Of a stretch of 64,000 nucleotides of DNA, positions 1 to 64,000 are shown in pieces. A program made the position numbers and the translations under genes. The stretch spans positions 124,001 to 188,000 of the forward strand of contig VLTN01000025.1 of assembly GCA_008330645.1 (NCBI GenBank). The letters run 5' to 3'. This DNA comes from Cafeteria roenbergensis (Eukaryota; Sar; Bigyra; Bicosoecida; Cafeteriaceae). The notes below the pieces were generated by a model that was not told the DNA's origin, did no database searches, and saw only the letters and a program-made list of their open reading frames with translations. Numbering within the stretch: the stretch's first letter is position 1; each line of letters begins with the position of its first letter.

Positions 1-9
1 GCCGCACAA

Positions 10-1329
10 TCACGCGGCAGAAGCCCACGCAGTCAGGCGCGGCGCTGCGAGGAAGAACCCCACGACGCCTGCCAGGTACGCGCAGACCACAACTGCCGCG
101 CGAGCTCGCGCCGCGCACACGGCCGCCGCTGAGCCTGGCAGGCGCGAGGCGTTCACGGAGCGAATCACCCGAGCAATGTCCGGAGGGCCAAGCCAGTTGC
201 AAGCCATGTGCGCAACAACGGCGCCGGCCGGCGTGGGCCCGGCCAGCCACAGGTGCATGGCCAGCAAGCCAAACACAAAGGTGTACGCGGAGCGAAATAG
301 CACCGACGCGGCCACGCTCGCCAGCGGCGCTCCGTCCCTGAACTGGCGCCAGCCGTGGTGCATGTGAGCGCCCGCGAACGCGATGGGGTCGAGCCAAAAC
401 GCAGCTGTGGGGCTCGCGCCCGCCGCCAGCAGCACCGCGCCCACGGCACATCGGAACAGCGCTTCCTCCAGCAGCGGAGCCGCGACCAGGTCCCGCACGA
501 TGATCAGCTGACGGGCCCTGTCGTGCGGGGGCGGGCACTGCACCGCGTCGTCCATCTCCGAGAGCGAGGCAAGCACGCAGCGGCCGAGCAGTCGCCAGTC
601 TGTAGCGGCTTCACGGGGCTTGCTGGAGTCCGGCGCGGCATTCACGTCGGCCCCTTCCGCACGGCCGTCTGGAGGCCCGTGGAATCGAAGCCCCGCCCCG
701 GCGGCGCTCGCAGATCGCGCACGGTAGAGCTCCACCCCTTCCCACACGCCGTCCACCAGCGGGCCGAGGAAGAGCACGGCGACGACGCCGAGCCCGCACG
801 CCGCTCCGCGGACGTCCCACTGCGGCCACAAGCGCATGAGGTTTGCGGCGAGCGCGAAGCGTTCCGTCCAGCCGCCGCCTTCCCACCGCGCGCCCGTCGG
901 CATTCGAGGGGCAGACAAGGCCGCGAGCTCGGCGGCCGAGAAGGCAAACGCCAGCCACAGCCAGGCCAGGACGACCACCGCCAGCGTGAACCCTGCCAGC
1001 GCCCGAGCGCGAAACCAGACCTGCGGCAAGCGGCGGAGGACGGGCCTCTTGGCGCACCCATGAAGGCGAACGAGGGCCCTTGCGCAGCGACTCGAGCTCG
1101 CGGTCCCCAGCACCACCCCTCCCAAACCACACCCAAGACAGCAGAACGCGCGAGCTGGGCAGGCCCTGCGGACACCCAGCCCGAGGGCGGCCCCGCCCCA
1201 GCCACTCACCACGCGAGGGTCATCCCGGCCACGGCTGAGAACAGCCGCGGGCAGGGCGTTGAGCAGCATCGAGAGGAGCGCCGATGTGGCCAGGCTGGCA
1301 GCAAGCGCCCCGGCGATGCCCATGTCCAT
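10..1329 (-). CDS. RCE1: Rce1-like CAAX prenyl protease 2 (two exons)
   Basis: Membrane endopeptidase that would remove the last three residues of prenylated CAAX proteins at the ER. The C-terminal half carries the CPBP/Rce1 signatures: a Glu-Glu motif (LLEEALFR, about residues 225-226), a histidine motif FAGAHMHH 34 residues later (about residue 259), and HMACNW near the end. The Glu-to-His spacing matches the Rce1 family. Several hydrophobic segments fit a multi-pass protein. Model: exon 1 1329-1210, intron 1209-1021 (GTGAGT...GCCGCAG), exon 2 1020-10, phase 0, giving 376 aa. The start is ATG 1329, which opens a hydrophobic segment; the open frame continues upstream without conserved sequence. 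Divergent from the next gene. Family confident, exon junction likely. Confidence 0.82.
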   Translation of the reverse strand: MDMGIAGALAASLATSALLSMLLNALPAAVLSRGRDDPRVVSGWGGAALGLGVRRACPARAFCCLGCGLGGVVLGTASSSRCARALVRLHGCAKRPVLRRLPQVWFRARALAGFTLAVVVLAWLWLAFAFSAAELAALSAPRMPTGARWEGGGWTERFALAANLMRLWPQWDVRGAACGLGVVAVLFLGPLVDGVWEGVELYRARSASAAGAGLRFHGPPDGRAEGADVNAAPDSSKPREAATDWRLLGRCVLASLSEMDDAVQCPPPHDRARQLIIVRDLVAAPLLEEALFRCAVGAVLLAAGASPTAAFWLDPIAFAGAHMHHGWRQFRDGAPLASVAASVLFRSAYTFVFGLLAMHLWLAGPTPAGAVVAHMACNWLGPPDIARVIRSVNASRLPGSAAAVCAARARAAVVVCAYLAGVVGFFLAAPRLTAWASAA

Positions 1330-1624
1330 GGCCCCAGCGACGCGCCGGGCCGGAGGTGCGCCACCGCCTGAGATGCGCGCCCGCTCGCGCCTCGGGAACG
1401 GCTGGCCTCGTGGCGGGGTGGCGGGCGGGCGCAAACCGGACCGCGTGCGCCTTTGACCGCGAGCTCTGTCTTGCGTCGCCGAGGCGTTGCTAGGCTGGCC
1501 GGAGTGCGGCATGTGCCCCGCCCGGGGCACACCGAGTCTGGGCGCGCCCAGCCCCGCCGTCTGGGCCACCAGCCTTGCGCCTGGCTGCGCGCCTGGCTGA
1601 GCGTGCCTGCCCGCGGGCTGCGCC

Positions 1625-4600
1625 ATGCGACCCAGCAACGGGAGCGCCCAACCGTCCGACTCGCGTGCCGTTCTGGCGTCTCTCCGCCTCGGCACGCCCA
1701 CCGACGGCTCCACCAGGGCTTCCCGCCAGGCTCTCCCATCGTCGGGTGCTGGGGAGCATGCGGACGGCATCCGGCTGTCCCACAGCATCGGCAGCGCGGG
1801 CCGCATTTCGCTCGCAGCGGGGGGGCGCAACGCGGACCGCGTCTCAGTGCCGCGCCTGGCGCTCCGGGCCAAGCCGCGCCTTGCCGCGCAAGGCGCCTTG
1901 CCGGGGTGGAGCGCGTCGTCGCCCGTGCTGCAACAGCACCCCAGCTCCGCGCGTGCCGCTGACGCCAAGCCAGCCTTCGCCAGGCCGTCGGGCCCGGCAA
2001 CGTCGCGCGCCCGCCTGGGAGCCAGGCCTCCCCACCACCACGGCACGGGCGAGGCTGCACAAGAGCGAGCGTCTGCAGCTGCAGGCGACGGCGTGCATGG
2101 TGCTGCCGCGCCCGCGGCCGCCGCGCGCCGGCCTCGCCGCCCTTCCGGGCAGCTCGCACTTGTGTCACCCCGCGCGGAGCAGGGGCGCGTCGCCGGGCTG
2201 GGCCGCGACCTGCACACGTCAGAGGACCTTCTTGCGCTGTTCCGGGGCTGGCACCGCGACCGCCACCGCTACCGCAGCGCGATGGTGCTGGCAGAGCTGC
2301 GGCTAGGCGAGGCCCTCCACGCCCAGCGGCGCGTCAGCCCCACGGAGGCGCCGTCCACCGTGATCAGGCTGCGGGCAGTAGCGGCCATGGCGGCCTTGTG
2401 GGAGTGCGCCGTGGCCCCCGAGTCCCCGAAAGCCGTTCGGGCCGCTGTTGCTGTGGTCGGCGGCCTGCTGTTTCGCGATTTTGCGCTGGCCATCGGCGGG
2501 ACCCGGCTGGGGGCCGGGGCGAAGGGGTCGTTCGCCGTGACTGGGCTGCCGCTGGACCTTGGCGGCGGCCGGTCGCCGACGTCGCCCCGCGGCCCGGCGC
2601 AGGGCGAGGCCTTCTCGGCCTTGCCGAGCGGGCTGGATGAGGACGAGGACGAGGACGACGAGGACGAGGACGACGAGGACGAGGAGGAGGGGCTTGAGGC
2701 CAAGATTGGCGGCACCGGCGAGGTAGCAGCGGCCGCCACGACGGCGCAAGGCGGCAGAGCCGAGGGCAAAGCGGACGGCGACGGCGGCCCCGGGGAGGAG
2801 GACGCGATTCTTGCCGCGCTGATGAGCAACAGACGCGGCGGTGACAGGGGCGAGATGCTGCGAGGGCACTACCGGCGCGGCAAGTCGCGGAAGCAGGCTC
2901 TGCCAGACATTGTGCTGCTGGACGGCGCAGCGACGGGCGGCGGCAGGGCGGGGCTCCGCCGAGGTTCGGCGGGAGCGACGCTGGGCGGGCAGACCGCCGG
3001 GTGGGAGGGGGCCGCCGCCGCCGCCGCCGCTGGTGCTGGTGCTGGTGCTGGTGCTGGGCACGGTGGTGGCGCCGGTGGCTGCACCGTGGGCTGTGCCTGC
3101 AGAGCCGCCACACCGCCCGAGCCGGCGCTTGCGGACAGCGCGGCAGCTGCGGCGGCGCAGTCAGCGGTGCGGCTGCGGCGCGCAGGGGCCCCGAGCGGCG
3201 CGGGCAGGGGGCCCCGGCTGAACTCCGCATCCAGAGTGATGCTGCTCGCCGCTCCGTCCGTTCAGCGTGTCAGGTCGTCGGCCGCTGTGGCTTCCCGCCA
3301 GCGCTCCAAGCCGCTCCTGGCGGCCGCTGCGCTTGGCCCCGGGGAGGCGGCCAGCGCCGCGATGGCATGCCTCTTGCCGGAGCAGGCGGCGCTGGCGCGG
3401 GCGGGCTCTGCCGGGGGCCACGTTCCCGCCAGCGGGCACAGCGCGGTGGCGCTGGCCGAGGTGCCGAGCGACGCCTCTCTGCTGGGGAGCAGCGCCCGAC
3501 CCGGGAACTCTGTGGCTCTGCAGCTGGGGCGGGGCGGGGCGGGCACCGGCGCCATGGGGTCCGAGCGCCAGCACCGGGTGATGCGGCGGCTGGGCGGGCC
3601 AGAGGACTCGCTTCCACGCTGGGACAGGCTCTTCGAGGAGGGGGAGCTGGCGGTGGTGCCGCCCCGGCGCGTGAACGTGTGCTGGCCGCAGCTGTGCTGG
3701 CGTATCACGTCGCGCGCTGTGCTGGGGCGCAAGCGGGAGCGGGCAGCCGCGCTGGCTGCGGCCAAGCACGAGGCGGAGGCTGAGAGGCAGCGGCAGGAGG
3801 AGGCCACCAGGCCGCTCAACGCGGCGGAGAGCGAGGGGCAGTCGCTGTCTCTGCTGAGGCGGGCGGAGGACGGCGTGGCGCGCGTGGGCATGCTGGTGGC
3901 GCAGTACCAGCGGCTCCCGCCCACCGAGCAGACCGCCTTTGGGGAGGCGGCGGCGGGCACTGGCTGGTCCAGTCTCCCCCTGATCCGGCGCGAGCTAGCC
4001 GCCTTTCTGGAGCGGTCGGAGCAGCGGGCCTCCCGCCTGACCCACGTGCAGGAGGCTGCGAGGGGCGTGGCGAACCGATTGGAGACTGCGCGGTCCGACG
4101 CGGGGAGCGTTGCGACGGGAGCTGAGGGCAGGGCCGCGGGCGGCGGCGCGACGCGCTCGCCCTCTGCGGCGGGCAGCACCGGCCACAGCAGCTCCTCGCG
4201 GCCGTCGCGAAACCTCGTGATGAGCGGGGCGGCGTCGGTGCTGCAGTCGCGAGAGAGGGGCTCTGTGGCCGGCAGCCACGCCACCAGCCGCGGGGCCATG
4301 TCCACGCTGGCCTCTCAGACGGCGCGGCTGGCGCTGCGGGAGCGCGACCCCCAGCTGGCGGACAAGGCCTTCCGGCGGCTGAGGCTGCTCGAGTCGGAGC
4401 ACGACACCGCCAACAGGACTGCCAAGTACGAGACCGCCAGGGCTGATCGTCTGCAGCGCCAGCTGGAGGTCGTTCGCGCGCAGCTTGCGCAGGCGCGGCG
4501 GGAGCTGCTCCGCCCGCTGGCCATGGACAAGGGGTGCCAGACCACGCAGACGGACCAGGCCGCGGCCGCGCCGGGGTCCGGCGCAGGCGCCTCGCCGCCG

Positions 4601-7600
4601 GCGGCCGGGGGCGGCGCCGCTGCCATCGGGTCGCTGCTCCCCGGCGCCCCGCCCGCTGCCTCTCAGTGGGGTCAGGAGGCGTTCGCGGCGGGGGCCCGGT
4701 GGTTCTGGGTGCCGCTGCCGAGGGCCCTGCGGGGCGGTGCCGGGGCCCCCAAGATGGCTCCCATGCTCCTGCCGCCCGGCGTCGAGCCGCCCGAGGCGAT
4801 GGGGATGGTGGCCGCGTCCGTGGGAGCAGTGCCGCCAGACGCGGGCGCATCGCCGGCGCCGGCTGGCGGGAGCTCGGGGGCCGCTGCCGGCGGGCTCTTC
4901 CAGGGCCGGCCTGGCAACGAGGGACCCCCTGCGCCCCCCAAGCCGGACGCCGGGATCGTGTGGCAGGGCCCCCCCGCGACGGGCAAGGCAGGCCTGGGCG
5001 TCGGCTCGTCGGGGCGGATGCTGCCCCGAATGGGCGCCGCCGGGCCAGTCTTCGCCAACACAAGGTTGCGCGTGGCCAAGGCGATGCTGCTGGGCCAGCT
5101 GCAGCGCGAGGCGGCTGACGCCGGCGTCGACCCGACCACGATCACGCTCGAGGCGGCGCCGATCAAGGCCGCAATGCAGCGGCTGGCGGAGGAGCAGGTC
5201 GCCGGGAGCTTCCGGGAGAGCGTGCGAGGCGCCGCGGGGCAGGCCGCGGCCGGGGCGGGCGACGAGCAGAAGCGGGCGGCGGGCAAGTCGAGCGCGCTCG
5301 GAGCGATGGCGTCGCGGCTGGTGGAGGTGTCCGAGGGAGCCAACGAGGACGACGAGGAGGACGAGGATGAGGACGACGACCACGAGGCCACGGAGGAGGA
5401 GGAGGAGCAGGAGGTCGAGGCTGTGCCGGCGGTGCAGGCGTCGATGCCGCTGATGCCCTGGTCGGTGGACTCGCTGCCCAGGCCCCCCTCCATCGCGCCG
5501 GTCGCGCAGGTCGGCGACGAGTCCGCGTCAGACGGGTACGACATTCCCCCAGACGTCGCCCGCGGCAGGGCCGTGGACGTCACTGAGCGCTCCGACCACG
5601 AGCTGCGGCAGGGGGCTTCCGCCGGTGCGGCCGGCGGCCCCGCCCGCGCCGCGCCGCCGCCCGCATGGACCGCTGCCGGCCCGCGGTCCGCCGCGGGGCC
5701 GGAGATGTCCCTGGCGCTGCGAACGTCCGGAACTGCCAGCAGCAAGTCGGTCTTCACGCCACACCCCAAGGACCGCCCGCACGCCCCCGAGCCCCGATCG
5801 GGGTCGCCTGGACACCGCCGCGGCTGCTCCGACAGCATGGACGCGAGCGGCATGCTGGGGGCGCCGTCGGACCCGAGCAAGTCCTTCCACACCGGCGTCA
5901 CGGCCCCTGCCGCCCCGGTGGCCGCTGCCGGGGGTGCCGCGACAGGGCAACTCTCTCAGGTCCAGCGCACAGCTCCCCCGCCGGGCTCCGTCGCTGCGCC
6001 TGCCAACTCGGCGGGCCGCGCCATCTCCTCCCACGCGGCAAAGGCGGGGTCGTCGCTCGGCCCGACCTCTACGTCGGGCCAAAGTTCCGCCGGTGCCCAG
6101 AGCGGCCCGGGAGGGGGCGCCGTCTTGGCTGCCACGGGCGTGCTGGCGGGCAAGGGCGCGGGCACGACCGCGGACGTGGCCACAGCGATTGCCCGCTCGC
6201 CGATGCCGGGTGACCCGGGGGTGATGGACATAACGGGCGGCGACGACCGGGACTCCATCGCGAGCAGGAGCACCCGCCCGGACGCAGCTGCCGGGCTCCC
6301 CGCCGGCGGCGGCGGGGGCGGCCTGGAGCACAGCGCCGTCGAGGGAGGCGGCGACGGGGCGGCGGGTGCCGGGCCCAACGGAAGCGAGGACGATGAGGGG
6401 AGCCTCGAGCCCAACGAGGACGTCGTCGGGGCTACGGACCATCTCCCGGGGAGTGGCGCTGGGCACGCCTCGGCACTGCCGCTGTTCCAGCCGCCGGACG
6501 CGAAGCCAGTGGTTGCGAGCGCGCTTGGGCCGGACGCAACAATGGTTGCGGCTTCGAGGGCGCCAGTCACGTCCCAGTCGCCGACGCTGAGCAACAGCGA
6601 GAGGGACACGGGCGCCGCGGCCGCCGCGGCAGCCGCTGCAGCCGTCGGGCTCCCGCCTGGAATGGCAGCTGCCGCCGCGGCCGGCCCGCCGCCCCGCGTC
6701 AAGCCCCACGCCCCCGAGGCCCCGCCCGCCGCACAGCCCCTCGGCTCCCACCGATTCGCCCCTCGGCCGTACCGGCCTCTTGCTCCCAGGGGCTCGTCCC
6801 CGCTGCCAGCGCCGCCCGAGAAGCAGTCGCCGACGGTGATGGGCCGCGGCGCGGGGGCTCTCGCCAGCGGCGCCCAGGTGTCCCCGCTGCTCGGGGCCGG
6901 CAAGCCCGAGGCGTTTGGCGGCGAAAGGATTGGCCGGAGCGTGTCCCCCCTCCCGGGCCCCTCCAAGCAGCAAGGCCTCAGCCTGCTGTCCGCCCTGGCG
7001 GGGGCAGCGGGCATGGACAAGGACGACGCCCTGCCCCCCGGGGGCGGGAGCGGCAGGGCCCGGCGCGGCGGCTTGTCCACGGAGGAGGCGCTGGCCGCAG
7101 CGTCCAGGCGCGTGCTGACTGCTGTGGACGGCTCCACGGCCCGCATCGACCGCATGCGGGCTCTGCCGCCGCGCCCAGGCACGCCGAGCAGAGGGCTGCT
7201 GGTGGGCACCACGACCATGCAGCGGCCTCTGGGGGGCATCTGGAGCGACCAGCCCAGCATCAGGTCGCTGTTCACGCTTGCGCCTGAGGAGCCCGCCTCC
7301 GTGGCGGAGGGTGACGAGGACGCCGACGAGGACGGGGAGGGCAGCGATGGCGCCGCAGCGGCTGCTGACGGTGGTGCCGGCGCCCGGGCCGGCGCGGCGG
7401 CCGCGAAACCGCGCGCTGACGGGGCCGGCGAGCCTGCGGAGGAGGGCGAGGGACCGGACACCATGTTTGGCGTCGCCGCCGCTGCTGATATTGCAGAGAC
7501 CGCGACGGCGGCCCGTCCGGGGGCGAAGGGCGCGCCGGCAGCCCAGGCAGGCGACGCCCCGCCCGGGGCGTCGCCTGCGGGGCCAGACGCCAAGCCGGGG

Positions 7601-9703
7601 GCGACGGCCGGCGAGCAGGGCGCGCTGGCGGCAGGCGGGGCTGCCGCAGCCTCGCCTCCACCGGGGGAGAGCGGCCGGGCGGGGCGCGCGTCGCCGGAGC
7701 GAGGCTCGCCGAGCAAGGCTGCTGCTGCGCAGGGCGGGGAGGCTGCCGGCGCGGGCAGCCCGCCCGCCACCAAGGGCGACGCTTCTGGCGCGGCGGTGGC
7801 AGCTGACGCAGCGCAGGAGGGCGAGGCTGCCGCGCCCACCGGCCCGGCGAGGCTTCGCTCCCTGCTCAGGCGGGCCCGGGACCTGACGGGCGGCTCGCCG
7901 CGGCCCACCCGCAAGCGACGCAAGGCCGACCCGCTCGAGACCAAGCTGGCCTCTCCCGACACGCAGGCGGAGGTGAACATGACCATTGCCGGCGTGTTCA
8001 GCTCCAAGCTCCGCAGCGACCGGTCCGACGACAGAGAGGGCAAGCGCCGCGCCGAGTTCCGCGGCTTCGTTGCTACCTTCTTCAACCGCCAGTACGGGCT
8101 CAAGAAGCTGGCCGCGAAGCAGAGGGTCTTCCTCCGCAAGGCCGTGGTGGCTTTTTGCGACATCTCGCCCCGCTGCCGCATCTTCGCGTGCCTTGCAGCC
8201 TACCCGGGGAGCGACTTCACGCCCAGGCTTGCGGTGGAGCTGTTCGAGCCGTCCGCAGCCGCGGCCCGGCGGTCGGTGACGATGCGGGAGGCCTACGACA
8301 AGGCACGAGAGGCAGACAAGCTCCTCCGCAAGGGCAAGTCGGCAGAGGCCTCCAAGAAGAAGAAGAAGGGTGCCAAGAAGCGCGGGGAAGAGGGCAGCAG
8401 CGACGAGGAGGAGGACGACGACGAGGACGACGAGGACGGCGACGACGAGGACGGCGACGGCGACGAGGAGGCCGACGGCGATGCTGCAGGCAAGTCTGAC
8501 GACGCGGAGGTGGCGTCTGCGCTGCTGGCCGAGCTGTCGGACCCCGAAGCGCGGAACGCCCTCGGGCAGCGCAAGCTCACTTGGCTTGACGACGCGCTGC
8601 GGCAGATGCGGAACAGCGGCGTGGAGCGCGCTGTGCTGGCCGGCGAGACGGCAGATCTCGAGGACGACGGCACGGGCGCCTCGGCAGAGCAGTACATTTC
8701 TCACCCGCTGACGTCGGGACTGTGGTGTGACTTCTTCCTCTACGCTGTGCAGCGAGTTCTGGAGATCGTTCCCACTGCGGGAGGCTCCACCGCAGCCGCC
8801 AAGGACAACGTCAAGGAGCGACTCGGCGTGGGGCGGCTCGAGGGCCAGCACCGGGACATGATCACGGCGTCGCTCGGCCACGCAAGCGCGGTGCTCAATG
8901 ACCTCTTCCCCTCTGATGTCAAGAGCGGCGCCTTCCTGCGCCTCAGGCAGGCTCTGGGCATGGCTGACGGCGACGGGGCCGGCGACGACGCGGCGGCCGA
9001 CGCGGGTCCTCGCCAGCGGGTGGACGTGGACAGCCTTCTCGAGTTCGTGGCTCACCTGTGGCACCTGGAGCACATCAAGGACACGCGAAGGCTGCTGCAG
9101 CTGTTTCGCATGCTCGCGCCCCCCCCGGCAGCGGACGCTGCGGGTGCGGCGCCACCAGGCGCCGCAGCTCGTGCAGCGGCGGCCAGCCCCGCGGAGGGCG
9201 AGCATGCGGCCGAACCCTGTACCGATCTCAAGGGCTTCACCCGCATCATCTCGTCCTTCGACAGGGACTTTGCCGCCTCCGCACCGCGCGTAACGGAGCT
9301 CTTCGTGAGGGCTTGCACCTTCGATCCCGTCCTGGCCCCCGAGGGCCGCACTTCGCCCCCGGGCGAGGCCCCCGCCAAGAAGAGTCCGATCAAGCGGGCT
9401 GCTGACAAACGCAAGAAGGGCGCGAGCAGCCGGACCGGCACCGTGCACTTTTCCGCGGAAGCCATTGCCAGCATGCGAATGCGGCCCGCGGACTTCGTCA
9501 CCGCGGTGCTGATGCAGCGACAGGTCGTCCGCGTGGACTTCCTCAAGAGCGCCCACGCCATCATGCAGCGTGCCAGCGGTGTGGAGACCACCCGCTTGCT
9601 CGAGAAGCTTGCCGCGCAGCATCCGCTCATGCAATGGGCGGAGGGCAAGGTGAGGGCGCTAATGAAGGAGGCGGACGGCAGCGCGCTCGTCCCGTCCAGC
9701 TAA
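1625..9703 (+). CDS. Giant low-complexity protein with coiled coil and C-terminal helical module
   Basis: Single open frame of 2692 aa; function not recognised. Residues about 195-290 look globular and helical. About 900-980 is a predicted coiled coil ending in a KGCQTTQTD motif. Most of the rest is Ala/Gly/Pro-rich and disordered, broken by Asp/Glu runs (nt 2635-2690, 5347-5412, 8397-8470) and a Lys-rich stretch near nt 8354. The last ~570 residues are ordered again. Around residue 2150 a segment with FFNRQYGLKKLA resembles FYQRRFGLMALA in the giant protein at 50516-57970, so the two share a module. No catalytic motif seen. The reading frame is secure because no other frame is this long; start ATG 1625 is the first in frame. 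A cytoskeletal or ciliary scaffold is possible but is only a guess. Confidence 0.8.
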   Translation: MRPSNGSAQPSDSRAVLASLRLGTPTDGSTRASRQALPSSGAGEHADGIRLSHSIGSAGRISLAAGGRNADRVSVPRLALRAKPRLAAQGALPGWSASSPVLQQHPSSARAADAKPAFARPSGPATSRARLGARPPHHHGTGEAAQERASAAAGDGVHGAAAPAAAARRPRRPSGQLALVSPRAEQGRVAGLGRDLHTSEDLLALFRGWHRDRHRYRSAMVLAELRLGEALHAQRRVSPTEAPSTVIRLRAVAAMAALWECAVAPESPKAVRAAVAVVGGLLFRDFALAIGGTRLGAGAKGSFAVTGLPLDLGGGRSPTSPRGPAQGEAFSALPSGLDEDEDEDDEDEDDEDEEEGLEAKIGGTGEVAAAATTAQGGRAEGKADGDGGPGEEDAILAALMSNRRGGDRGEMLRGHYRRGKSRKQALPDIVLLDGAATGGGRAGLRRGSAGATLGGQTAGWEGAAAAAAAGAGAGAGAGHGGGAGGCTVGCACRAATPPEPALADSAAAAAAQSAVRLRRAGAPSGAGRGPRLNSASRVMLLAAPSVQRVRSSAAVASRQRSKPLLAAAALGPGEAASAAMACLLPEQAALARAGSAGGHVPASGHSAVALAEVPSDASLLGSSARPGNSVALQLGRGGAGTGAMGSERQHRVMRRLGGPEDSLPRWDRLFEEGELAVVPPRRVNVCWPQLCWRITSRAVLGRKRERAAALAAAKHEAEAERQRQEEATRPLNAAESEGQSLSLLRRAEDGVARVGMLVAQYQRLPPTEQTAFGEAAAGTGWSSLPLIRRELAAFLERSEQRASRLTHVQEAARGVANRLETARSDAGSVATGAEGRAAGGGATRSPSAAGSTGHSSSSRPSRNLVMSGAASVLQSRERGSVAGSHATSRGAMSTLASQTARLALRERDPQLADKAFRRLRLLESEHDTANRTAKYETARADRLQRQLEVVRAQLAQARRELLRPLAMDKGCQTTQTDQAAAAPGSGAGASPPAAGGGAAAIGSLLPGAPPAASQWGQEAFAAGARWFWVPLPRALRGGAGAPKMAPMLLPPGVEPPEAMGMVAASVGAVPPDAGASPAPAGGSSGAAAGGLFQGRPGNEGPPAPPKPDAGIVWQGPPATGKAGLGVGSSGRMLPRMGAAGPVFANTRLRVAKAMLLGQLQREAADAGVDPTTITLEAAPIKAAMQRLAEEQVAGSFRESVRGAAGQAAAGAGDEQKRAAGKSSALGAMASRLVEVSEGANEDDEEDEDEDDDHEATEEEEEQEVEAVPAVQASMPLMPWSVDSLPRPPSIAPVAQVGDESASDGYDIPPDVARGRAVDVTERSDHELRQGASAGAAGGPARAAPPPAWTAAGPRSAAGPEMSLALRTSGTASSKSVFTPHPKDRPHAPEPRSGSPGHRRGCSDSMDASGMLGAPSDPSKSFHTGVTAPAAPVAAAGGAATGQLSQVQRTAPPPGSVAAPANSAGRAISSHAAKAGSSLGPTSTSGQSSAGAQSGPGGGAVLAATGVLAGKGAGTTADVATAIARSPMPGDPGVMDITGGDDRDSIASRSTRPDAAAGLPAGGGGGGLEHSAVEGGGDGAAGAGPNGSEDDEGSLEPNEDVVGATDHLPGSGAGHASALPLFQPPDAKPVVASALGPDATMVAASRAPVTSQSPTLSNSERDTGAAAAAAAAAAVGLPPGMAAAAAAGPPPRVKPHAPEAPPAAQPLGSHRFAPRPYRPLAPRGSSPLPAPPEKQSPTVMGRGAGALASGAQVSPLLGAGKPEAFGGERIGRSVSPLPGPSKQQGLSLLSALAGAAGMDKDDALPPGGGSGRARRGGLSTEEALAAASRRVLTAVDGSTARIDRMRALPPRPGTPSRGLLVGTTTMQRPLGGIWSDQPSIRSLFTLAPEEPASVAEGDEDADEDGEGSDGAAAAADGGAGARAGAAAAKPRADGAGEPAEEGEGPDTMFGVAAAADIAETATAARPGAKGAPAAQAGDAPPGASPAGPDAKPGATAGEQGALAAGGAAAASPPPGESGRAGRASPERGSPSKAAAAQGGEAAGAGSPPATKGDASGAAVAADAAQEGEAAAPTGPARLRSLLRRARDLTGGSPRPTRKRRKADPLETKLASPDTQAEVNMTIAGVFSSKLRSDRSDDREGKRRAEFRGFVATFFNRQYGLKKLAAKQRVFLRKAVVAFCDISPRCRIFACLAAYPGSDFTPRLAVELFEPSAAAARRSVTMREAYDKAREADKLLRKGKSAEASKKKKKGAKKRGEEGSSDEEEDDDEDDEDGDDEDGDGDEEADGDAAGKSDDAEVASALLAELSDPEARNALGQRKLTWLDDALRQMRNSGVERAVLAGETADLEDDGTGASAEQYISHPLTSGLWCDFFLYAVQRVLEIVPTAGGSTAAAKDNVKERLGVGRLEGQHRDMITASLGHASAVLNDLFPSDVKSGAFLRLRQALGMADGDGAGDDAAADAGPRQRVDVDSLLEFVAHLWHLEHIKDTRRLLQLFRMLAPPPAADAAGAAPPGAAARAAAASPAEGEHAAEPCTDLKGFTRIISSFDRDFAASAPRVTELFVRACTFDPVLAPEGRTSPPGEAPAKKSPIKRAADKRKKGASSRTGTVHFSAEAIASMRMRPADFVTAVLMQRQVVRVDFLKSAHAIMQRASGVETTRLLEKLAAQHPLMQWAEGKVRALMKEADGSALVPSS

Positions 9704-9882
9704 GGCTTGACGCGTGTGCTTTAAGTGGGTCCCCCACGGGTTTCGTGCGTGTGCTTGAGCCAAGGAGCTGCGCCGTGTGGTTGCAGCAGTCGAGGATTGG
9801 TTCGCTCGCAAGCGCGCCGCCGCCCTGGGACACGTAATCGCATGGTTTGCACTCGGCGGCGCCTCTGAGCGAGAAGCGTGGA

Positions 9883-11841
9883 CTAGCGCCGCTTCAAGCT
9901 CGTGCGAAGGTGGGCCGTCCCGTCGACAGCGACGGGAGTGCTAGTCCCGCCTTTCACGGAGGAACTGGCCGCGTCGGTGAGCTCGTGGTCATTGATGACC
10001 ATCAGGAGGTTTCGCTCGGCAAGCGTGTCTTCGGTCACGGAAATGCCCTTCAGGAATCTGTGGAGCAGCTCGCGAAGCCGCTCGTTTTCCGCTGCCACGC
10101 TATCCCGCTCCGCCTGGAGCGCGATTCGCTCCATCGTTGCCTTGTTGAGCTTGCGGTGGAAGTTGCCCATGGAGTCCATGCCGCCCACTGGCCGCCCCGC
10201 CTCGTCGGTGACGGTCGGAAAGTATGCAAGAGGCGCGCTGCCGTCCACTGACACGCCCGGCATGCTCTCCGACTGGGGCATGGCAAGCCCGGGCTCCCAG
10301 TCGTCGCCCCCCACTCCGGACGGCGGCTCAAGAAGACTTGCGCCGAGCGCTGCGTCCTCGGCTGCTGCCGCCCACTGCTGGCGGGCTATCGACTGCCTCG
10401 CCGCCGCGGCCTTTGTCGTGCGCTCCAGCGTGTCGTGGTGCTCGCTGGCCCGAATCGACAGGCCAGCCAGTTCTTCAGCGGCATGGACTGCAGCCTCCGA
10501 GTCGAGCGATGTTTCGCGGCTCGACTCTGCTGCTGGGCCCTCCAGCGTCAGCGGTTTGATCGGGGCACCATCCCCCCCCGCGTCTGCATCTGCTCGCCCA
10601 GGTCGGCCCGCGGCGCCGGGTGGTCCTCCCACTGCAGCAAATGGGTCGACTTTTTCCGCAAGTGACTCGAGCGCGCGGCATTGCTCAACGAGCGAGATGA
10701 TGCGCTCAGCCTGTGCACCGTGCCTCGCAAGCGTTGAGATAGCGTCGGATGCGGCCGACGAGAGAGCCCGCAGGCGAAGGTCTGCCCTTTGGTGCGCCAG
10801 CCGCGTGGCCTGCTTCATGCGCTGGTAGTGGCGCAGCATGTCCGCCTTTCGACGCTCCATGCTGGAGATTCGGGCCTCCTCGTCCCGCGAAGTGTTGGCC
10901 AGCTTCACGCGGTAGCGCTGGACAGCACGCTTGAGCTCCGTCACACGCACCGTCAGCTCTTCCACTTTCCGAGTGTGCCACGCATCCTTTTGCTTCAAGT
11001 CCTTGTACGCCTTGGTTCTCGCGTCCGACGTCCGAATGTACTCAGAGTGGGCGCGATCGAATTGCGCCGAAAGCACGTCAATCTGCCCGTCCATCACGTT
11101 CTGCAGCTGGTGCATCCGCTCCATCGCCCCGCTCTGCAGGGCGTTGCGGCGCTGCTCATAGTCGTCCTGGGCCTCCCGGCGGCGCTCCGCTTGCTGCTCT
11201 TCCAGGACTTGCTGCAGATGACGAATCTCCAATGTTTCCCTCTCGTGGTGCTCCGCGAGCTCGCGCATCTCCGTGGTGAACACTGTTTCAAGCTCCCGAA
11301 GCCGGGTTTGGAACCACTCCTCCAAGCTCGCGAGCCGCCCATCCTGCTCGTCGACCAGCCGGTCCAGTGCCCGCAGGTGCGACCGCCGAGCAATGGTGAA
11401 CTGCTCCTCCGCTGCTTCCATGTCCAGAAGCAGCTCCTGAAGCACGCCATCCTTCCGGGAAGCGTCGCGAGCGTGGCTGGTTTCCATGACCTCGATGTCT
11501 TTTTGCAGAGACTCGAGCTGCGACCCAGAGCAGCGAACCGGGACGGCGAGCGACTGTCTCTGCGCGATACAGCGTTAGAGTAGGGTGCGCGTCCGCTTGG
11601 CAGCAGCATGTCTCACTTTTTCCGCCGGCATCACCCGCCGCCACGCTCGCTGCAGCTTGGCCGAGCTGAGTTTGGTCATCGCCTGCTCCGCCTTGAGCAC
11701 GCGACGAAGTCGTCCGATCTCGGTCTCTCGTACTGCCGCAGCCAGGTCTGCCTTGGCGGTGGCGGCGAGCGCAGGGGGCGGCGCCTTGGCCGCGGACGAG
11801 CCCTTGCCTGCGCGCCCGCCAGTGCCGCAGCCCTTGCCCAT
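9883..11841 (-). CDS. DRC2: Dynein regulatory complex subunit 2 (DRC2/CCDC65)
   Basis: Coiled-coil subunit of the nexin-dynein regulatory complex of motile cilia. Recognised from the CCDC65 pattern: an N-terminal helix with QRAWRRV, then LQKDIEVM, RKDGVLQELLLDMEAAEEQ, long Glu/Arg coiled coil, and the C-terminal block ENERLRELLHRFLKGISV, characteristic of DRC2. Exon 1 11841-11617 (75 codons), intron 11616-11518 (99 nt, GTGAGA...TCGCAG), exon 2 11517-9883, phase 0; 619 aa in all. Longer than usual DRC2 (about 480 aa) because of a Gly/Ala-rich insertion before the C-terminal block. The splice joins MPAEK to LESLQKDIEVM, matching the family across the junction. Indicates a flagellated organism or life stage. 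Confidence 0.88.
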
Positions 11842-12275
11842 GCTGGCTCCTCAGCGAGGAGGACGAGCGTGCACGCCGGGACGCTTTGTGCCGCCCGCGA
11901 CTGGTGACCGGCAGCCAGGGGTGCTGGGAAGCATGGGGCAGGCGAAACGCAACGCCCGAAACGGCACAGGCAGAGCCATGGTGCCAGAATGCGCACACCC
12001 GTTTGCTGGACCGAAGCGAGTTGCCAATGGGCCGCGTGCGCCGGCCTCGCCTGGTCCACATGTAGCAGCCTCAGCCGTTCGGCCGGTCGCCACCCATCGC
12101 CCCAGCCTTGGCACTCGACAGGGCGCGCCGCGGAGAGTTCCTGCATTGCAACAGAGCTGCGCCACTGCAATCGTGCTCGGCTGCGGTCGGCCTCCACCGC
12201 GCGGCGCTGGCGTCGCGAAGACCGCCCACCCGCTGGAGAGACGAGCACGCCTTCGCCGCCTGCCATCATCTTGGG
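11842..12275. promoter_or_regulatory. Divergent intergenic region between DRC2 and UBE2J genes
   Basis: 434 bp between two divergent ATGs, so it should hold both promoters. I see no TATA box, repeat or RNA gene. Open frames crossing it are not supported by any family similarity. Confidence 0.45.
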
Positions 12276-13940
12276 ATGGCAGTCACGGCCACGAGCTCGC
12301 ACCGACGGCTGATGGCGGTGAGTTCCTTGGGGCAGCGAGTGCGGCATTCCCCGCCGCGGCTTGGAGCTCGCCGCGCGTGCCCCGTCGGCAGCGGCAGGCC
12401 GTGCTGCTCATACACACGCCACGGCGCGCTCGCTGGCGCACGGTCGCGATGGGGGGCCACAGCATGCCCAGCCGTGGCTCGCAGCCCAACGTGGCATTGC
12501 GACCTGAAGCGCTCGCGCTCCCACCGCGCCTTCGTGCTGCGCTTGCAGGAAGCCCGCGACCTGAAGCGCAACCGTAATGGCGCATACCATGCCGAGCCGG
12601 TGGGGGAGGACCTCTTTCAGTGGCATTTCACGATCCGCGGTCCTCGCGGCAGCGCCTTCGAGGGCGGCGTGTACCACGGGCGCATTATCTTGCCCCCCGC
12701 ATACCCGTACAAGCCCCCCCACATTATTTTCATGACAAAGAACGGCCGCTTCGAGGTCGGGCGCAAAATCTGTCTCTCCATCTCAGCGTTTCACCCCGAG
12801 ACGTGGCAGCCAGCGTGGGGTCTGCGGCTGATGCTCGAAGCGCTCATCAGCTTCATGCCATCGCCCGGACAGGGCGCAATTGGCGCAGTGGACGCCCCTG
12901 ACAGCACGCGGCGGGCGCTGGCCGCGGCGTCGCGCGCCTTCTCGTGCCCGCACTGCGGGGACCTCGAGACTCACCTGGGCTGCGCGCAGCGCGACGCGCC
13001 GCCCCCGGCCACGCCGTCACAAGGGAGCCTTCACATGGGGGCACCCGCAGCCGACACGGGGGCGGGGGAGCAGCGCGCTGACGGTGCGCGTGCGGGTCAC
13101 CGGGACGAGGACAAAGGCACTGTCCCTGGCGCCACCAGCGCAGGGGGCGCCGCAGCGGCTGCAAGCGCCGCCAGCCCTGCTCTCCGGGCGGCCGCAGCTG
13201 TAGAGGCCCCCACTGCTGGTGGAGAAGAAGGCAGGTCTGCATCTGGGGGCACGGGGGCCTCCCATCGCCCGGCGACGTCAAATCCGGCCGCGGAGCAGGA
13301 GGAGGAGGAAGAAGAGGAGGAGGAGGACGACGACGACGACGAGGAGGCAGGCGACGGCGAAGAGGGCTTGACGCCGCTGGCAGCAGGCCGGAGCGCATCT
13401 GCACTGGATGCCGCAGCGGCGTCACCGCTTGCCAGACAGTCTTCCGCCCAGCGCCATGCGCAAGAGCAGGTGCGGGAGCTGGCGGGGCTCCGTGCCCAGC
13501 TGAGCATGGCTGCGCGGGGCCTGGACGAGCCGGCACGGTTGCACGCGCGGGGAATGACCCCGGCAGAGGACAGGGCCGCTGACCTTCGGCGCCGCAGCGA
13601 CGTTGCCAGGCGGCGGGCAAGTGCAGAGGGCGCTCCCTCCGCGGCTGGTCCAGGCGCAGAGGGCGCGGGGCTTCAGCGAGTCGGAGCAGGTGCAGGCGCA
13701 GGTGCAGGCGCAGGCGCAGGCGCAGGCGCAGGCGCGGGCGCGGGCGCGGGCGCAGGCGCAGGTGCTGGTGCTGGCGCCCGGCCACGAGGAGCTCACAGAG
13801 CGGCTGCCGCAGGCGGCGACGGCTTGTATGACAGCCTGACTACGTTGCTCAACCTACTAGGTTTGTTGATCGTTCTTCTGCTCGTGCAACGCGTGCTCGC
13901 CGGCAAGTGGGTGCCATTTCTCGGCGATCTTGACTTCTGA
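12276..13940 (+). CDS. UBE2J: UBE2J/Ubc6-type ER ubiquitin-conjugating enzyme (two exons)
   Basis: Tail-anchored E2 of ER-associated degradation, catalytic domain facing the cytosol. Exon 1 12276-12317 encodes 14 residues ending RRLMA; intron 12318-12548 (GTGAGT...TTGCAG); exon 2 12549-13940; 477 aa. The UBC fold shows WHFTIRGP, FEGGVYHGRI, NGRFEVGRKICLSIS with catalytic Cys about 89, and HPETWQPAW, all typical of the UBE2J branch, which lacks the HPN motif. A CPHC pair follows the domain. Then comes a disordered linker with an acidic run (nt 13299-13350) and a (Gly-Ala)n tract, and a C-terminal hydrophobic anchor LLNLLGLLIVLLLVQ with a short lumenal tail. The open frame extends upstream of exon 1 but without homology. 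Partner of the cell's E3/ERAD system. Confidence 0.9.
   Translation: MAVTATSSHRRLMAVSSLGQRVRHSPPRLGARRACPVGSGRPCCSYTRHGALAGARSRWGATACPAVARSPTWHCDLKRSRSHRAFVLRLQEARDLKRNRNGAYHAEPVGEDLFQWHFTIRGPRGSAFEGGVYHGRIILPPAYPYKPPHIIFMTKNGRFEVGRKICLSISAFHPETWQPAWGLRLMLEALISFMPSPGQGAIGAVDAPDSTRRALAAASRAFSCPHCGDLETHLGCAQRDAPPPATPSQGSLHMGAPAADTGAGEQRADGARAGHRDEDKGTVPGATSAGGAAAAASAASPALRAAAAVEAPTAGGEEGRSASGGTGASHRPATSNPAAEQEEEEEEEEEDDDDDEEAGDGEEGLTPLAAGRSASALDAAAASPLARQSSAQRHAQEQVRELAGLRAQLSMAARGLDEPARLHARGMTPAEDRAADLRRRSDVARRRASAEGAPSAAGPGAEGAGLQRVGAGAGAGAGAGAGAGAGAGAGAGAGAGAGAGARPRGAHRAAAAGGDGLYDSLTTLLNLLGLLIVLLLVQRVLAGKWVPFLGDLDF
13688..13785 (+). repeat. (GGCGCA)n-type minisatellite in the UBE2J coding region
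   Basis: About 16 imperfect hexamers of the form GGCGCA/GGTGCA/GGCGCG, read in frame as a Gly-Ala repeat between the UBC domain and the membrane anchor. A similar hexamer tract occurs in the EF-hand gene at 26981-27017. Confidence 0.8.
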
Positions 13941-14018
13941 TCGTGATTTGTTGCAGCGCGCTACCCGACCACGACTGAGATTGGTCCCGAGCCAAACATG
14001 CTACGACCGCTGCAGGAC

Positions 14019-14935
14019 TCAAGCACTCTTGCTGGGCGAGCGCAGCGGCGTGCGAAGCCTCACAGGGCTCAATATCGGGGCCTGGGGAACACTTGTTGCG
14101 TCAGACCACTTGATGGCGTCCACGGTTTTGCCGTGGGCAAACACGGCGCCAGACTCGATGCCCTCGCTCGCAAACACTGCCGCGCGAACCTGCTCCCGCA
14201 TTTCAACATCGTCCACGCTGGCACTCATGCCCAAGAGGCCAAGGTCGAACGAGGAGCGCTGGGTGGCCACGGCCTGCTCCCATGCATCGTCAAACAGCAG
14301 CAGCTCGCTGGCCGACCCGCGGCTCCGCCACGCCGCGGCCTGCACAAGGTAAATCATGCGGGCCAGGAGGTCCCGCCGGAGATAGGACCGAGAAAGAATA
14401 ACCGCGCCAGGCGTGAACAGCACCACAGCTGCGGCAACAACGTCAGCCTGCGCTCGACCAGGCAGAGGCGTGGGAGCAGCACAAACCAAGCGCAGCGCCT
14501 CGAGCGCCGAACGGCACAACGTCAGCTGCTTCGAGCAAGCTGCCTCCTAAGCCCGGACCCCAAACCCACGGTTGGCCTATCGCCAAGGCACCCGGCTGTC
14601 GCGGCCGCCCTCTCGGGGGCGCGCCGTGCAGCGAATTCAAAATGATGGCGATGCCCCCCCTCGGCCGCAGCCGGTGCCATCGCGCCCGTGCCCCCAGGCC
14701 GGAGTCGCGCGCACCCAGGATATGACTGGCGGCTTCCACCGACCACGCCGATCCGTCGCTGCGGCCCGTGCGACCCTGGCGAATGCGCGGGCGCACGTTT
14801 ATCGCCAAAGGGCCGGACGGCCAACGGCCGTCCGGCCCCTTCCCCACCCGCACAAGGGCCACGCGCTCAGCGAGGTCTCACAACGACAAGACCTGTCTCC
14901 GAGCAAGCCAACGTTCCTGCATCGTTGCCGCTCAT
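14019..14935 (-). CDS. Small hypothetical protein (two exons)
   Basis: Not recognised. Exon 1 14935-14882 (18 codons from ATG, ending SETGLVV), intron 14881-14526 (356 nt, GTGAGA...GAAGCAG), exon 2 14525-14019, phase 0, giving 186 aa. The protein starts with a helical, mildly hydrophobic stretch (LTLCRSALEALRLVC, then VVAAAVVLFTPGAVIL), has a basic turn RRDLLARM, and ends in a Ser/Pro/Lys tail. Without exon 1 no ATG precedes the conserved-looking part of the frame, which supports the splice. Convergent with the UBE2J gene 78 bp away. Could be a membrane-associated small protein; coding status itself is only moderately certain. Confidence 0.45.
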
Positions 14936-15533
14936 GTGGCAGCTGCGAGCGCGCCGATTTCGGTCGGCGGCGAGCGGACCAAGCGAACAAGCGCTCACGT
15001 GAGTTGCGTGCAAATCAGGGCGCCGAGGCTGGCCAACCCGCGCGCCCGCCTGCATTGCGTGCCCCTTCCCCCCTGTCCCTTCCCCTCCCTTCGCAAGTCT
15101 CGACGGCATGCCTCCCCACGCGGCCCTTGTGCGCCTGCCTGCGCCCCGGGCGCGCTGGATGGCGGTCGACGGCATCTCCTGCGGCGCGCGTGGCGGGCTT
15201 GCTCCCTGCCCAGGACCCTGGGGCTCACGTGATGAAGTGCGACCAGCGGGCAACGCTCCCCCACAGCGTGGTCACAGCCCACGAAAATGCGATTGAGGCG
15301 AGCCCAGCCGCTGCAAGCGATGAGAGCGAGCCGCCGCGTGGCTGCTTCTGGCGCGGCACTCGCGGCAGCGTTCCCGCCCGCGGCCGCCTGCGCTGGGAAC
15401 TCGACGCGCGGGGAGGCATTGCCCCACGGCTCAGGTTTTGCAGGCCGCGGGTGCAAGGTGCGCAAGTGGCCGCGGTGAGCACCCGCCCCGCGCGCCACTT
15501 CTGCGTGTGAGTTGTGCGTGAGTTGCACCTCGC
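14936..15533. other. Intergenic region, no gene seen
   Basis: About 600 bp between the small hypothetical gene and the end of ADAT1. Several overlapping open frames exist, as expected at this GC content, but none shows domain-like sequence. A C/T-rich patch lies near 15060-15100. No RNA gene seen. Confidence 0.5.
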
Positions 15534-16421
15534 CTAGTCAGAAGTCTTGATTTCGGCCTCCGCCGGCCTCCGCCGCTTCTTGCGGTGGCGAGCAGCCCCC
15601 TCCACCGACAACGCCGCCTCAACAAAGGCCATCACGCTCGCCTTGGCCTGGCAATACTCCGTGGCGGCTTCCTTTGCCGCCTGCCAGCTCGACCCCCTGG
15701 CCATGAGACCTGCCGCTGCTGCCAGCGACGTCAGGCCCTCCCTCGAAATGCCCGGCGCGAGCCCAGCCCCGAGAGTGAGCCCCGTTGTGCCGTCCAGGCA
15801 CTCCATCGGCGCCCCGCCCGCCACGGGCATCACGTCGCCGTCGCTGGCAGCGGCAGCCTCAGCGCTCGAGCCCGCCACAGCGCGCGGCGAAGCCTCCGCA
15901 GCCGCCATGTCGGCGGACCACCAGCCACACGGCGAGCCCTCAAACTCGGCGCCGGTATGGCCCTGCAGTGCGCCCTTGTCAAACTGCACGCCGCTGGCGA
16001 GCATGCAAGCCTCGGCCACCCGCAGCCCAGGCCGGATCGCTGCCTGCGCCGCAGCCTCGCGGCCAGAGGCGGCCTCCTCGTCCCCGCCGCCGCCTGTCCC
16101 GCCCCCGAACCTCCAGGCCGCCATGCGCCCGCCGCATGCTCGGTGGAGCGTCTGCACGGAGCACTTGCGGCCTGCGATCACCCCGCTCAGCCGCACTGCG
16201 CCGAGCCGCGGAGCCAGGATCGCGCCCTGCAGGCCGACACACTGCCACAGCGCGATCTTGTCGCTGCAGGTGAAGGGACCGGGGGCTGGGCTGCCGGCAG
16301 CTGCGACCGCGGAGGGCGGAATGCGGCCAGCGGCCTCGCGGCCGCTTCCCGCCGGCGAAACTGAAACCTGCGCCTGCGATGCCGACGAGGCGGGCTCCGC
16401 CGCTGCTGCTGCCGCCGCTGC

Positions 16422-16455
<34 letters not shown>

Positions 16456-17408
16456 GCCGCTGCTGCGGCTGGTCTCGGCGCGCCGCCGCTGGTCTCGCTT
16501 GCGCCGGGAAGCGCGCCCCCCTTCCTGGCGAATGCCCCCTGCCCCTGTGCCCGCGCCGTCAGCTGGACAGTGGACCGGTCCGGTGGCGGGAGGTCCAGCG
16601 GGCCGAGGCCCTGGTGCACCACGCGCCGGGTAGCCACCCAGCGCTTCACCGACGAGTTGCCGCACGGAGTGGAGGACGTGTACAGGTGCAGGCTCAATCC
16701 GGGCGCGAGAGCGAACTGACCTGGAACGGACGAGGTCACCAGCAGTGCCGGGTAGCCAGCCGCCGCGCCGGAGCGGCACCCCCCGCCGTCGCGAACGGAT
16801 GCCATGAGCAGCCGGACCAGTCCCCGCCTCGCAAGAACCTCGGCGTGCATGTCCACGAGCGCGCTCGCCGGCAGGCAGCTGCGCTTGCCGCGGAGGAACC
16901 GCGTCCCCACACCGAGGCTGAGCACCGCCAGGGCGGGCCTGCCGCGTTCGCCAACCGAGTCAAACCGGGCCACAATGGCGGCGAGCACGGTTTGCTTCGT
17001 GACCAATTCCGGAGGCCGCAGCGCGTCGTACGCCTCGATGGCCGCCGATGCCACCGCGTCCGCGAAGGGGGCAGACGAATACCGCCTGCGCATGGATTCG
17101 GCACTGCGAACGGGCGCGCCAGGTGTTCCAGTGGCCGCGGGCGGCGCCTGGCAAGCATCGCGCAGACGCTCGCCCGCACCGGCCGGCCGCGAGGCGTCGA
17201 CTGGGCCGGCAGCCACACGCCCGGCAGCAGCTGCGGCGCGTTGGTCCCCCGACATCCCGTGCAGTGTGTGAGCAATGGCCCGGTCTGCCCACGGCAGGCG
17301 AGGAATCGCGCGCCTGTGCGCAGCGACCGCGTGCAGAGCCGCTGCTGCAAGCACACTAGTGCTTGGGTCCGCCGGCCTACCGGCCACGACACACACCCAA
17401 GACAGCAT
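15534..17408 (-). CDS. ADAT1: tRNA-specific adenosine deaminase 1 (ADAT1/Tad1-like)
   Basis: Zinc enzyme that deaminates adenosine 37 of eukaryotic tRNA-Ala to inosine; same catalytic domain as ADARs. Motifs in order: DMHAEVLARRG (zinc His and proton-shuttle Glu), STPCGNSSVKRW (first zinc Cys), and CSDKIALWQCVGLQG (second zinc Cys), then the ADAT1-like C-terminal portion. No double-stranded RNA-binding domain, so tRNA deaminase rather than ADAR. No intron needed. A run of 20-plus alanines interrupts the domain between the PCG and CSDK motifs, so the protein is longer than typical. The first in-frame ATG is 17408; ATG 17093 (MRRRYSSAPFADA) lies about the normal distance before the HAE motif and may be the true start. 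105 bp downstream of the helicase gene, same strand. Confidence 0.87.
16424..16453 (-). repeat. (CTG)10 trinucleotide repeat inside ADAT1
   Basis: Ten perfect CTG units on the + strand, read on the - strand as part of a polyalanine run. Flanked by degenerate GCC/GCT triplets that extend the alanine tract. Confidence 0.85.
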
Positions 17409-17513
17409 CACACACGACACGCCCTCGTCCGTCGACGGGCTGGGTGGCGACGCGCTGGGCACGGGCCCGCATCGCCGAACTTTGGCTGGCCCCGCGAGGG
17501 GCCGCTGCGGGCC

Positions 17514-19535
17514 TCATGCGCGCTTGGCCCGCCTGCGCCTGCGCTCCGCCAGGGGCGCGTCCCGCTTCACGCGCGGAGCCGTCCACTCGTCACGGGGCTG
17601 CCGGCGGCCGGCCGGCCGCCCAGCCCCCCCCGGTCGCCTGGCGGCAGCAACTCGCTCATCAGGCCCGCGCCCCAGAGGGCCGCCTCCGTGCGGCGGCGGT
17701 GTGCCCGGCCTCTTGCCGTCGCCCCGCTGGGGCGCTGCCCCCGCTCGCCCCCGGTGGGCGCTGGTGTGTCTGCGCCCGCTTGGCGTGGCAGGGCTGTCGG
17801 CGCGGCCACCGGAAGCGCCTCCTCCTCCTCCTCCGCCGCCGCCACCACCACCACCACCACCGCCGCCGCCGCCTCTGCGCCCCGCGGCGGCCCCGGCACC
17901 CGAACCCGGCTCCGCCCCCGCCCCGCGCCTCGTCGTCCCGCCCCAGGCGTCGAGGACGGGCCTCCCTTCGCGGAGGGCGCGCTCTGCCAAGCGGGCCTGG
18001 TCTCGCTCTCGCGGCCCCACCAGGCACACGAGCCGGCCCTGCCGGCCCGCGCGCGCGGTGCGCCCCGCCCTATGGATGAAGTCCTCGCCCGTGCGCGGGA
18101 AGTCGAACATGATGACGTCATCGGCGCCGCTCAGGTCCAGCCCCCGCGCCGCAGCGTCGGTGGCGACGAGCACAGGGCGCTCCCCTGTGACCGCGGCCTG
18201 GAACTCCGCGGCGCGCAGCTGTGGCGGGATTCCGCCGTGAAGGGACGCCACGAGCCAGCCCCTGCCCTGCGCCTCCTTGGCCACCGCCCGCGCCGACTGG
18301 ATGGTGCCGCAGAACACGATGGTGCGGTGACCGCCGCCCGCGCTGCCGCCGCCTCGGCTCGCGGCGCGAGAGCGCCCCGCGTTGCTCGCTGCGCGCGCCA
18401 GCTCCGCGTGAAGGGCGTCCATCTTGTCGCCAAACTCTGCCTCGGGGCCGCTGCCCACGCGCACGAACCTGGCCTCCAGCTGGGAGGGGCACGCGTGCGT
18501 CCCCCTGGCCCGGATGATCGATACGCCGCCTGGGATGCGCCGCTGCAACGCGGCCTCTGCAGAGGGCGCCACCGTCGCCGCCGCCAGCAAAAACTGGACG
18601 CAGCGCTCAACGGGGAGAGTCGGGTCAAAGGGCCCCGGGGGAGGGGACCTGGGGGCCCCGGAGCCGGTGAACGCGTCGCCGGCTCTCAGCGCGCGCAGCA
18701 CCGGCAGCAGCAGCCGCCCAGTCTCGCCAGAGAAGCTCTCGCGCTCACTGCCCGCGCCGTCCTCGCGCTGGGACGCAGGCGCATCCAGCACGTCGTCCAG
18801 CAGCATGCTGTCCGCTTCGTCGATCGCAATGTAGCGCACGTCTGCAAGCGACAGCGAGCCTGCCTGCTGGAGCTGCAGCAGCCGCCCCGGGGTCCCCACG
18901 ACCACGTCCACGCCCTGCGCGTCAGCCAGGGCCGCAACCTGGCGGCCGCGCTTCGCCCCGCCCGTGATCCCCACCACTCGCGCGCGGCAGTGGTGGGAGA
19001 GGCTCTTTGCCACGCCCAAGGTCTGCTGAGCAAGCTCCCGCGTCGGGCTCAGAACCAGCGCACGGGGCCGGGACGGCCGGGATGCGAGTCGCAAGACCGT
19101 CTCATCGGATTTCATGCAGTGGAACAGGGGCAGCAGCATGCACAGGGTCTTGCCAGAGCCCGTAGGCGAGGTCGCAAGCACGTTTTCGCCTCGAAGTGCA
19201 GCGGGAATGCTCCTCTCTTGCACCTCTGTCGGAGCCCTTGCGCCCAGAGACTCTGCAGCCGCCACAAGCTCCGGCCGCAGCCCTAGCCTGGCGAACCCGG
19301 GCACCAGCGCACCGGCCGGGACGGACGACGTGAATCGCGATTGCGGGAGGAGGCGGCCAGGGGCAAACGCAACCGCCGCATGGGCCCGGGCCGCTCTCAG
19401 CATCGCCCCACTCCTGCAGCAGCGGGCGTGCCCGCGCAGAGCAATAGGGGCGGGGGCGGGCGGGCGCGCGAGCAGCAGCCGAGGGGTGGCTGTTGCAGCG
19501 ACAGCCCCATTGTAGCCGCGAGCGAAGCTCTGCAT
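17514..19535 (-). CDS. DEAD-box RNA helicase, probably mitochondrial (DDX28-like)
   Basis: ATP-dependent RNA helicase of superfamily 2, 673 aa. Motifs in order: Q motif region (APTEVQERSIP), I SPTGSGKT, Ia PTRELAQQ, Ib GTPGRLL, II DEAD, IV region TIVFCGTIQSARAV, V ATDAAARGLDL, VI HRAGRTARAG. The place of motif III (SAT) reads AAAT, an unusual change. The N-terminus is Arg/Ala-rich without acids (start MQSFARGYNGAV), fitting a mitochondrial presequence, hence the DDX28-like suggestion. The C-terminal tail is Arg/Gly-rich with a run of about 20 glycines. Start ATG 19535 is the first in-frame ATG; an internal one lies at 19403. Starts only 66 bp from the divergent SPFH gene. Confidence 0.88.
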   Translation of the reverse strand: MQSFARGYNGAVAATATPRLLLARPPAPAPIALRGHARCCRSGAMLRAARAHAAVAFAPGRLLPQSRFTSSVPAGALVPGFARLGLRPELVAAAESLGARAPTEVQERSIPAALRGENVLATSPTGSGKTLCMLLPLFHCMKSDETVLRLASRPSRPRALVLSPTRELAQQTLGVAKSLSHHCRARVVGITGGAKRGRQVAALADAQGVDVVVGTPGRLLQLQQAGSLSLADVRYIAIDEADSMLLDDVLDAPASQREDGAGSERESFSGETGRLLLPVLRALRAGDAFTGSGAPRSPPPGPFDPTLPVERCVQFLLAAATVAPSAEAALQRRIPGGVSIIRARGTHACPSQLEARFVRVGSGPEAEFGDKMDALHAELARAASNAGRSRAASRGGGSAGGGHRTIVFCGTIQSARAVAKEAQGRGWLVASLHGGIPPQLRAAEFQAAVTGERPVLVATDAAARGLDLSGADDVIMFDFPRTGEDFIHRAGRTARAGRQGRLVCLVGPRERDQARLAERALREGRPVLDAWGGTTRRGAGAEPGSGAGAAAGRRGGGGGGGGGGGGGGGGGGGASGGRADSPATPSGRRHTSAHRGRAGAAPQRGDGKRPGTPPPHGGGPLGRGPDERVAAARRPGGAGRPAGRRQPRDEWTAPRVKRDAPLAERRRRRAKRA

Positions 19536-19601
19536 CCACGCTGTGCGGCCTGCCACAACCGCCGCCGGCGCACACGCTGCCCCTCTCCGTGGCCAGCAGC
19601 C
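19536..19601. promoter_or_regulatory. Very short bidirectional promoter region
   Basis: Only 66 bp separates the start codons of the divergent helicase and SPFH genes, so both promoters and 5' leaders must overlap here or reach into the coding sequences. No TATA box seen. Confidence 0.5.
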
Positions 19602-20991
19602 ATGGGAAGAGGCACCGGACGCGGATCCGGCCGCGGTGGCGAGCTAGAGACGCCGGTGATGATTGGGGGCTGCTGCTGCGTCGTGGTCACCATCCTCACG
19701 GTCGCCCTTGTGGGCTGCTCGTTCAGGTGAGCGCTCGGCGAAGCCGCTGGGATCTGGCCGCCTGCGCCAACCCTGCCTGCCCAGCCCCCCGGCCGCGCAG
19801 CGCCGCCTGGATCGAGATTGCAGCTCGCGCTTGCTCTGTGGCCGTGCCGGCGCGCTCTTGGCTTCGCCCGCAGCACGCTGGAGTGGACGCAAGCAGGAGT
19901 TGGTGAGTTGAGTCGACGACTCTTGCGCCCTTGCCGGCCCGAGCCGCCCAGGCCATCCCCGCCCCCCTCCCCGCTTCCAGTTCGGGGTCGGCACCGCTGG
20001 GATTCCACTTTGCGGATGGGATCGGCGCGGGGGTGGCCCTGCCGAGCGCTGCGGGCCCCACTGCGAGTCTCCATCAGAAGCACGTTCCGCTTTCTCGGCC
20101 GCTGCCGCTGGGCTTCCGCGCCCCCTCCAATCGCCTCTTCCCCCCACCCTTCCCCGACGTACGCCCGCAGGCTACAACACGTTCGACCGATCCATCGATT
20201 CAACTCGGGTCTATCTCGGTGGACGCTACTTCTTGGGCCTCGCGCGCTCGTTCTACGTGTTTCCCACAACGTACCAGACGATCGAGTTCAGCCGCAACGC
20301 CGACGCAGACTCGGCGGCCCTCGTTGCGCAGACCCCGGACGGCGCCGTGACGTTTGACGTGTCCCTGCAGTACCAGCTGGACCTGACGAAGCTGGTGGAG
20401 GTGTACCGCGCGTTTGAGCTCAACTATCACGACCGGTTTGTGCGCATCGCGCAGGCCGCGCTGCAAAACGCTGCTGTGTCCGTGTCGGACGTCTCGCTCT
20501 TCTACACCTCGCGGGTCCAGATCCAGAACGACCTCCTGCTTCCTGCAGTGCGCGCAGCCCTGGGCGAGCAGCACGCGCTGGTTCAAGACCTGCAGCTCCG
20601 TCGCGTGACCTTGCCCTCCAAGACAGAGCAAGAGGTCGTCGCCAAGCTTGTCCGGAAGCAGGAGGAGGTCACCGCGATCAAGCGCCAGCAGCAAGCCACC
20701 ATCGCCTCCCGCACCGACGTGCTCGTGGCCGACGTCCGCAAGGACATTGAGCTCTACCAGTCCAACCGCACGGCCGAGGCCCGCATCCTCCTCGAGACTG
20801 CCACCGCCGAGGCCGTCGCCCTCACGCTCGACCAGCAGTCGGTGTCCTTCAACAGCCTTCGCAACGGCGTGGGGCTGTCGGGCGCCGACGTGGTCCGCCT
20901 GCGGTTCCTGGACGAGATCTCGCTCGCCTCCAGCCAGACCACCCTCCTCATCGGCTTCGACGACGAGACAATCGCCAAGGTTGCCGCTTAG
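19602..20991 (+). CDS. SPFH/band-7 domain membrane protein (three exons)
   Basis: Stomatin/prohibitin-type membrane scaffold protein, 324 aa. Exon 1 19602-19726 gives a Gly/Arg N-terminus and one membrane segment (MIGGCCCVVVTILTVALVG). Exon 2 19874-19902 is only 29 nt. Exon 3 20171-20991 carries the SPFH domain (RSFYVFPTTYQTIEFS, DGAVTFDVSLQYQL) and a helical Glu/Gln/Arg-rich C-terminal part (TEQEVVAKLVRKQEEV). Introns 19727-19873 and 19903-20170 are GTGAGC...CCGCAG and GTGAGT...CCGCAG. The small exon is required: exon 1 ends in phase 2 while exon 3 needs phase 1, and the 29-nt exon bridges them exactly. Which SPFH subgroup it belongs to is not clear. Confidence 0.85.
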
Positions 20992-21436
20992 GCCGTTGGG
21001 GGCGACGGCAGGAGGGTGGCGAGGGGGGGGGATCAGGGTGGGAGGGCCCACCCTCTTCCCCTCCTGGGGCCGGCTGCAGCTGTGGGTCGGAAGTCGCAAG
21101 AGCGACAGTCGCGCCCGGGCGCGGGGCCCAACGCCGCTCGAGCCCTCGGCAGCAGCCAGTCAGCCAGCTGCTGGGGCGTGACCGCACTGCCACTGCTGCT
21201 GCAGCCGCCGCAAAGTTCGTGATTGACATTCTGCTAGCAGGTCGCTTGCGTCCAGGTGTTTCGTCGGGAGTCGCAAGGCAAGCCAACCGACCCGCCCATT
21301 GCTCCGCCGGACACACCGCACACGCCCTCAGCACCGCTTCGCTGCTCGCACCCCACCCCCCCCCCCCCTCCCTTCAATCACGCAAACTTGAAGCGGACCG
21401 GACACGCAGCCGCGTGCGGCGCGCGCTGGCCACGGC
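20992..21436. other. Convergent intergenic region with poly-C tract
   Basis: 445 bp between the 3' ends of the SPFH gene and the protease-like gene. Holds a 13-C homopolymer at 21356-21368 in a C/T-rich patch. No gene seen; should contain both polyadenylation regions. Confidence 0.5.
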
Positions 21437-23826
21437 CTAGGCGCGCTCGTCCGCGGGCTGGGAGCCTGGCGCCCGTGAGTAGCGCAGCTTGAGGCCCTGC
21501 CGCTCGCGGCGACGCTTGGGTGCAGCGGGCGCCTTGGGTGCCTCCTCGATGTCGCGGGGCGGCACCCCGCGCCCCTGGGGCATGCTCGCGGGGCGAGGGG
21601 CGCCCGCAGGCGTCGGAACGCCTGCCGCCGCTCCGGCGCCCGCACCCTGCTGCCCGCCGCCCACGGGCGCCTTGGGCGAAGCGGCCTCCAGCTCTGCCAG
21701 CGCAGCCCCGCGGGCGGCCGAGCGGCCTGCGCCGGGCGTGCCGGCTGCCACGGTGATACGCCCCCCGTCGCGAGGCGGGTCCATTCCGAGCGACTCCCAC
21801 GCGCCGTCCGGCCCAGGCGGAGGCGGCGAGAAGACCCACCGCGCCAGCGACCCCTCCTGCCGGGCCTGCAGAGCAAGCCTGTGGGCCAGCGGGAGGGCAT
21901 CCCCGTCCGCGGCGAGCGCGTCGTCGGCGATGTGGGCGGCGAGGGCGGCTGAATGGGCCAGCTCCCGGGCCACAGAGCTGCCCGGCTGGGGCCGCTTGTC
22001 AGCGCCCAGCACCGCCGCCAGGCGGGACGTGTGCTCGGCGCTCAGCCCCCACTGCCCGGCGGGCGAAGAGGCGGCGAGCGGGTTCGCGCCCCGCTCTGAT
22101 GCGGAGTGCACGTTGCCGGCGCCACGCACGGCAGCTTCAGCCGCCGACCCGGCGTCGTTCTCCATGCCGGCCAGCACCAGCCAGGCGGCGTCAGCGGCCG
22201 CGGCCTCCGTCTCTGCCCGGCCGTAGCCCCCCGCCTCCGCCGCCGCGGCGGCCAGCTGCGAGGCGTGCCCGGCGTCGCGGGTGAGCCTCGAGAAAAGGTC
22301 CGTCGCAAGCTGGCCAAACGTTGTTCCGGCAGAGCCAACGCCCGCGGGGCCGGCCAGCGACCTGGCCGCGTCTTCGCCGTGGGCCTCCTGGGCCTCGTCG
22401 AGCTCTGCCCAGTCGAGGGCGACGGGGGGCGCCGTGCCGGCCGAGGGCCGCTCGCCGTGCGGACTGCCCATGCCCGCCTTGCCCCAGGAGGAGGTGCGCG
22501 CGGCGGCCGGCCGCTGGCCGTCAGCCGACGTCGCGAGGGCCGCGTGCTCTGTCATGCGCCTGGCCACTGCGGAGAGGAGGCCTTCGATGCGCGCCCCGGT
22601 GACGCACACTCCGGCGCCGGCCAGCTTGCCGTGAGCTGCCGTGAGCGTGGACTCCACCATGCCGACCACCTGGTCGAAGGCGTCCACGAGCGGGGCGCCG
22701 CACTGGCCCATCTGGAGGGGCCGCGAGGGAATGACCAGCAGACGCGGGTCGTGTCTGGCCGGCGCGGCGGCCACGACGGCGCCGACCGCCGCCGGGGAGT
22801 GCAGAATCATCGGGTCGTCCGGGCTGGCCTCGGCGCGGTGGTGGGAAGCTGCCTGGGCGTCGTTGGCTGCTGCCGCCGCCGCTGCTGTTGCTGCTGCTGC
22901 TGCTGCTGCCGCTGCTTCGCTGCCGCCGGCACCTGGGAAGAAATCCGTCACGTCGCCTGCTGCGCCCTCCCCGGTGCCTCCTGCCCTCATGCCCATCGTT
23001 TGCTCGTACCTGCGGCGGGCTGGGTGGTCTGCGGGGAGGCCCACCACCTCGTGCCCGTCCACAAGCAGTCGCATGCCCTTCGCGGGGGGCTCGGCCGTGA
23101 CGGTGAGCGGAATCAGCCGCACGCCTGCTTGAGACTGCATGATCTGCGCCAGAAGCTCGCCGCCCATGCCGTCGGCGTGAAGCACAGACACATCGCTGCG
23201 CAGCAGCCACGGGGGTTGGGGACGGGGCAGGCGAAAAGAGGGGGTTTGGGGGGGGGGGGAGTTGGGCGCTGGACGCTGAGGCGCTGGGCAACCATTGCTC
23301 GCAGCAGCGTGCGAAGCCGCCATGCCGCAGACAGACACCGGCGGCTCACGCGTCAGTGTCCACGAAAACATGGCCGGGCCGGGCGTCCAAGTCGAACGAG
23401 GCCACAATGTGGCCTTCCTCCTGCGAGGGGCGCGCAGGCAAGGGGACTCGGCAGCGGAGCGCAAACGTGGCGGGGCGCCTGAGGACGGCTGGCCGCGCAG
23501 GCTCGCCCGGCAGCCAGCCCGCAAGGAGTCTGCGCGCCCTGCCATCTCACATCAGGAAAGTCCAGCGTGTACCGAACGTGTGCGCCGCTCAGCACCTGGA
23601 GCACGGGCAGGCTGTCGTGCGGGTACAAGTCCGGGAACATCCACGGGTGAGTCACGTGGCCCGCCCCCACGAAGTGGAGCGAGTCACCGTTTGCTGTGGC
23701 AAACACCGACGACCGCGCGAGGCGCGTGAAGGAGTGCACAGGCGTGTCGGGGTGGAACATCCACGAGGTGACGGTGGCGACCCTGCGGAAGGTGCGCCCC
23801 TGCGCGCCGGCAACATGGCTCGCCAT
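21437..23826 (-). CDS. Trypsin-fold protein with Cys at the nucleophile position (three exons)
   Basis: 701 aa. Exon 1 23826-23551, intron 23550-23421 (GTGAGA...TCGCAG), exon 2 23420-23350, intron 23349-23196 (GTGAGC...GCGCAG), exon 3 23195-21437; phases 0 and 2 agree. The three chymotrypsin-type landmarks occur in order: FVGAGHVTHPW (candidate His, exon 1), DADVSVLH (candidate Asp, start of exon 3) and MGQCGAPLVDAFDQVVGMVES, which has the GxSGxP layout with Cys for Ser. It resembles a group of conserved uncharacterised protist proteins with a SHV-x-PW motif. A polyalanine insertion (nt 22860-22920) lies before the nucleophile, and a long Ala-rich tail ends with a basic segment (KRRRERQGLKLRYSR). 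Active protease or pseudoenzyme cannot be decided. Divergent from the EF-hand gene. Confidence 0.72.
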
Positions 23827-24065
23827 GGACGCCCGGGCGTCGTCGATGCAACTCCCCGCGACCTTGTCGCGCCGGGTGACTGGCCCGGCCCCGCGCGGGA
23901 GGGCTCGGCAGCTCGTCGCATCTCTCTGCGAACCCGAGTTTGGCGGGGCTCTGCCGCGCAGCTCTGCCACCCGTTGCGCCGTATTCGGCGCGCGGCCGCC
24001 GGAGTGTTGCCGTGGCGCTCGGGCACAGCGGCAGTCGGCGCACTGGGCCCTGCTGCGTGTCCGCA
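23827..24065. promoter_or_regulatory. Divergent promoter region (protease-like / EF-hand genes)
   Basis: 239 bp between two divergent ATGs. No recognisable box or repeat. Confidence 0.4.
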
Positions 24066-27000
24066 ATGCCGCGCCGACCAGTGTCCGCGAGCCGGCGCTC
24101 GGGGCGCACGAGGCCGTCGACCCCCAAGCTGGGCGGTTCGGCGTCTGCAACTCGCGCGCAGACTGCCGCGAGCAGGGCCAGGGCAGCAGTGGAGGCCCGC
24201 ATCGCGGAGATTGACGCGCGGGCACACAAGGAGCGAGCGGGTGCTGCTCATGCACGGACCGTCGCCCGGCTTGGCAGCCGCTCCCCTCCGCACGCCATCA
24301 TTGCGCACCCCGAGCTCGCAAGCGCTCGCGACGCGGAGGCGCGCATTCGCTTGTGAGTGGCGCCGGGCGCCGCGCGCACGCACGTGCCCGCCATTGTGGC
24401 CCAACACCGTTCCGCCCGAAGCCAGCGTCGCGGGATTGCGAGCGGCGGCGCCTCTCGCCCGTCCTGGCTGCAACGCTGCCGTGCGCGACTCGTTTGCGCC
24501 TCGCAGGCCCACGCCTGCCGCGTTGGACGACATGGAGCGGGAGCTGCTCCGCCGCATCCGCCGGGAGATGGACCGGCGCGGATTCTCTGAGCGCGGGGCG
24601 GCGCGCGAGGTGTTCGGACAGATCGACAGCGGCGGCAGCGGCTTCCTCTCGCGGGGCGAGCTGGCGTCGGCGCTGCGCCGCATCGGCCTGCGCCGCGGCC
24701 TGCAGGCTGCCGAGTGGGACGTGCTGGTGCAGAGGTTTGACACGGATGGGTCGGGGAGGATCTCGTACGCCGACTTCGCGAGAAGGCTTGGCGTGGACGG
24801 GGGCAGCGGCGGTCTCAGCGTGACCGGCTCGTCGTTTGGGAGTCCCGGGGGCAGGCGGGGCGCGTCAGGCAGGGGCATCGGGCCGGACCCCGCGGTCTCG
24901 CCTGCCAGACGGCTGCTGGCCGCCGTCGACGCGGCGGACACTGCAGCGGAGGCCGATGCTGGGGTTGCCCCCTGGGGGACGGGCAAGACTGGTGACCCGG
25001 CTGCGGGCTCTGCCTCCGCGTCACAAAAGGCAGGCGCGGCCGGGTGGGGCCGCCCGCCGAGGTCCTGGACCGCGCGGCCGGCGACCGCGTCGAGCGGCGG
25101 GGTTTCGCGCCCGGCAAGCGCCAGCCAGAGGTCGCGGGCGCGCCCCAACTCCGGGGCCGGCCGCGCCGGGGCCGCAAGAGGCGGGAGCGAAGCCTCGTCC
25201 GGCTTGGTCAAGCCGTCGGCGCTCGACGCGGCGTCTGTGGCTAGCCACTCGAGCCGGAGCGACGCGGGGCCCCGCGGCATGCTCCGATCCTTCCGGGACG
25301 TCGCACGGCGCCTGCGTGCCGCAGCCGGCGTTTCGAGCGTGGCCGCGGTCCGCCGCGTGTTCCGGGGCGTGGATACGAACGGCACGGGCCAGCTGTCCGC
25401 CTCGGAGCTGGAGTCAGCCGTGAGGAGCATGGGGTTCAGCCCCGGCCCGGGGGACATGATGGTGCTGCTGCGCCGGTTCGACGAGGACGGCAGCTCGACC
25501 GTGAGCTGGGAGGAGTTTGCTGCGGCCGTCTTCGCCGACGGAATGGGCGACACGGAGGAGGAGGCGGCGGCGGCGGAAGACGGCTCCAAGGCGGGGGGGC
25601 GGGCTGCAGGGGAGAGTGACAGCGACGGCGGCGCGGGCGCGGAGACCAAGGCTGACGAGGCTGGCCCGAGCAGCGCCAGGGAGCGGGCCGCGCTGGAAGC
25701 CTGCGCTCTGGCGCTCGCGCGGCGTGCGCAGCGGCTGGGGCACGCCTCAAAGCCGCTGCCTCGGGGACTCGGGCCGCTGACGCGCGCGCTGGCCGCTGTT
25801 CTCGGCGGAATCGCCGCGTCGGACGGGGCCCGCTCGGCGAGCAGGGGGAGGGCCCCCCGCGGGGCCTTGCTGGAGGCGCTGCGACGGGAGGGACTGGCCG
25901 AGGCGGGGGAGGAGGGCGGCGGGGCTGAGCCGTGGGCCGTGATGGCTCGAGCGACGGGCAGAGGTGCGGAAGCGGCGTGGCTGCCGGTGGACGACCTGGC
26001 GGCGGCGCTGGCCGCCGCGCTTGCCGCAAGGTTTGCCAGAGGCGACGGTGAGGACGAGGGCCGCGCGGGCGACGAGGCAGGCCGGGGTCGTGGCAAGCCG
26101 GAGGGCCTGGACTGGGGCGGGATGCCCTCGGCTGTGAGGGGCGCGGTCGAGCGAGCAGCGGTGGGCACCCTGCCGTGCCCGTGGCCCCGCGTGGAGGCTG
26201 CGCTGCGCGGCGCCTGTGGCAGCGGGTCCGGGTGCTGCGCCCCGCTCCCGGCTGTCGCGGAGGCGCTGCGGTCGTGTGGGTACGAGCTCCCTCAGCGCGA
26301 CGGCGGCGCCATTGAGGCGTTCTTCGCGTGCCGGGACGGCGACGGGGTGGACGTTGAGCGGCTGCTGGCAGCGCTCAGCGCGGCGCGGGCGGCGGCGCAG
26401 CGCGATGGAGGTCGAGGGCGAGAGGGCGGCTGGAGCGACGCCACGTCCCTCACGGCTGGGCAGCACGCGCTCCTGCAAGCGGCCCTGGTGAACGGCGAGG
26501 TTGCGCGGATCGTGGCGGAGAACGAGGCGCTGAGGGAGGCCGCGTCGCGCGTGAGCCCCGCATTCGTGAGCGAGGTCGAGGCGCTGCGTCGTGAGCACGG
26601 CGACCTGCATCGCAGGCACGCTGCGGTGACGTCGGCGCTCTTCTCGGCCACCGCAGGCGCCGCCGGGGAGCCCCTTGTCGACGTCGGCGACGCGCTGAGC
26701 CTCGATGGGGCTGACACGGAGGCTCTCGCGGGCCCCCGGCCGTATCTTGACCTGCTGCCTGGCGCTGGCCCGGCTGGCGTGGAGTCGGTGCCGGGGCTCA
26801 CGCACGACCCCATCGCAAGGAGGGGAATGCCCGCGATCGGGCGGCTGGGCTTGTCGCCCAAGCTCGAGGCCGGGCTGACGGCGCTGCGGACTCTTGTCGG
26901 CCGAACTGAGGGCGGGTCAGCGGCGGGGGGGCGCGCCGGCGAGTCGCGAGGCGGGTACCGGCAGTCCTGGGCGGACGAGGCAGGCGCAGGCGCAGGCGCA

Positions 27001-29733
27001 GGCGCAGGCGCAGGCGGCGGCAGTGATGGCGGCCTGGGCGGGACTTGGAGGTCCGGTTTCGGCGCCGATTCGCAGCGGCAGGTGGCCGACGGCCGGGGGC
27101 AGCAACGCCCTTCCTCGGCCACGGACGCCCCCTCGCGGTGGTCCAGCCCGGACGGGAGCCCACGGCTGACTGCCGTGCTCGGCGGCCGTCCCGGGCACGG
27201 GGCAGCAGGGGCCCGCGACTCGGGCTGGGCGCCAGGGACGTTCCGGTCAGGGACCGGCGGCGCCACGGAGCAGGCGATTGGAATGGCGTTTCGGCGCGTT
27301 GCCCCGTCCCGCCAGTCTGCAGGGGAAGACGCGGCGGCGCTGCTGCGTCGCTCGTGGGACGTGATCGCCAGGGGCTCGAGGCCCGGGCTCTACAGCGGCG
27401 GTGCGCGCGCTCAGGCTGTGGAGTGGGGCTGGCGGCGCGTGCAGGACGCGGCCCGGCGGCACGACCCCGAGGAGATGGATCTGGTGCGGGGCAGCCAGGC
27501 GCTCGCCGCCGCCCCGCTGCGACAGCTGGAATCAGCTGCTCGCCACGAGGCTGTGTGGCGCCTTGCCAACGCGCCTGCTGCACCGGGCCCCGGCACCAGC
27601 GCCGAGTGGGGAACCGCCCGCCGGCTCCCCCCGCCGACCTCCGCGCTCGTGCCATCGGCCACCTGGGGCGCAGGCGCGCTCTCCCGCGACGACGAGACCC
27701 CCTGGCATTCGCGAGTCGCTGCGGCCGCTGCCGGGCGCCGCGGGGCTGCCTTTGGCGGTGCTGCTCCCTGGCACCAGGACGCCCCTGCCACAGGCAGGCC
27801 CGGCTTTCACGTGAGCTAGCCAGACCTGGCGTGCCACTGGTGAGCACAGGCCCGCCGCGCGACGGCGCTTGCGGCCTCGCACTCTCTGGGCCACGCTCAG
27901 TGTCATGCGGAGGCAGAGCAGGCTTGCGTCGCCCGCCCCCGCCCGGTGCTTGTGGCTTGTTGGACCGCGTCTAATGCGCATCTCAAGTGTGTGTCCGCTG
28001 CTTCGTTGGTCTCCCCGCAGACAGGTCCGACCGCGTCGCAAGCGAGGCACCAGGCCCCCGCCCACCCCCACGCAACAGATGCGCACGGGATGCGGCCGCG
28101 GCGGGCAGAGCACCCCACAAGCAACCCGGGTGGGGAGGGGCCGCGCGAGGTCTCGAGGCCCGCCTCGCCGCGGCAGGGGGAGAAAGGGGCGACGCAGCAG
28201 TCGCAACCGCGCTCCAGCGCAGCTGTCTGGGATCGTGGCGGCGGCCCGTCGGTCTCGCAACAGGCAGCAACGGCCCGGCGGCAGGCTTGGGAAGCGCGGA
28301 GCCTCGCGAGAGCGCAGCTCGACCGGCTCTTGGCGGCGGCGCCCTACCCCACCGGCGACCGGCGCTACGACGACTGGGGCTCGCTGCCAGCTCTGCAACG
28401 CCTCGGCTCCTCGTCCCAGCCTGCCATCGCGGGCGCGGGAAGCGGGCCTGGGAGCGGCGAGGAGGAGCAGGAGCAGGGGGTAGAGGCCGAGCTCGCCATG
28501 CTCGAGGCTGGTCGCTTGCTGGCTGCGTCGGGCAGCCACGCGCTCACCGCCTCGGCCGGCCTGCGTGGCGCTGGCTCCAGGAGCGCTGGCTCGGGTCAAG
28601 TCATCCAGGCGGCAGGGCCAACGCCGTCCGCCAGGCTGCGCCTGCTTGTGCAGGAGTCGACGCTGCCGCAGGCGCTTCACGGCGCGCTGTCCCGTCTCAT
28701 CCCCGACGCGTCTGGCTTTCTTCCGCTGGAGACCGTGACAGCGCGCCTCCGGCAGCTCGGCATCAAGCAGCTGCCCGCTGAGCTCGTCCGGCTCGCTTGC
28801 GCGGAGATCGGTGTGGGGCAGCGCGAGACAAGCGACTCAAGGTTCCTCGTCGACACTCGCCGACTCGCGGAGTTCTTGTTGTCCGGGGTGTCGCCCGCGC
28901 CCAGGTCGCGTGCTGGGGATGGAGGCCCGACTGCAGCGCGCCCCGGGAGGCAGGACCCACGACGCGACCAGGCGGATCCTGCTCAAAGGGTGACGCGCCT
29001 GGCTTCCAGGTGCAGTGCCGCCCTTGCTGCCCTCGTTCAACGGACGGCCACGGAACGAGTCGAAGACGGCGTGCGTGTTGTGGACATCAGGCCGGCGTTT
29101 CGGTTCCTCAGCGAGCGAGGCACCGACGCCGTTTCTCCCCACGACTTGCACACGCAGCTTTTCCGATTGGGGGCGCTGCAGTGCGACCCGGCCAGCGCCG
29201 CGCCCTCGGACTATGTGCTCCGGGAGCCAGGCCGAGGCTCGGTGGCACCATCGGCAACACTGGCCTGGATCGAGCGGGCAGCAGTCGAGCGGCTCTTTGG
29301 CGAAGTGTTCGGTCCGTCTGCGCTGCAGCGCGCGCTGGACAGCCGGGACGGGTCAAGGGAAGCAGGGACAGTCGAAGAGGACTGGGCACTCGCCGCGCGG
29401 CCGGCGTTCGACTTTGGGCAGTTCGCGCGGTGGGCCATGCCGCTGTCGCCGCGGCTCGCGGAGGTGCGCGAGCGGCTGAAGCGGGCCATCAGGCGGCAGG
29501 CAATGCGGGGCGGTGGCCTCTTCGACCCCAAGCTTGTGTTTGCGAGGCTGGACGCAGACGGAAGCGGCTCCATCGACGCCGCAGAGCTTCGGTCTGCCCT
29601 GGGCCCCGACGTTCTGGCCCAGTTGTCACCGACTGATTTGGGAACTCTAATTCAGTCCATGGACTCGAACGGCGACGGACAGATTGAGCTGCGCGAGCTT
29701 GTGCAGTTGCTGTTCGAAGCTGGCGAGGACTAG
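24066..29733 (+). CDS. Large EF-hand calcium-binding protein (three exons; may be two genes)
   Basis: Exon 1 24066-24352, intron 24353-24506 (GTGAGT...TCGCAG, phase 2), exon 2 24507-27810, proposed intron 27811-28020 (GTGAGC...CCCGCAG, phase 0), exon 3 28021-29733; 1767 aa. Six canonical EF-hand loops in three pairs: DSGGSGFLSRGE and DTDGSGRISYAD, DTNGTGQLSASE and DEDGSSTVSWEE, and at the C-terminus DADGSGSIDAAE and DSNGDGQIELRE. Linkers are Ala/Gly-rich and disordered, with a short coiled coil near nt 26560-26640. If the second intron is not real, the first protein stops at TAG 27817-27819 (1199 aa) and a second gene would start near ATG 28090 (547 aa). The strong acceptor at 28020 with no other suitable donor or upstream exon favours one gene. 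EFCAB6-like in outline; role unknown. Confidence 0.68.
26981..27017 (+). repeat. (CAGGCG)6 hexamer repeat in EF-hand gene
   Basis: Six near-perfect hexamers encoding Ala-Gly repeats in a disordered linker. Confidence 0.8.
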
Positions 29734-29811
29734 CTGCGCGCCTTGCATGCATAGTGTTGTGTGGTCCGCGGCATCTTGGGGCAGCGCGCGTCCAACACTG
29801 AGTCACAACGG

Positions 29812-31914
29812 CTAGCGGGCTGCAGGCGTGCTTCGTGCACCGGTGTGGAACGGGTCCGGCTTGGATGGGGACGTGCTGGCGGCTGCGCCAGACTGCCCTG
29901 CCTCGCCGGACTCTGACGCTCGCGAGCGCTGGTGGATCCCGAAACCCCCTACCGAGCCGGCCAGTGCAGGAGCTGCAAGTCCGCTCTGGTGGCCTCTGGG
30001 CTGGCGGTCTGCACCGGCCACTGCATTGCTTCCAGTGCGTCCAGATGGGAGAATTGCTGCCAAGGGCAGCTGTGTTGATTTCGCCGCGGCGAGCTGCACG
30101 GCCTCGCCACGCCACTCAAGAGGACTGCTCGGGCCCGGATCAGGCCCGAGCAGCTTGCCATGGCCGCCTCGTCCCGCCGGAGCGCTCGAAAAGCCGGGAG
30201 CTCCTCCCAAAGCGGGGCTGTCGCCTTGATGCCAAGCGTTGTCGTCCGCCCAGGTGACTGACCTCGCGCCGGGTGACGCCCTGGGGTCGCTGGCCCAAAC
30301 CATGGGAGACTCTGCGCTGCGGATAGGGCCCGGCGACCACAAGCTGGTCGTTGGCGACGGCGCTGTCGCAGGCGACAGCCCAGCGAGCGTATGCTGGCTC
30401 CTCGTGCCACTGGCACCTCTCGATCGGTCCACCAGTGGCTGCGTTGCGGGGCGTCGCACAGCGATTCGAGGCGCCTCTGAGGTTGCTTCGTCGCGCGAAC
30501 CCCCCCCGGCCGTGTTGCTCGACCCGCCGCGCAACCCGGCAGGCACGGTGATGAAGCCCCAGGCACTAGCGGCTGCTCCTGCGGGGGCTGTGGAGGGCGG
30601 GCGCCTTGCGAGCGGAGCCAGCCTCGGCTTCGAAACCCGAACTGGCGGGCATGGCGCCCCCCAGGCTTCCTGGGCCCGTGTCAGCTTGTGACCGGGTAGC
30701 CGGTCAAGCATTGGGTCAGTAATGGCCCCAGGCACCGCTACCCGGGGCCTGGATCCACTGGCAGACCGCCGACCGTCTTGGATCTGCCTTGGCAGGGACG
30801 TGGCTGGCCTCCGGCGGCCCACTCGCACACGAGACTGGGAGATGCGTTCGCTCACACCATCGCTCATCAGCCGGCGGACATCCCCAGACACCCTTGCCAG
30901 AGCAGCGATGTTGCGCCCTCCAGGCATGCGGTCGATTGCCAGCGAGCTGTCCGAGTACAAGCTCGTCTCGTCGCCCTCTTCTGCCGCTGCCGAGCGTGAG
31001 TCCCAGCCGCGTCGCTGCGCAGGGCCCGTTGACCTGCTTCGGCGACTGCCAGGCTTGCTCGGCCGGCTCAAGTGCATGGTGCGCCTGAGCCGAGCCTCGC
31101 TCTCCACGCGCCGCTGAAGGTCCATCACGGCCCTCATGGCCCTCTCGGCCATGGCCAGGCTCGCGTGGCTACTTGCCCCGGCCACAGCCCCCGCAGCCTT
31201 GCTGGCTGCCGTGAGATGCCTGACTGTTCCCAAGCACTCCCGGTATGCTTTCAGGGCCTGGTTCCAGTTTTGCAAGTGCTCGTGCTCGGCGCCGAGGTTG
31301 TATTGCGCGGCAGCAACAGTGTGCAAGCTTTCAGGCCCTCCCCTCGCGTCTCCGGTGTCGCGAAGGTGTTCCAGTAGGCCAATCGCGGACTGGATCAACT
31401 CGATGGCGGCGCGGTGCTTTCCAGTCTTGGACGTCACCACCGCCAGGTTGCACAGCGTTTCAGCAGGCTTTGGCACGGACCCTGGCCTGCCATCTTCAAG
31501 GCGGCGCTCGATTTGCACGGCCTCCTGTAGGTACCGCCGAGCGTCGGCGTGCTCCCCCCGGTGCTGCCTCTCGCAGGCCATGTTGTTGAGCGTCAGAGCC
31601 AGCAGCCGCTGCTGCATCTCTGCATCGGTCCAAGCCCAGTCAAGGGCAAGCACTCTGTGTGCTCGCCGCAGCTGCTTCAGGCTCCTCGCAGGGTTGCCCA
31701 TGGCGAGAAACTGACAAGCCGACCGGTTGCATTCCTCTGCGAATGCCGAGCATGCCTCTTGGGCTTCCACAGGCTGTGCCGGGTCCAGCAAGCTCACGAG
31801 CAAGTCTCCCGACGGAGACAACAGCCCCGCCAGAGGATCGCTTGGTTGCCTCGAGGGCCCACGAGGGGTGGCACCTGCTGCAGCACGCGCGTCCCGTGCA
31901 GGCTCCTCGTCCAT
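29812..31914 (-). CDS. Tetratricopeptide repeat (TPR) protein
   Basis: 700 aa, single exon. Residues about 55-240 form TPR-like helical pairs, for example LTLNNMACERQHRGEHADAR, TLCNLAVVTSKTGKHRAAIE and AAQYNLGAEHEHLQNWNQAL. TPRs bind other proteins; partner unknown. The remaining 450 residues are basic, Ser/Arg/Pro-rich and disordered, with no domain recognised. Start ATG 31914 is the first in frame and is followed by an acidic MDEEPARD. The 3' end converges on the EF-hand gene with 78 bp between stop codons. Confidence 0.78.
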   Translation of the reverse strand: MDEEPARDARAAAGATPRGPSRQPSDPLAGLLSPSGDLLVSLLDPAQPVEAQEACSAFAEECNRSACQFLAMGNPARSLKQLRRAHRVLALDWAWTDAEMQQRLLALTLNNMACERQHRGEHADARRYLQEAVQIERRLEDGRPGSVPKPAETLCNLAVVTSKTGKHRAAIELIQSAIGLLEHLRDTGDARGGPESLHTVAAAQYNLGAEHEHLQNWNQALKAYRECLGTVRHLTAASKAAGAVAGASSHASLAMAERAMRAVMDLQRRVESEARLRRTMHLSRPSKPGSRRSRSTGPAQRRGWDSRSAAAEEGDETSLYSDSSLAIDRMPGGRNIAALARVSGDVRRLMSDGVSERISQSRVRVGRRRPATSLPRQIQDGRRSASGSRPRVAVPGAITDPMLDRLPGHKLTRAQEAWGAPCPPVRVSKPRLAPLARRPPSTAPAGAAASAWGFITVPAGLRGGSSNTAGGGSRDEATSEAPRIAVRRPATQPLVDRSRGASGTRSQHTLAGLSPATAPSPTTSLWSPGPIRSAESPMVWASDPRASPGARSVTWADDNAWHQGDSPALGGAPGFSSAPAGRGGHGKLLGPDPGPSSPLEWRGEAVQLAAAKSTQLPLAAILPSGRTGSNAVAGADRQPRGHQSGLAAPALAGSVGGFGIHQRSRASESGEAGQSGAAASTSPSKPDPFHTGARSTPAAR

Positions 31915-32230
31915 TGCGTCGGCTCTGGCTGCCGTTGGGCTGTCGCGCGCTCAGGCAAAACGTTTCAGCTCGGCGCAACGGGGGTCGAGGCGTGCCCCGC
32001 CCCCCGCCCCCGAGCTCGAAGCCTCAAGCACGGCAAGACCAAGCCCCGCGGCGATGTGCGCCCTGGCGGTGCTAGGCTTGCGTCCAGCGAAGGGCCCTCC
32101 GCGGCGTGCGGGAGCGGGCAGCTTGCGCGGCGACGGAGGCCGATTGCAGAGCCGAGGCAGGGCCGGCTGGACTGGCCGCTCCCCGCCGGCCAGCGACCAG
32201 CAGCACAGGCCCCGGTCGGAGCGGGCAGCA
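31915..32230. promoter_or_regulatory. Divergent promoter region (TPR / deubiquitinase genes)
   Basis: 316 bp between divergent start codons. GC-rich; no TATA box, repeat or RNA gene seen. Confidence 0.4.
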
Positions 32231-35200
32231 ATGTCTGGCATCACGGGCCTTGTGGTTACGCATGCGGGTCTGGCGCCCCCCGGGTACACGAGGACGGCCG
32301 TGGTGGCGGCAGGAGGCTCGGAATCCACGGCGACCGTCTGGACGACCAAGCTGCCGGGCAAGGACGGCAGCCTCGAGCCCCTCGTGCAAATCGACGTGAT
32401 CATCGGCGACCCGGCGGCTGCGCCTGCGGGGTTCAGCGTTGCTGACATCAGTGTCACGCGCGAGCCTGCCGCGCCGGCCTTCCTTGCCTTTCGCCGCCGC
32501 GGCACCGCCGAAGAAAAAGCGCCCATTACGGACCTTGCGCTCGATACTCCGGACACGCCCGCGCGTGAGTTGCTCCCCCCCCGCGCGCTGCCGGCGGAGG
32601 AAAGCGCGCCGGAATGCCTATTGCGGAATGGAGGGCGGATGCGCGGCGTCTCACCCGGCGGCTGCGGGCGCGGGTCTGCCTCGGTCTGCATGGCGGCCGC
32701 GCGGAAAAAGCAAAAAATGCCTCGGCGGTGGCGCCGCCAGCAGGCGCCCGCCTGAGGGGCCTAGCGGTCCCCGCGCCCCCCGCCTGCGCAAGACCTCGCA
32801 ATTCGAGGCCTTGCCGTCCTGGAAGCCGCCGCTGCTCTCCCGCCGCGGCCGCCCGCGGCGCGGAAAGGCTTTGGTGTCATTCCAGCACTCTCGGGCAGAG
32901 CTGCGATCTTGCGCTTGCAAGCTTCGCCCTTGCGCTCTCTCTCCCTCCAACCGCTTGCGTTTGGCTCCTTGGTCGCCGTGCCCCTCGTTCGATCGACCGC
33001 AGCCGAGGGCTATGCCGTCCTGGAGCCGCCCCTGATTTCGGGTGACGCGCGGATTTCCCTGGCCGTCAGATTCCAGCAGCCAGGTGAGCCACGAGCTATG
33101 GGCTGCACGGCCCGGCCCGCGCGCTTGCCCTCGCCCACGGCCCAAGACGAGCGCGTGTCGCCCATAACGCGTGTCATACCGTGCTTGCCGCACCCCGCCG
33201 CGACGCCGCAGGCGACAAGCCCGATTGGTTTGGGGAGTCTGTCGCCGTCGGCGACAAGGTTGACGCCCAGAACCGCAACGGCGTGTGGTGGAAGGGTGAA
33301 GTCGTGGAGGTCACGCGGCACGACGTCGTGGTGCACTTCGACGGCTGGGACAAGCTTCACGACACCTTCGTGCCAAAGCGCTCCGACATGATCGCCCCGT
33401 ATGACACCGAGACGGAGGGCGTCGACACCCGCGGCACCATCACGGCCGACGCGGAGTTTGAGGTGTCTGAGGAGTCCCTTCGCCCCTACGTCGAGAAGAT
33501 CGACTCCATCATCTCTCGCGAGGCCTCTCCAGCCGAGAGCGTGAGCCAGTCTTCCCGCGCCCCGCGTGTCCCAGTCGCATCGCTTCTCGCAGCCGTGCTC
33601 GCCACACGCTCGTCGTTGCTGAGCCTGCGCCACCGTCTAGTTGCTTAGCGTCCACCCAGTCGCCCCTTCGCTCCCTGCCCCTCGCCGCACAAACCGTTCT
33701 CCCGCCCCTCCGGAATATTCGCAGGAGCTGTTCATCCGCCGAGACTTGAGCGACTGCGTGGCCCAGGTGCTCTCCCTGAAGCTTCCTGAAGAGGTGCATC
33801 CGGCCGTGAACAGCTTTGTGCGCGCCGTGATCCGCCTCTGCTGCTTCTACCTAGCGACTCACCCGTTGGAAGAGAAGCTGCCGTCCGCCATTATGGTGCA
33901 GCTCAACCGGGTGTTCCTCGGCGACGACCGCTGCAACACCTTCTTCACGGACACCTGCCACGCAATGCGCGGCGACGTGGCAGACGCAGCCAAGTATGCC
34001 GGCTTTGCGGCCAAGCTGCCTCCCGGAGGAGCCTCGGTCATGTTTACGGAGAACCTCAACCACTTTTTCGCCTTCGGCGGCCACGAGCTGTTGATCCGGC
34101 GCATCGACGACGAGCGTGACCCCCTGCCCCTGGAAGAGCTCGCAGTGGTGCTTCAGGCATGCATCTACACCCCGTGGCGACTCTACAACAACGGCTGGGT
34201 GAAGCACGTGTGGCCTCGCATCGTCACCGCAGTGACCAACCGCCTCCAGCGCATGGACGAGGCGGAGCTGCGCAAGCACGACAAGGAGTCACTCCTGGCC
34301 AGGGGCGGTATCGCCCAGCTCCTTTCTTCGACCCACCGTGGGCTGCTCAAGCCCCAGATCGAAGCGCGGGGAGCACCCATCGCGAACCTTCCCGAGGCCC
34401 ACCCGGACCCGCTCCCGGTCGCCCTGCCAGGCGTTCTGGAGCGCACGTGGGCCGGGCTGGCTGCCAGGCAGCTGCGCGTCCCCTCGCTGCCCATCCGGCT
34501 CAAGGGCCTCACGTACGCCCGCGAGCTCGTGCGCCTCGTGAGCTCCGCTGAAGGAGCAGGCGCGGCAGACGACCTGGACGACGACGACGACGGCTTTGGG
34601 CAAGGTGGGAGCAGCTCCTTCAGCTACCTCGGCGGAGGCGTGGGCGGCTACGGCGGCGGCTACGGCAGCGGCTACGGCGGCAGCTACGGCGGCAGCTACG
34701 GCCGCATTGGCGGTCGCTCCGGCTACGGCAGCAACTACGGTTACGGCGGGCGGGGCCAGAGCACGTATGGCGCCCCTAAGCCGCAGTTCTTCACAGGGCC
34801 GACGCTTGCGGAGTTCTTCGACAAGGCGAACGTGGTGCAGGCGGTGCTCGGGCAGGTGGACGAGAACCAGGACGCTGATCTGCACGCCATCTTGGAGCGT
34901 GCAACGCCCGACTCCGACGTCGTGCCGCTTTCCAGCCTTGCCCCGTGCGCTACCGCTGAGTGGGAGGCGGACATGATCAAGGGGGTGCTGCCGTTTTCCG
35001 AGGAGGACGAGGAGCTGGCCCGCGACCGCGTCAAGGCGCTGCTTGCTCACTCTGGTGTCTCCCCCGCAAAGGACGGCGGCGCCGAACCCCAGGCCGGGCC
35101 GACCGCTGCCGCATCTGGAGCAGCAGCTGCTGCTGCCGCGAGCAGTGCAGCAGGGGCGGCTGCAGCCTCGGCCGCCGGCCCTTCGGCAACCGCCGATGAT

Positions 35201-38200
35201 GCTGGCGCCTCGCACACCGGAGGCCGCCGCACCAAGAAGCGCGCTGGCAAGCTGGGCCCCCACGAGAAGCTGGTGGCTCCTTTGGCCGTGATCATGCTGT
35301 TCATGGCCAAGCACGGCGCGCTGCGCCGCAAGCACCTCGACGCGCTCTGGGCTGCCAACCCTGGCCCGAAGGACGAGTCCCTCCGCCGCGCCATCTTTGC
35401 GGCAGTTGGCCAGCTCTCGGCCCACTTGGAGGAGGAGATGCTCGGGGCGCTGTACGAGCGCATCACCGCCACGCCCCTCGATCAGCTCGACGACTCCACG
35501 ATGGACCTTGTCAAGTCCCTCAGCACCGCCGTCCTTGGCTCGCACGACACCGCTGCCGCTGAGGCCGCCTCCACCGCGGCCGAGCGCGCTGCCGAGACGG
35601 ACAAGCTGGAAGCCGCTGTGCACGGCGTCGCCCTTTACTGGCGCATCATCACCGCGTCGCCCGCCGCCGCCGTGCCCGCTGAGATCGTCGCAATGGCAAT
35701 GGACAACCTTGTGGAGCTCTGCGCTGGCGAAGGCGCCCTCTCCCGGCTCCTGCTGCGTCGCAACCTGCAGCGCTGCATTTCTCACATTGCCGAGGGCAAG
35801 TCCACGGCTCATGCCGCCGAGCTTGCTCGGCGCATCCTGGAGAAGGTGCCGGTCACTGCCGGGGGCGACGAGCCATTTGAGTTTGGCGAGAACGCGGCCG
35901 CCGACGCCGGAGCAGAGCTCGCTGCTGCTGCCGCCGCCGATGCAGACGCGGATGCAGGTGCAGATGCAGATGCAGACACAGATGCGGACGAGAACGCCAA
36001 GGCTGATGCTCCCAAGGCGCCGGAGTGGACTCGCTCGCGCGTGATTCAGTTGCTGCAGGAAGACGACGACGTCATTGGGCTGCTGCTCGCATCGCTGGAG
36101 AAGCTTCGCCTGGCCGCGGCCGAGAGCCTGGCAGCGGCCGGGATGTGCCCGGCCCACGAGGACGACGACGCAGCTGACCGCGAGGCAGAGGCCAGCATCA
36201 AGGCCGGGTCTGAGCCCTTTGCCGAGGGCGTTGCTCAGCGCCTTGCGTTCCTTGGCTTCCTCATCAATCAGAGCTCAGCCACGCGGCTCTCCACCGCGCA
36301 GTTCACGTTCCTGTGGAAGTCCTTCGTGGAGGCCAACGTCACCAGGCAGAGCCGCTCGCAGTTCTTCTCGTGGCTGACTGAGGCACAGTTTGGAACCACG
36401 GCCGGCAGCGGACTCATGAGCGATGCGGAGCTGCGCTCCGTGTTCGAGACCAAGTTCTGCAACGTCGAGTCCATGCGCTTTGCAGCGATGCGCGAGAGCG
36501 ACATGGGATGCATGCTCCGCTGCTTCCTCAAGGTCAACCTCGACAGCGGCAAGCTTGCGGGTGCGATGAGCGCCATCGACTCGATGCGCTCCAAGGTCCT
36601 GGACTTGGACGGCATGGACGCGCTGTGGCACGTTGCCACCGCAGCCTCGCACGAGCCCACCTGGCGCAGCGCCTCGGACATCATCGTTGGCTGCTTCATG
36701 AAGCTCCATCCTGTGGATGGGCCCTCTCCCGACGATGCGCGGAGCGCCTTCCTGGCGGAGATCAAGGAGCGGATCCGGAGCCCGGTCAAGCAGCTCGAGT
36801 GAGAAGCAACATCATTGCCCGCAGACATCTGTATTGGCAATTTTCGCTCGAGCAGGCACGCTTTTTGCAGGGGTGATCCTAGATGGTTCTGGGGGCGGGC
36901 TTCAAACCCGTGGGTGCAGCAATGCACAGGAGTTCAATTCTCCCTCACCTGCGCCCCAAGTTCTTTTTTTTTTTTTCTTCAAATGCTTCGCCTTTGTTTG
37001 TCGTGCTTGTTGTCGTGCTCGCTGCTCTCGGCTCGCACGCGCTGCGGCCCCTCTGTGCTCGTTGTGGCGGCTTGGTCACCACCACGAGGGTCTCCGTGTG
37101 AGCTCCCATTTCTGTTGTCGCCACTCTCTTGCGTCCACGAGCGTTCCTCGCAGGCTCGGCGATGCGACAGCAAACCAGGCGTTGCGCAGGCTGCTCGAGA
37201 CTCTGCGCGCTTTCCTGACGGCGCTGGACGAGAGCGGGCGCACGGCTGGCGACGCCGACATGCTGCTCGTGCCGACCGAGGTGCATGACCCCAACGACCC
37301 GCTGCAGTCGCGAGGCCGCGTGGTGCGTCGCCTCTACCTGCAGCTGTCTCGCTCTTCGAGCACCCTGCACGAGATGCGCGAGCGCCTCGCCTCCGCGCTT
37401 GGCCACGTCGCGTCCTACCTCCGTGTGGAGAACTTCCAGCACCGCTACTTCGAGTCGGTCACCAGCGAGTACTGCAATGCCCATGCGTTCAGCTGCGCCA
37501 ACGGCGTTCACGCTCTTCCCCACGACCTCGGAGACAAGACCACTGCTGCCCACAAGGACCGCCCCGACATGTATCCCCGTGCGTCGTTCCTTGACGACCC
37601 CGCCGCTGCGGAGCGGGTTCGCCCCATGGCACGCCTGACCCACGACCCCAAGCTCTTCGATGCACTCCTCTCCGTCGTGCGCGCGGGCGACGACGATACC
37701 GCGGACGTGGCGTGGGACCTCATCAGCTCGGTGCCCACCAACGTGGACGTGAAGCGCGCGGTGCGCTCCCTCGGCGGCGCCATCGAGCCGCGCGTGGAGA
37801 TCCCAGGAGAGATTCTCACCGATAGCGAGGAAGCCGAGGTGCTCGGACGCACGTCGGGGGTCGTTGAGGCTGCCAACGAGGCCAACGCTGACGCCGCAGG
37901 CGATGGTGCTGCAGCTGCAGCAGCGGCTGCCCCCGTCGCCCCGGCAGCCGTCGCGGCCGAGGGGTCCGTGGATTGGGCAAGCGTGCTCCCCGACGAGTCG
38001 CCGGAGTCGATGCTCTACAGCATTCGGCTGGTCCGCGCTCTGGCTCTGGCCAAGCGCGGCAACTGCGCCGTGCCTCGCACGCCGCCCCAGCTCGCCCGCG
38101 GCACGGTGGCCGCCGAGTTTAAGCACGAGATCTCGCATGTGGGCCTGCCGCCTGCCGAGCTCGAGGCGGAGAGCCGGCGTGAAGCCGCTCGCGCCCTTTG

Positions 38201-41200
38201 GGTGTCCACGTTCGTGGCGCAGGGCGGCCTCGGCCGGCTCATGGAGATCCTCACCAGCAGCGGCGGAGGCGGCGGAAAGGCCATGGGCAGCCGCCTCGGC
38301 CGCCAGGCAATGGAGTCCCTCCTCCGCATGGTCCTCTTCGTGACCACCAAGGTGGACGAGTCCGGCAGGGAGCTCGGGGTGCGCCCCATCGTGCCAGAGA
38401 TGCCCGTGGCCGCCTACCCCGCGTGGGTGCTCGAGCAGCTCGCGGCTGCCAAGGAGGCAGCTGCCTCAGGTGACAAGCACGCCGCGTCAGTCGCTCGCCT
38501 GCTGGCGCGTGTGGCTCGTAGCGTCAAGGCCGACACCATCGACGAGTCGGAGCTGGATTCTCAGGCGCCAGAGACCACCGAGTCTGCTGCTGGTGCCGAC
38601 GAGGACGACGAGGACACCGCCGGCGCGCAGGCCATCAAGGCCTCCGACGTCGAGGCAGGCCTCCAGTTCGAGCTGCACGGCGTGGAGGTGGACGACGAGA
38701 CGCTCGTCTCCCGACTGCTCCTCATCGTCAGCGAGGCCTCTGCGGCAGCCGACGTGGAGAAGGCCCGCCGTGACGCAGCCAAGGCCGCCCAGGCCGAGGA
38801 GGAGGAGGAGGACACGCAGGACACGCTCATCAACATCATGCAGCCCTCCAAGAACGCCACGCAGAAGCTGCCGGACCCCGAGGACCCCAGCCTGCACAAG
38901 TTCGAGGACGTGACGGTGGAGTCCCACATCACCCTGCATGCCCTCGAGCTACTTGTGCGCACCTGCATCGCCAGGCCTGCCGCGCTCTCCTTCCTCTACG
39001 CCAACAAGTCAGCCGTGGACAGCGTCCTCCGCCCCCTCATCGCCGCCGAGGAGCTCCAGATCCGCGACGTGGCCAAGAGCAACCTCCTCATCCTCGCGCG
39101 GGTCTTCCTCGGCAACCCGGCCCTTCTCCCCGAGGGCGTCGAGCAGCCCCGCGACTGGCTCCTGCGCAGCTTCTTCTCCCGCATCGGCGAGGGGTACCTG
39201 CATCCTCGCAACTGCTCGGAGTTCTACTCCCTCATTGCTGCGCTCATCACGCTGGTGCCGCCCGGCGCGACCGCGCCGCCCCCGCTCCCCGTGGACGGCG
39301 AGGCCGTGGCGGCCGATCTGGCTGCAGCGCTCAAGGCGCATCCGGTGGTGGAGGCCGCGCCCACGGACTCGGACGTGGTGCTTCGCGGCACCCTGCGCGT
39401 GATTCGCGCCCTCAGCACCAGCTCGCAGGCCCTCAGCCGCCGCCTTGGCACATCGGTGCCGGACGGCGGCCTGGGCGTGGTGGACGAGGTGTTCGAGCAG
39501 TGCCTCTTCTTCAAGCCTCCCCCCGACGCCCCCCCTGACGTGGTTCTCCCGCCCAAGTGCCGCTCGCTGCGCTCTCGCCGCGCCGCCTTCGCCGCTCTGC
39601 TTGGCCTTGCCTCTGGCAACACGGACAACGCCAGCTCGCTTCTGCGCTGCATTCTGCTCAGCGCCAAGGAGGCCGAGCAGGACGCCAAGGCAGGCACCGG
39701 TCCCGCAAGCAGTGCAGCCAGTGCTGCGGCGGCAGGCGCGGCCGGGGCCGTGGCGGACGCCTCGCGGCCGGACCTGTCGGACGTGCTGCTCTTCCCCGCT
39801 GGCGGCCCGTCGAGCGCGGCAAACTCTGATGCGGGCACCCGTGGCCGCCGCCGCAAGTTCGAGATGCTCTACGACGTGAAGAGCGCCACCGGCTACGCCG
39901 GCCTGGTCAACCTGGGCTGCATCTGCTACATGAACGCCTCCAACCAGCAGCTCTTCATGATCCCCGAGCTCCGCCGAGGCCTGCTCGAGTACTCCGTCAC
40001 GGCGCGCAAGCCCGAGGACTCGGTCACCCACCAGGTCCAGCGCATGCTCGCCAACCTCCAGGAGACGCAGCGCCGCGCCTACAACCCCCGCGGCCTCTGC
40101 ATGGCCCTCCGGGACTGGGACGGCAACCCCATCAACGTCATGGAGCAGCGCGACGCCTCCGAGTACCTCACGCAGCTCTTCGACAAGCTCGAGACGGAGA
40201 TGGCGGGCTCCAAGCAGGCCAGCATCATCAAGGACGTGCTGGGAGGCGAAACCGCCAGCGAGTTCATCGCGGACGGCGCCAGGATGTACCGCGCCCGGAC
40301 CACTCCCTTCTACTATCTCTCGGCAACGGTGCGCCACTACAAGTCGCTCGAGGAGTCGCTCCGCCGCGAGTTCGGCGCCGGCGACATGATGGAGGGATAC
40401 CGTTGGGAGGATGACAAGACGGAGGCCGACCTGGGCCGCTTCGATACCATCCGCCGCACCTCCCTGCGCAAGGGGCCGAAGCACCTCATCGTGCATTTCA
40501 AGCGCCTGGACATTGACGTCGAGCGCGGCATCCCCGTCAAGCTCAACTCCCGCTTCGAGTTCCCGCACCGCCTCAACCTGTGGCCGTACACCGTGCAGGG
40601 CCGCGCGGACGCGGTGAAGGGGCGCGAGGGCTCCCGCCGCGTCGTTGACCCGGAGGACCCCGCAACCCACGTGGCGCCCGGCAGCGAGGACGACTGCAAC
40701 GACTACGCCACCGACGAGGGGCCGGAGGACTTCGAGTACCAGCTGGTGGGCATGGTGATCCACACCGGCACGGCCACGTCCGGCCACTACTTCAGCTACG
40801 TGCAGGAGCGCGGGGCGGACGGCCCCACCGGGCGCTGGTTCGAGTTCAACGACCAGCACGTGGCGTCGTGGAACCCCGACCGCATGGAGGCGGACTGCTT
40901 CGGCGGCGAAGAGGAGTACACAGGCAACGGCTACTACGACTACAAGCGCGAGGGGACCTCGTTCAAGCGCACGTGGGTGCCCGGCCGCACCTACAAGCGC
41001 TCGCGCTACAACAACGCCTTCCTCGCAGTCTACGACAAGGTGCCACGCGACAAGGCGGCGGCCGCCGCGCCCGCCGTGGCGGAGGCAGGAGCAACCGCGG
41101 CCGCGTCCCGGTCCCCCGCCAAGCTGGCCCGCTCCTCCTCCCGAGTGGAGCAGGACCTCGAGACGGAAGTGGCCGCCTCGCTAGCAGCCTCTGCCTCCTC

Positions 41201-43718
41201 CACAGCCTCGGCGGCGGAGCTGGCCGCCGCATACGCCGCTCGCGTGACGTCCACGCAGTCGTCGAAGCGGTCGGCGCAGTCTGCTGCTCGCGTGCCGGTG
41301 CCCGAGCAGTTCCTCTCCGAGATCAAGGGCGCCGACCTCGCCCTCTGGCGCCAGCGCACCGCCGAGTCGCCCGACTACTTCAAGTTCATCCGGCGCCTTC
41401 TCGACGAGCTCACCAGCGCGTCGGCGGCGCCCCCAGCTGCCGCCGACTCTGCCGCCGACTCGGGCGCGGCTGCACCGGCCGCTCCCGCCTCCGCCTTGGC
41501 CACCCAGCTCGTGGACGCCGCCGAGGAGCTGGAGCGCGAAGAGGAGGACGAGGACGCTGTGGTGGACGCGGTGGTCGAGAACCCCGACTCGGACTCGGTG
41601 GCCATCAAGCCTGGCCCCGTCATCCCGCCGCCCGGCCCCCTTGCCGAGCCGCTCGCCGAGCCCACTGTTGGGTACCCCACCACCGCCATCACCAGCACCG
41701 CCGCAGCGGCCAAGCTCGGCGGAGCCGACGTCATTGTGGCTCAGCTCGCCATTCGCTTCACCGCCATCTCTCTCAACGCCTCGGACGGGACCGTGCGTGC
41801 GGACGCTCTCAAGTGGGTCACCAAGCTCACCGGCATCCTGCGCCGCAACGTGGTTGCCTGCGTCTGGCTCCTCAACGCCCTCAGCAGCGCCCGCTCCAAC
41901 CTCTCCGCCGCCCTTCTCGGGCACTCCGACTCGAAGCTGCGCGAAGGCTTCGCAGCCCTGGTGCGCATCGCGGTCCGCTCCGTCCTCAGGTACGAGACCA
42001 TCGACGGCACGGAGGAGCTCGCTGCTCTGCCGGCCGCCACCGGCGACGAGGCCGCGGCCTCCAGCAAGCCCTCGGACGAGGTCGTCGCCTCCGCGCTCGA
42101 GTCGGCCAGGCGCAACGCTCGCGCCCCCGCTGACGCCGACGTCACCCCCGAGTTTGCCGTCGAGCACGGCAGCTCTGTCCGTCGCCTGGCCGAGGCTTTG
42201 CTGGCTGAGCTGCCCTTCATCGGGAAGTTCGCCTCCAGCTGGAACCCCGTCTTCGGCATCCTGCAGGACATCGCCGAGTTTGGCGGACCGGGGGCCGCCG
42301 CCTTCCTGCTCGCTCGCGGGGCGGTGGAGGCCACCTGCGAGCTCGTTGTGGAGTCCACCCCGTACGCCAAGGTGTTCGAGGAGCTCGGCGACTTCTGCCC
42401 TGCTGACATTGTTGCCAAGGCGGCGCGGTCGCGGTCCAACTTCAACTCTGGGGAGCGGCTGGACGCCGCCGAGCAGGCCATCTTCCGCTCCAAGCCGAGC
42501 CGGGTGGCGGTTGGCGGCGAGTTCGACGCGTCCCTTCCCAGGGCGCTGATCCAGTCCCTCGTCTGCCGCTGCAAGCCTGTCTCCGGCAGCACGTCAAGCG
42601 CCCACCTGCTGCCCTTCACCAAGTGCGAGGCCGACGCCTCAGCGCTGCCTCTGCCCTCGATGGCTGCCCACGTCCTCTTCTCCGGCTCCTTCCTCACCCA
42701 CCTCGCCACGAAGCTCGCCTCGTGCGCGGAGCAGAAGGCCCTGACGCCCCTCTTCTCCCACCTCGTTTGGGGAACCGGGTCCGAGACCACGGACCTGCTG
42801 GCAAAGGTTGTGCGCGAGGCCCCGCAGGCCGGCGACTTTGACGGGTTCGATATCGTCCCCCTCCTCTGGGCCGTGCAGACCCTGGCCGAGGTCGCGGACG
42901 GCGACAAGGCCGGACCCCGCGCGCACGCCGTGCTGGACGCAGCGGTGGAGGCAGTGAAGCGCCTTTCAGCCGGCTTCTACCTCATCACCGAGCGCGCCAT
43001 CCGCGTCTTCTGCAAGCTGGCCGCTCGCTCCGACGTGGTGTTCGAGTGGTTCAAGGCCAACGCGGAGCGCGCCGGCTGGATGCTGGAGTGGCTGCTGGCC
43101 AACCCCATGAAGCCAGCCGTGCACGCTATCACGGGCATGCGCCTTGCCAAGAAGCCAAGCGTCGATCCGTCCGCTGTCGGAGGCTACCTGTGGCGGCCGC
43201 CTGACATGGTCCGCAACGCGAGGCGCCTGGCGGCCGGCGAGCGCCCGACCTTCACGCCCCGCGGCTTCGACGACGACGACCCCAACTCCGTCGTTGGCGG
43301 CAGAATCCGCATCTGCATCTTCATCGACGCCAAGCAGTCCAAGTTCAGGTGGCTGCGTGCTCGTGTGGTGGGCTTCATCAAGTCCCGGTCATTCCACCGC
43401 ATCGTCTACGATGTCGTGCCGGCCCCGCCGAGCAACCGCGTCCGCCTGGAGCACTTCCGCGTGCACCGCCTCGCGGACGACGCGCCGCTGATGACGCGCG
43501 ATGACCCACCCGCCACGGACGAGCCTGCCACGTTGCTTGGGGACCCCAACGACAACTCCCAGGACGGCGAAGGAGAGGACGCGCCTGACGCCGAGGAGGA
43601 GCCCGCCGCGCCCGCTCCGGCCACCGAGCCCGCCGCGGATCCTCGCAGAGACGGTGGCGACGCGCAGCCCTTGGACGGCGGTGACGCTGACTTTGACGAT
43701 GACGATGACGATGCCTGA
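32231..43718 (+). CDS. Giant USP-family deubiquitinase with MABP-like and Tudor-like N-terminus (five exons)
   Basis: 3460 aa cysteine protease that would cleave ubiquitin from proteins; USP9X/USP24/USP34-like. Exons 32231-32564, 33003-33083, 33212-33540, 33725-36798, 37154-43718; all four junctions keep phase. N-terminal ~140 residues resemble an MABP beta-prism (ITGLVV, AFLAFRR, PITDLALD, PEGYAVLEPPL). Next is a Tudor/chromo-barrel-like segment (VGDKVDAQNRNGVWWKGEVV). Long helical-repeat region follows, as in USP9X, broken by a Gly-Tyr-rich stretch (nt 34620-34770) and a Ala-Asp repeat (nt 35936-36000). Catalytic domain: Cys box NLGCICYMNASNQQLFMIP (Cys about 2197) and His box TSGHYFSY (His about 2484), then NDQHV. 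A second Tudor-like segment (WLRARVVGFIKS) and an acidic tail end the protein. The last intron hosts a tRNA gene. Confidence 0.88.
36867..36953 (+). tRNA. tRNA-Sec: Selenocysteine tRNA, anticodon UCA, nested in a deubiquitinase intron
   Basis: 87 nt with the eukaryotic tRNA-Sec shape. Acceptor arm of 9 positions (GCAGGGGTG with CTCACCTGC) with mismatches including U6-U67, which is also present in animal tRNA-Sec. Six-bp D stem (CCTAGA/TCTGGG) closing a four-base TGGT loop. Anticodon loop CTTCAAA with anticodon TCA. Long variable arm with stem GTGCA/TGCAC. T arm GGAG-TTCAATT-CTCC; discriminator G. It reads UGA as selenocysteine after charging with Ser and conversion by PSTK/SepSecS. An AT-rich patch (GTATTGGCAATTTT, 36831-36844) sits where a Pol III TATA element would lie, and a T run follows. 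Lies in intron 36799-37153 of the USP gene, same strand. Confidence 0.93.
36964..36976 (+). terminator. RNA polymerase III terminator (T13)
   Basis: Thirteen consecutive T residues begin 11 nt after the tRNA-Sec discriminator base. In this GC-rich sequence such a run is conspicuous and fits Pol III termination. It may also serve the host intron, whose acceptor lies about 180 nt further on. Confidence 0.8.
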
Positions 43719-43980
43719 GCCAGATGGCGGCGTGCCAGCCCGCAGGACGCGATTGCGAACCGTTTCCCTCCTTCGCAACAGAGCTCCCCCCCACCCGTGC
43801 ACCCAGCGCTCCTGGAGCCAATGCCGAGCCTGTTCCCACAGGGGTGCACGCACCTTCGTTGAGGCCGAGCGCCGCTCGTCCAGCCAGCCACCGGCAAATT
43901 TTCCCACGCGTGAATGCGGAATCACACACAAAGCAAACTCGCGACCAAAATTGCAGGTGCGCACGGCGGAGCTCGTCACC

Positions 43981-45165
43981 TCACGAGGCTTCGAGCAGCG
44001 CCACAGCTTCGTCCGGAATGACAGCGTCATGGCCAAATCGCAAGACATGCAGCAATGTCATGACACCTTCCCCGGGCTCATCTCCCGGCCATTCCGCTTG
44101 CGCGCGCTGGCCCTGGGGCAACATGACGATACCGGCAACGATGACGCTCGCCAGCACCATGGCCCAGGGACGCCCGGCGGCCCGGGGAAGTGGCAGCCGC
44201 AGCGGCCCAAGCCACCACTCCGAGTTGTTGAGCAGGCCCGCCCGGAGCCTGAGCGCCTGCGCTGGCTCGGCCATGAGCGACGCTGCCGTTGCCAGGCCGG
44301 CGATGCAAGCTGCTCCTGATGCCGCGGCCGCCAGCAACGCGCGCGCAATCCTCGCCGGCTTCCAGCCGATCGCAACGGTTTCCAGGGCCGCTGCGCTGTC
44401 AAAGGGTATGCCGCAGGCTGCGGGCTCGCGGGCCGGTGCAACTCGCTCGCCTCGGTCCGTGACCAAAGGGAGGGGCTGGGGCCTCACGAGCACGGCGCCG
44501 GCCGCCATGCGGCTCCCGGAGGCGCGCCTGTCGCGCCTGGGGCCGTCCACCAACTCAGCAATGGTTGCGTCCTCCTCCCAGTCCCGCAACGCCCTTGCGC
44601 GCATGCCGGCCACGATGTAGCGCCGCTGCTGGATACCAGACGCGGTCGCGTCAAGCCGCTGCAGCCGGAGCATCTCCCCCAGCTCAAACATCAGGGGCTC
44701 CCACGTAGCCGCCCACCCCGCAATGCAGTAGTCCTGCGGGCTGCACAAGGCCCACGCAATGGGAGCCCCGCCAGCCAAGCCCACGGCGAAGTTTCCCATG
44801 ACCCGCAGCGCGGGGTGTCGCCAGCTTGAGGCCTCGCGCGCAGAGGCGGCCTGCCTCGCCACGCGCTCCGCGGTGGGGAGGACAATGCCGTACAGCGGCT
44901 CCGTGACCATGAGCCCGATCGGGGTCAGCAACTCGGAGCTGTGGTTCCCGCCTTGGTCTGCTGCCGTGCACGCGTTGGCAAACACTGACTGCGCCTTGCG
45001 CCTCGCGTTGCGCTCCGCCCGGTCTTGAACCGAGGCCACGGCGAGCTTGATTGCAGTGACGGAAAGGAGCGAGCACCCCACTGCCACTGCATCAACGCTG
45101 GCGTCGATGAGCGCCTCAAGCACGAGCGCTGCGACTTCCTGGACGAGCGCCTCTGGCGCTTCCAT
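43981..45165 (-). CDS. Hypothetical multi-pass membrane protein
   Basis: 394 aa from ATG 45165 (MEAPEALVQEVAALVLEAL); function not recognised. Four candidate membrane segments: one near residue 30 (AVGCSLLSVTAIKLAVASV), NFAVGLAGGAPIAWALC, one in the last third (LLAAAASGAACIAGLATAA) and WAMVLASVIVAGIVML. A cytosolic-looking loop is rich in Arg and Asp. The frame stays open upstream to 45360 but that part has no membrane-protein character and no ATG that is clearly better. Downstream of the ankyrin/FN3 gene on the same strand, and convergent with the USP gene 262 bp away. A mitochondrial inner-membrane or plastid/ER protein are all possible. Confidence 0.6.
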   Translation of the reverse strand: MEAPEALVQEVAALVLEALIDASVDAVAVGCSLLSVTAIKLAVASVQDRAERNARRKAQSVFANACTAADQGGNHSSELLTPIGLMVTEPLYGIVLPTAERVARQAASAREASSWRHPALRVMGNFAVGLAGGAPIAWALCSPQDYCIAGWAATWEPLMFELGEMLRLQRLDATASGIQQRRYIVAGMRARALRDWEEDATIAELVDGPRRDRRASGSRMAAGAVLVRPQPLPLVTDRGERVAPAREPAACGIPFDSAAALETVAIGWKPARIARALLAAAASGAACIAGLATAASLMAEPAQALRLRAGLLNNSEWWLGPLRLPLPRAAGRPWAMVLASVIVAGIVMLPQGQRAQAEWPGDEPGEGVMTLLHVLRFGHDAVIPDEAVALLEAS

Positions 45166-45428
45166 GCCCGAGAGCGGCTTCGGCCCCTGGCGCCCTGCCC
45201 GGGCAGCTCCGCGCCACTTCGAGGCACGCCAACTTCCAACGCCCCCGCGGGGTGTCACCCCGCCGCGCGGCTGCGTGTGGCTGCCCGGCGTTTTTGGAAC
45301 TTGTGACCAGTGCAGAGCCGGGTTGCACGCGACGGAGCGCTTCAATGTCTCTGTTTGCAAGCCTCAACGCAGCGCCTTGCATGCAAAACCGCTGCACCCA
45401 CGCCCGGAGCGCCCACCCCGCAGCAGAG

Positions 45429-48400
45429 TCAGTCGACGTCGTCCTGGCCTGCGAGCACCTTGCGAACTCGGTCGTTTTTCTCGGCGCGCACGCCTGCAAT
45501 TGCCCTCTCAAGCTCCGTCTCAAGGGCTGTGAGGACGTCCATGTCCAGGGACCGGAGCGCGCGCCGGTCCGCCCGGTAGACCTTGAGCCTGTCGTCCGCG
45601 GCGTCGGCTCGCCTGCCCGACTTGCGAAGCTGCAGCTCAAGCGATGCCGCCTTGGTCTCAGCCAGGCGCCGCTCCTCGTTGGCCTCCCTCAACGCCTCTC
45701 TGAGGCTCTGTAGAGTCGACGCGAATTCCCTCTCCAGCAGCGGCGTCCTGATGTCGTCCCTCGGAGACGCCGTCCCGGCCCCGGCCCCGGCCCCGGCCCC
45801 GGCCCCTGAGGCCGTGCGAGCCGCCTCAGCCCGGGCTCGCTGCCTGACATCCCCGGGGCCGCCCCCCCTGGTCCAACCAGTCTGTCGCCCGCCCGTGTCA
45901 ACAGCTCGGCGCCCCGACTCCACCGACCCGGCGTCGGCAGCTCCGGCGCCCGACCAGCTGTGCCCCGAATCCTCGCCGACGTCTCCAGCCCCCACTTCGC
46001 TGGCAGAGTGCTGGCCTGCGCTGGTGGAGGGACGCATGGAGCGCTGACTTCGGCCCCAGAACAGGCCGGACGAGGGCGGCTCTGCCGCAACCTCCGCATC
46101 TGTGGAGTTCTCTGCGGGCGATGCTGCTGCGGCTGCCGGCGCAGCCTTGGGCGCTGACGACAGCAGCGATGCAGATGACGAGGAGGAGGAGGACGATCCT
46201 GCCCCGCGCGCCGCCCGTGCGCCGTTCGACCCAGCAGAGGGCGCTGAGGAGCCCCCGTCTTGCGCCTGCGGTTTTCTGGGCGCGCGAGGCTTGCGGCCTG
46301 CTCCGCTGCCCTTGCCGCTGTCCCTGCCTCTGCCACCGGTGCCACCGCCTCCTCCCCGCGATCTGTCGCCCCCCGCCTGTCCGCCACCGGACCAGCCTGC
46401 CTGCAAGCCAGAGAGGGCGCCCCCCTCGCCCTGCACGCGCCGGGCCCAGAACCCGCCCCCTGTGCCCTCACCGCTTCCAGTGCCCTTGCCCGTATTGCGG
46501 CTGCCGCTGCCGCTGCCACCGCCGCTGCCGCTGCCGCTGCCACTGCCGCTGCCGCGCCCAGCGCCCACGCCCGCGGAGCGCGGCGACGCAGAAGCAGCCG
46601 CGCCGAGCCCGAGCCCAGCCGCGGCATCCGCTCCAGGAGCCGAGACTCCAACTGCGCTGTCCGTGGCGGCGGCTGAGAGGGGGCGCATTCCCGATCCCGG
46701 CCGGGCAAACGGCGCGCCGACCCCTGACCCTCCGCGCCTGATCTTGCCGCCCTGCGCCGTGGCGAGAGCGGGGGCGGGGGACGCGTGCCTCAGGGCAGAC
46801 GGGAACATGACCCCGCCCATGGCGCCGAGAGCGCCGCTGAGGGTGCCCGGGGTGGGCGGCGCACCGGCGCGGATCCCGGCGGCGCCATGCCTGTCGGCGG
46901 ACAGCGGTCGGCTGTGGCTCTGGTGGGACGGCAGCCGGTGCCTGGGGAGCGACGGCGGGCCGCCCCCAGCAGCTGCCATCATGAACCCCGTTGAGTCGAG
47001 AGCATCCACCCTGTCCGCCGGCGGCGCTGGCCTGGCCTGCAGCGGGGAGAGCGGCCGCCTGGTCGGGGACGACGCGGCGGCAGACGCCCCACCACCCTCT
47101 TCCTCGTCGTCGTCGTCGTCGTCGTTGTCGCTGGCACCGTCGCTTGTTTTGCGCGCGGCGCCGGCCCGGCCTCTCTCGTCCGCGTCCTCCCAAGAATCAG
47201 CCGGCGAGGGTGGGGAGGGCGCCCGGGCCCGCCCAGCGCGCCCCGAGCGACCCCGCGGAGGCTGCACCCCCGCCGGCTCGCCTGTCGGGGCAGGGGCCGA
47301 CGGAGCTGGCTGCGGCTGCGGCTGCGGCTGCGGCTGCGGCGTGGCCTTGGCTCCCGACCTGCCGCCGCCCACGGACGACCCGCCCGCCGCAGCGGCCTCC
47401 TCCGCAGTGAGGGTCCACATGACCTCCGATGCCTCGGACCAGCGGCCCCATCCGAACTTGTTGCTCGCCGCAACGCGCGTCACGAAGGCATGACCTGGCC
47501 TGAGCCCGCGAATTCGGCAGTGTCGCGACGCCACGCGCCGGCCCACCGTGCGCCACGCGGCCTCGCCGCTGGGCATGCGCCCGCCCTCGATTCTGGCGAG
47601 CTGCAGCCCGTACGCCTCGACCCGGCGCGGGCCGTCCGGCTCGTCGTCGGCGGGCGGGTCCCAGCGCACCTCGAGCATGTCAACGGTGCTGAGCTGGAGC
47701 CGGGGCGGGTCCGGCACGGACGGCAGGCGGATCTCGGGGAGCCGCATCTGCATCTGGGCAATGATGTGGTCGTGCCCGTTGGCGGCAGCGTCGTCGAGAG
47801 GCGTGGACTGCTCGGAGTCTTTGGCGAACGGGTCAGCGCCGTACATTAGGAGCACCTGCGCGATGGCATGGTGCCCGCCCATGCACGCGTAGTGCAGGGC
47901 CGTCTTTCCTAGCTGCGGGGCGCTGGTGCGGGGGCCGGTGCAGCGCGGGTGGCCTTGCGTGCGTTGGCAGCAGTCGCGACCGCGCGACGGCCGCGGGACG
48001 CGCACCCGGCAGCCGGCTTTTCGTGCTCATGCCCAGAGCGCCTCCAAGTGGGGCGTAGCGCCGCGGGACTCGCCGCTCACCTTGTTCGCGGTCATGGGCT
48101 GCGCCGGGCGGTCCGCCGTGAGCAGCAGGTTGACGATGCGCTTGTGGCCGCTCAGCGACGCCTTCATCAGCGCCGTCCATCCTGCCTGCGGCAACCAAGG
48201 CCCGAGGGGTCACACCGGGTGCGCGCTGGGTGGTCGCTACGCGGGGGCGAGGGCGCGCGGAGGGCGCGGGCGCCATTTGCCCAACGCCGACGAGGTTTGG
48301 AGGCGCTGCAGTTGGCCGACGACCCACAGCATCCCACGCGTTGGCGTCCGTTCCCGATTGGAGCAGGCGCTTCAGCGTGTCCTCGTCCCCCTTGTCCGCC

Positions 48401-48441
48401 GCCTTGAGCAGCCGTCCCACGGGGCCCGCCGCTCCGGCCAT
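45429..48441 (-). CDS. Ankyrin-repeat and fibronectin type III protein (three exons)
   Basis: 900 aa. Exon 1 48441-48328 (38 codons), intron 48327-48186 (GTGGGT...CCGCAG), exon 2 48185-48081 (35 codons), intron 48080-47913 (GTGAGC...CCGCAG), exon 3 47912-45429; all phase 0. Exons follow ankyrin repeats: LLKAADKGDEDTLKRLLQSG, then AGWTALMKASLSGHKRIVNL, then LGKTALHYACMGGHHAIAQV. An FN3 domain follows (PPRLQLSTVDMLEVRWDPP ... ASNKFGWGRWSEAS). The middle 400 residues are disordered and Gly/Ser/Arg-rich. The C-terminus is a coiled coil (LREALREANEERRLAETKAA). Ankyrin plus FN3 recalls ANKFN1 of animals, but orthology is not claimed. Divergent from the acetyltransferase gene. Confidence 0.82.
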
Positions 48442-48601
48442 ACTGGCCCGGGGGAACGGGCGACAGGAGGCCTGGGGCGGTGCGCGAGGCGGCAGACAAT
48501 CGGGCTGCCATTGTGGCGTTTGTTTGAGCAGAGCGCAGAACGAGCCAGCGCCTGCAAGCGACGCTGCGCATCGTCCGCAGCACCGCCGAACGTTTTGCAG
48601 C
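48442..48601. promoter_or_regulatory. Divergent promoter region (ankyrin/FN3 and GNAT genes)
   Basis: 160 bp between start codons. Contains GCCATTGTGG near 48509, but no established box. Confidence 0.4.
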
Positions 48602-49848
48602 ATGGCAGCGGTGGCACGCCGCGTCGCGATGCGGCTCACGCCCGAGAACGCCCCCGCCGCAGCACGCTGCGTCGCAGAGAGCTTCGCACACCCGCAGTCG
48701 CGTGACCCATTCACAACGTGAGCTCAGGGCGCGGCCTCGCGCGGCTCCCCCGGCCCGGGCGAGGCACCGACCGCGCTGCGCTTGCTTCGGTTGGGGGTGG
48801 CCGCTCCTTTCTGGCCGCGGGCGGGCTGCTCGGGTCCTGCGTGCGCAAGGGCGCTTCGACTCGCGCGGCGCGGCTTTTCTTGCCTGCCCAACGGCCGGTG
48901 CCGCATATCCCCGAGAATGCAGCGTTCCTGGGTCGCCGTGACAGCCTCCTCGAAGCCACGACTGCTCAGCCTTTGCGTCTTGCATTGAGGGCCGCTTTCC
49001 CGTCCCGCGCAGCCAGTTCAAGCTTCAGAGGCACCAGTGGTTCAGGATGGCGTGAGTCTGGCTCACGCGGCGCGCGCGCCTGCCGAGGTGCTGGCACGCG
49101 CGCACGCACCCGAGTTCGAGGCTCGACGCAGCGCTGGCGTTGGCTCCGGTTCGCGCTGGCCAGCGTCTGGGCTTCGCCCCAGGGCAGGCCGAGCGTCAAG
49201 CTGGAACTCGCGCGGGGTGTGTGACCCGCGGCTCACACGTTGCGCAGCGCCGCTCGCGGCGACCGGTCCCGTTTCCTCTCCCACCGCCTTGCTCGGTGCT
49301 GCCGCAGCTACCCGTTCGTGCAGCGTGCTGCCGACGCCACCAACCCCAAGGGCGTGGTGGTAATGAACGAGGACGGCGAGACTGTGGACGCTGTCATGGT
49401 CAACGAGGACTTCCGCATGGCGCCTCCCCCCGAGTACCGCCTGCTCCCAGCCGAGTGGCGCCCCGTCCGCGCCTGCTTCCGCGAGCTGCACACCCGCTTC
49501 AAGGCCAACTACTCCCGCCCCGTCGCCGAGGGCGAGATCCTCCACTGCCTCTACTTCACCTGCGTGCGGCCGGAGGTGCGCGGGCAGGGCCTCATGAAGG
49601 CGCTTTGGGACGAGACGCAGGTGGTTGCCCGGGACTATGGCTACAAGCACCTCGTGGCTGAGGCCCCCACCCGCGAGGTGCGGAGCGTGCTGGAGGAGAG
49701 CCTCGGGTTCAAGGAGGTCGCTGCGGTGGAGTACGCCGACTGGCGCTTCGAGGGGGCCACTCCCACGGAGGCGCTCGCCCTTGCCAACCCGGTTGAGTGG
49801 TCCCGCCTCTCGATCAGCATCAGGAACGTCTTCTCCAACATGTACTGA
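48602..49848 (+). CDS. GNAT-family N-acetyltransferase (three exons)
   Basis: 231 aa acetyl-CoA-dependent acyltransferase; substrate unknown. Exon 1 48602-48717, intron 48718-49012, exon 2 49013-49051 (39 nt, encodes QFKLQRHQWFRM), intron 49052-49307, exon 3 49308-49848; phases 2 and 2. Introns are GTGAGC...GCGCAG and GTGAGT...CCGCAG. N-terminus MRLTPENAPAAARCVAESF then DPFT is the common GNAT opening in which a small helix EQW/HQWF follows. Motif A is VRPEVRGQGLMKALWDETQ (acetyl-CoA loop R-G-Q-G-L), then AEAPTREVRSVLEESLGFKEV (motif B region). The family expects the helix encoded by the small exon, which supports it. The C-terminus SISIRNVFSNMY is not a clear targeting signal. Confidence 0.85.
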
Positions 49849-50515
49849 ACTCAGAACTGCTTCTGCCCACTGACACGGCCGGGCCGGCATCCAAGTCCTC
49901 AGTCTTTGGCACCGAGTGTTGGCTGGCCTGGTGGGGGCGTTTGAGCGCCTTCGCGATGGAACTGGGCAGCTGACTGTGCATGAGCGGAACCCTGCTTTCC
50001 TGCCGTTGCGGCGCCCCCCTGATGGGGCGGGGGGAGGGAAGGCAGTCAATGCGCTGCGTTGCAACTCGCTCCAAGCCACGCGCGCCGACATTCCGCAACG
50101 TGGTCAACTCTGCACGCGCGCACACATTTTGCCAATGTCGCTCGAGCCCCGGCTATCCACTGACGAGGTGTCGACGGGGCATCCCGTCGCTGCAAAGGTG
50201 AGCTTCTCCGCACAAGCAGCGTTGAGTTCTGCTCAGGGCAGACGGGGAGCACTTGTCAAGCGCCAGTCGGCAGGCCCGAACGTGGTTTCTGGCCACTGCC
50301 AACAAAGGCAAACCAACCAGGCACGCACAGCTAGCGCAACACAAACTGTTTGAGTGAGTGCTCGCGATTGGTGGGGGCGGAGAGCAGCGCACAAATGGTA
50401 TTGAGATACTGAAGTTGTCGCACGATGCGGGGAACCTGCAGCGGCCCCCGCGCTCAGAGCACGCTGCTTCGAGTGCGTCTTGATGTCGCACGCGCCGGGT
50501 CCGCCATTGACCCGC
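49849..50515. other. Convergent intergenic region, no gene seen
   Basis: 667 bp between the stop codons of the acetyltransferase and the second giant gene. Somewhat less GC-rich than its surroundings (for example around 50270-50420). No RNA gene, repeat or domain-like open frame seen. Confidence 0.5.
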
Positions 50516-53500
50516 TCAAACCAGCCTCAGCGAGAGTCTCCCGACCGTGTCCGTGAACATGGCGCGCGTCCAGCCAGACACCTCGGCCTTGCCGAGCCCC
50601 GCCGCGCGCAGGCGGGCCTGCTCGCCGACCACCACGGTGTCATAGATGTCGGCAGCTTGCTCCTTCGACAGGGCGCCGGGGAAGAGTGTGTGCAGAGCCG
50701 AGAGCACTTCGCGCCGTTCCAGCTGCCCTTCCTTGCGGCGGTCGAACGCGTCAAAGTCTTGCGACAAGGCCCTCCCGAAGGCCTCCCTCGCTCGCGCCCT
50801 GCTCTGGACGATGAGATCCGCAAGCGCCCCCCTGTCGACGCGGGGAGCCTGCTCAAAGAGGCGAAGAAGGTGCTCCGGGACGCGCATCTGGGCCCAGGAC
50901 GGCTCCCGCCCTCGTCGCACCAGCTGCTGAAGGGCCGTCTGTGCCTCGTCCTGCTGAGACTGAAGCAGCAGCAGCCGAACCACCTCTCGGGCCCGGGGCA
51001 GCCACACCCAGTCGGTCACACCGTCGTCCGACTCCGGAAAGGATACGCAGGCCGCCGTGCTTCGCAGCATCTGGCGCCTGACCACGTCCTTGGCGAAGGG
51101 CCGCGTCACCAGCAGCAGACGGGCCAGGCGCGGGGCGGACCACACCGTCCAGGCCGTACCTTCCACCTCCTGCTTCGCCGCCGACGGGCCGGCCATCTGC
51201 CACCACGAAGTGGCAGCCGCCGCAGATGCCGCTGCTCGGACCTTGGCAACGGGGGACACCCCAAAGGGCTGCCGCGCAACTGCCCCGGAGGCCCCGCTGG
51301 CCTGCTCGCCGGCGCTGCCGTCGTCTTCCGCGCCGTCGCTGAGGGCCCGCTCGCGGTCCTGGGACGGGGCCCGGACCCGCAGCGCTGCGGGTCCGCCCCC
51401 CCCACCCGCGTCAGCGCTGGCGTCCGCAGTTGCCTCTGCGCCCGATATGGCGGCAAGGGCGGTGGCTGCCTCCGCCTCCAGGTCAGGCCGCGCGCTGCGC
51501 GGCGAGGGCACGCCGGGCCCGCCGGTCGCCTTGGCCGCCTCCACTGCCGCCTTGACCCGCTCTCGCATCGTCGGGTCGGCCTCAATGATGTCCACGGCGC
51601 TGCCGCGCCGCCCACGCCGCCGAGACGCTCCCAGCGGCCGTCCCGCCGGGGACTGCGGGCTGCCTACGCTTCCCTCCTCCCTCGCCGTCGTGACCGACCC
51701 CTGCATGCTCGCGAAAGAGCCAGTGCTCGGGACCAGCGAGTGGTGGCTCGCCGACGCCGCGTCGGCCTGGGAGGCTGCGGCTTCGGCCGCGTTCACCACC
51801 CCTGCCGCGGCCGCAAGCTGGTCGTCGGTCATGGCGTCCGGGTTCAGCCCCGCGTCCACGCTCGCGCGCCGCCCGCGCGCCCTGTCGAACGCCCCCAGCG
51901 GAGCGCTCCGCCCTCCGCCCTCCCCCCCCGACCCGCTGCCCGCCCGCACGCGGCGGAGGTACCGGAAGAGCCCCCGGCGCAGCACGATCGTCGCGTGGAT
52001 CAGCCGCCAGGAGAAGAGGGCTCGTTGGCGGGCCCGGCCCCCCGTCGGCATGCCGGCGAGCGCCCACGCGGCTCGCGGCAGGGCCGGGAGCCGGCAAAGC
52101 CCGCGCACGCAGAGCACCACGAGCAACTCCTCCCGGGGCATGTCGACGTCGGACGCCAGGAGGCTGGCGAAGAGGTCCACCATCCGGTCAGTCTCGCTGT
52201 AGGCTCTCACGCAGCGGAGCAGAGTCGTCACGTGCCGGTCGGCCAGCGCCATCAGGCCGAAGCGTCGCTGGTAAAAGTCGCTCACGAACAGGTCCAGACG
52301 GTGCAGCTCCTGGGTGGAGGCCCCCCAAGACACGGACCCGGTGCCGTCGGACGCGGAGGAGGACGATGCCGGCTGGTTCGGGGGCTTGAAACTGCCGCTG
52401 CGAGCGGTGCTGCCCCCGGACCTGGACACGGGGCGGCTGCCCGTCGCATTGCTGGGCAGCACCGGGTCCTCCCCGCCCTCCGGCCCGAGGTCAATGCCAA
52501 AGCGAGGCGACCCCAGCAGGTCCACGGCCGTCGCAAGCTCCAGCCGCTCCCTCGTCGCGGCGCCCGCCCCCTGCTGCCACACAGCCCCATCGGCTCCGGC
52601 CGCGCCGCCAGACCCAGACGCAGGCCTCGCCACGGTCGCAGCAGCGCCACCGCCGCCAGCAGGAGGGGACCGTCGGCCACTTCGAGCCGTGCCTCCGGGG
52701 CTGGAAGACCCCGCTGACGCCGCAAAGGAGCCGGTTCGCCAGAGCGACGCGCGGCCGCCAGTGCGGCCCCGGCCGGACGCCTGGCCGGGTGGCGAGCCAG
52801 CCGCCCCCGCCACGGGCGCTGAGAACGGACTCGGGCCCTGCGAGGCGGTCGCCCCGCCAGCGGCGTTGGCGGGCGCAACAGGGGCCTCCGCGAGCGCTGC
52901 CCGTGCGAGCTGCTCGTCAGCGCCGTGGCGGTCTCTGCGCTCGGCGACGGCCGCCATCGCCGCGAACCGGGGCATGACCGTTGTCAGCAGCGCCCGCACC
53001 TGCTGGTCGCGGTCGTTGTAGATTGTGGCCATGGCCGACAGCGTCCACTGCAGCGGATACGTCGGCTTCACGCCAGACCCTTGCCTCAGCCGCTGCAGCA
53101 GCTGCTGCACCCTCACGCGCCTCCGGGTGCGTCGCTTTCCGCGCTTTCCGAGCGCGAAGGCGTCGTTCGAGGTGCCCAAGTCCGGATCGTCCCGCCTCGT
53201 CTTGCCGCCGGCGACGAGGAACTCGCCCTGCCCGCGCCCGCGCCCGCGCCCCCGCCTGCCTGGGCCACCCTCCTCGCCGCTGTCGTAGCCGCCGGCGCTG
53301 CCCGCCTCCTCGTCGGACCCGAACAGGCCGCCGCCGCCCCGAGCCTCGGCGTCCGCTGCTGCGGCCAGCCCGCCGGGCCCGGCACCTGCTGCGAACATGA
53401 TGCCCATCCCGCCGCCGCCACCGCCTCCAGCTGCGATGGAGGGGTGTGGCTCGCCCATCTGCACCGCCCTGTGGCGCTCCTCCATCCCGGCGTCCTTCTT

Positions 53501-56500
53501 CGCCTGCGCGAGGTCTGCCTCGGCCTTGCCGGCGCCCTCTCGCAGCAGCAGCAGCTCGCACATTGCAGAGAGCCTCGCCTCCTGCTCCTCCGCCGACCAG
53601 CCCCCCTCTGGAGGCCCCCGGCGACGCGGGGCCAGCTTGCGGCCGCCCCGTCGCCTGCGCCCTGCGCCCCCCCCGCCCCCGTCCTCGTCCTCGGAGCCAG
53701 TCCAGTCCCCGCTCGAGCCCGTGTCCGAGCCGCGCCTCCGACCGTGCTTGCGACGCCGCCTGCTCCTTCCACCGCCCCCTGACGCGTCACTGTCGTCGCC
53801 GCTGGCGCCGTCCCCGCGCCCGCTCTTGCGGCGCCGACCCCCCTTGGACCCGGACTTGCCACGAGACCGCCGGGACGACGATCGCCTCTTCCGCACTCGC
53901 CGTGTGCCTCCGGGGCTGACGCTCTCCACCTCGCTGCCCGACCCGCTGAAGCTGTCGGAGCCGTCGCCGCCTCCATGGGCGCCCCGGCCTCGGCCTCGGC
54001 CTCGCCGACGGCTACCCCTCCGGCGCCCGCTGCGGCCTTTGCCGCTCCCGTCCCCGCTGTCTTCACCCGACTCGGCGCCGGACGCCTTGCCTCGGCGCCG
54101 ACGTCGCCTGGTGCCACCCTCGCTAACCTCGTCGTCGTCGCTACCTCCGTCGGCCGATCCGCCTGCGCCGGCCCGCTTGCCCTTCCTGGACACCTTGACC
54201 AGCCGGCGGGTGCCGTCCTCGTCCTCCACCCACTCCTCGTCACTTCCGTCGCCCGCCGCGCCGCCGCCCTTCTTCCTCTTGACCTTCTTGACGACTTTGA
54301 CCAGACTCCGCGTGCCGTCCTCGTTCTCCACCCACTCCTCCACCTCCACCTCCACCTCCTCCTCGTCATCGTCGCTACCTCCGTCGGCCGATCCGCCTGC
54401 GCCGGCCCGCTTGCCCTTCCTGGACACCTTGACCAGCCGGCGGGTGCCGTCCTCGTCCTCCACCCACTCCTCGTCACTTCCGTCGCCCGCCGCGCCGCCG
54501 CCCTTCTTCCTCTTGACCTTCTTGACGACTTTGACCAGACTCCGCGTGCCGTCCTCGTTCTCCACCCACTCCTCCACCTCCACCTCTACCTCCTCCTCGC
54601 TTTCGCTCTCACCGCTGCCCTTGGCTCTTCCTTTCCTGGACACCTTGACCAGCCGGCGGGTGCCGTCCTCGTCCTCCACCCACTCCTCGTCACTGCCGTC
54701 GCCCGCCGCGCCGCCGCCCTTGTTGGGCTTCTTGACCTTCTTGATAACCTTGATCAGGTGCCTGTTCCCGTCCTCGTCCTCCACCCACTCCTCCACCTCC
54801 ACCTCCACCTCGCTGTCGCTGCTGTCCTCACCACCGCCCGCCTTGCCCTTCCTACCGCGACCGGCCCTGCCACCCCTGCCACCCCTGCGCTCCCCGCCCT
54901 CCGCCCCGTCAACGTCGGACCCAGACCAGCTGCTCCCGTCGCTCGCGCTGCCGTCCTCCGCGCCGCCGGCGCCAGACCCGCCCCCTGCAGCTCGCGCCTT
55001 GCGCCGCGCCGCCCGCCTCTCAGCCTTGGCCCTCGCCTCTCGCTCTTGCCGCCGCTTTGCGCGCCGCTCCGACTTGGCTTTCGCGTGAGCCTCGGCTGCC
55101 TCGCCCAGCGCGCGGTTCACGGAGTCAGGCGACACAAGCACCATTTCGCCCCGAGCCTCGTCGTCCTCCGCCGCAGCCCACTTCCGTAGAAGCAGAGCCG
55201 CACGGAGAAGCACGGCCGTGCGGTGCTTGCCCACATGGAAGCCCTTGGCCACGCCCTCCGCCCGCGCCTGCTCCACGGACCGGCGCAGCGACACAACCGC
55301 AGTGCGAAACACGTCGGCCTGCTCGAGCACCGAGATCGCCTTCTCCACAGCCTGCAGCGCCTCGCGCCGACGAAGCTCGACGTCCACCCTGGCGAGGGCG
55401 GAACCGCGCCGCATCGCCTCCAGCTGCTGCAGCCACAGCTGCTGCGCGCACCCCCACGCCGCCCCCACGACGGCCCCTTCCTCCAGGCAAGCCGAGGCAG
55501 CAAGACGCGAGAGCTCGGCGGCCGCCGCCTCGTACGTTGCCACGACCTCCTCGCCCACCTCCACCAGGCCCCTCGCGCGCTGCGACGCCGTCACAAGCTG
55601 CGAGGAGTGTGCCATCCTGTCCACATCCACGATCGCGGGGCCGTGGTCGCGAAGCGGGTCCGTCCATCCCGCCACGGGGCCGGCCTTGGAGAGGCCGTCC
55701 GCAGAGGCGCTGCCCGCCGCCTGGGCGACGCGAGGGCCGTGCTCGCTGGTCTCCAGCGTGGCTGTGATGGCGGCGAGCCTGTCGTCGATCCACCGCTCCA
55801 GCGCCCGCGGTCGCGTGCTGGCCGACACGCCGGGGACGGCCACGCCCCTCCCCAGCATCGCCACGGCCAGGGACGTCAGACGGTGCGCCTTCTCGCCCCG
55901 AGATGGCTTGGAGTCGGTGGACGTCGCGTCGCTCCGGCGGCGGGACCTGGCCCTGCTGGTGGAGCCGGCGGTCCCCGGTCGCGCGGCCGGCCTGCCTGCT
56001 TGGCGGTCGGGCTGCATGGTCGCCGACGTCCGCGTCTCTCCCTCGATCAAGTCCTCCCCGACCATATCGATCACCGCCCGCCTGGACTCCTCCGCCAGGT
56101 GCCTGAGCTCGTTTCGCCCGAGAGACGAGGTGGCGCCCCGAGCAGGCGCCACCGCCCCGCCCGAGCTGCCGGCAGCGCCGACGCTGCTTGGCTGTCCCAG
56201 GGAGGCCATGGACCGCCCGTCCGCCGCGAAACCGCCCGGCCCTGCGCCGCTCGCGGAGCCACGGCTGTGCATCGTGTCAAGAGACGCAAGCGATGGCAGA
56301 GAGCCGGCTGGGTGACCAGCAGCGGGGATGCCGCTTCCCAGCCCGCCGCCTGGCCCGCTGCCGCTGCCGGTGCCCATGGCTCCAACCGCCGGCACTCCTG
56401 GCCCCGGGGGCGGAGGCAGGAGAGCCTTTCCCCCGCGCTGGGCGTTGGTTGGGGTGCTCAGGCTGCCCAAGGCGACGAGCGAGCCGCGGCGGTCGCGGGC

Positions 56501-57970
56501 CTTGCCGCCTCGACGGATCTGCGACGCGGCCGCAAAGGCTGCCGCTGCGTCGCTGCCGGCACTGGAGTCGCTGTCGCCGCCGTCGGTCACCACCGCAGCG
56601 ACGGTTCTGCCTGCCGCGACGGTCGGGGGGACGCTGCGCGCCACGGCAATGCCCGCCGTCTGCCCGTCCGCGGCTGCCAGCTCCGCGGCCGGCACGCTGC
56701 TTGAGTCTACCCCCGCCGCCCCGCTTGCACCCGGGCGCCCCAGCGGCTGCGCACCGCTCCGCCCCTGGTCCTTCAGACCGCTGGCCTCGCCCTCCCGGCT
56801 TCCCGCCCCTGGGCCGCCAGCAGAGGCGGCCATGAGAGCTAGGAGGGGGTGGGAGCCCGCGTCGCCCTGCTGCCCCTCGCCCTTGTGGCCGGGCGGCAGA
56901 GACCCGAACCCGCCAGCCGCCCGTATCTGCAGGCCGGCGATCCGCTGCCGCTGGTGGTCTTCGCCTGTTGCGGCCGCGTAGCCCGTCCTGGCAGAGCTGG
57001 CGGTCACGTCGCGCGCCGAGTCAGGAGGGGGCGCCTCACGGGAGGCGGCCTGTGCCCCGTGGCCGGACCGCCCGCTCAGCGATCCCTCTCCCGACCGGGC
57101 TGTGCTCGCAGCGGGCGGGGCAGGGACCGGCCTCGTTCTGACCGCCTCCCTCGCCGCCGCGAAGGCGTCGGCGGCGTGCAGCTCGGCCCCCGCCCTGAAG
57201 AGCTCCTCCAGCACAGTGGGGTCGTTCACGCCCCTCCACGGCGACGCGCCCCCCGGGACCTCGCCGCCGTCCCCAGCCAGGTCGAGGGCTTGCTCGCCCT
57301 CCGGTCCGTTGAACATTGCGAAGCGGAAGGCTTCTGCCAGCGCCCGCTGGGCGTCGGGCGAGGCCCTACTGGCCGCCGCCGCCGCCGCCTCGGCCTGTCG
57401 CCTGCGCTCCCTCACCGCTCTGGCCAGCGCCTCGTCGAGGACGGCGCCGCGCGCCATGGCAGCGCGTACGGCCTCGCGGATGTCTGAGCGGGCGCCGCCA
57501 GGCGCGCTGGGCCCAGCCGGGTCGGCCGGAGCTTGCTTCGCTCCGGAGTCGGCGCCCGCGCGGGCCTGGGGGCCGCGCCGCGGGGAGCCGCGGGCCGACG
57601 CTGGGGCGCTGGCTCCAGCGCGGCGCGGGGGCGGCTTGCCAGCCGCAAGAACGCCAGTGACGCTGCGCGCCGCCTCCGACGGCAGCGATGCCACGCGGGA
57701 GGCTGCCGCGCGCAGGGCGTCCCGCCCGGGGGACGAGAGACCAGCCGCCATGGCAAGCACGTCGGCTCCGTCCTCGTCCTCCTCGTCCGTGGCCTCTGAG
57801 CCCCGGGCGAGGCCCGACGCTACCGAGTCGGCGTCTTGGTCACTGCGCACAGAGCCGGACCGCGCGCTACTGAACCTGGCAGAGGGCCGCTCGCCCACGG
57901 AAACGCGGGCGGCGCTGCTTGGCCGCGAGGCCGAGGCCTGCGGCGCCCCCGTGCCGCTCCTTGTGGCCAT
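50516..57970 (-). CDS. Giant disordered protein with tandem charged repeats and C-terminal helical domain
   Basis: 2484 aa, one exon; function not recognised. Start is ATG 57970 (MATRSGTGAPQ), the first ATG of a frame that is open further upstream. Long Ser/Ala/Gly-rich disordered regions; a helical region near residues 800-1030 with Ala/Glu/Arg-rich coil; then a Lys/Arg-rich segment; then three tandem repeats built on EEWVEDEDGTRRLVKVSRKG (54141-54815); then Arg/Ser/Gly-rich sequence. The ordered C-terminal ~650 residues include FYQRRFGLMALADRHVTTLL (about residue 1895), matching FFNRQYGLKKLAAKQRVFL in the giant protein at 1625-9703. The last part (SQDFDAFDRRKEGQLERREV) resembles a degenerate EF-hand. 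Probably a structural or scaffolding protein. Confidence 0.78.
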   Translation of the reverse strand: MATRSGTGAPQASASRPSSAARVSVGERPSARFSSARSGSVRSDQDADSVASGLARGSEATDEEDEDGADVLAMAAGLSSPGRDALRAAASRVASLPSEAARSVTGVLAAGKPPPRRAGASAPASARGSPRRGPQARAGADSGAKQAPADPAGPSAPGGARSDIREAVRAAMARGAVLDEALARAVRERRRQAEAAAAAASRASPDAQRALAEAFRFAMFNGPEGEQALDLAGDGGEVPGGASPWRGVNDPTVLEELFRAGAELHAADAFAAAREAVRTRPVPAPPAASTARSGEGSLSGRSGHGAQAASREAPPPDSARDVTASSARTGYAAATGEDHQRQRIAGLQIRAAGGFGSLPPGHKGEGQQGDAGSHPLLALMAASAGGPGAGSREGEASGLKDQGRSGAQPLGRPGASGAAGVDSSSVPAAELAAADGQTAGIAVARSVPPTVAAGRTVAAVVTDGGDSDSSAGSDAAAAFAAASQIRRGGKARDRRGSLVALGSLSTPTNAQRGGKALLPPPPGPGVPAVGAMGTGSGSGPGGGLGSGIPAAGHPAGSLPSLASLDTMHSRGSASGAGPGGFAADGRSMASLGQPSSVGAAGSSGGAVAPARGATSSLGRNELRHLAEESRRAVIDMVGEDLIEGETRTSATMQPDRQAGRPAARPGTAGSTSRARSRRRSDATSTDSKPSRGEKAHRLTSLAVAMLGRGVAVPGVSASTRPRALERWIDDRLAAITATLETSEHGPRVAQAAGSASADGLSKAGPVAGWTDPLRDHGPAIVDVDRMAHSSQLVTASQRARGLVEVGEEVVATYEAAAAELSRLAASACLEEGAVVGAAWGCAQQLWLQQLEAMRRGSALARVDVELRRREALQAVEKAISVLEQADVFRTAVVSLRRSVEQARAEGVAKGFHVGKHRTAVLLRAALLLRKWAAAEDDEARGEMVLVSPDSVNRALGEAAEAHAKAKSERRAKRRQEREARAKAERRAARRKARAAGGGSGAGGAEDGSASDGSSWSGSDVDGAEGGERRGGRGGRAGRGRKGKAGGGEDSSDSEVEVEVEEWVEDEDGNRHLIKVIKKVKKPNKGGGAAGDGSDEEWVEDEDGTRRLVKVSRKGRAKGSGESESEEEVEVEVEEWVENEDGTRSLVKVVKKVKRKKGGGAAGDGSDEEWVEDEDGTRRLVKVSRKGKRAGAGGSADGGSDDDEEEVEVEVEEWVENEDGTRSLVKVVKKVKRKKGGGAAGDGSDEEWVEDEDGTRRLVKVSRKGKRAGAGGSADGGSDDDEVSEGGTRRRRRRGKASGAESGEDSGDGSGKGRSGRRRGSRRRGRGRGRGAHGGGDGSDSFSGSGSEVESVSPGGTRRVRKRRSSSRRSRGKSGSKGGRRRKSGRGDGASGDDSDASGGGGRSRRRRKHGRRRGSDTGSSGDWTGSEDEDGGGGGAGRRRRGGRKLAPRRRGPPEGGWSAEEQEARLSAMCELLLLREGAGKAEADLAQAKKDAGMEERHRAVQMGEPHPSIAAGGGGGGGMGIMFAAGAGPGGLAAAADAEARGGGGLFGSDEEAGSAGGYDSGEEGGPGRRGRGRGRGQGEFLVAGGKTRRDDPDLGTSNDAFALGKRGKRRTRRRVRVQQLLQRLRQGSGVKPTYPLQWTLSAMATIYNDRDQQVRALLTTVMPRFAAMAAVAERRDRHGADEQLARAALAEAPVAPANAAGGATASQGPSPFSAPVAGAAGSPPGQASGRGRTGGRASLWRTGSFAASAGSSSPGGTARSGRRSPPAGGGGAAATVARPASGSGGAAGADGAVWQQGAGAATRERLELATAVDLLGSPRFGIDLGPEGGEDPVLPSNATGSRPVSRSGGSTARSGSFKPPNQPASSSSASDGTGSVSWGASTQELHRLDLFVSDFYQRRFGLMALADRHVTTLLRCVRAYSETDRMVDLFASLLASDVDMPREELLVVLCVRGLCRLPALPRAAWALAGMPTGGRARQRALFSWRLIHATIVLRRGLFRYLRRVRAGSGSGGEGGGRSAPLGAFDRARGRRASVDAGLNPDAMTDDQLAAAAGVVNAAEAAASQADAASASHHSLVPSTGSFASMQGSVTTAREEGSVGSPQSPAGRPLGASRRRGRRGSAVDIIEADPTMRERVKAAVEAAKATGGPGVPSPRSARPDLEAEAATALAAISGAEATADASADAGGGGGPAALRVRAPSQDRERALSDGAEDDGSAGEQASGASGAVARQPFGVSPVAKVRAAASAAAATSWWQMAGPSAAKQEVEGTAWTVWSAPRLARLLLVTRPFAKDVVRRQMLRSTAACVSFPESDDGVTDWVWLPRAREVVRLLLLQSQQDEAQTALQQLVRRGREPSWAQMRVPEHLLRLFEQAPRVDRGALADLIVQSRARAREAFGRALSQDFDAFDRRKEGQLERREVLSALHTLFPGALSKEQAADIYDTVVVGEQARLRAAGLGKAEVSGWTRAMFTDTVGRLSLRLV
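54141..54608 (-). repeat. 234-bp tandem duplication (two near-identical copies plus a diverged third)
   Basis: Copies at 54141-54374 and 54375-54608 are nearly identical and keep frame (78 codons). A third, more diverged and shortened copy follows to about 54815. Each unit encodes an acidic VEVEVEEWVE block, a KVVKKVK block, a GGGAAGDGSD linker and EEWVEDEDGTRRLVKVSRKG. Confidence 0.88.
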
Positions 57971-58888
57971 CACTGGCAGTGTCGGCAGCGAGCCCCCGGG
58001 CGCCAAGCCCCTGACGCGTGCCACGGGGCGAGACGCCCCAGTGGCGGTGCTGCTGTGCACCGGGACGACTCGCCCAGCAGGGGCTGCTGCAGCCCAAGCC
58101 GAGGCCAACGCTGGCGCTGCCGACTGCGCCGAGCGGGCGTCTGTGGCCGCCGAGCGCGCATGCACGGCACCAGACTGCGATGTGTGCGCCGAGAGGACGT
58201 TCTACGATGCGGTCAGAGCGCGCGCGGGGCGACGCGCACGCGGGCGATGCCGGGAGACGCTAGCTGTTGGTTGCAGGTCGGCGCTTCGCGGCCCCGGCTC
58301 TCGGCGCTGCACGAGCCACCCTGGCTCAGATCACGCCCGGCGCCGCACCGTGCCACGCAACAACACTGCCCGGGTGCGACCGCGCCTGCCCGGAAGCCGT
58401 TGCTGCTGGGCGAGGCCGGGGCAGCGATGGCACCCAGCTGGGAAAGGCAGCTCACACCTTGCCTGCGCCGCCTGGGCGGGGCTTCCTTCCCAAGCAGCTG
58501 CTGCAACGAGCGAGGCCGCGACCGGCTTCCCGCGTAGAAGGGGTAGGGGCTTGCTGGCGCGCTCATGGCGCTGCCAGGCCGGCCCGTGTGCGTTTGGCTC
58601 GTGCGTTCGTTTCGCTGGCACCAGCACTCGCTCTGCCCCGGACTGCGCGCGCAGGGCCCGCGCACACGCGCCACACAGCGTTGCGGCGCGTGGGCTCAGT
58701 TTCGGGTGCAGCGCGCGGCGCTTTGCGCCGGGGGGCGAGAGCCTTGCGGTTGGCTATCGGGGTGGGGCTCACGCCAAGGGCGAGGGCGATCGGAGCACGC
58801 ACGCGTCACCGCAAGCAAGCAAGCAAGCAAGCAAGCAAGCTGCTATCATTCGGACGCTCAGCTGCAAGGGGCGGGTGCATAGGCAAAC
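57971..58888. other. Intergenic region with (GCAA)n microsatellite
   Basis: About 920 bp between the start of the giant gene and the stop of the first SLC44 gene, both on the - strand, so it should hold the giant gene's promoter and the transporter's 3' region. The part nearest 57970 remains open in the giant gene's frame but lacks an ATG. A (GCAA)7.5 repeat lies at 58811-58840. No other gene seen. Confidence 0.5.
58811..58840 (+). repeat. (GCAA)n tetranucleotide microsatellite
   Basis: Seven and a half perfect GCAA units just 3' of the first SLC44 gene; the only pure tetranucleotide repeat noticed in the window. Confidence 0.9.
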
Positions 58889-61596
58889 CTAGTTCCCGGG
58901 CTTGTCCCCGGCGTAGCCGCCGCCACTGGGGGGCGGGGCAACGGCCGAAGCGCTCATGCCCGGGATGGGCGCTGGCGGCGGGGCGCCTGCCGCATGGGAG
59001 CCACCGGCGCCCGATGCGGCGGGCACCGGGTTGCTGACCCCCTCCTTGGGAACGTGCTCCTCCTCAAACTTCTTGGCGTCGTCGGAGAGCTGGTCTTCGA
59101 AGTTGGCGCCCATGAAGCGATGCACCACCTCGCCGCGGGGGCTGATGATGCCGTTGGTGGTGTCGATGGCGAAGCACATGAACGCGGCGTCGACGAGGTC
59201 CAAGATGAGCTGCTCCATGAAGAGCAGCACCGCGTGGGCGATGGACCCGAAGAAGAGGCCGGCCAGGGGGCCGCTGAGCGGGTTGGAGTTGTTGGCGCCG
59301 CAGGTGCTGCCGTTGCCGCCACCGCCAAAGGCACCGCCGAAGCCAGCGAGCGCGGAGGAGAGGATGATGGCGAGAACGATGCCGAGGATGGGCGAGATGA
59401 TGCCGACGAGGATGAGGAAGATGAGGAACCACAGCTCGCCGAAGCACTTGGTGTCCACGCCGGCCCAGGCGATGATGCCGAACACAAAGGCGAAGACGAA
59501 GCCGCTCAGGCGAAGCACGCTGCGGCGGGGAAAGGGCAAGCGGCAACAGCGTGGCGGTGGTGAGAGGGGGGCTAGACGAGAGGCAGTGAGGCGGTGGCGG
59601 GGGACGGGCGGTCGGGCGGGCGGGCGGGCGGGCGGCAACGATTGACGGCACGTTGGCCTGCACGAAGTGAGGCAGGCAGACGAGCCGGCGCGACAGCAGG
59701 CGACTCACCGGACGGCGATCTTGGAGGTGATGTATCCGTCAACGAAGACGTGCTTCATGATCTTGAGGGTGCGCTTGGCGCTGTCCCAGAAGCTGAGGCC
59801 GGTGAGGCCGGTGACGACGACCATGAACTTGGACAGCTGCTCGATGATGCTGAGGATGCAGAGCACGATGACGCGGATGATGGCGCCGACGATGCCCTGG
59901 CTGCGAGACTTGGCCATGCGCTTGAGCTGGTCGATGATGGCAAGCACCATTCCAGAGATGGCGTGCGTGCCCAGCTGGACAGTGAAGGCCCACGTGGTGG
60001 CCAGGCAGACGGCGTTCTTCGGCTTGTCCGGGTCCTCGGGGGCGAAGTAGTAGAAGATGCCGAACACGGCGGAGGCGATGGCCATGCGGATGGCCTCGAG
60101 GGTGGCCGTGACCCACAGCAGCAGGATGGCGCAGAAATACATGCCGAAGGTAGCGAGGCCCGACCGGCCAGCGACGCAGTAGTTGGAGCCGGCCTGGATC
60201 GACCCGCCGTTCACGTTCATGACGAAGGGCGGGCTCTCAAGCTCGCTCAGCGCCTGGCCGGTCTGCGAGGAGTACGAGACGGTGACCATTGCAGAGATGA
60301 TGAAGATCATCTCAACGATGTACACCACCAGCACCAGCACGTTGATGAGGATGCCCGCCAAGATGAGGGACGGGAAGTCGCGAAGGGCCTGCATGGCGAG
60401 GTTCAGCAGGCCGGCGGCCATGTTGATGTTGTTGCGGAAGCAGTACAGGAAGAGCCCCTGGAGCGCGGCCATGAGCAGGTACACTGCGCCCACGCCAGGG
60501 TTGATGGCGACCAAGAAGTACGCGCCGACGATGACCACAAGGCCGATGTTAAAGCAGAGGGTTCCCCACTGCGGCAGCGGGAGCGGAGGGTGCGGGAGCC
60601 AAGGGGTGACAGGCCACGCAACAGAGCGCCGGGCAAACCCAAACAGGCCATGCGACCGTGCCGGCGACAGGGTCAGTTGGGCAGCCAGACTCACCACCAT
60701 CAGCTTTGTGAAGCGGTACAGGAGGAAGACTGCGGGGCAGGCAGGGGCGGCGGGCCAGGCGATGAAGTCGCGGGAGGCAGGTTGTGCGGCGGCGGGGAGA
60801 CGCGATCAAGAGAGACAGCAGCTGGCCCGGCGAAGCAAGCGCTCACCCCAAAGCGCAGCCACGGCGACCACAGCGATCGACAGGCCGATGAGGAGGCCGA
60901 CGTTGCTGGTGATGCCATCCATGGAGATGCTGGCGGTCGCGGCGCTGATGGAAGCAATGGCAGATGCCTGCCCGCTCTTCACGTCCTCGATGTCGAACTT
61001 GGTTTGGTCCGCCGAGTTGGCGTCCACACACGCGTTGAACTCTTCCGCGAGGCCCTGCGGGGTCGGGTGCCATGGGCACGGGCGGGGCGCGGGCTTGGGG
61101 CGGTCGGGCGGCGGCGTCGGCCCTCAGCACACGCGGCGGGGTTCGAGCGAGAAACTGTTGCTGGCGGTTGGCAGGACCGATCAAAAACCAGGAAGCTTCG
61201 CGGCAGCGGGCGCGAGCTCACAACCGTGTCCTTGACTCCCGTGGAGATGACGATGCCGATGATCACGTTGAGGAGCAGGATCAGGAGGAAGCCGATCAGC
61301 ACGTACTGCGAGAGCGCCGCAAACTCGGGGCGAAGTCAATCCTGGTGCTCGCGCCGTGCACGCGCGCCGGGACGCGCGAAAGCTGCCTCGGCCATGCGCC
61401 CGCCACGCGCAAGAAGCCGCAACCCGGCACGCTGCTTGGCCCGGGGAGCCGAGCCGGGCTGCCTCACCTTGTCGCGCAGGGGCCGGTTCTTGACCTCCAC
61501 GCGCGGCGGAAGCTTGTCGTCCGCATAGGGATCCACGGCCGCGCCCACGTCTGCCGCGGCGGGACCAGCATGGGGCTCAGGTGCAACTTCCGGCAT
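58889..61596 (-). CDS. Choline-transporter-like protein (SLC44/CTL family), copy 1 (six exons)
   Basis: 648 aa multi-pass membrane transporter; family members move choline or related organic cations. Exons 61596-61468, 61305-61222, 61054-60847, 60729-60695 (35 nt), 60568-59709, 59519-58889; introns all start GTGAG and end GCAG, and phases agree. Family signs: N-terminal NRPLRDK before the first membrane helix; a loop (EFNACVDANSADQTKFD) after it; a row of hydrophobic helices; TATLEAIRMAIAS; the block TGLSFWDSAKRTLKIMKHVF, matching the SLC44 'SFC-SAK' region; and VEVVHRFMG-type cytosolic end followed by a Pro/Ala/Gly tail. Start ATG 61596 is the only ATG in exon 1's frame; further upstream the frame opens with GTG. 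Copy 2 lies directly upstream. Confidence 0.87.
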
Positions 61597-62300
61597 TTTC
61601 CGTTGCCGCGGTCGGGCGGCTTGGTTCACGCTCGAGTGCCTGTGGCGTGCGCGAGAGCTGGGACGCGGTCGACGTCAGTTCGCAAGCGCGCCCCGATTTC
61701 AACAAAGAGCCTGCGCCTTCGAGAGTCGGCTCGGCTCGCCTTCAGTGCGGCTGGCCGCCGCGGCTGGCTGGGGCCGCCATCCGGCCGCCTCGGCGCCGCC
61801 ACAGCCTTGGGCTCCGCGCGAGGGCTTGTCTGACGCGTGGGCAAGCAGGCGCGGTCACTGGCCTCGGGGCTGCGCGCAAAACCAACCGTCGGTCTTGTGG
61901 ACTATGCGGAGCCACGCATTGAAACGGCCGGCATCCACGGCATGCGGTGCACGCGCGGCCGCTCCCGACAGTCCCAGCCCCCTCCACACCGCAGCTGCCC
62001 GGGCCTGGGGCCCTTGGCCAGGCGGCGGTCCGCAAGACTGGTCGCACTTCTGTCAAACCTGGCAAAAAATTGTCTGTGTGCGAGTCGCTGGAAGTCTGCG
62101 CCTGGCAACGCCGAGCCGGCCCGGGGCCGCACCGGCCCCCGCGGCCTAGAGAACGGCGGCACAGATCCCATGGGCGGAGGCCGGCGGCCGGGGCGCTGCT
62201 TTGCTGCATGCTGCTGCTGCCAGGGCGCTGCCGCCCGCCCTCATTCCCGCAGTTGCCGTGAGCCAGCAACGGCGAGCCGCAGGTGCATCGCATCTCAGGG
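61597..62300. other. Intergenic region between the two SLC44 copies
   Basis: About 700 bp, containing the promoter of copy 1 and the 3' region of copy 2. A stretch at 62050-62080 is less GC-rich. No additional exon or RNA gene seen. Confidence 0.45.
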
Positions 62301-64000
62301 TCACTTGCGGACGCCTTGTTCCCTTGCCCCGACCTCGCAAGCCAGCTGGTCGCCGAAGTTGGCGCCCATGAAGCGGTGCACCACCTCGCCGCGGGGGCTG
62401 ATGATGCCGTTGAACGTGTCAATGGCGAAGCACACGAACGCCGAGTCAACGAGGTCGAGGATGAGCTGCTCCATGAAGAGCAGAATCGCGTGCGCAACAG
62501 ACCCGAAGAAGAGGCCGGCGAGTGGGCCGCTGATGGAAATGGGTCGCCCCTGGTCATCAGCAATCATGCCGTCCAAGTAGCTCGACGCCAGGACGGCCAA
62601 GACGATGCCGAAGATGGGCGAGTAGATGCCAACCATGATGACCAGGATGGCAGGCCACAACTGGCCGAAGGTGTCCGGGTCGACCCCCGCCCACGCCACA
62701 ATGCTGAACACCATGGCGAACACGAAGCCGCTCAGTCGCAGGATGCGCACAGTAATGGCGGACGTGATGTAGCCATCGAAGAACGCTTCCCGCATCACCA
62801 TCATGGTGCGCTTCGCGCTGTCCCAGAAGCTGAGTCCTGTGAGGCCAGTGACGACGACGAGGAAGCGAGTGAGCTGCTCGAAGCAGCTGAGTAGCATCAG
62901 GACGATGCAGCGAATGATGGCGCCGATGCACGACGTGGACCCCTGGCGTGCCATCCTGCGCAGGGCGTCGATGATTGCCAGCACCATGCCGGAGACGACG
63001 TGGGTGCCGAGCTGGACGCTGAAAGCCCACGTGGTGGCCGAGCAGACGGGACATCCCGGCTTGTCCGGATCATCCGGGGCGTAGTAGTAGAACACCCCAA
63101 ATACCGTGGAGGCAATGGCCATGCGAATGGCCTCCAGCGTCGCCGTGACCCAGAAGAGCATGACCACGGACATGACAACTGTTGCCATTGCCAGCGTCGT
63201 CAGCTGCGACACGCAGTAGTCCTCTCCGCGCTGCACGGACGTGCCGCTCGGCAGGTTCAGCACCGTGCTGGTGACATATCGACGGCCGTCGAGCAGGCTT
63301 TGGCCGCTCACTGCTCCGAACTCCACGTTGGCCGCAGCTCCGAGGGCCATGACCAGCTCAGCAACGTACACGAGCAGGACAAAGACGTTGATGGCAATGG
63401 CGGCCAGGATGAGCGACGGGAAGTCGCGGAGCGCCCGCATGGCAAGGCTGATCAGCCCGGCTGCCATGTTGATGTTTTGCCGCAGGCAGAGAAGGAATGC
63501 CAGCTGCAAGGCCGCGAGGGCAAGGTAGATGAGCCCCACCTCGAGCCCGTTGGGAATCACGGCGAGGAAGTAGGCGCCAACCGCCGCGACAAGGAACACG
63601 CTGAACAGGAGCGTGGTCCACTGCAGGCAGCGTGAGCAGTCGGGGACAGGCGCGGCGGCGGCGGCGTGGATTCAGCAACCGCGGCCACCACGGACGACAG
63701 CGCGCGATGGGGCAGCAACGCGCGACTCACCACCATGCACTTGGTGAAGCGATAGAGCAAAAAGACTGCGTGGGCCAATGGCGCGGAGGCGGCGGGGAAG
63801 AGGTTTCACTTCGCGCGTTGGCGCAGCTGGAAACGTGCTCACAACACCTACAAGTGACTGCAGGCGAGCTGCGCTCACCCCAAACCGCGGCGACGGCGAC
63901 GGCCGCAGCTCCGAGGCCGGCCAGCAGGCCGGGGTGGCTAGAAATGCCGTCCAAGGAGAGGCTTGCCGCAGCCGCCTGCAGGTCAGCTCGAGCCTGGGCG
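62301..64000 (-). CDS. Choline-transporter-like protein (SLC44/CTL family), copy 2, 5' end beyond window
   Basis: Partial gene; visible exons are >64000-63879, 63765-63731 (35 nt) and 63620-62301, separated by introns 63878-63766 (GTGAGC...ACGCAG) and 63730-63621 (GTGAGT...CTGCAG). It aligns with copy 1 from LSLDGISSHPGLLAGL onwards through WTTLLFSVFLVAAVGAYF, TATLEAIRMAIAS, TGLSFWDSAKRTMMVMREAF and EVVHRFMGANFGDQL. Two differences: the last intron of copy 1 is absent here (TVRILRLSGF is continuous), and the protein ends shortly after GDQL with a short unrelated tail instead of the Pro/Gly-rich tail. The first exons, including the start, lie outside the window. Confidence 0.85.

Follow-up and report, generated by a model that had tools for sequence, protein, structure and literature searches.

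An apparently single-copy selenocysteine tRNA gene in the predicted last intron of a USP9X/USP24-like deubiquitinase gene of Cafeteria roenbergensis

In the genome of the stramenopile Cafeteria roenbergensis, a gene for the selenocysteine tRNA (tRNA-Sec) lies inside the predicted last intron of a large deubiquitinase gene, on the same strand as its host. We consider it very probable that this is a functional and apparently single-copy tRNA-Sec gene, which is co-directional with a one-piece gene of the USP9X/USP24 type and forms a Pol III transcription unit of its own. The reading is carried by the sequence and fold of the tRNA, by a genome search in which no second copy was found, by the anatomy of the surrounding gene, and by the selenocysteine genes present elsewhere in the genome. 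All coordinates refer to the window, that is, the whole 64,000-nucleotide stretch of DNA that was analysed, and its relevant features are as follows.

32231-32564, 33212-33540 and 33725-36798, forward strand: upstream predicted exons of the USP gene, with a weak Agenet/MBT-like segment and then the ARM region (codon-model search)
36799-37153, forward strand: predicted spliceosomal intron of 355 nt, phase 2, GTGAG...CGCAG (frame change in coding potential, splice-site matrix)
36827-36846 (-40 to -21 of the tRNA), forward strand: AT-rich block, a weak candidate for a TATA-like Pol III promoter element (AT bins)
36867-36953, forward strand: tRNA-Sec (UCA) with 9/4 fold and G73 (ARAGORN, Rfam RF01852, fold read by hand)
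36964-36976, forward strand: run of 13 T (T13), presumed Pol III terminator (sequence; T runs at other nuclear tRNA loci and at U6)
37154-43718, forward strand: last predicted exon of the USP gene, with the UCH catalytic domain (PF00443, 1.5e-43)

An earlier note on this DNA had described a tRNA with anticodon UCA, a 6-bp D stem, a four-base D loop, a long variable arm, and an acceptor arm of nine positions. ARAGORN, Rfam, and the fold read by hand all agree with that description, and 36867-36953 is confirmed as a real tRNA-Sec gene. ARAGORN reports 36867-36955 on the forward strand as tRNA-SeC with anticodon TCA, the sole tRNA that it finds in the window, and the Rfam covariance model RF01852 matches 36867-36952 with 71.3 bits (E 1.3e-12, cut-off 47), which is the only match in the 64 kb to reach the cut-off of any curated family. 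In the 87-nt sequence 36867-36953, seven of the nine acceptor positions are standard pairs by hand reading, the exceptions being a G.A (pair 6) and a U.U (pair 8). The D stem of 6 bp closes a loop of four nucleotides (UGGU); the anticodon loop, CUUCAAA, stands on a stem in which five of six pairs are standard and the outermost, the sixth, is G.G; the V arm (GUGCA-GCAA-UGCAC) consists of 5 bp capped by GCAA; and the T stem has 4 bp. The discriminator base is G73. The molecule shares with the eukaryotic tRNA-Sec described by RF01852 the arm lengths of the 9/4 fold, the UCA anticodon, the 6-bp D stem, the long V arm, and G73, and differs from it in the G.A of the acceptor arm, the rest being ordinary. 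Human tRNA-Sec likewise carries a U.U as its eighth acceptor pair. The G.A and U.U of the acceptor arm and the G.G of the anticodon stem count against the functional reading, and by folding energy the tRNA does not stand out (z -1.94; 6 of 200 shuffled sequences are equally stable). Among 553 eukaryotic G73 tRNA-Sec sequences, Santesmasses et al. (2017, PMC5330540) report G18, G19, U33, U55, C61, C66, the anticodon, and G73 as 100% conserved, and all of these are found in the Cafeteria tRNA when its positions are numbered in our own way.

The same note had remarked that tRNA-Sec is usually a single-copy gene, and the genome search agrees with this. RF01852 was run over 167 contigs that total 36,303,456 bases; 53 of the 4467 candidates from a first look were scored, and at E <= 0.001 there were two matches, the tRNA-Sec of the window and a match of 35.8 bits, below the cut-off, on contig C167. 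The latter is a tRNA-Ser(UGA) within an AT-rich cluster of tRNA genes, on a 43-kb contig that we infer to be mitochondrial. ARAGORN also called a “tRNA-SeC” of 115 nt at 6481-6595 of locus L046 and a “tRNA-Phe” at 885-981 of locus L053, neither of which has Rfam support at E <= 0.5. Neither the scored Rfam candidates of the 36.3-Mb genome nor the ARAGORN calls thus gave a second tRNA-Sec, and the gene appears to be single copy, as far as the search and the assembly can tell.

The host gene is assembled from two frames that lie in order on one strand. The upstream frame (33725-36796) contains the ARM region PF25010 ARM_UBP24_USP9X-Y at 2.9e-10, and the downstream frame (37155-43715) contains the UCH domain PF00443. 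In phmmer comparisons with human USP9X (7yxx), residues 659-818 are matched by the upstream part (1.8e-5) and residues 1660-1959 by the downstream part (1.3e-46); the two parts therefore match a single human chain in order, as would be expected of one gene. A small gene model joins them with further upstream exons into a predicted gene at 32231-43718 with a product of 3,433 residues, in which the tRNA-Sec occupies the third and last intron. Both domains are present; a single protein would carry them if the predicted splicing is right, and we regard a one-piece USP9X/USP24-type host as a prediction. The order of ARM region and UCH domain is that of human USP9X (7yxx, 5wch), from which the Cafeteria product differs in its predicted length, in its weak Agenet/MBT-like segment, and in its low sequence similarity outside the UCH domain. 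The Agenet/MBT-like segment, near the N-terminus in the second predicted exon (33212-33540), reaches 20 bits against a cut-off of 27.

The predicted intron, with boundaries GTGAGAAG ... CCTCGCAG followed by an exonic G, joins both USP frames when it is removed, and the tRNA-Sec lies wholly within it on the strand of the host, whether it ends at 37153 or at 37189. By a codon model that was trained on parts of the USP gene away from the junction, the upstream frame scores positive up to about 36800 and the downstream frame from about 37140; between these points no frame is positive for any length, apart from a slight 0.13-0.15 in the third frame at 36930-37050. An alternative in-frame acceptor, also CGCAG, ends at 37189 and was picked by both codon-model searches. 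The acceptor is probably 37153, because a splice-site matrix built from 15 other predicted introns of this genome, all shorter than 300 nt, prefers it (9.3 bits, against 5.0 for 37189, where those 15 introns span 5.6 to 13.7). Homology favours neither, as both versions give 22.3 bits in alignments that stop before the junction; phmmer, given a joined segment of 402 residues with the junction at about 196, aligns as far as residue 167.

It should be mentioned that a loose search for any GT...AG intron gave many implausible introns, and the search was therefore restricted to GTGAG or GTAAG donors with YAG acceptors. Agreement in those letters is circular because the search imposed them. The search left position -4 free, and the G there has a matrix value of 0.84, the maximum for 15 of 15 with the pseudocounts used; the tRNA-Sec intron has this G as well. 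As to length, 6 of 22 other predicted introns (from the window and 18 of 20 fetched loci, in genes scoring at least 80; median 178.5 nt) have 355 nt or more, and long predicted introns may be mispredictions. Taken together, the frame join, the order of the ARM and UCH regions, and the fit of the splice sites favour the nesting that the earlier note had proposed, in a 355-nt last intron on the same strand as a giant USP gene, with the splicing of 36799-37153 itself a model prediction.

The signals around the tRNA resemble those of other Pol III genes in this genome. The T13 that had been pointed out after the tRNA begins past a trailer of 10 nt and is the sole run of ten or more T in the 64 kb. 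All 21 nuclear tRNA loci examined have a run of four to nine T in the 45 nt that follow the gene, and at U6 the run is a T10. Upstream, the AT fractions at -40 to -31 and -30 to -21 are 0.7 and 0.6 for tRNA-Sec, compared with means of 0.67 and 0.69 in 14 nuclear tRNA upstreams (the 21 loci less seven near-identical array copies on C47), in which the mean at -80 to -51 is 0.34-0.36; tRNA-Sec also has 0.7 at -60 to -51. For U6, the fractions are 0.5 and 0.8, with TTTAAATA at -30. Between -45 and -18, the best AT octamer of tRNA-Sec has 6 of 8; it falls short of the best octamer in 11 of the 14 upstreams, equals that in two, and exceeds that in one, and inspection by eye did not establish a sequence-specific PSE common to U6 and tRNA-Sec. 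With an upstream AT block and a T run like those of other tRNA genes, the locus could be an ordinary Pol III unit inside an intron, and these two features suggest that it may be one. The U6 snRNA gene gave one genome match, at locus L038 (G000:C19:18604-18718, reverse strand), among 47 of 1049 first-look candidates scored.

Nesting was also examined for the other tRNA genes. Sixty-three tRNA matches, the best-scoring of 405 first-look candidates, comprise 48 nuclear genes and 15 on C167, and flanks were taken for 40 of the 48, the remaining eight lying in the middle of arrays; the 40 leave out the “tRNA-SeC” of L046, the “tRNA-Phe” of L053, and the tRNA of L061, which repeats one of L060. None of these 40 lies in a predicted intron (gene score at least 40), by a method that recovers the tRNA-Sec case, and this is not a full census because several array members had little flank on one side and only the best-scoring matches were included. 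Genes for tRNA-Ala, tRNA-Lys, and tRNA-Gly that score alike stand in tandem arrays, about 440-870 nt apart, at G000:C1:365847-372736, C1:513615-516535, C47:58995-63548, and C9:242525-243498.

That the organism makes selenoproteins, as the earlier note had held, is supported at the level of its genes. A profile search of the genome found SepSecS in two parts (236.4 and 140.3 bits), the first of which passes the TIGR03531 cut-off of 224.85 with 275.7 bits, and the EFSec domain euk_SelB_III, also in two parts (48.4 and 42.6 bits), each over the cut-off. The SelD/SPS match (SPS2) has one in-frame TGA, at LKG*GCKV, which we take to be the usual Sec site. One of four glutathione peroxidase (GPx) matches has TGA codons, two in number; one lies in NTATY*GLT, presumably the active-site position, and the other is probably at an intron donor. 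At locus L065 (G000:C52:108513-108698, forward strand), a GPx-like frame has TGA at the active-site Sec position, and a second GPx-like match close to it, L066, has Cys there. Neither of the two genome matches to Rdx (SelT/W-like) contains an in-frame stop within the matched stretch.

Of the further components by which the earlier note had proposed to check the pathway, SepSecS was thus recovered, whereas PSTK and SECIS elements were not. TIGR03575 for PSTK has no match in the genome, and TIGR03574 (cut-off 290.5 bits) matches two frames far below its cut-off, L039 at 41 bits and L040 at 23 bits. Against KTI12, the L039 frame scores 126 bits. L040, when compared with the PDB, matched no PSTK structure, only AAA proteins, and these weakly. 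The L040 frame is a P-loop kinase and a weak PSTK candidate; it recurs at L041 with the same score and the same frame length of 433 aa (G000:C157:9581-10051 and C4:323157-323627), a duplication that is possibly due to a redundant contig. The Rfam SECIS search had no match genome-wide, and 14 control genomes likewise gave none; a rule-based scan of SPS2 and the three GPx loci L065-L067 found no SECIS either, and a candidate picked by eye at SPS2 does not fold as one.

We infer that the tRNA is transcribed by Pol III, charged, and used for Sec insertion. Pol III would transcribe it independently, from internal boxes and the AT-rich upstream element, and would stop at T13, while Pol II would read through the whole USP unit and the spliceosome would remove the intron, so that the tRNA-Sec would have no effect on the USP protein. 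The tRNA would serve the SepSecS/EFSec pathway, in which UGA is read as Sec in SPS2, a glutathione peroxidase, and other proteins. The two polymerases would share this template if Pol II transcribes the USP gene as a single unit.

The main objection to the one-piece host is that the two USP-like frames may be distinct genes, with the tRNA-Sec in an intergenic gap of 355 nt and the GTGAG and CGCAG there by chance. No homology alignment spans the junction, the unspliced upstream frame stops at a TGA (36800-36802), and an ATG is available to the downstream frame at 37260. However, an immediate TGA is expected where a phase-2 intron starts with GTGA, and the coding score of the downstream frame is already positive near 37140-37170, ahead of that ATG. 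Two separate genes would also have to place, by coincidence, an ARM region before a USP9X-type catalytic domain, just as a single human chain does, to keep the frame across the junction, and to have splice sites that resemble those predicted for other introns, and we regard this as very unlikely.

Supposing a single host gene, the tRNA might be a decaying or retrotransposed copy, and its two non-standard acceptor pairs and the non-standard outer pair of its anticodon stem would suit such an origin. There is a human precedent in tRNA-Sec2 (TRNAU2), which lies in an intron of PARVB, lacks G73 and Pol III binding, and was judged a pseudogene, while the functional human gene lies between FOSB and RTN2 (Santesmasses et al., PMC5330540). 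The Cafeteria copy is likewise a tRNA-Sec sequence within a spliceosomal intron, but it has G73, all the reported invariant positions, a T run, and an upstream AT block, and it is the sole copy found in a genome with Sec genes, so we hold a decaying or retrotransposed copy to be highly improbable. The least probable, in our judgment, is that the tRNA derives mainly from the excised Pol II intron, in the manner of an intronic snoRNA or a mirtron, and not from Pol III. As far as is known, the tRNA-Sec genes studied in animals are Pol III genes, and the T13 and the AT-rich block at -40 to -21, as at the other tRNA genes and U6, point the same way here. In favour of an intronic origin are the placement on the host's strand, the comparative weakness of the upstream AT element, and the mention by Sagi et al. 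(2016, PMC4999229) that splicing could in theory release tRNAs from introns.

The Cafeteria tRNA-Sec, read as a functional Pol III gene, adds a case to an arrangement already known, in which tRNA genes sit within introns, and is not a new kind of system. At least one well-studied eukaryote has many such genes on the host's strand: in Caenorhabditis elegans, 44% of 609 tRNA genes are intronic and 56% of these are on the strand of the host, with Pol III occupancy lower on same-strand than on opposite-strand intronic tRNA genes (PMC4999229). For Drosophila, FlyBase (PMC4528330) does not treat same-strand nesting in introns as exceptional, in statements that do not concern the location of tRNA-Sec. 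What differs from the worm is that the cases studied there are multi-copy, whereas for the stramenopile tRNA-Sec described here no second copy was found. Within the portions of the open-licence literature consulted, including PMC4528330 and PMC7549347, we came across no functional tRNA-Sec gene described as lying in an intron of another gene.

It is tempting to speculate that the placement is regulatory, in that Pol II transcription of the host limits or licenses the supply of tRNA-Sec and the pairing has been kept by selection across the bicosoecids. The idea arises from the position of the only tRNA-Sec gene found, on the same template and strand as a giant gene read by Pol II, and we think it unlikely; if it were true, selenoprotein synthesis would be tied to the expression of a USP9X-like deubiquitinase. 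Apart from this, a bicosoecid stramenopile is seen to have selenocysteine genes. A single tRNA gene with no backup found, in an intron of the same strand, also offers a clean natural case for the effect of Pol II passage on Pol III output, in contrast to C. elegans, where many tRNAs have further copies.
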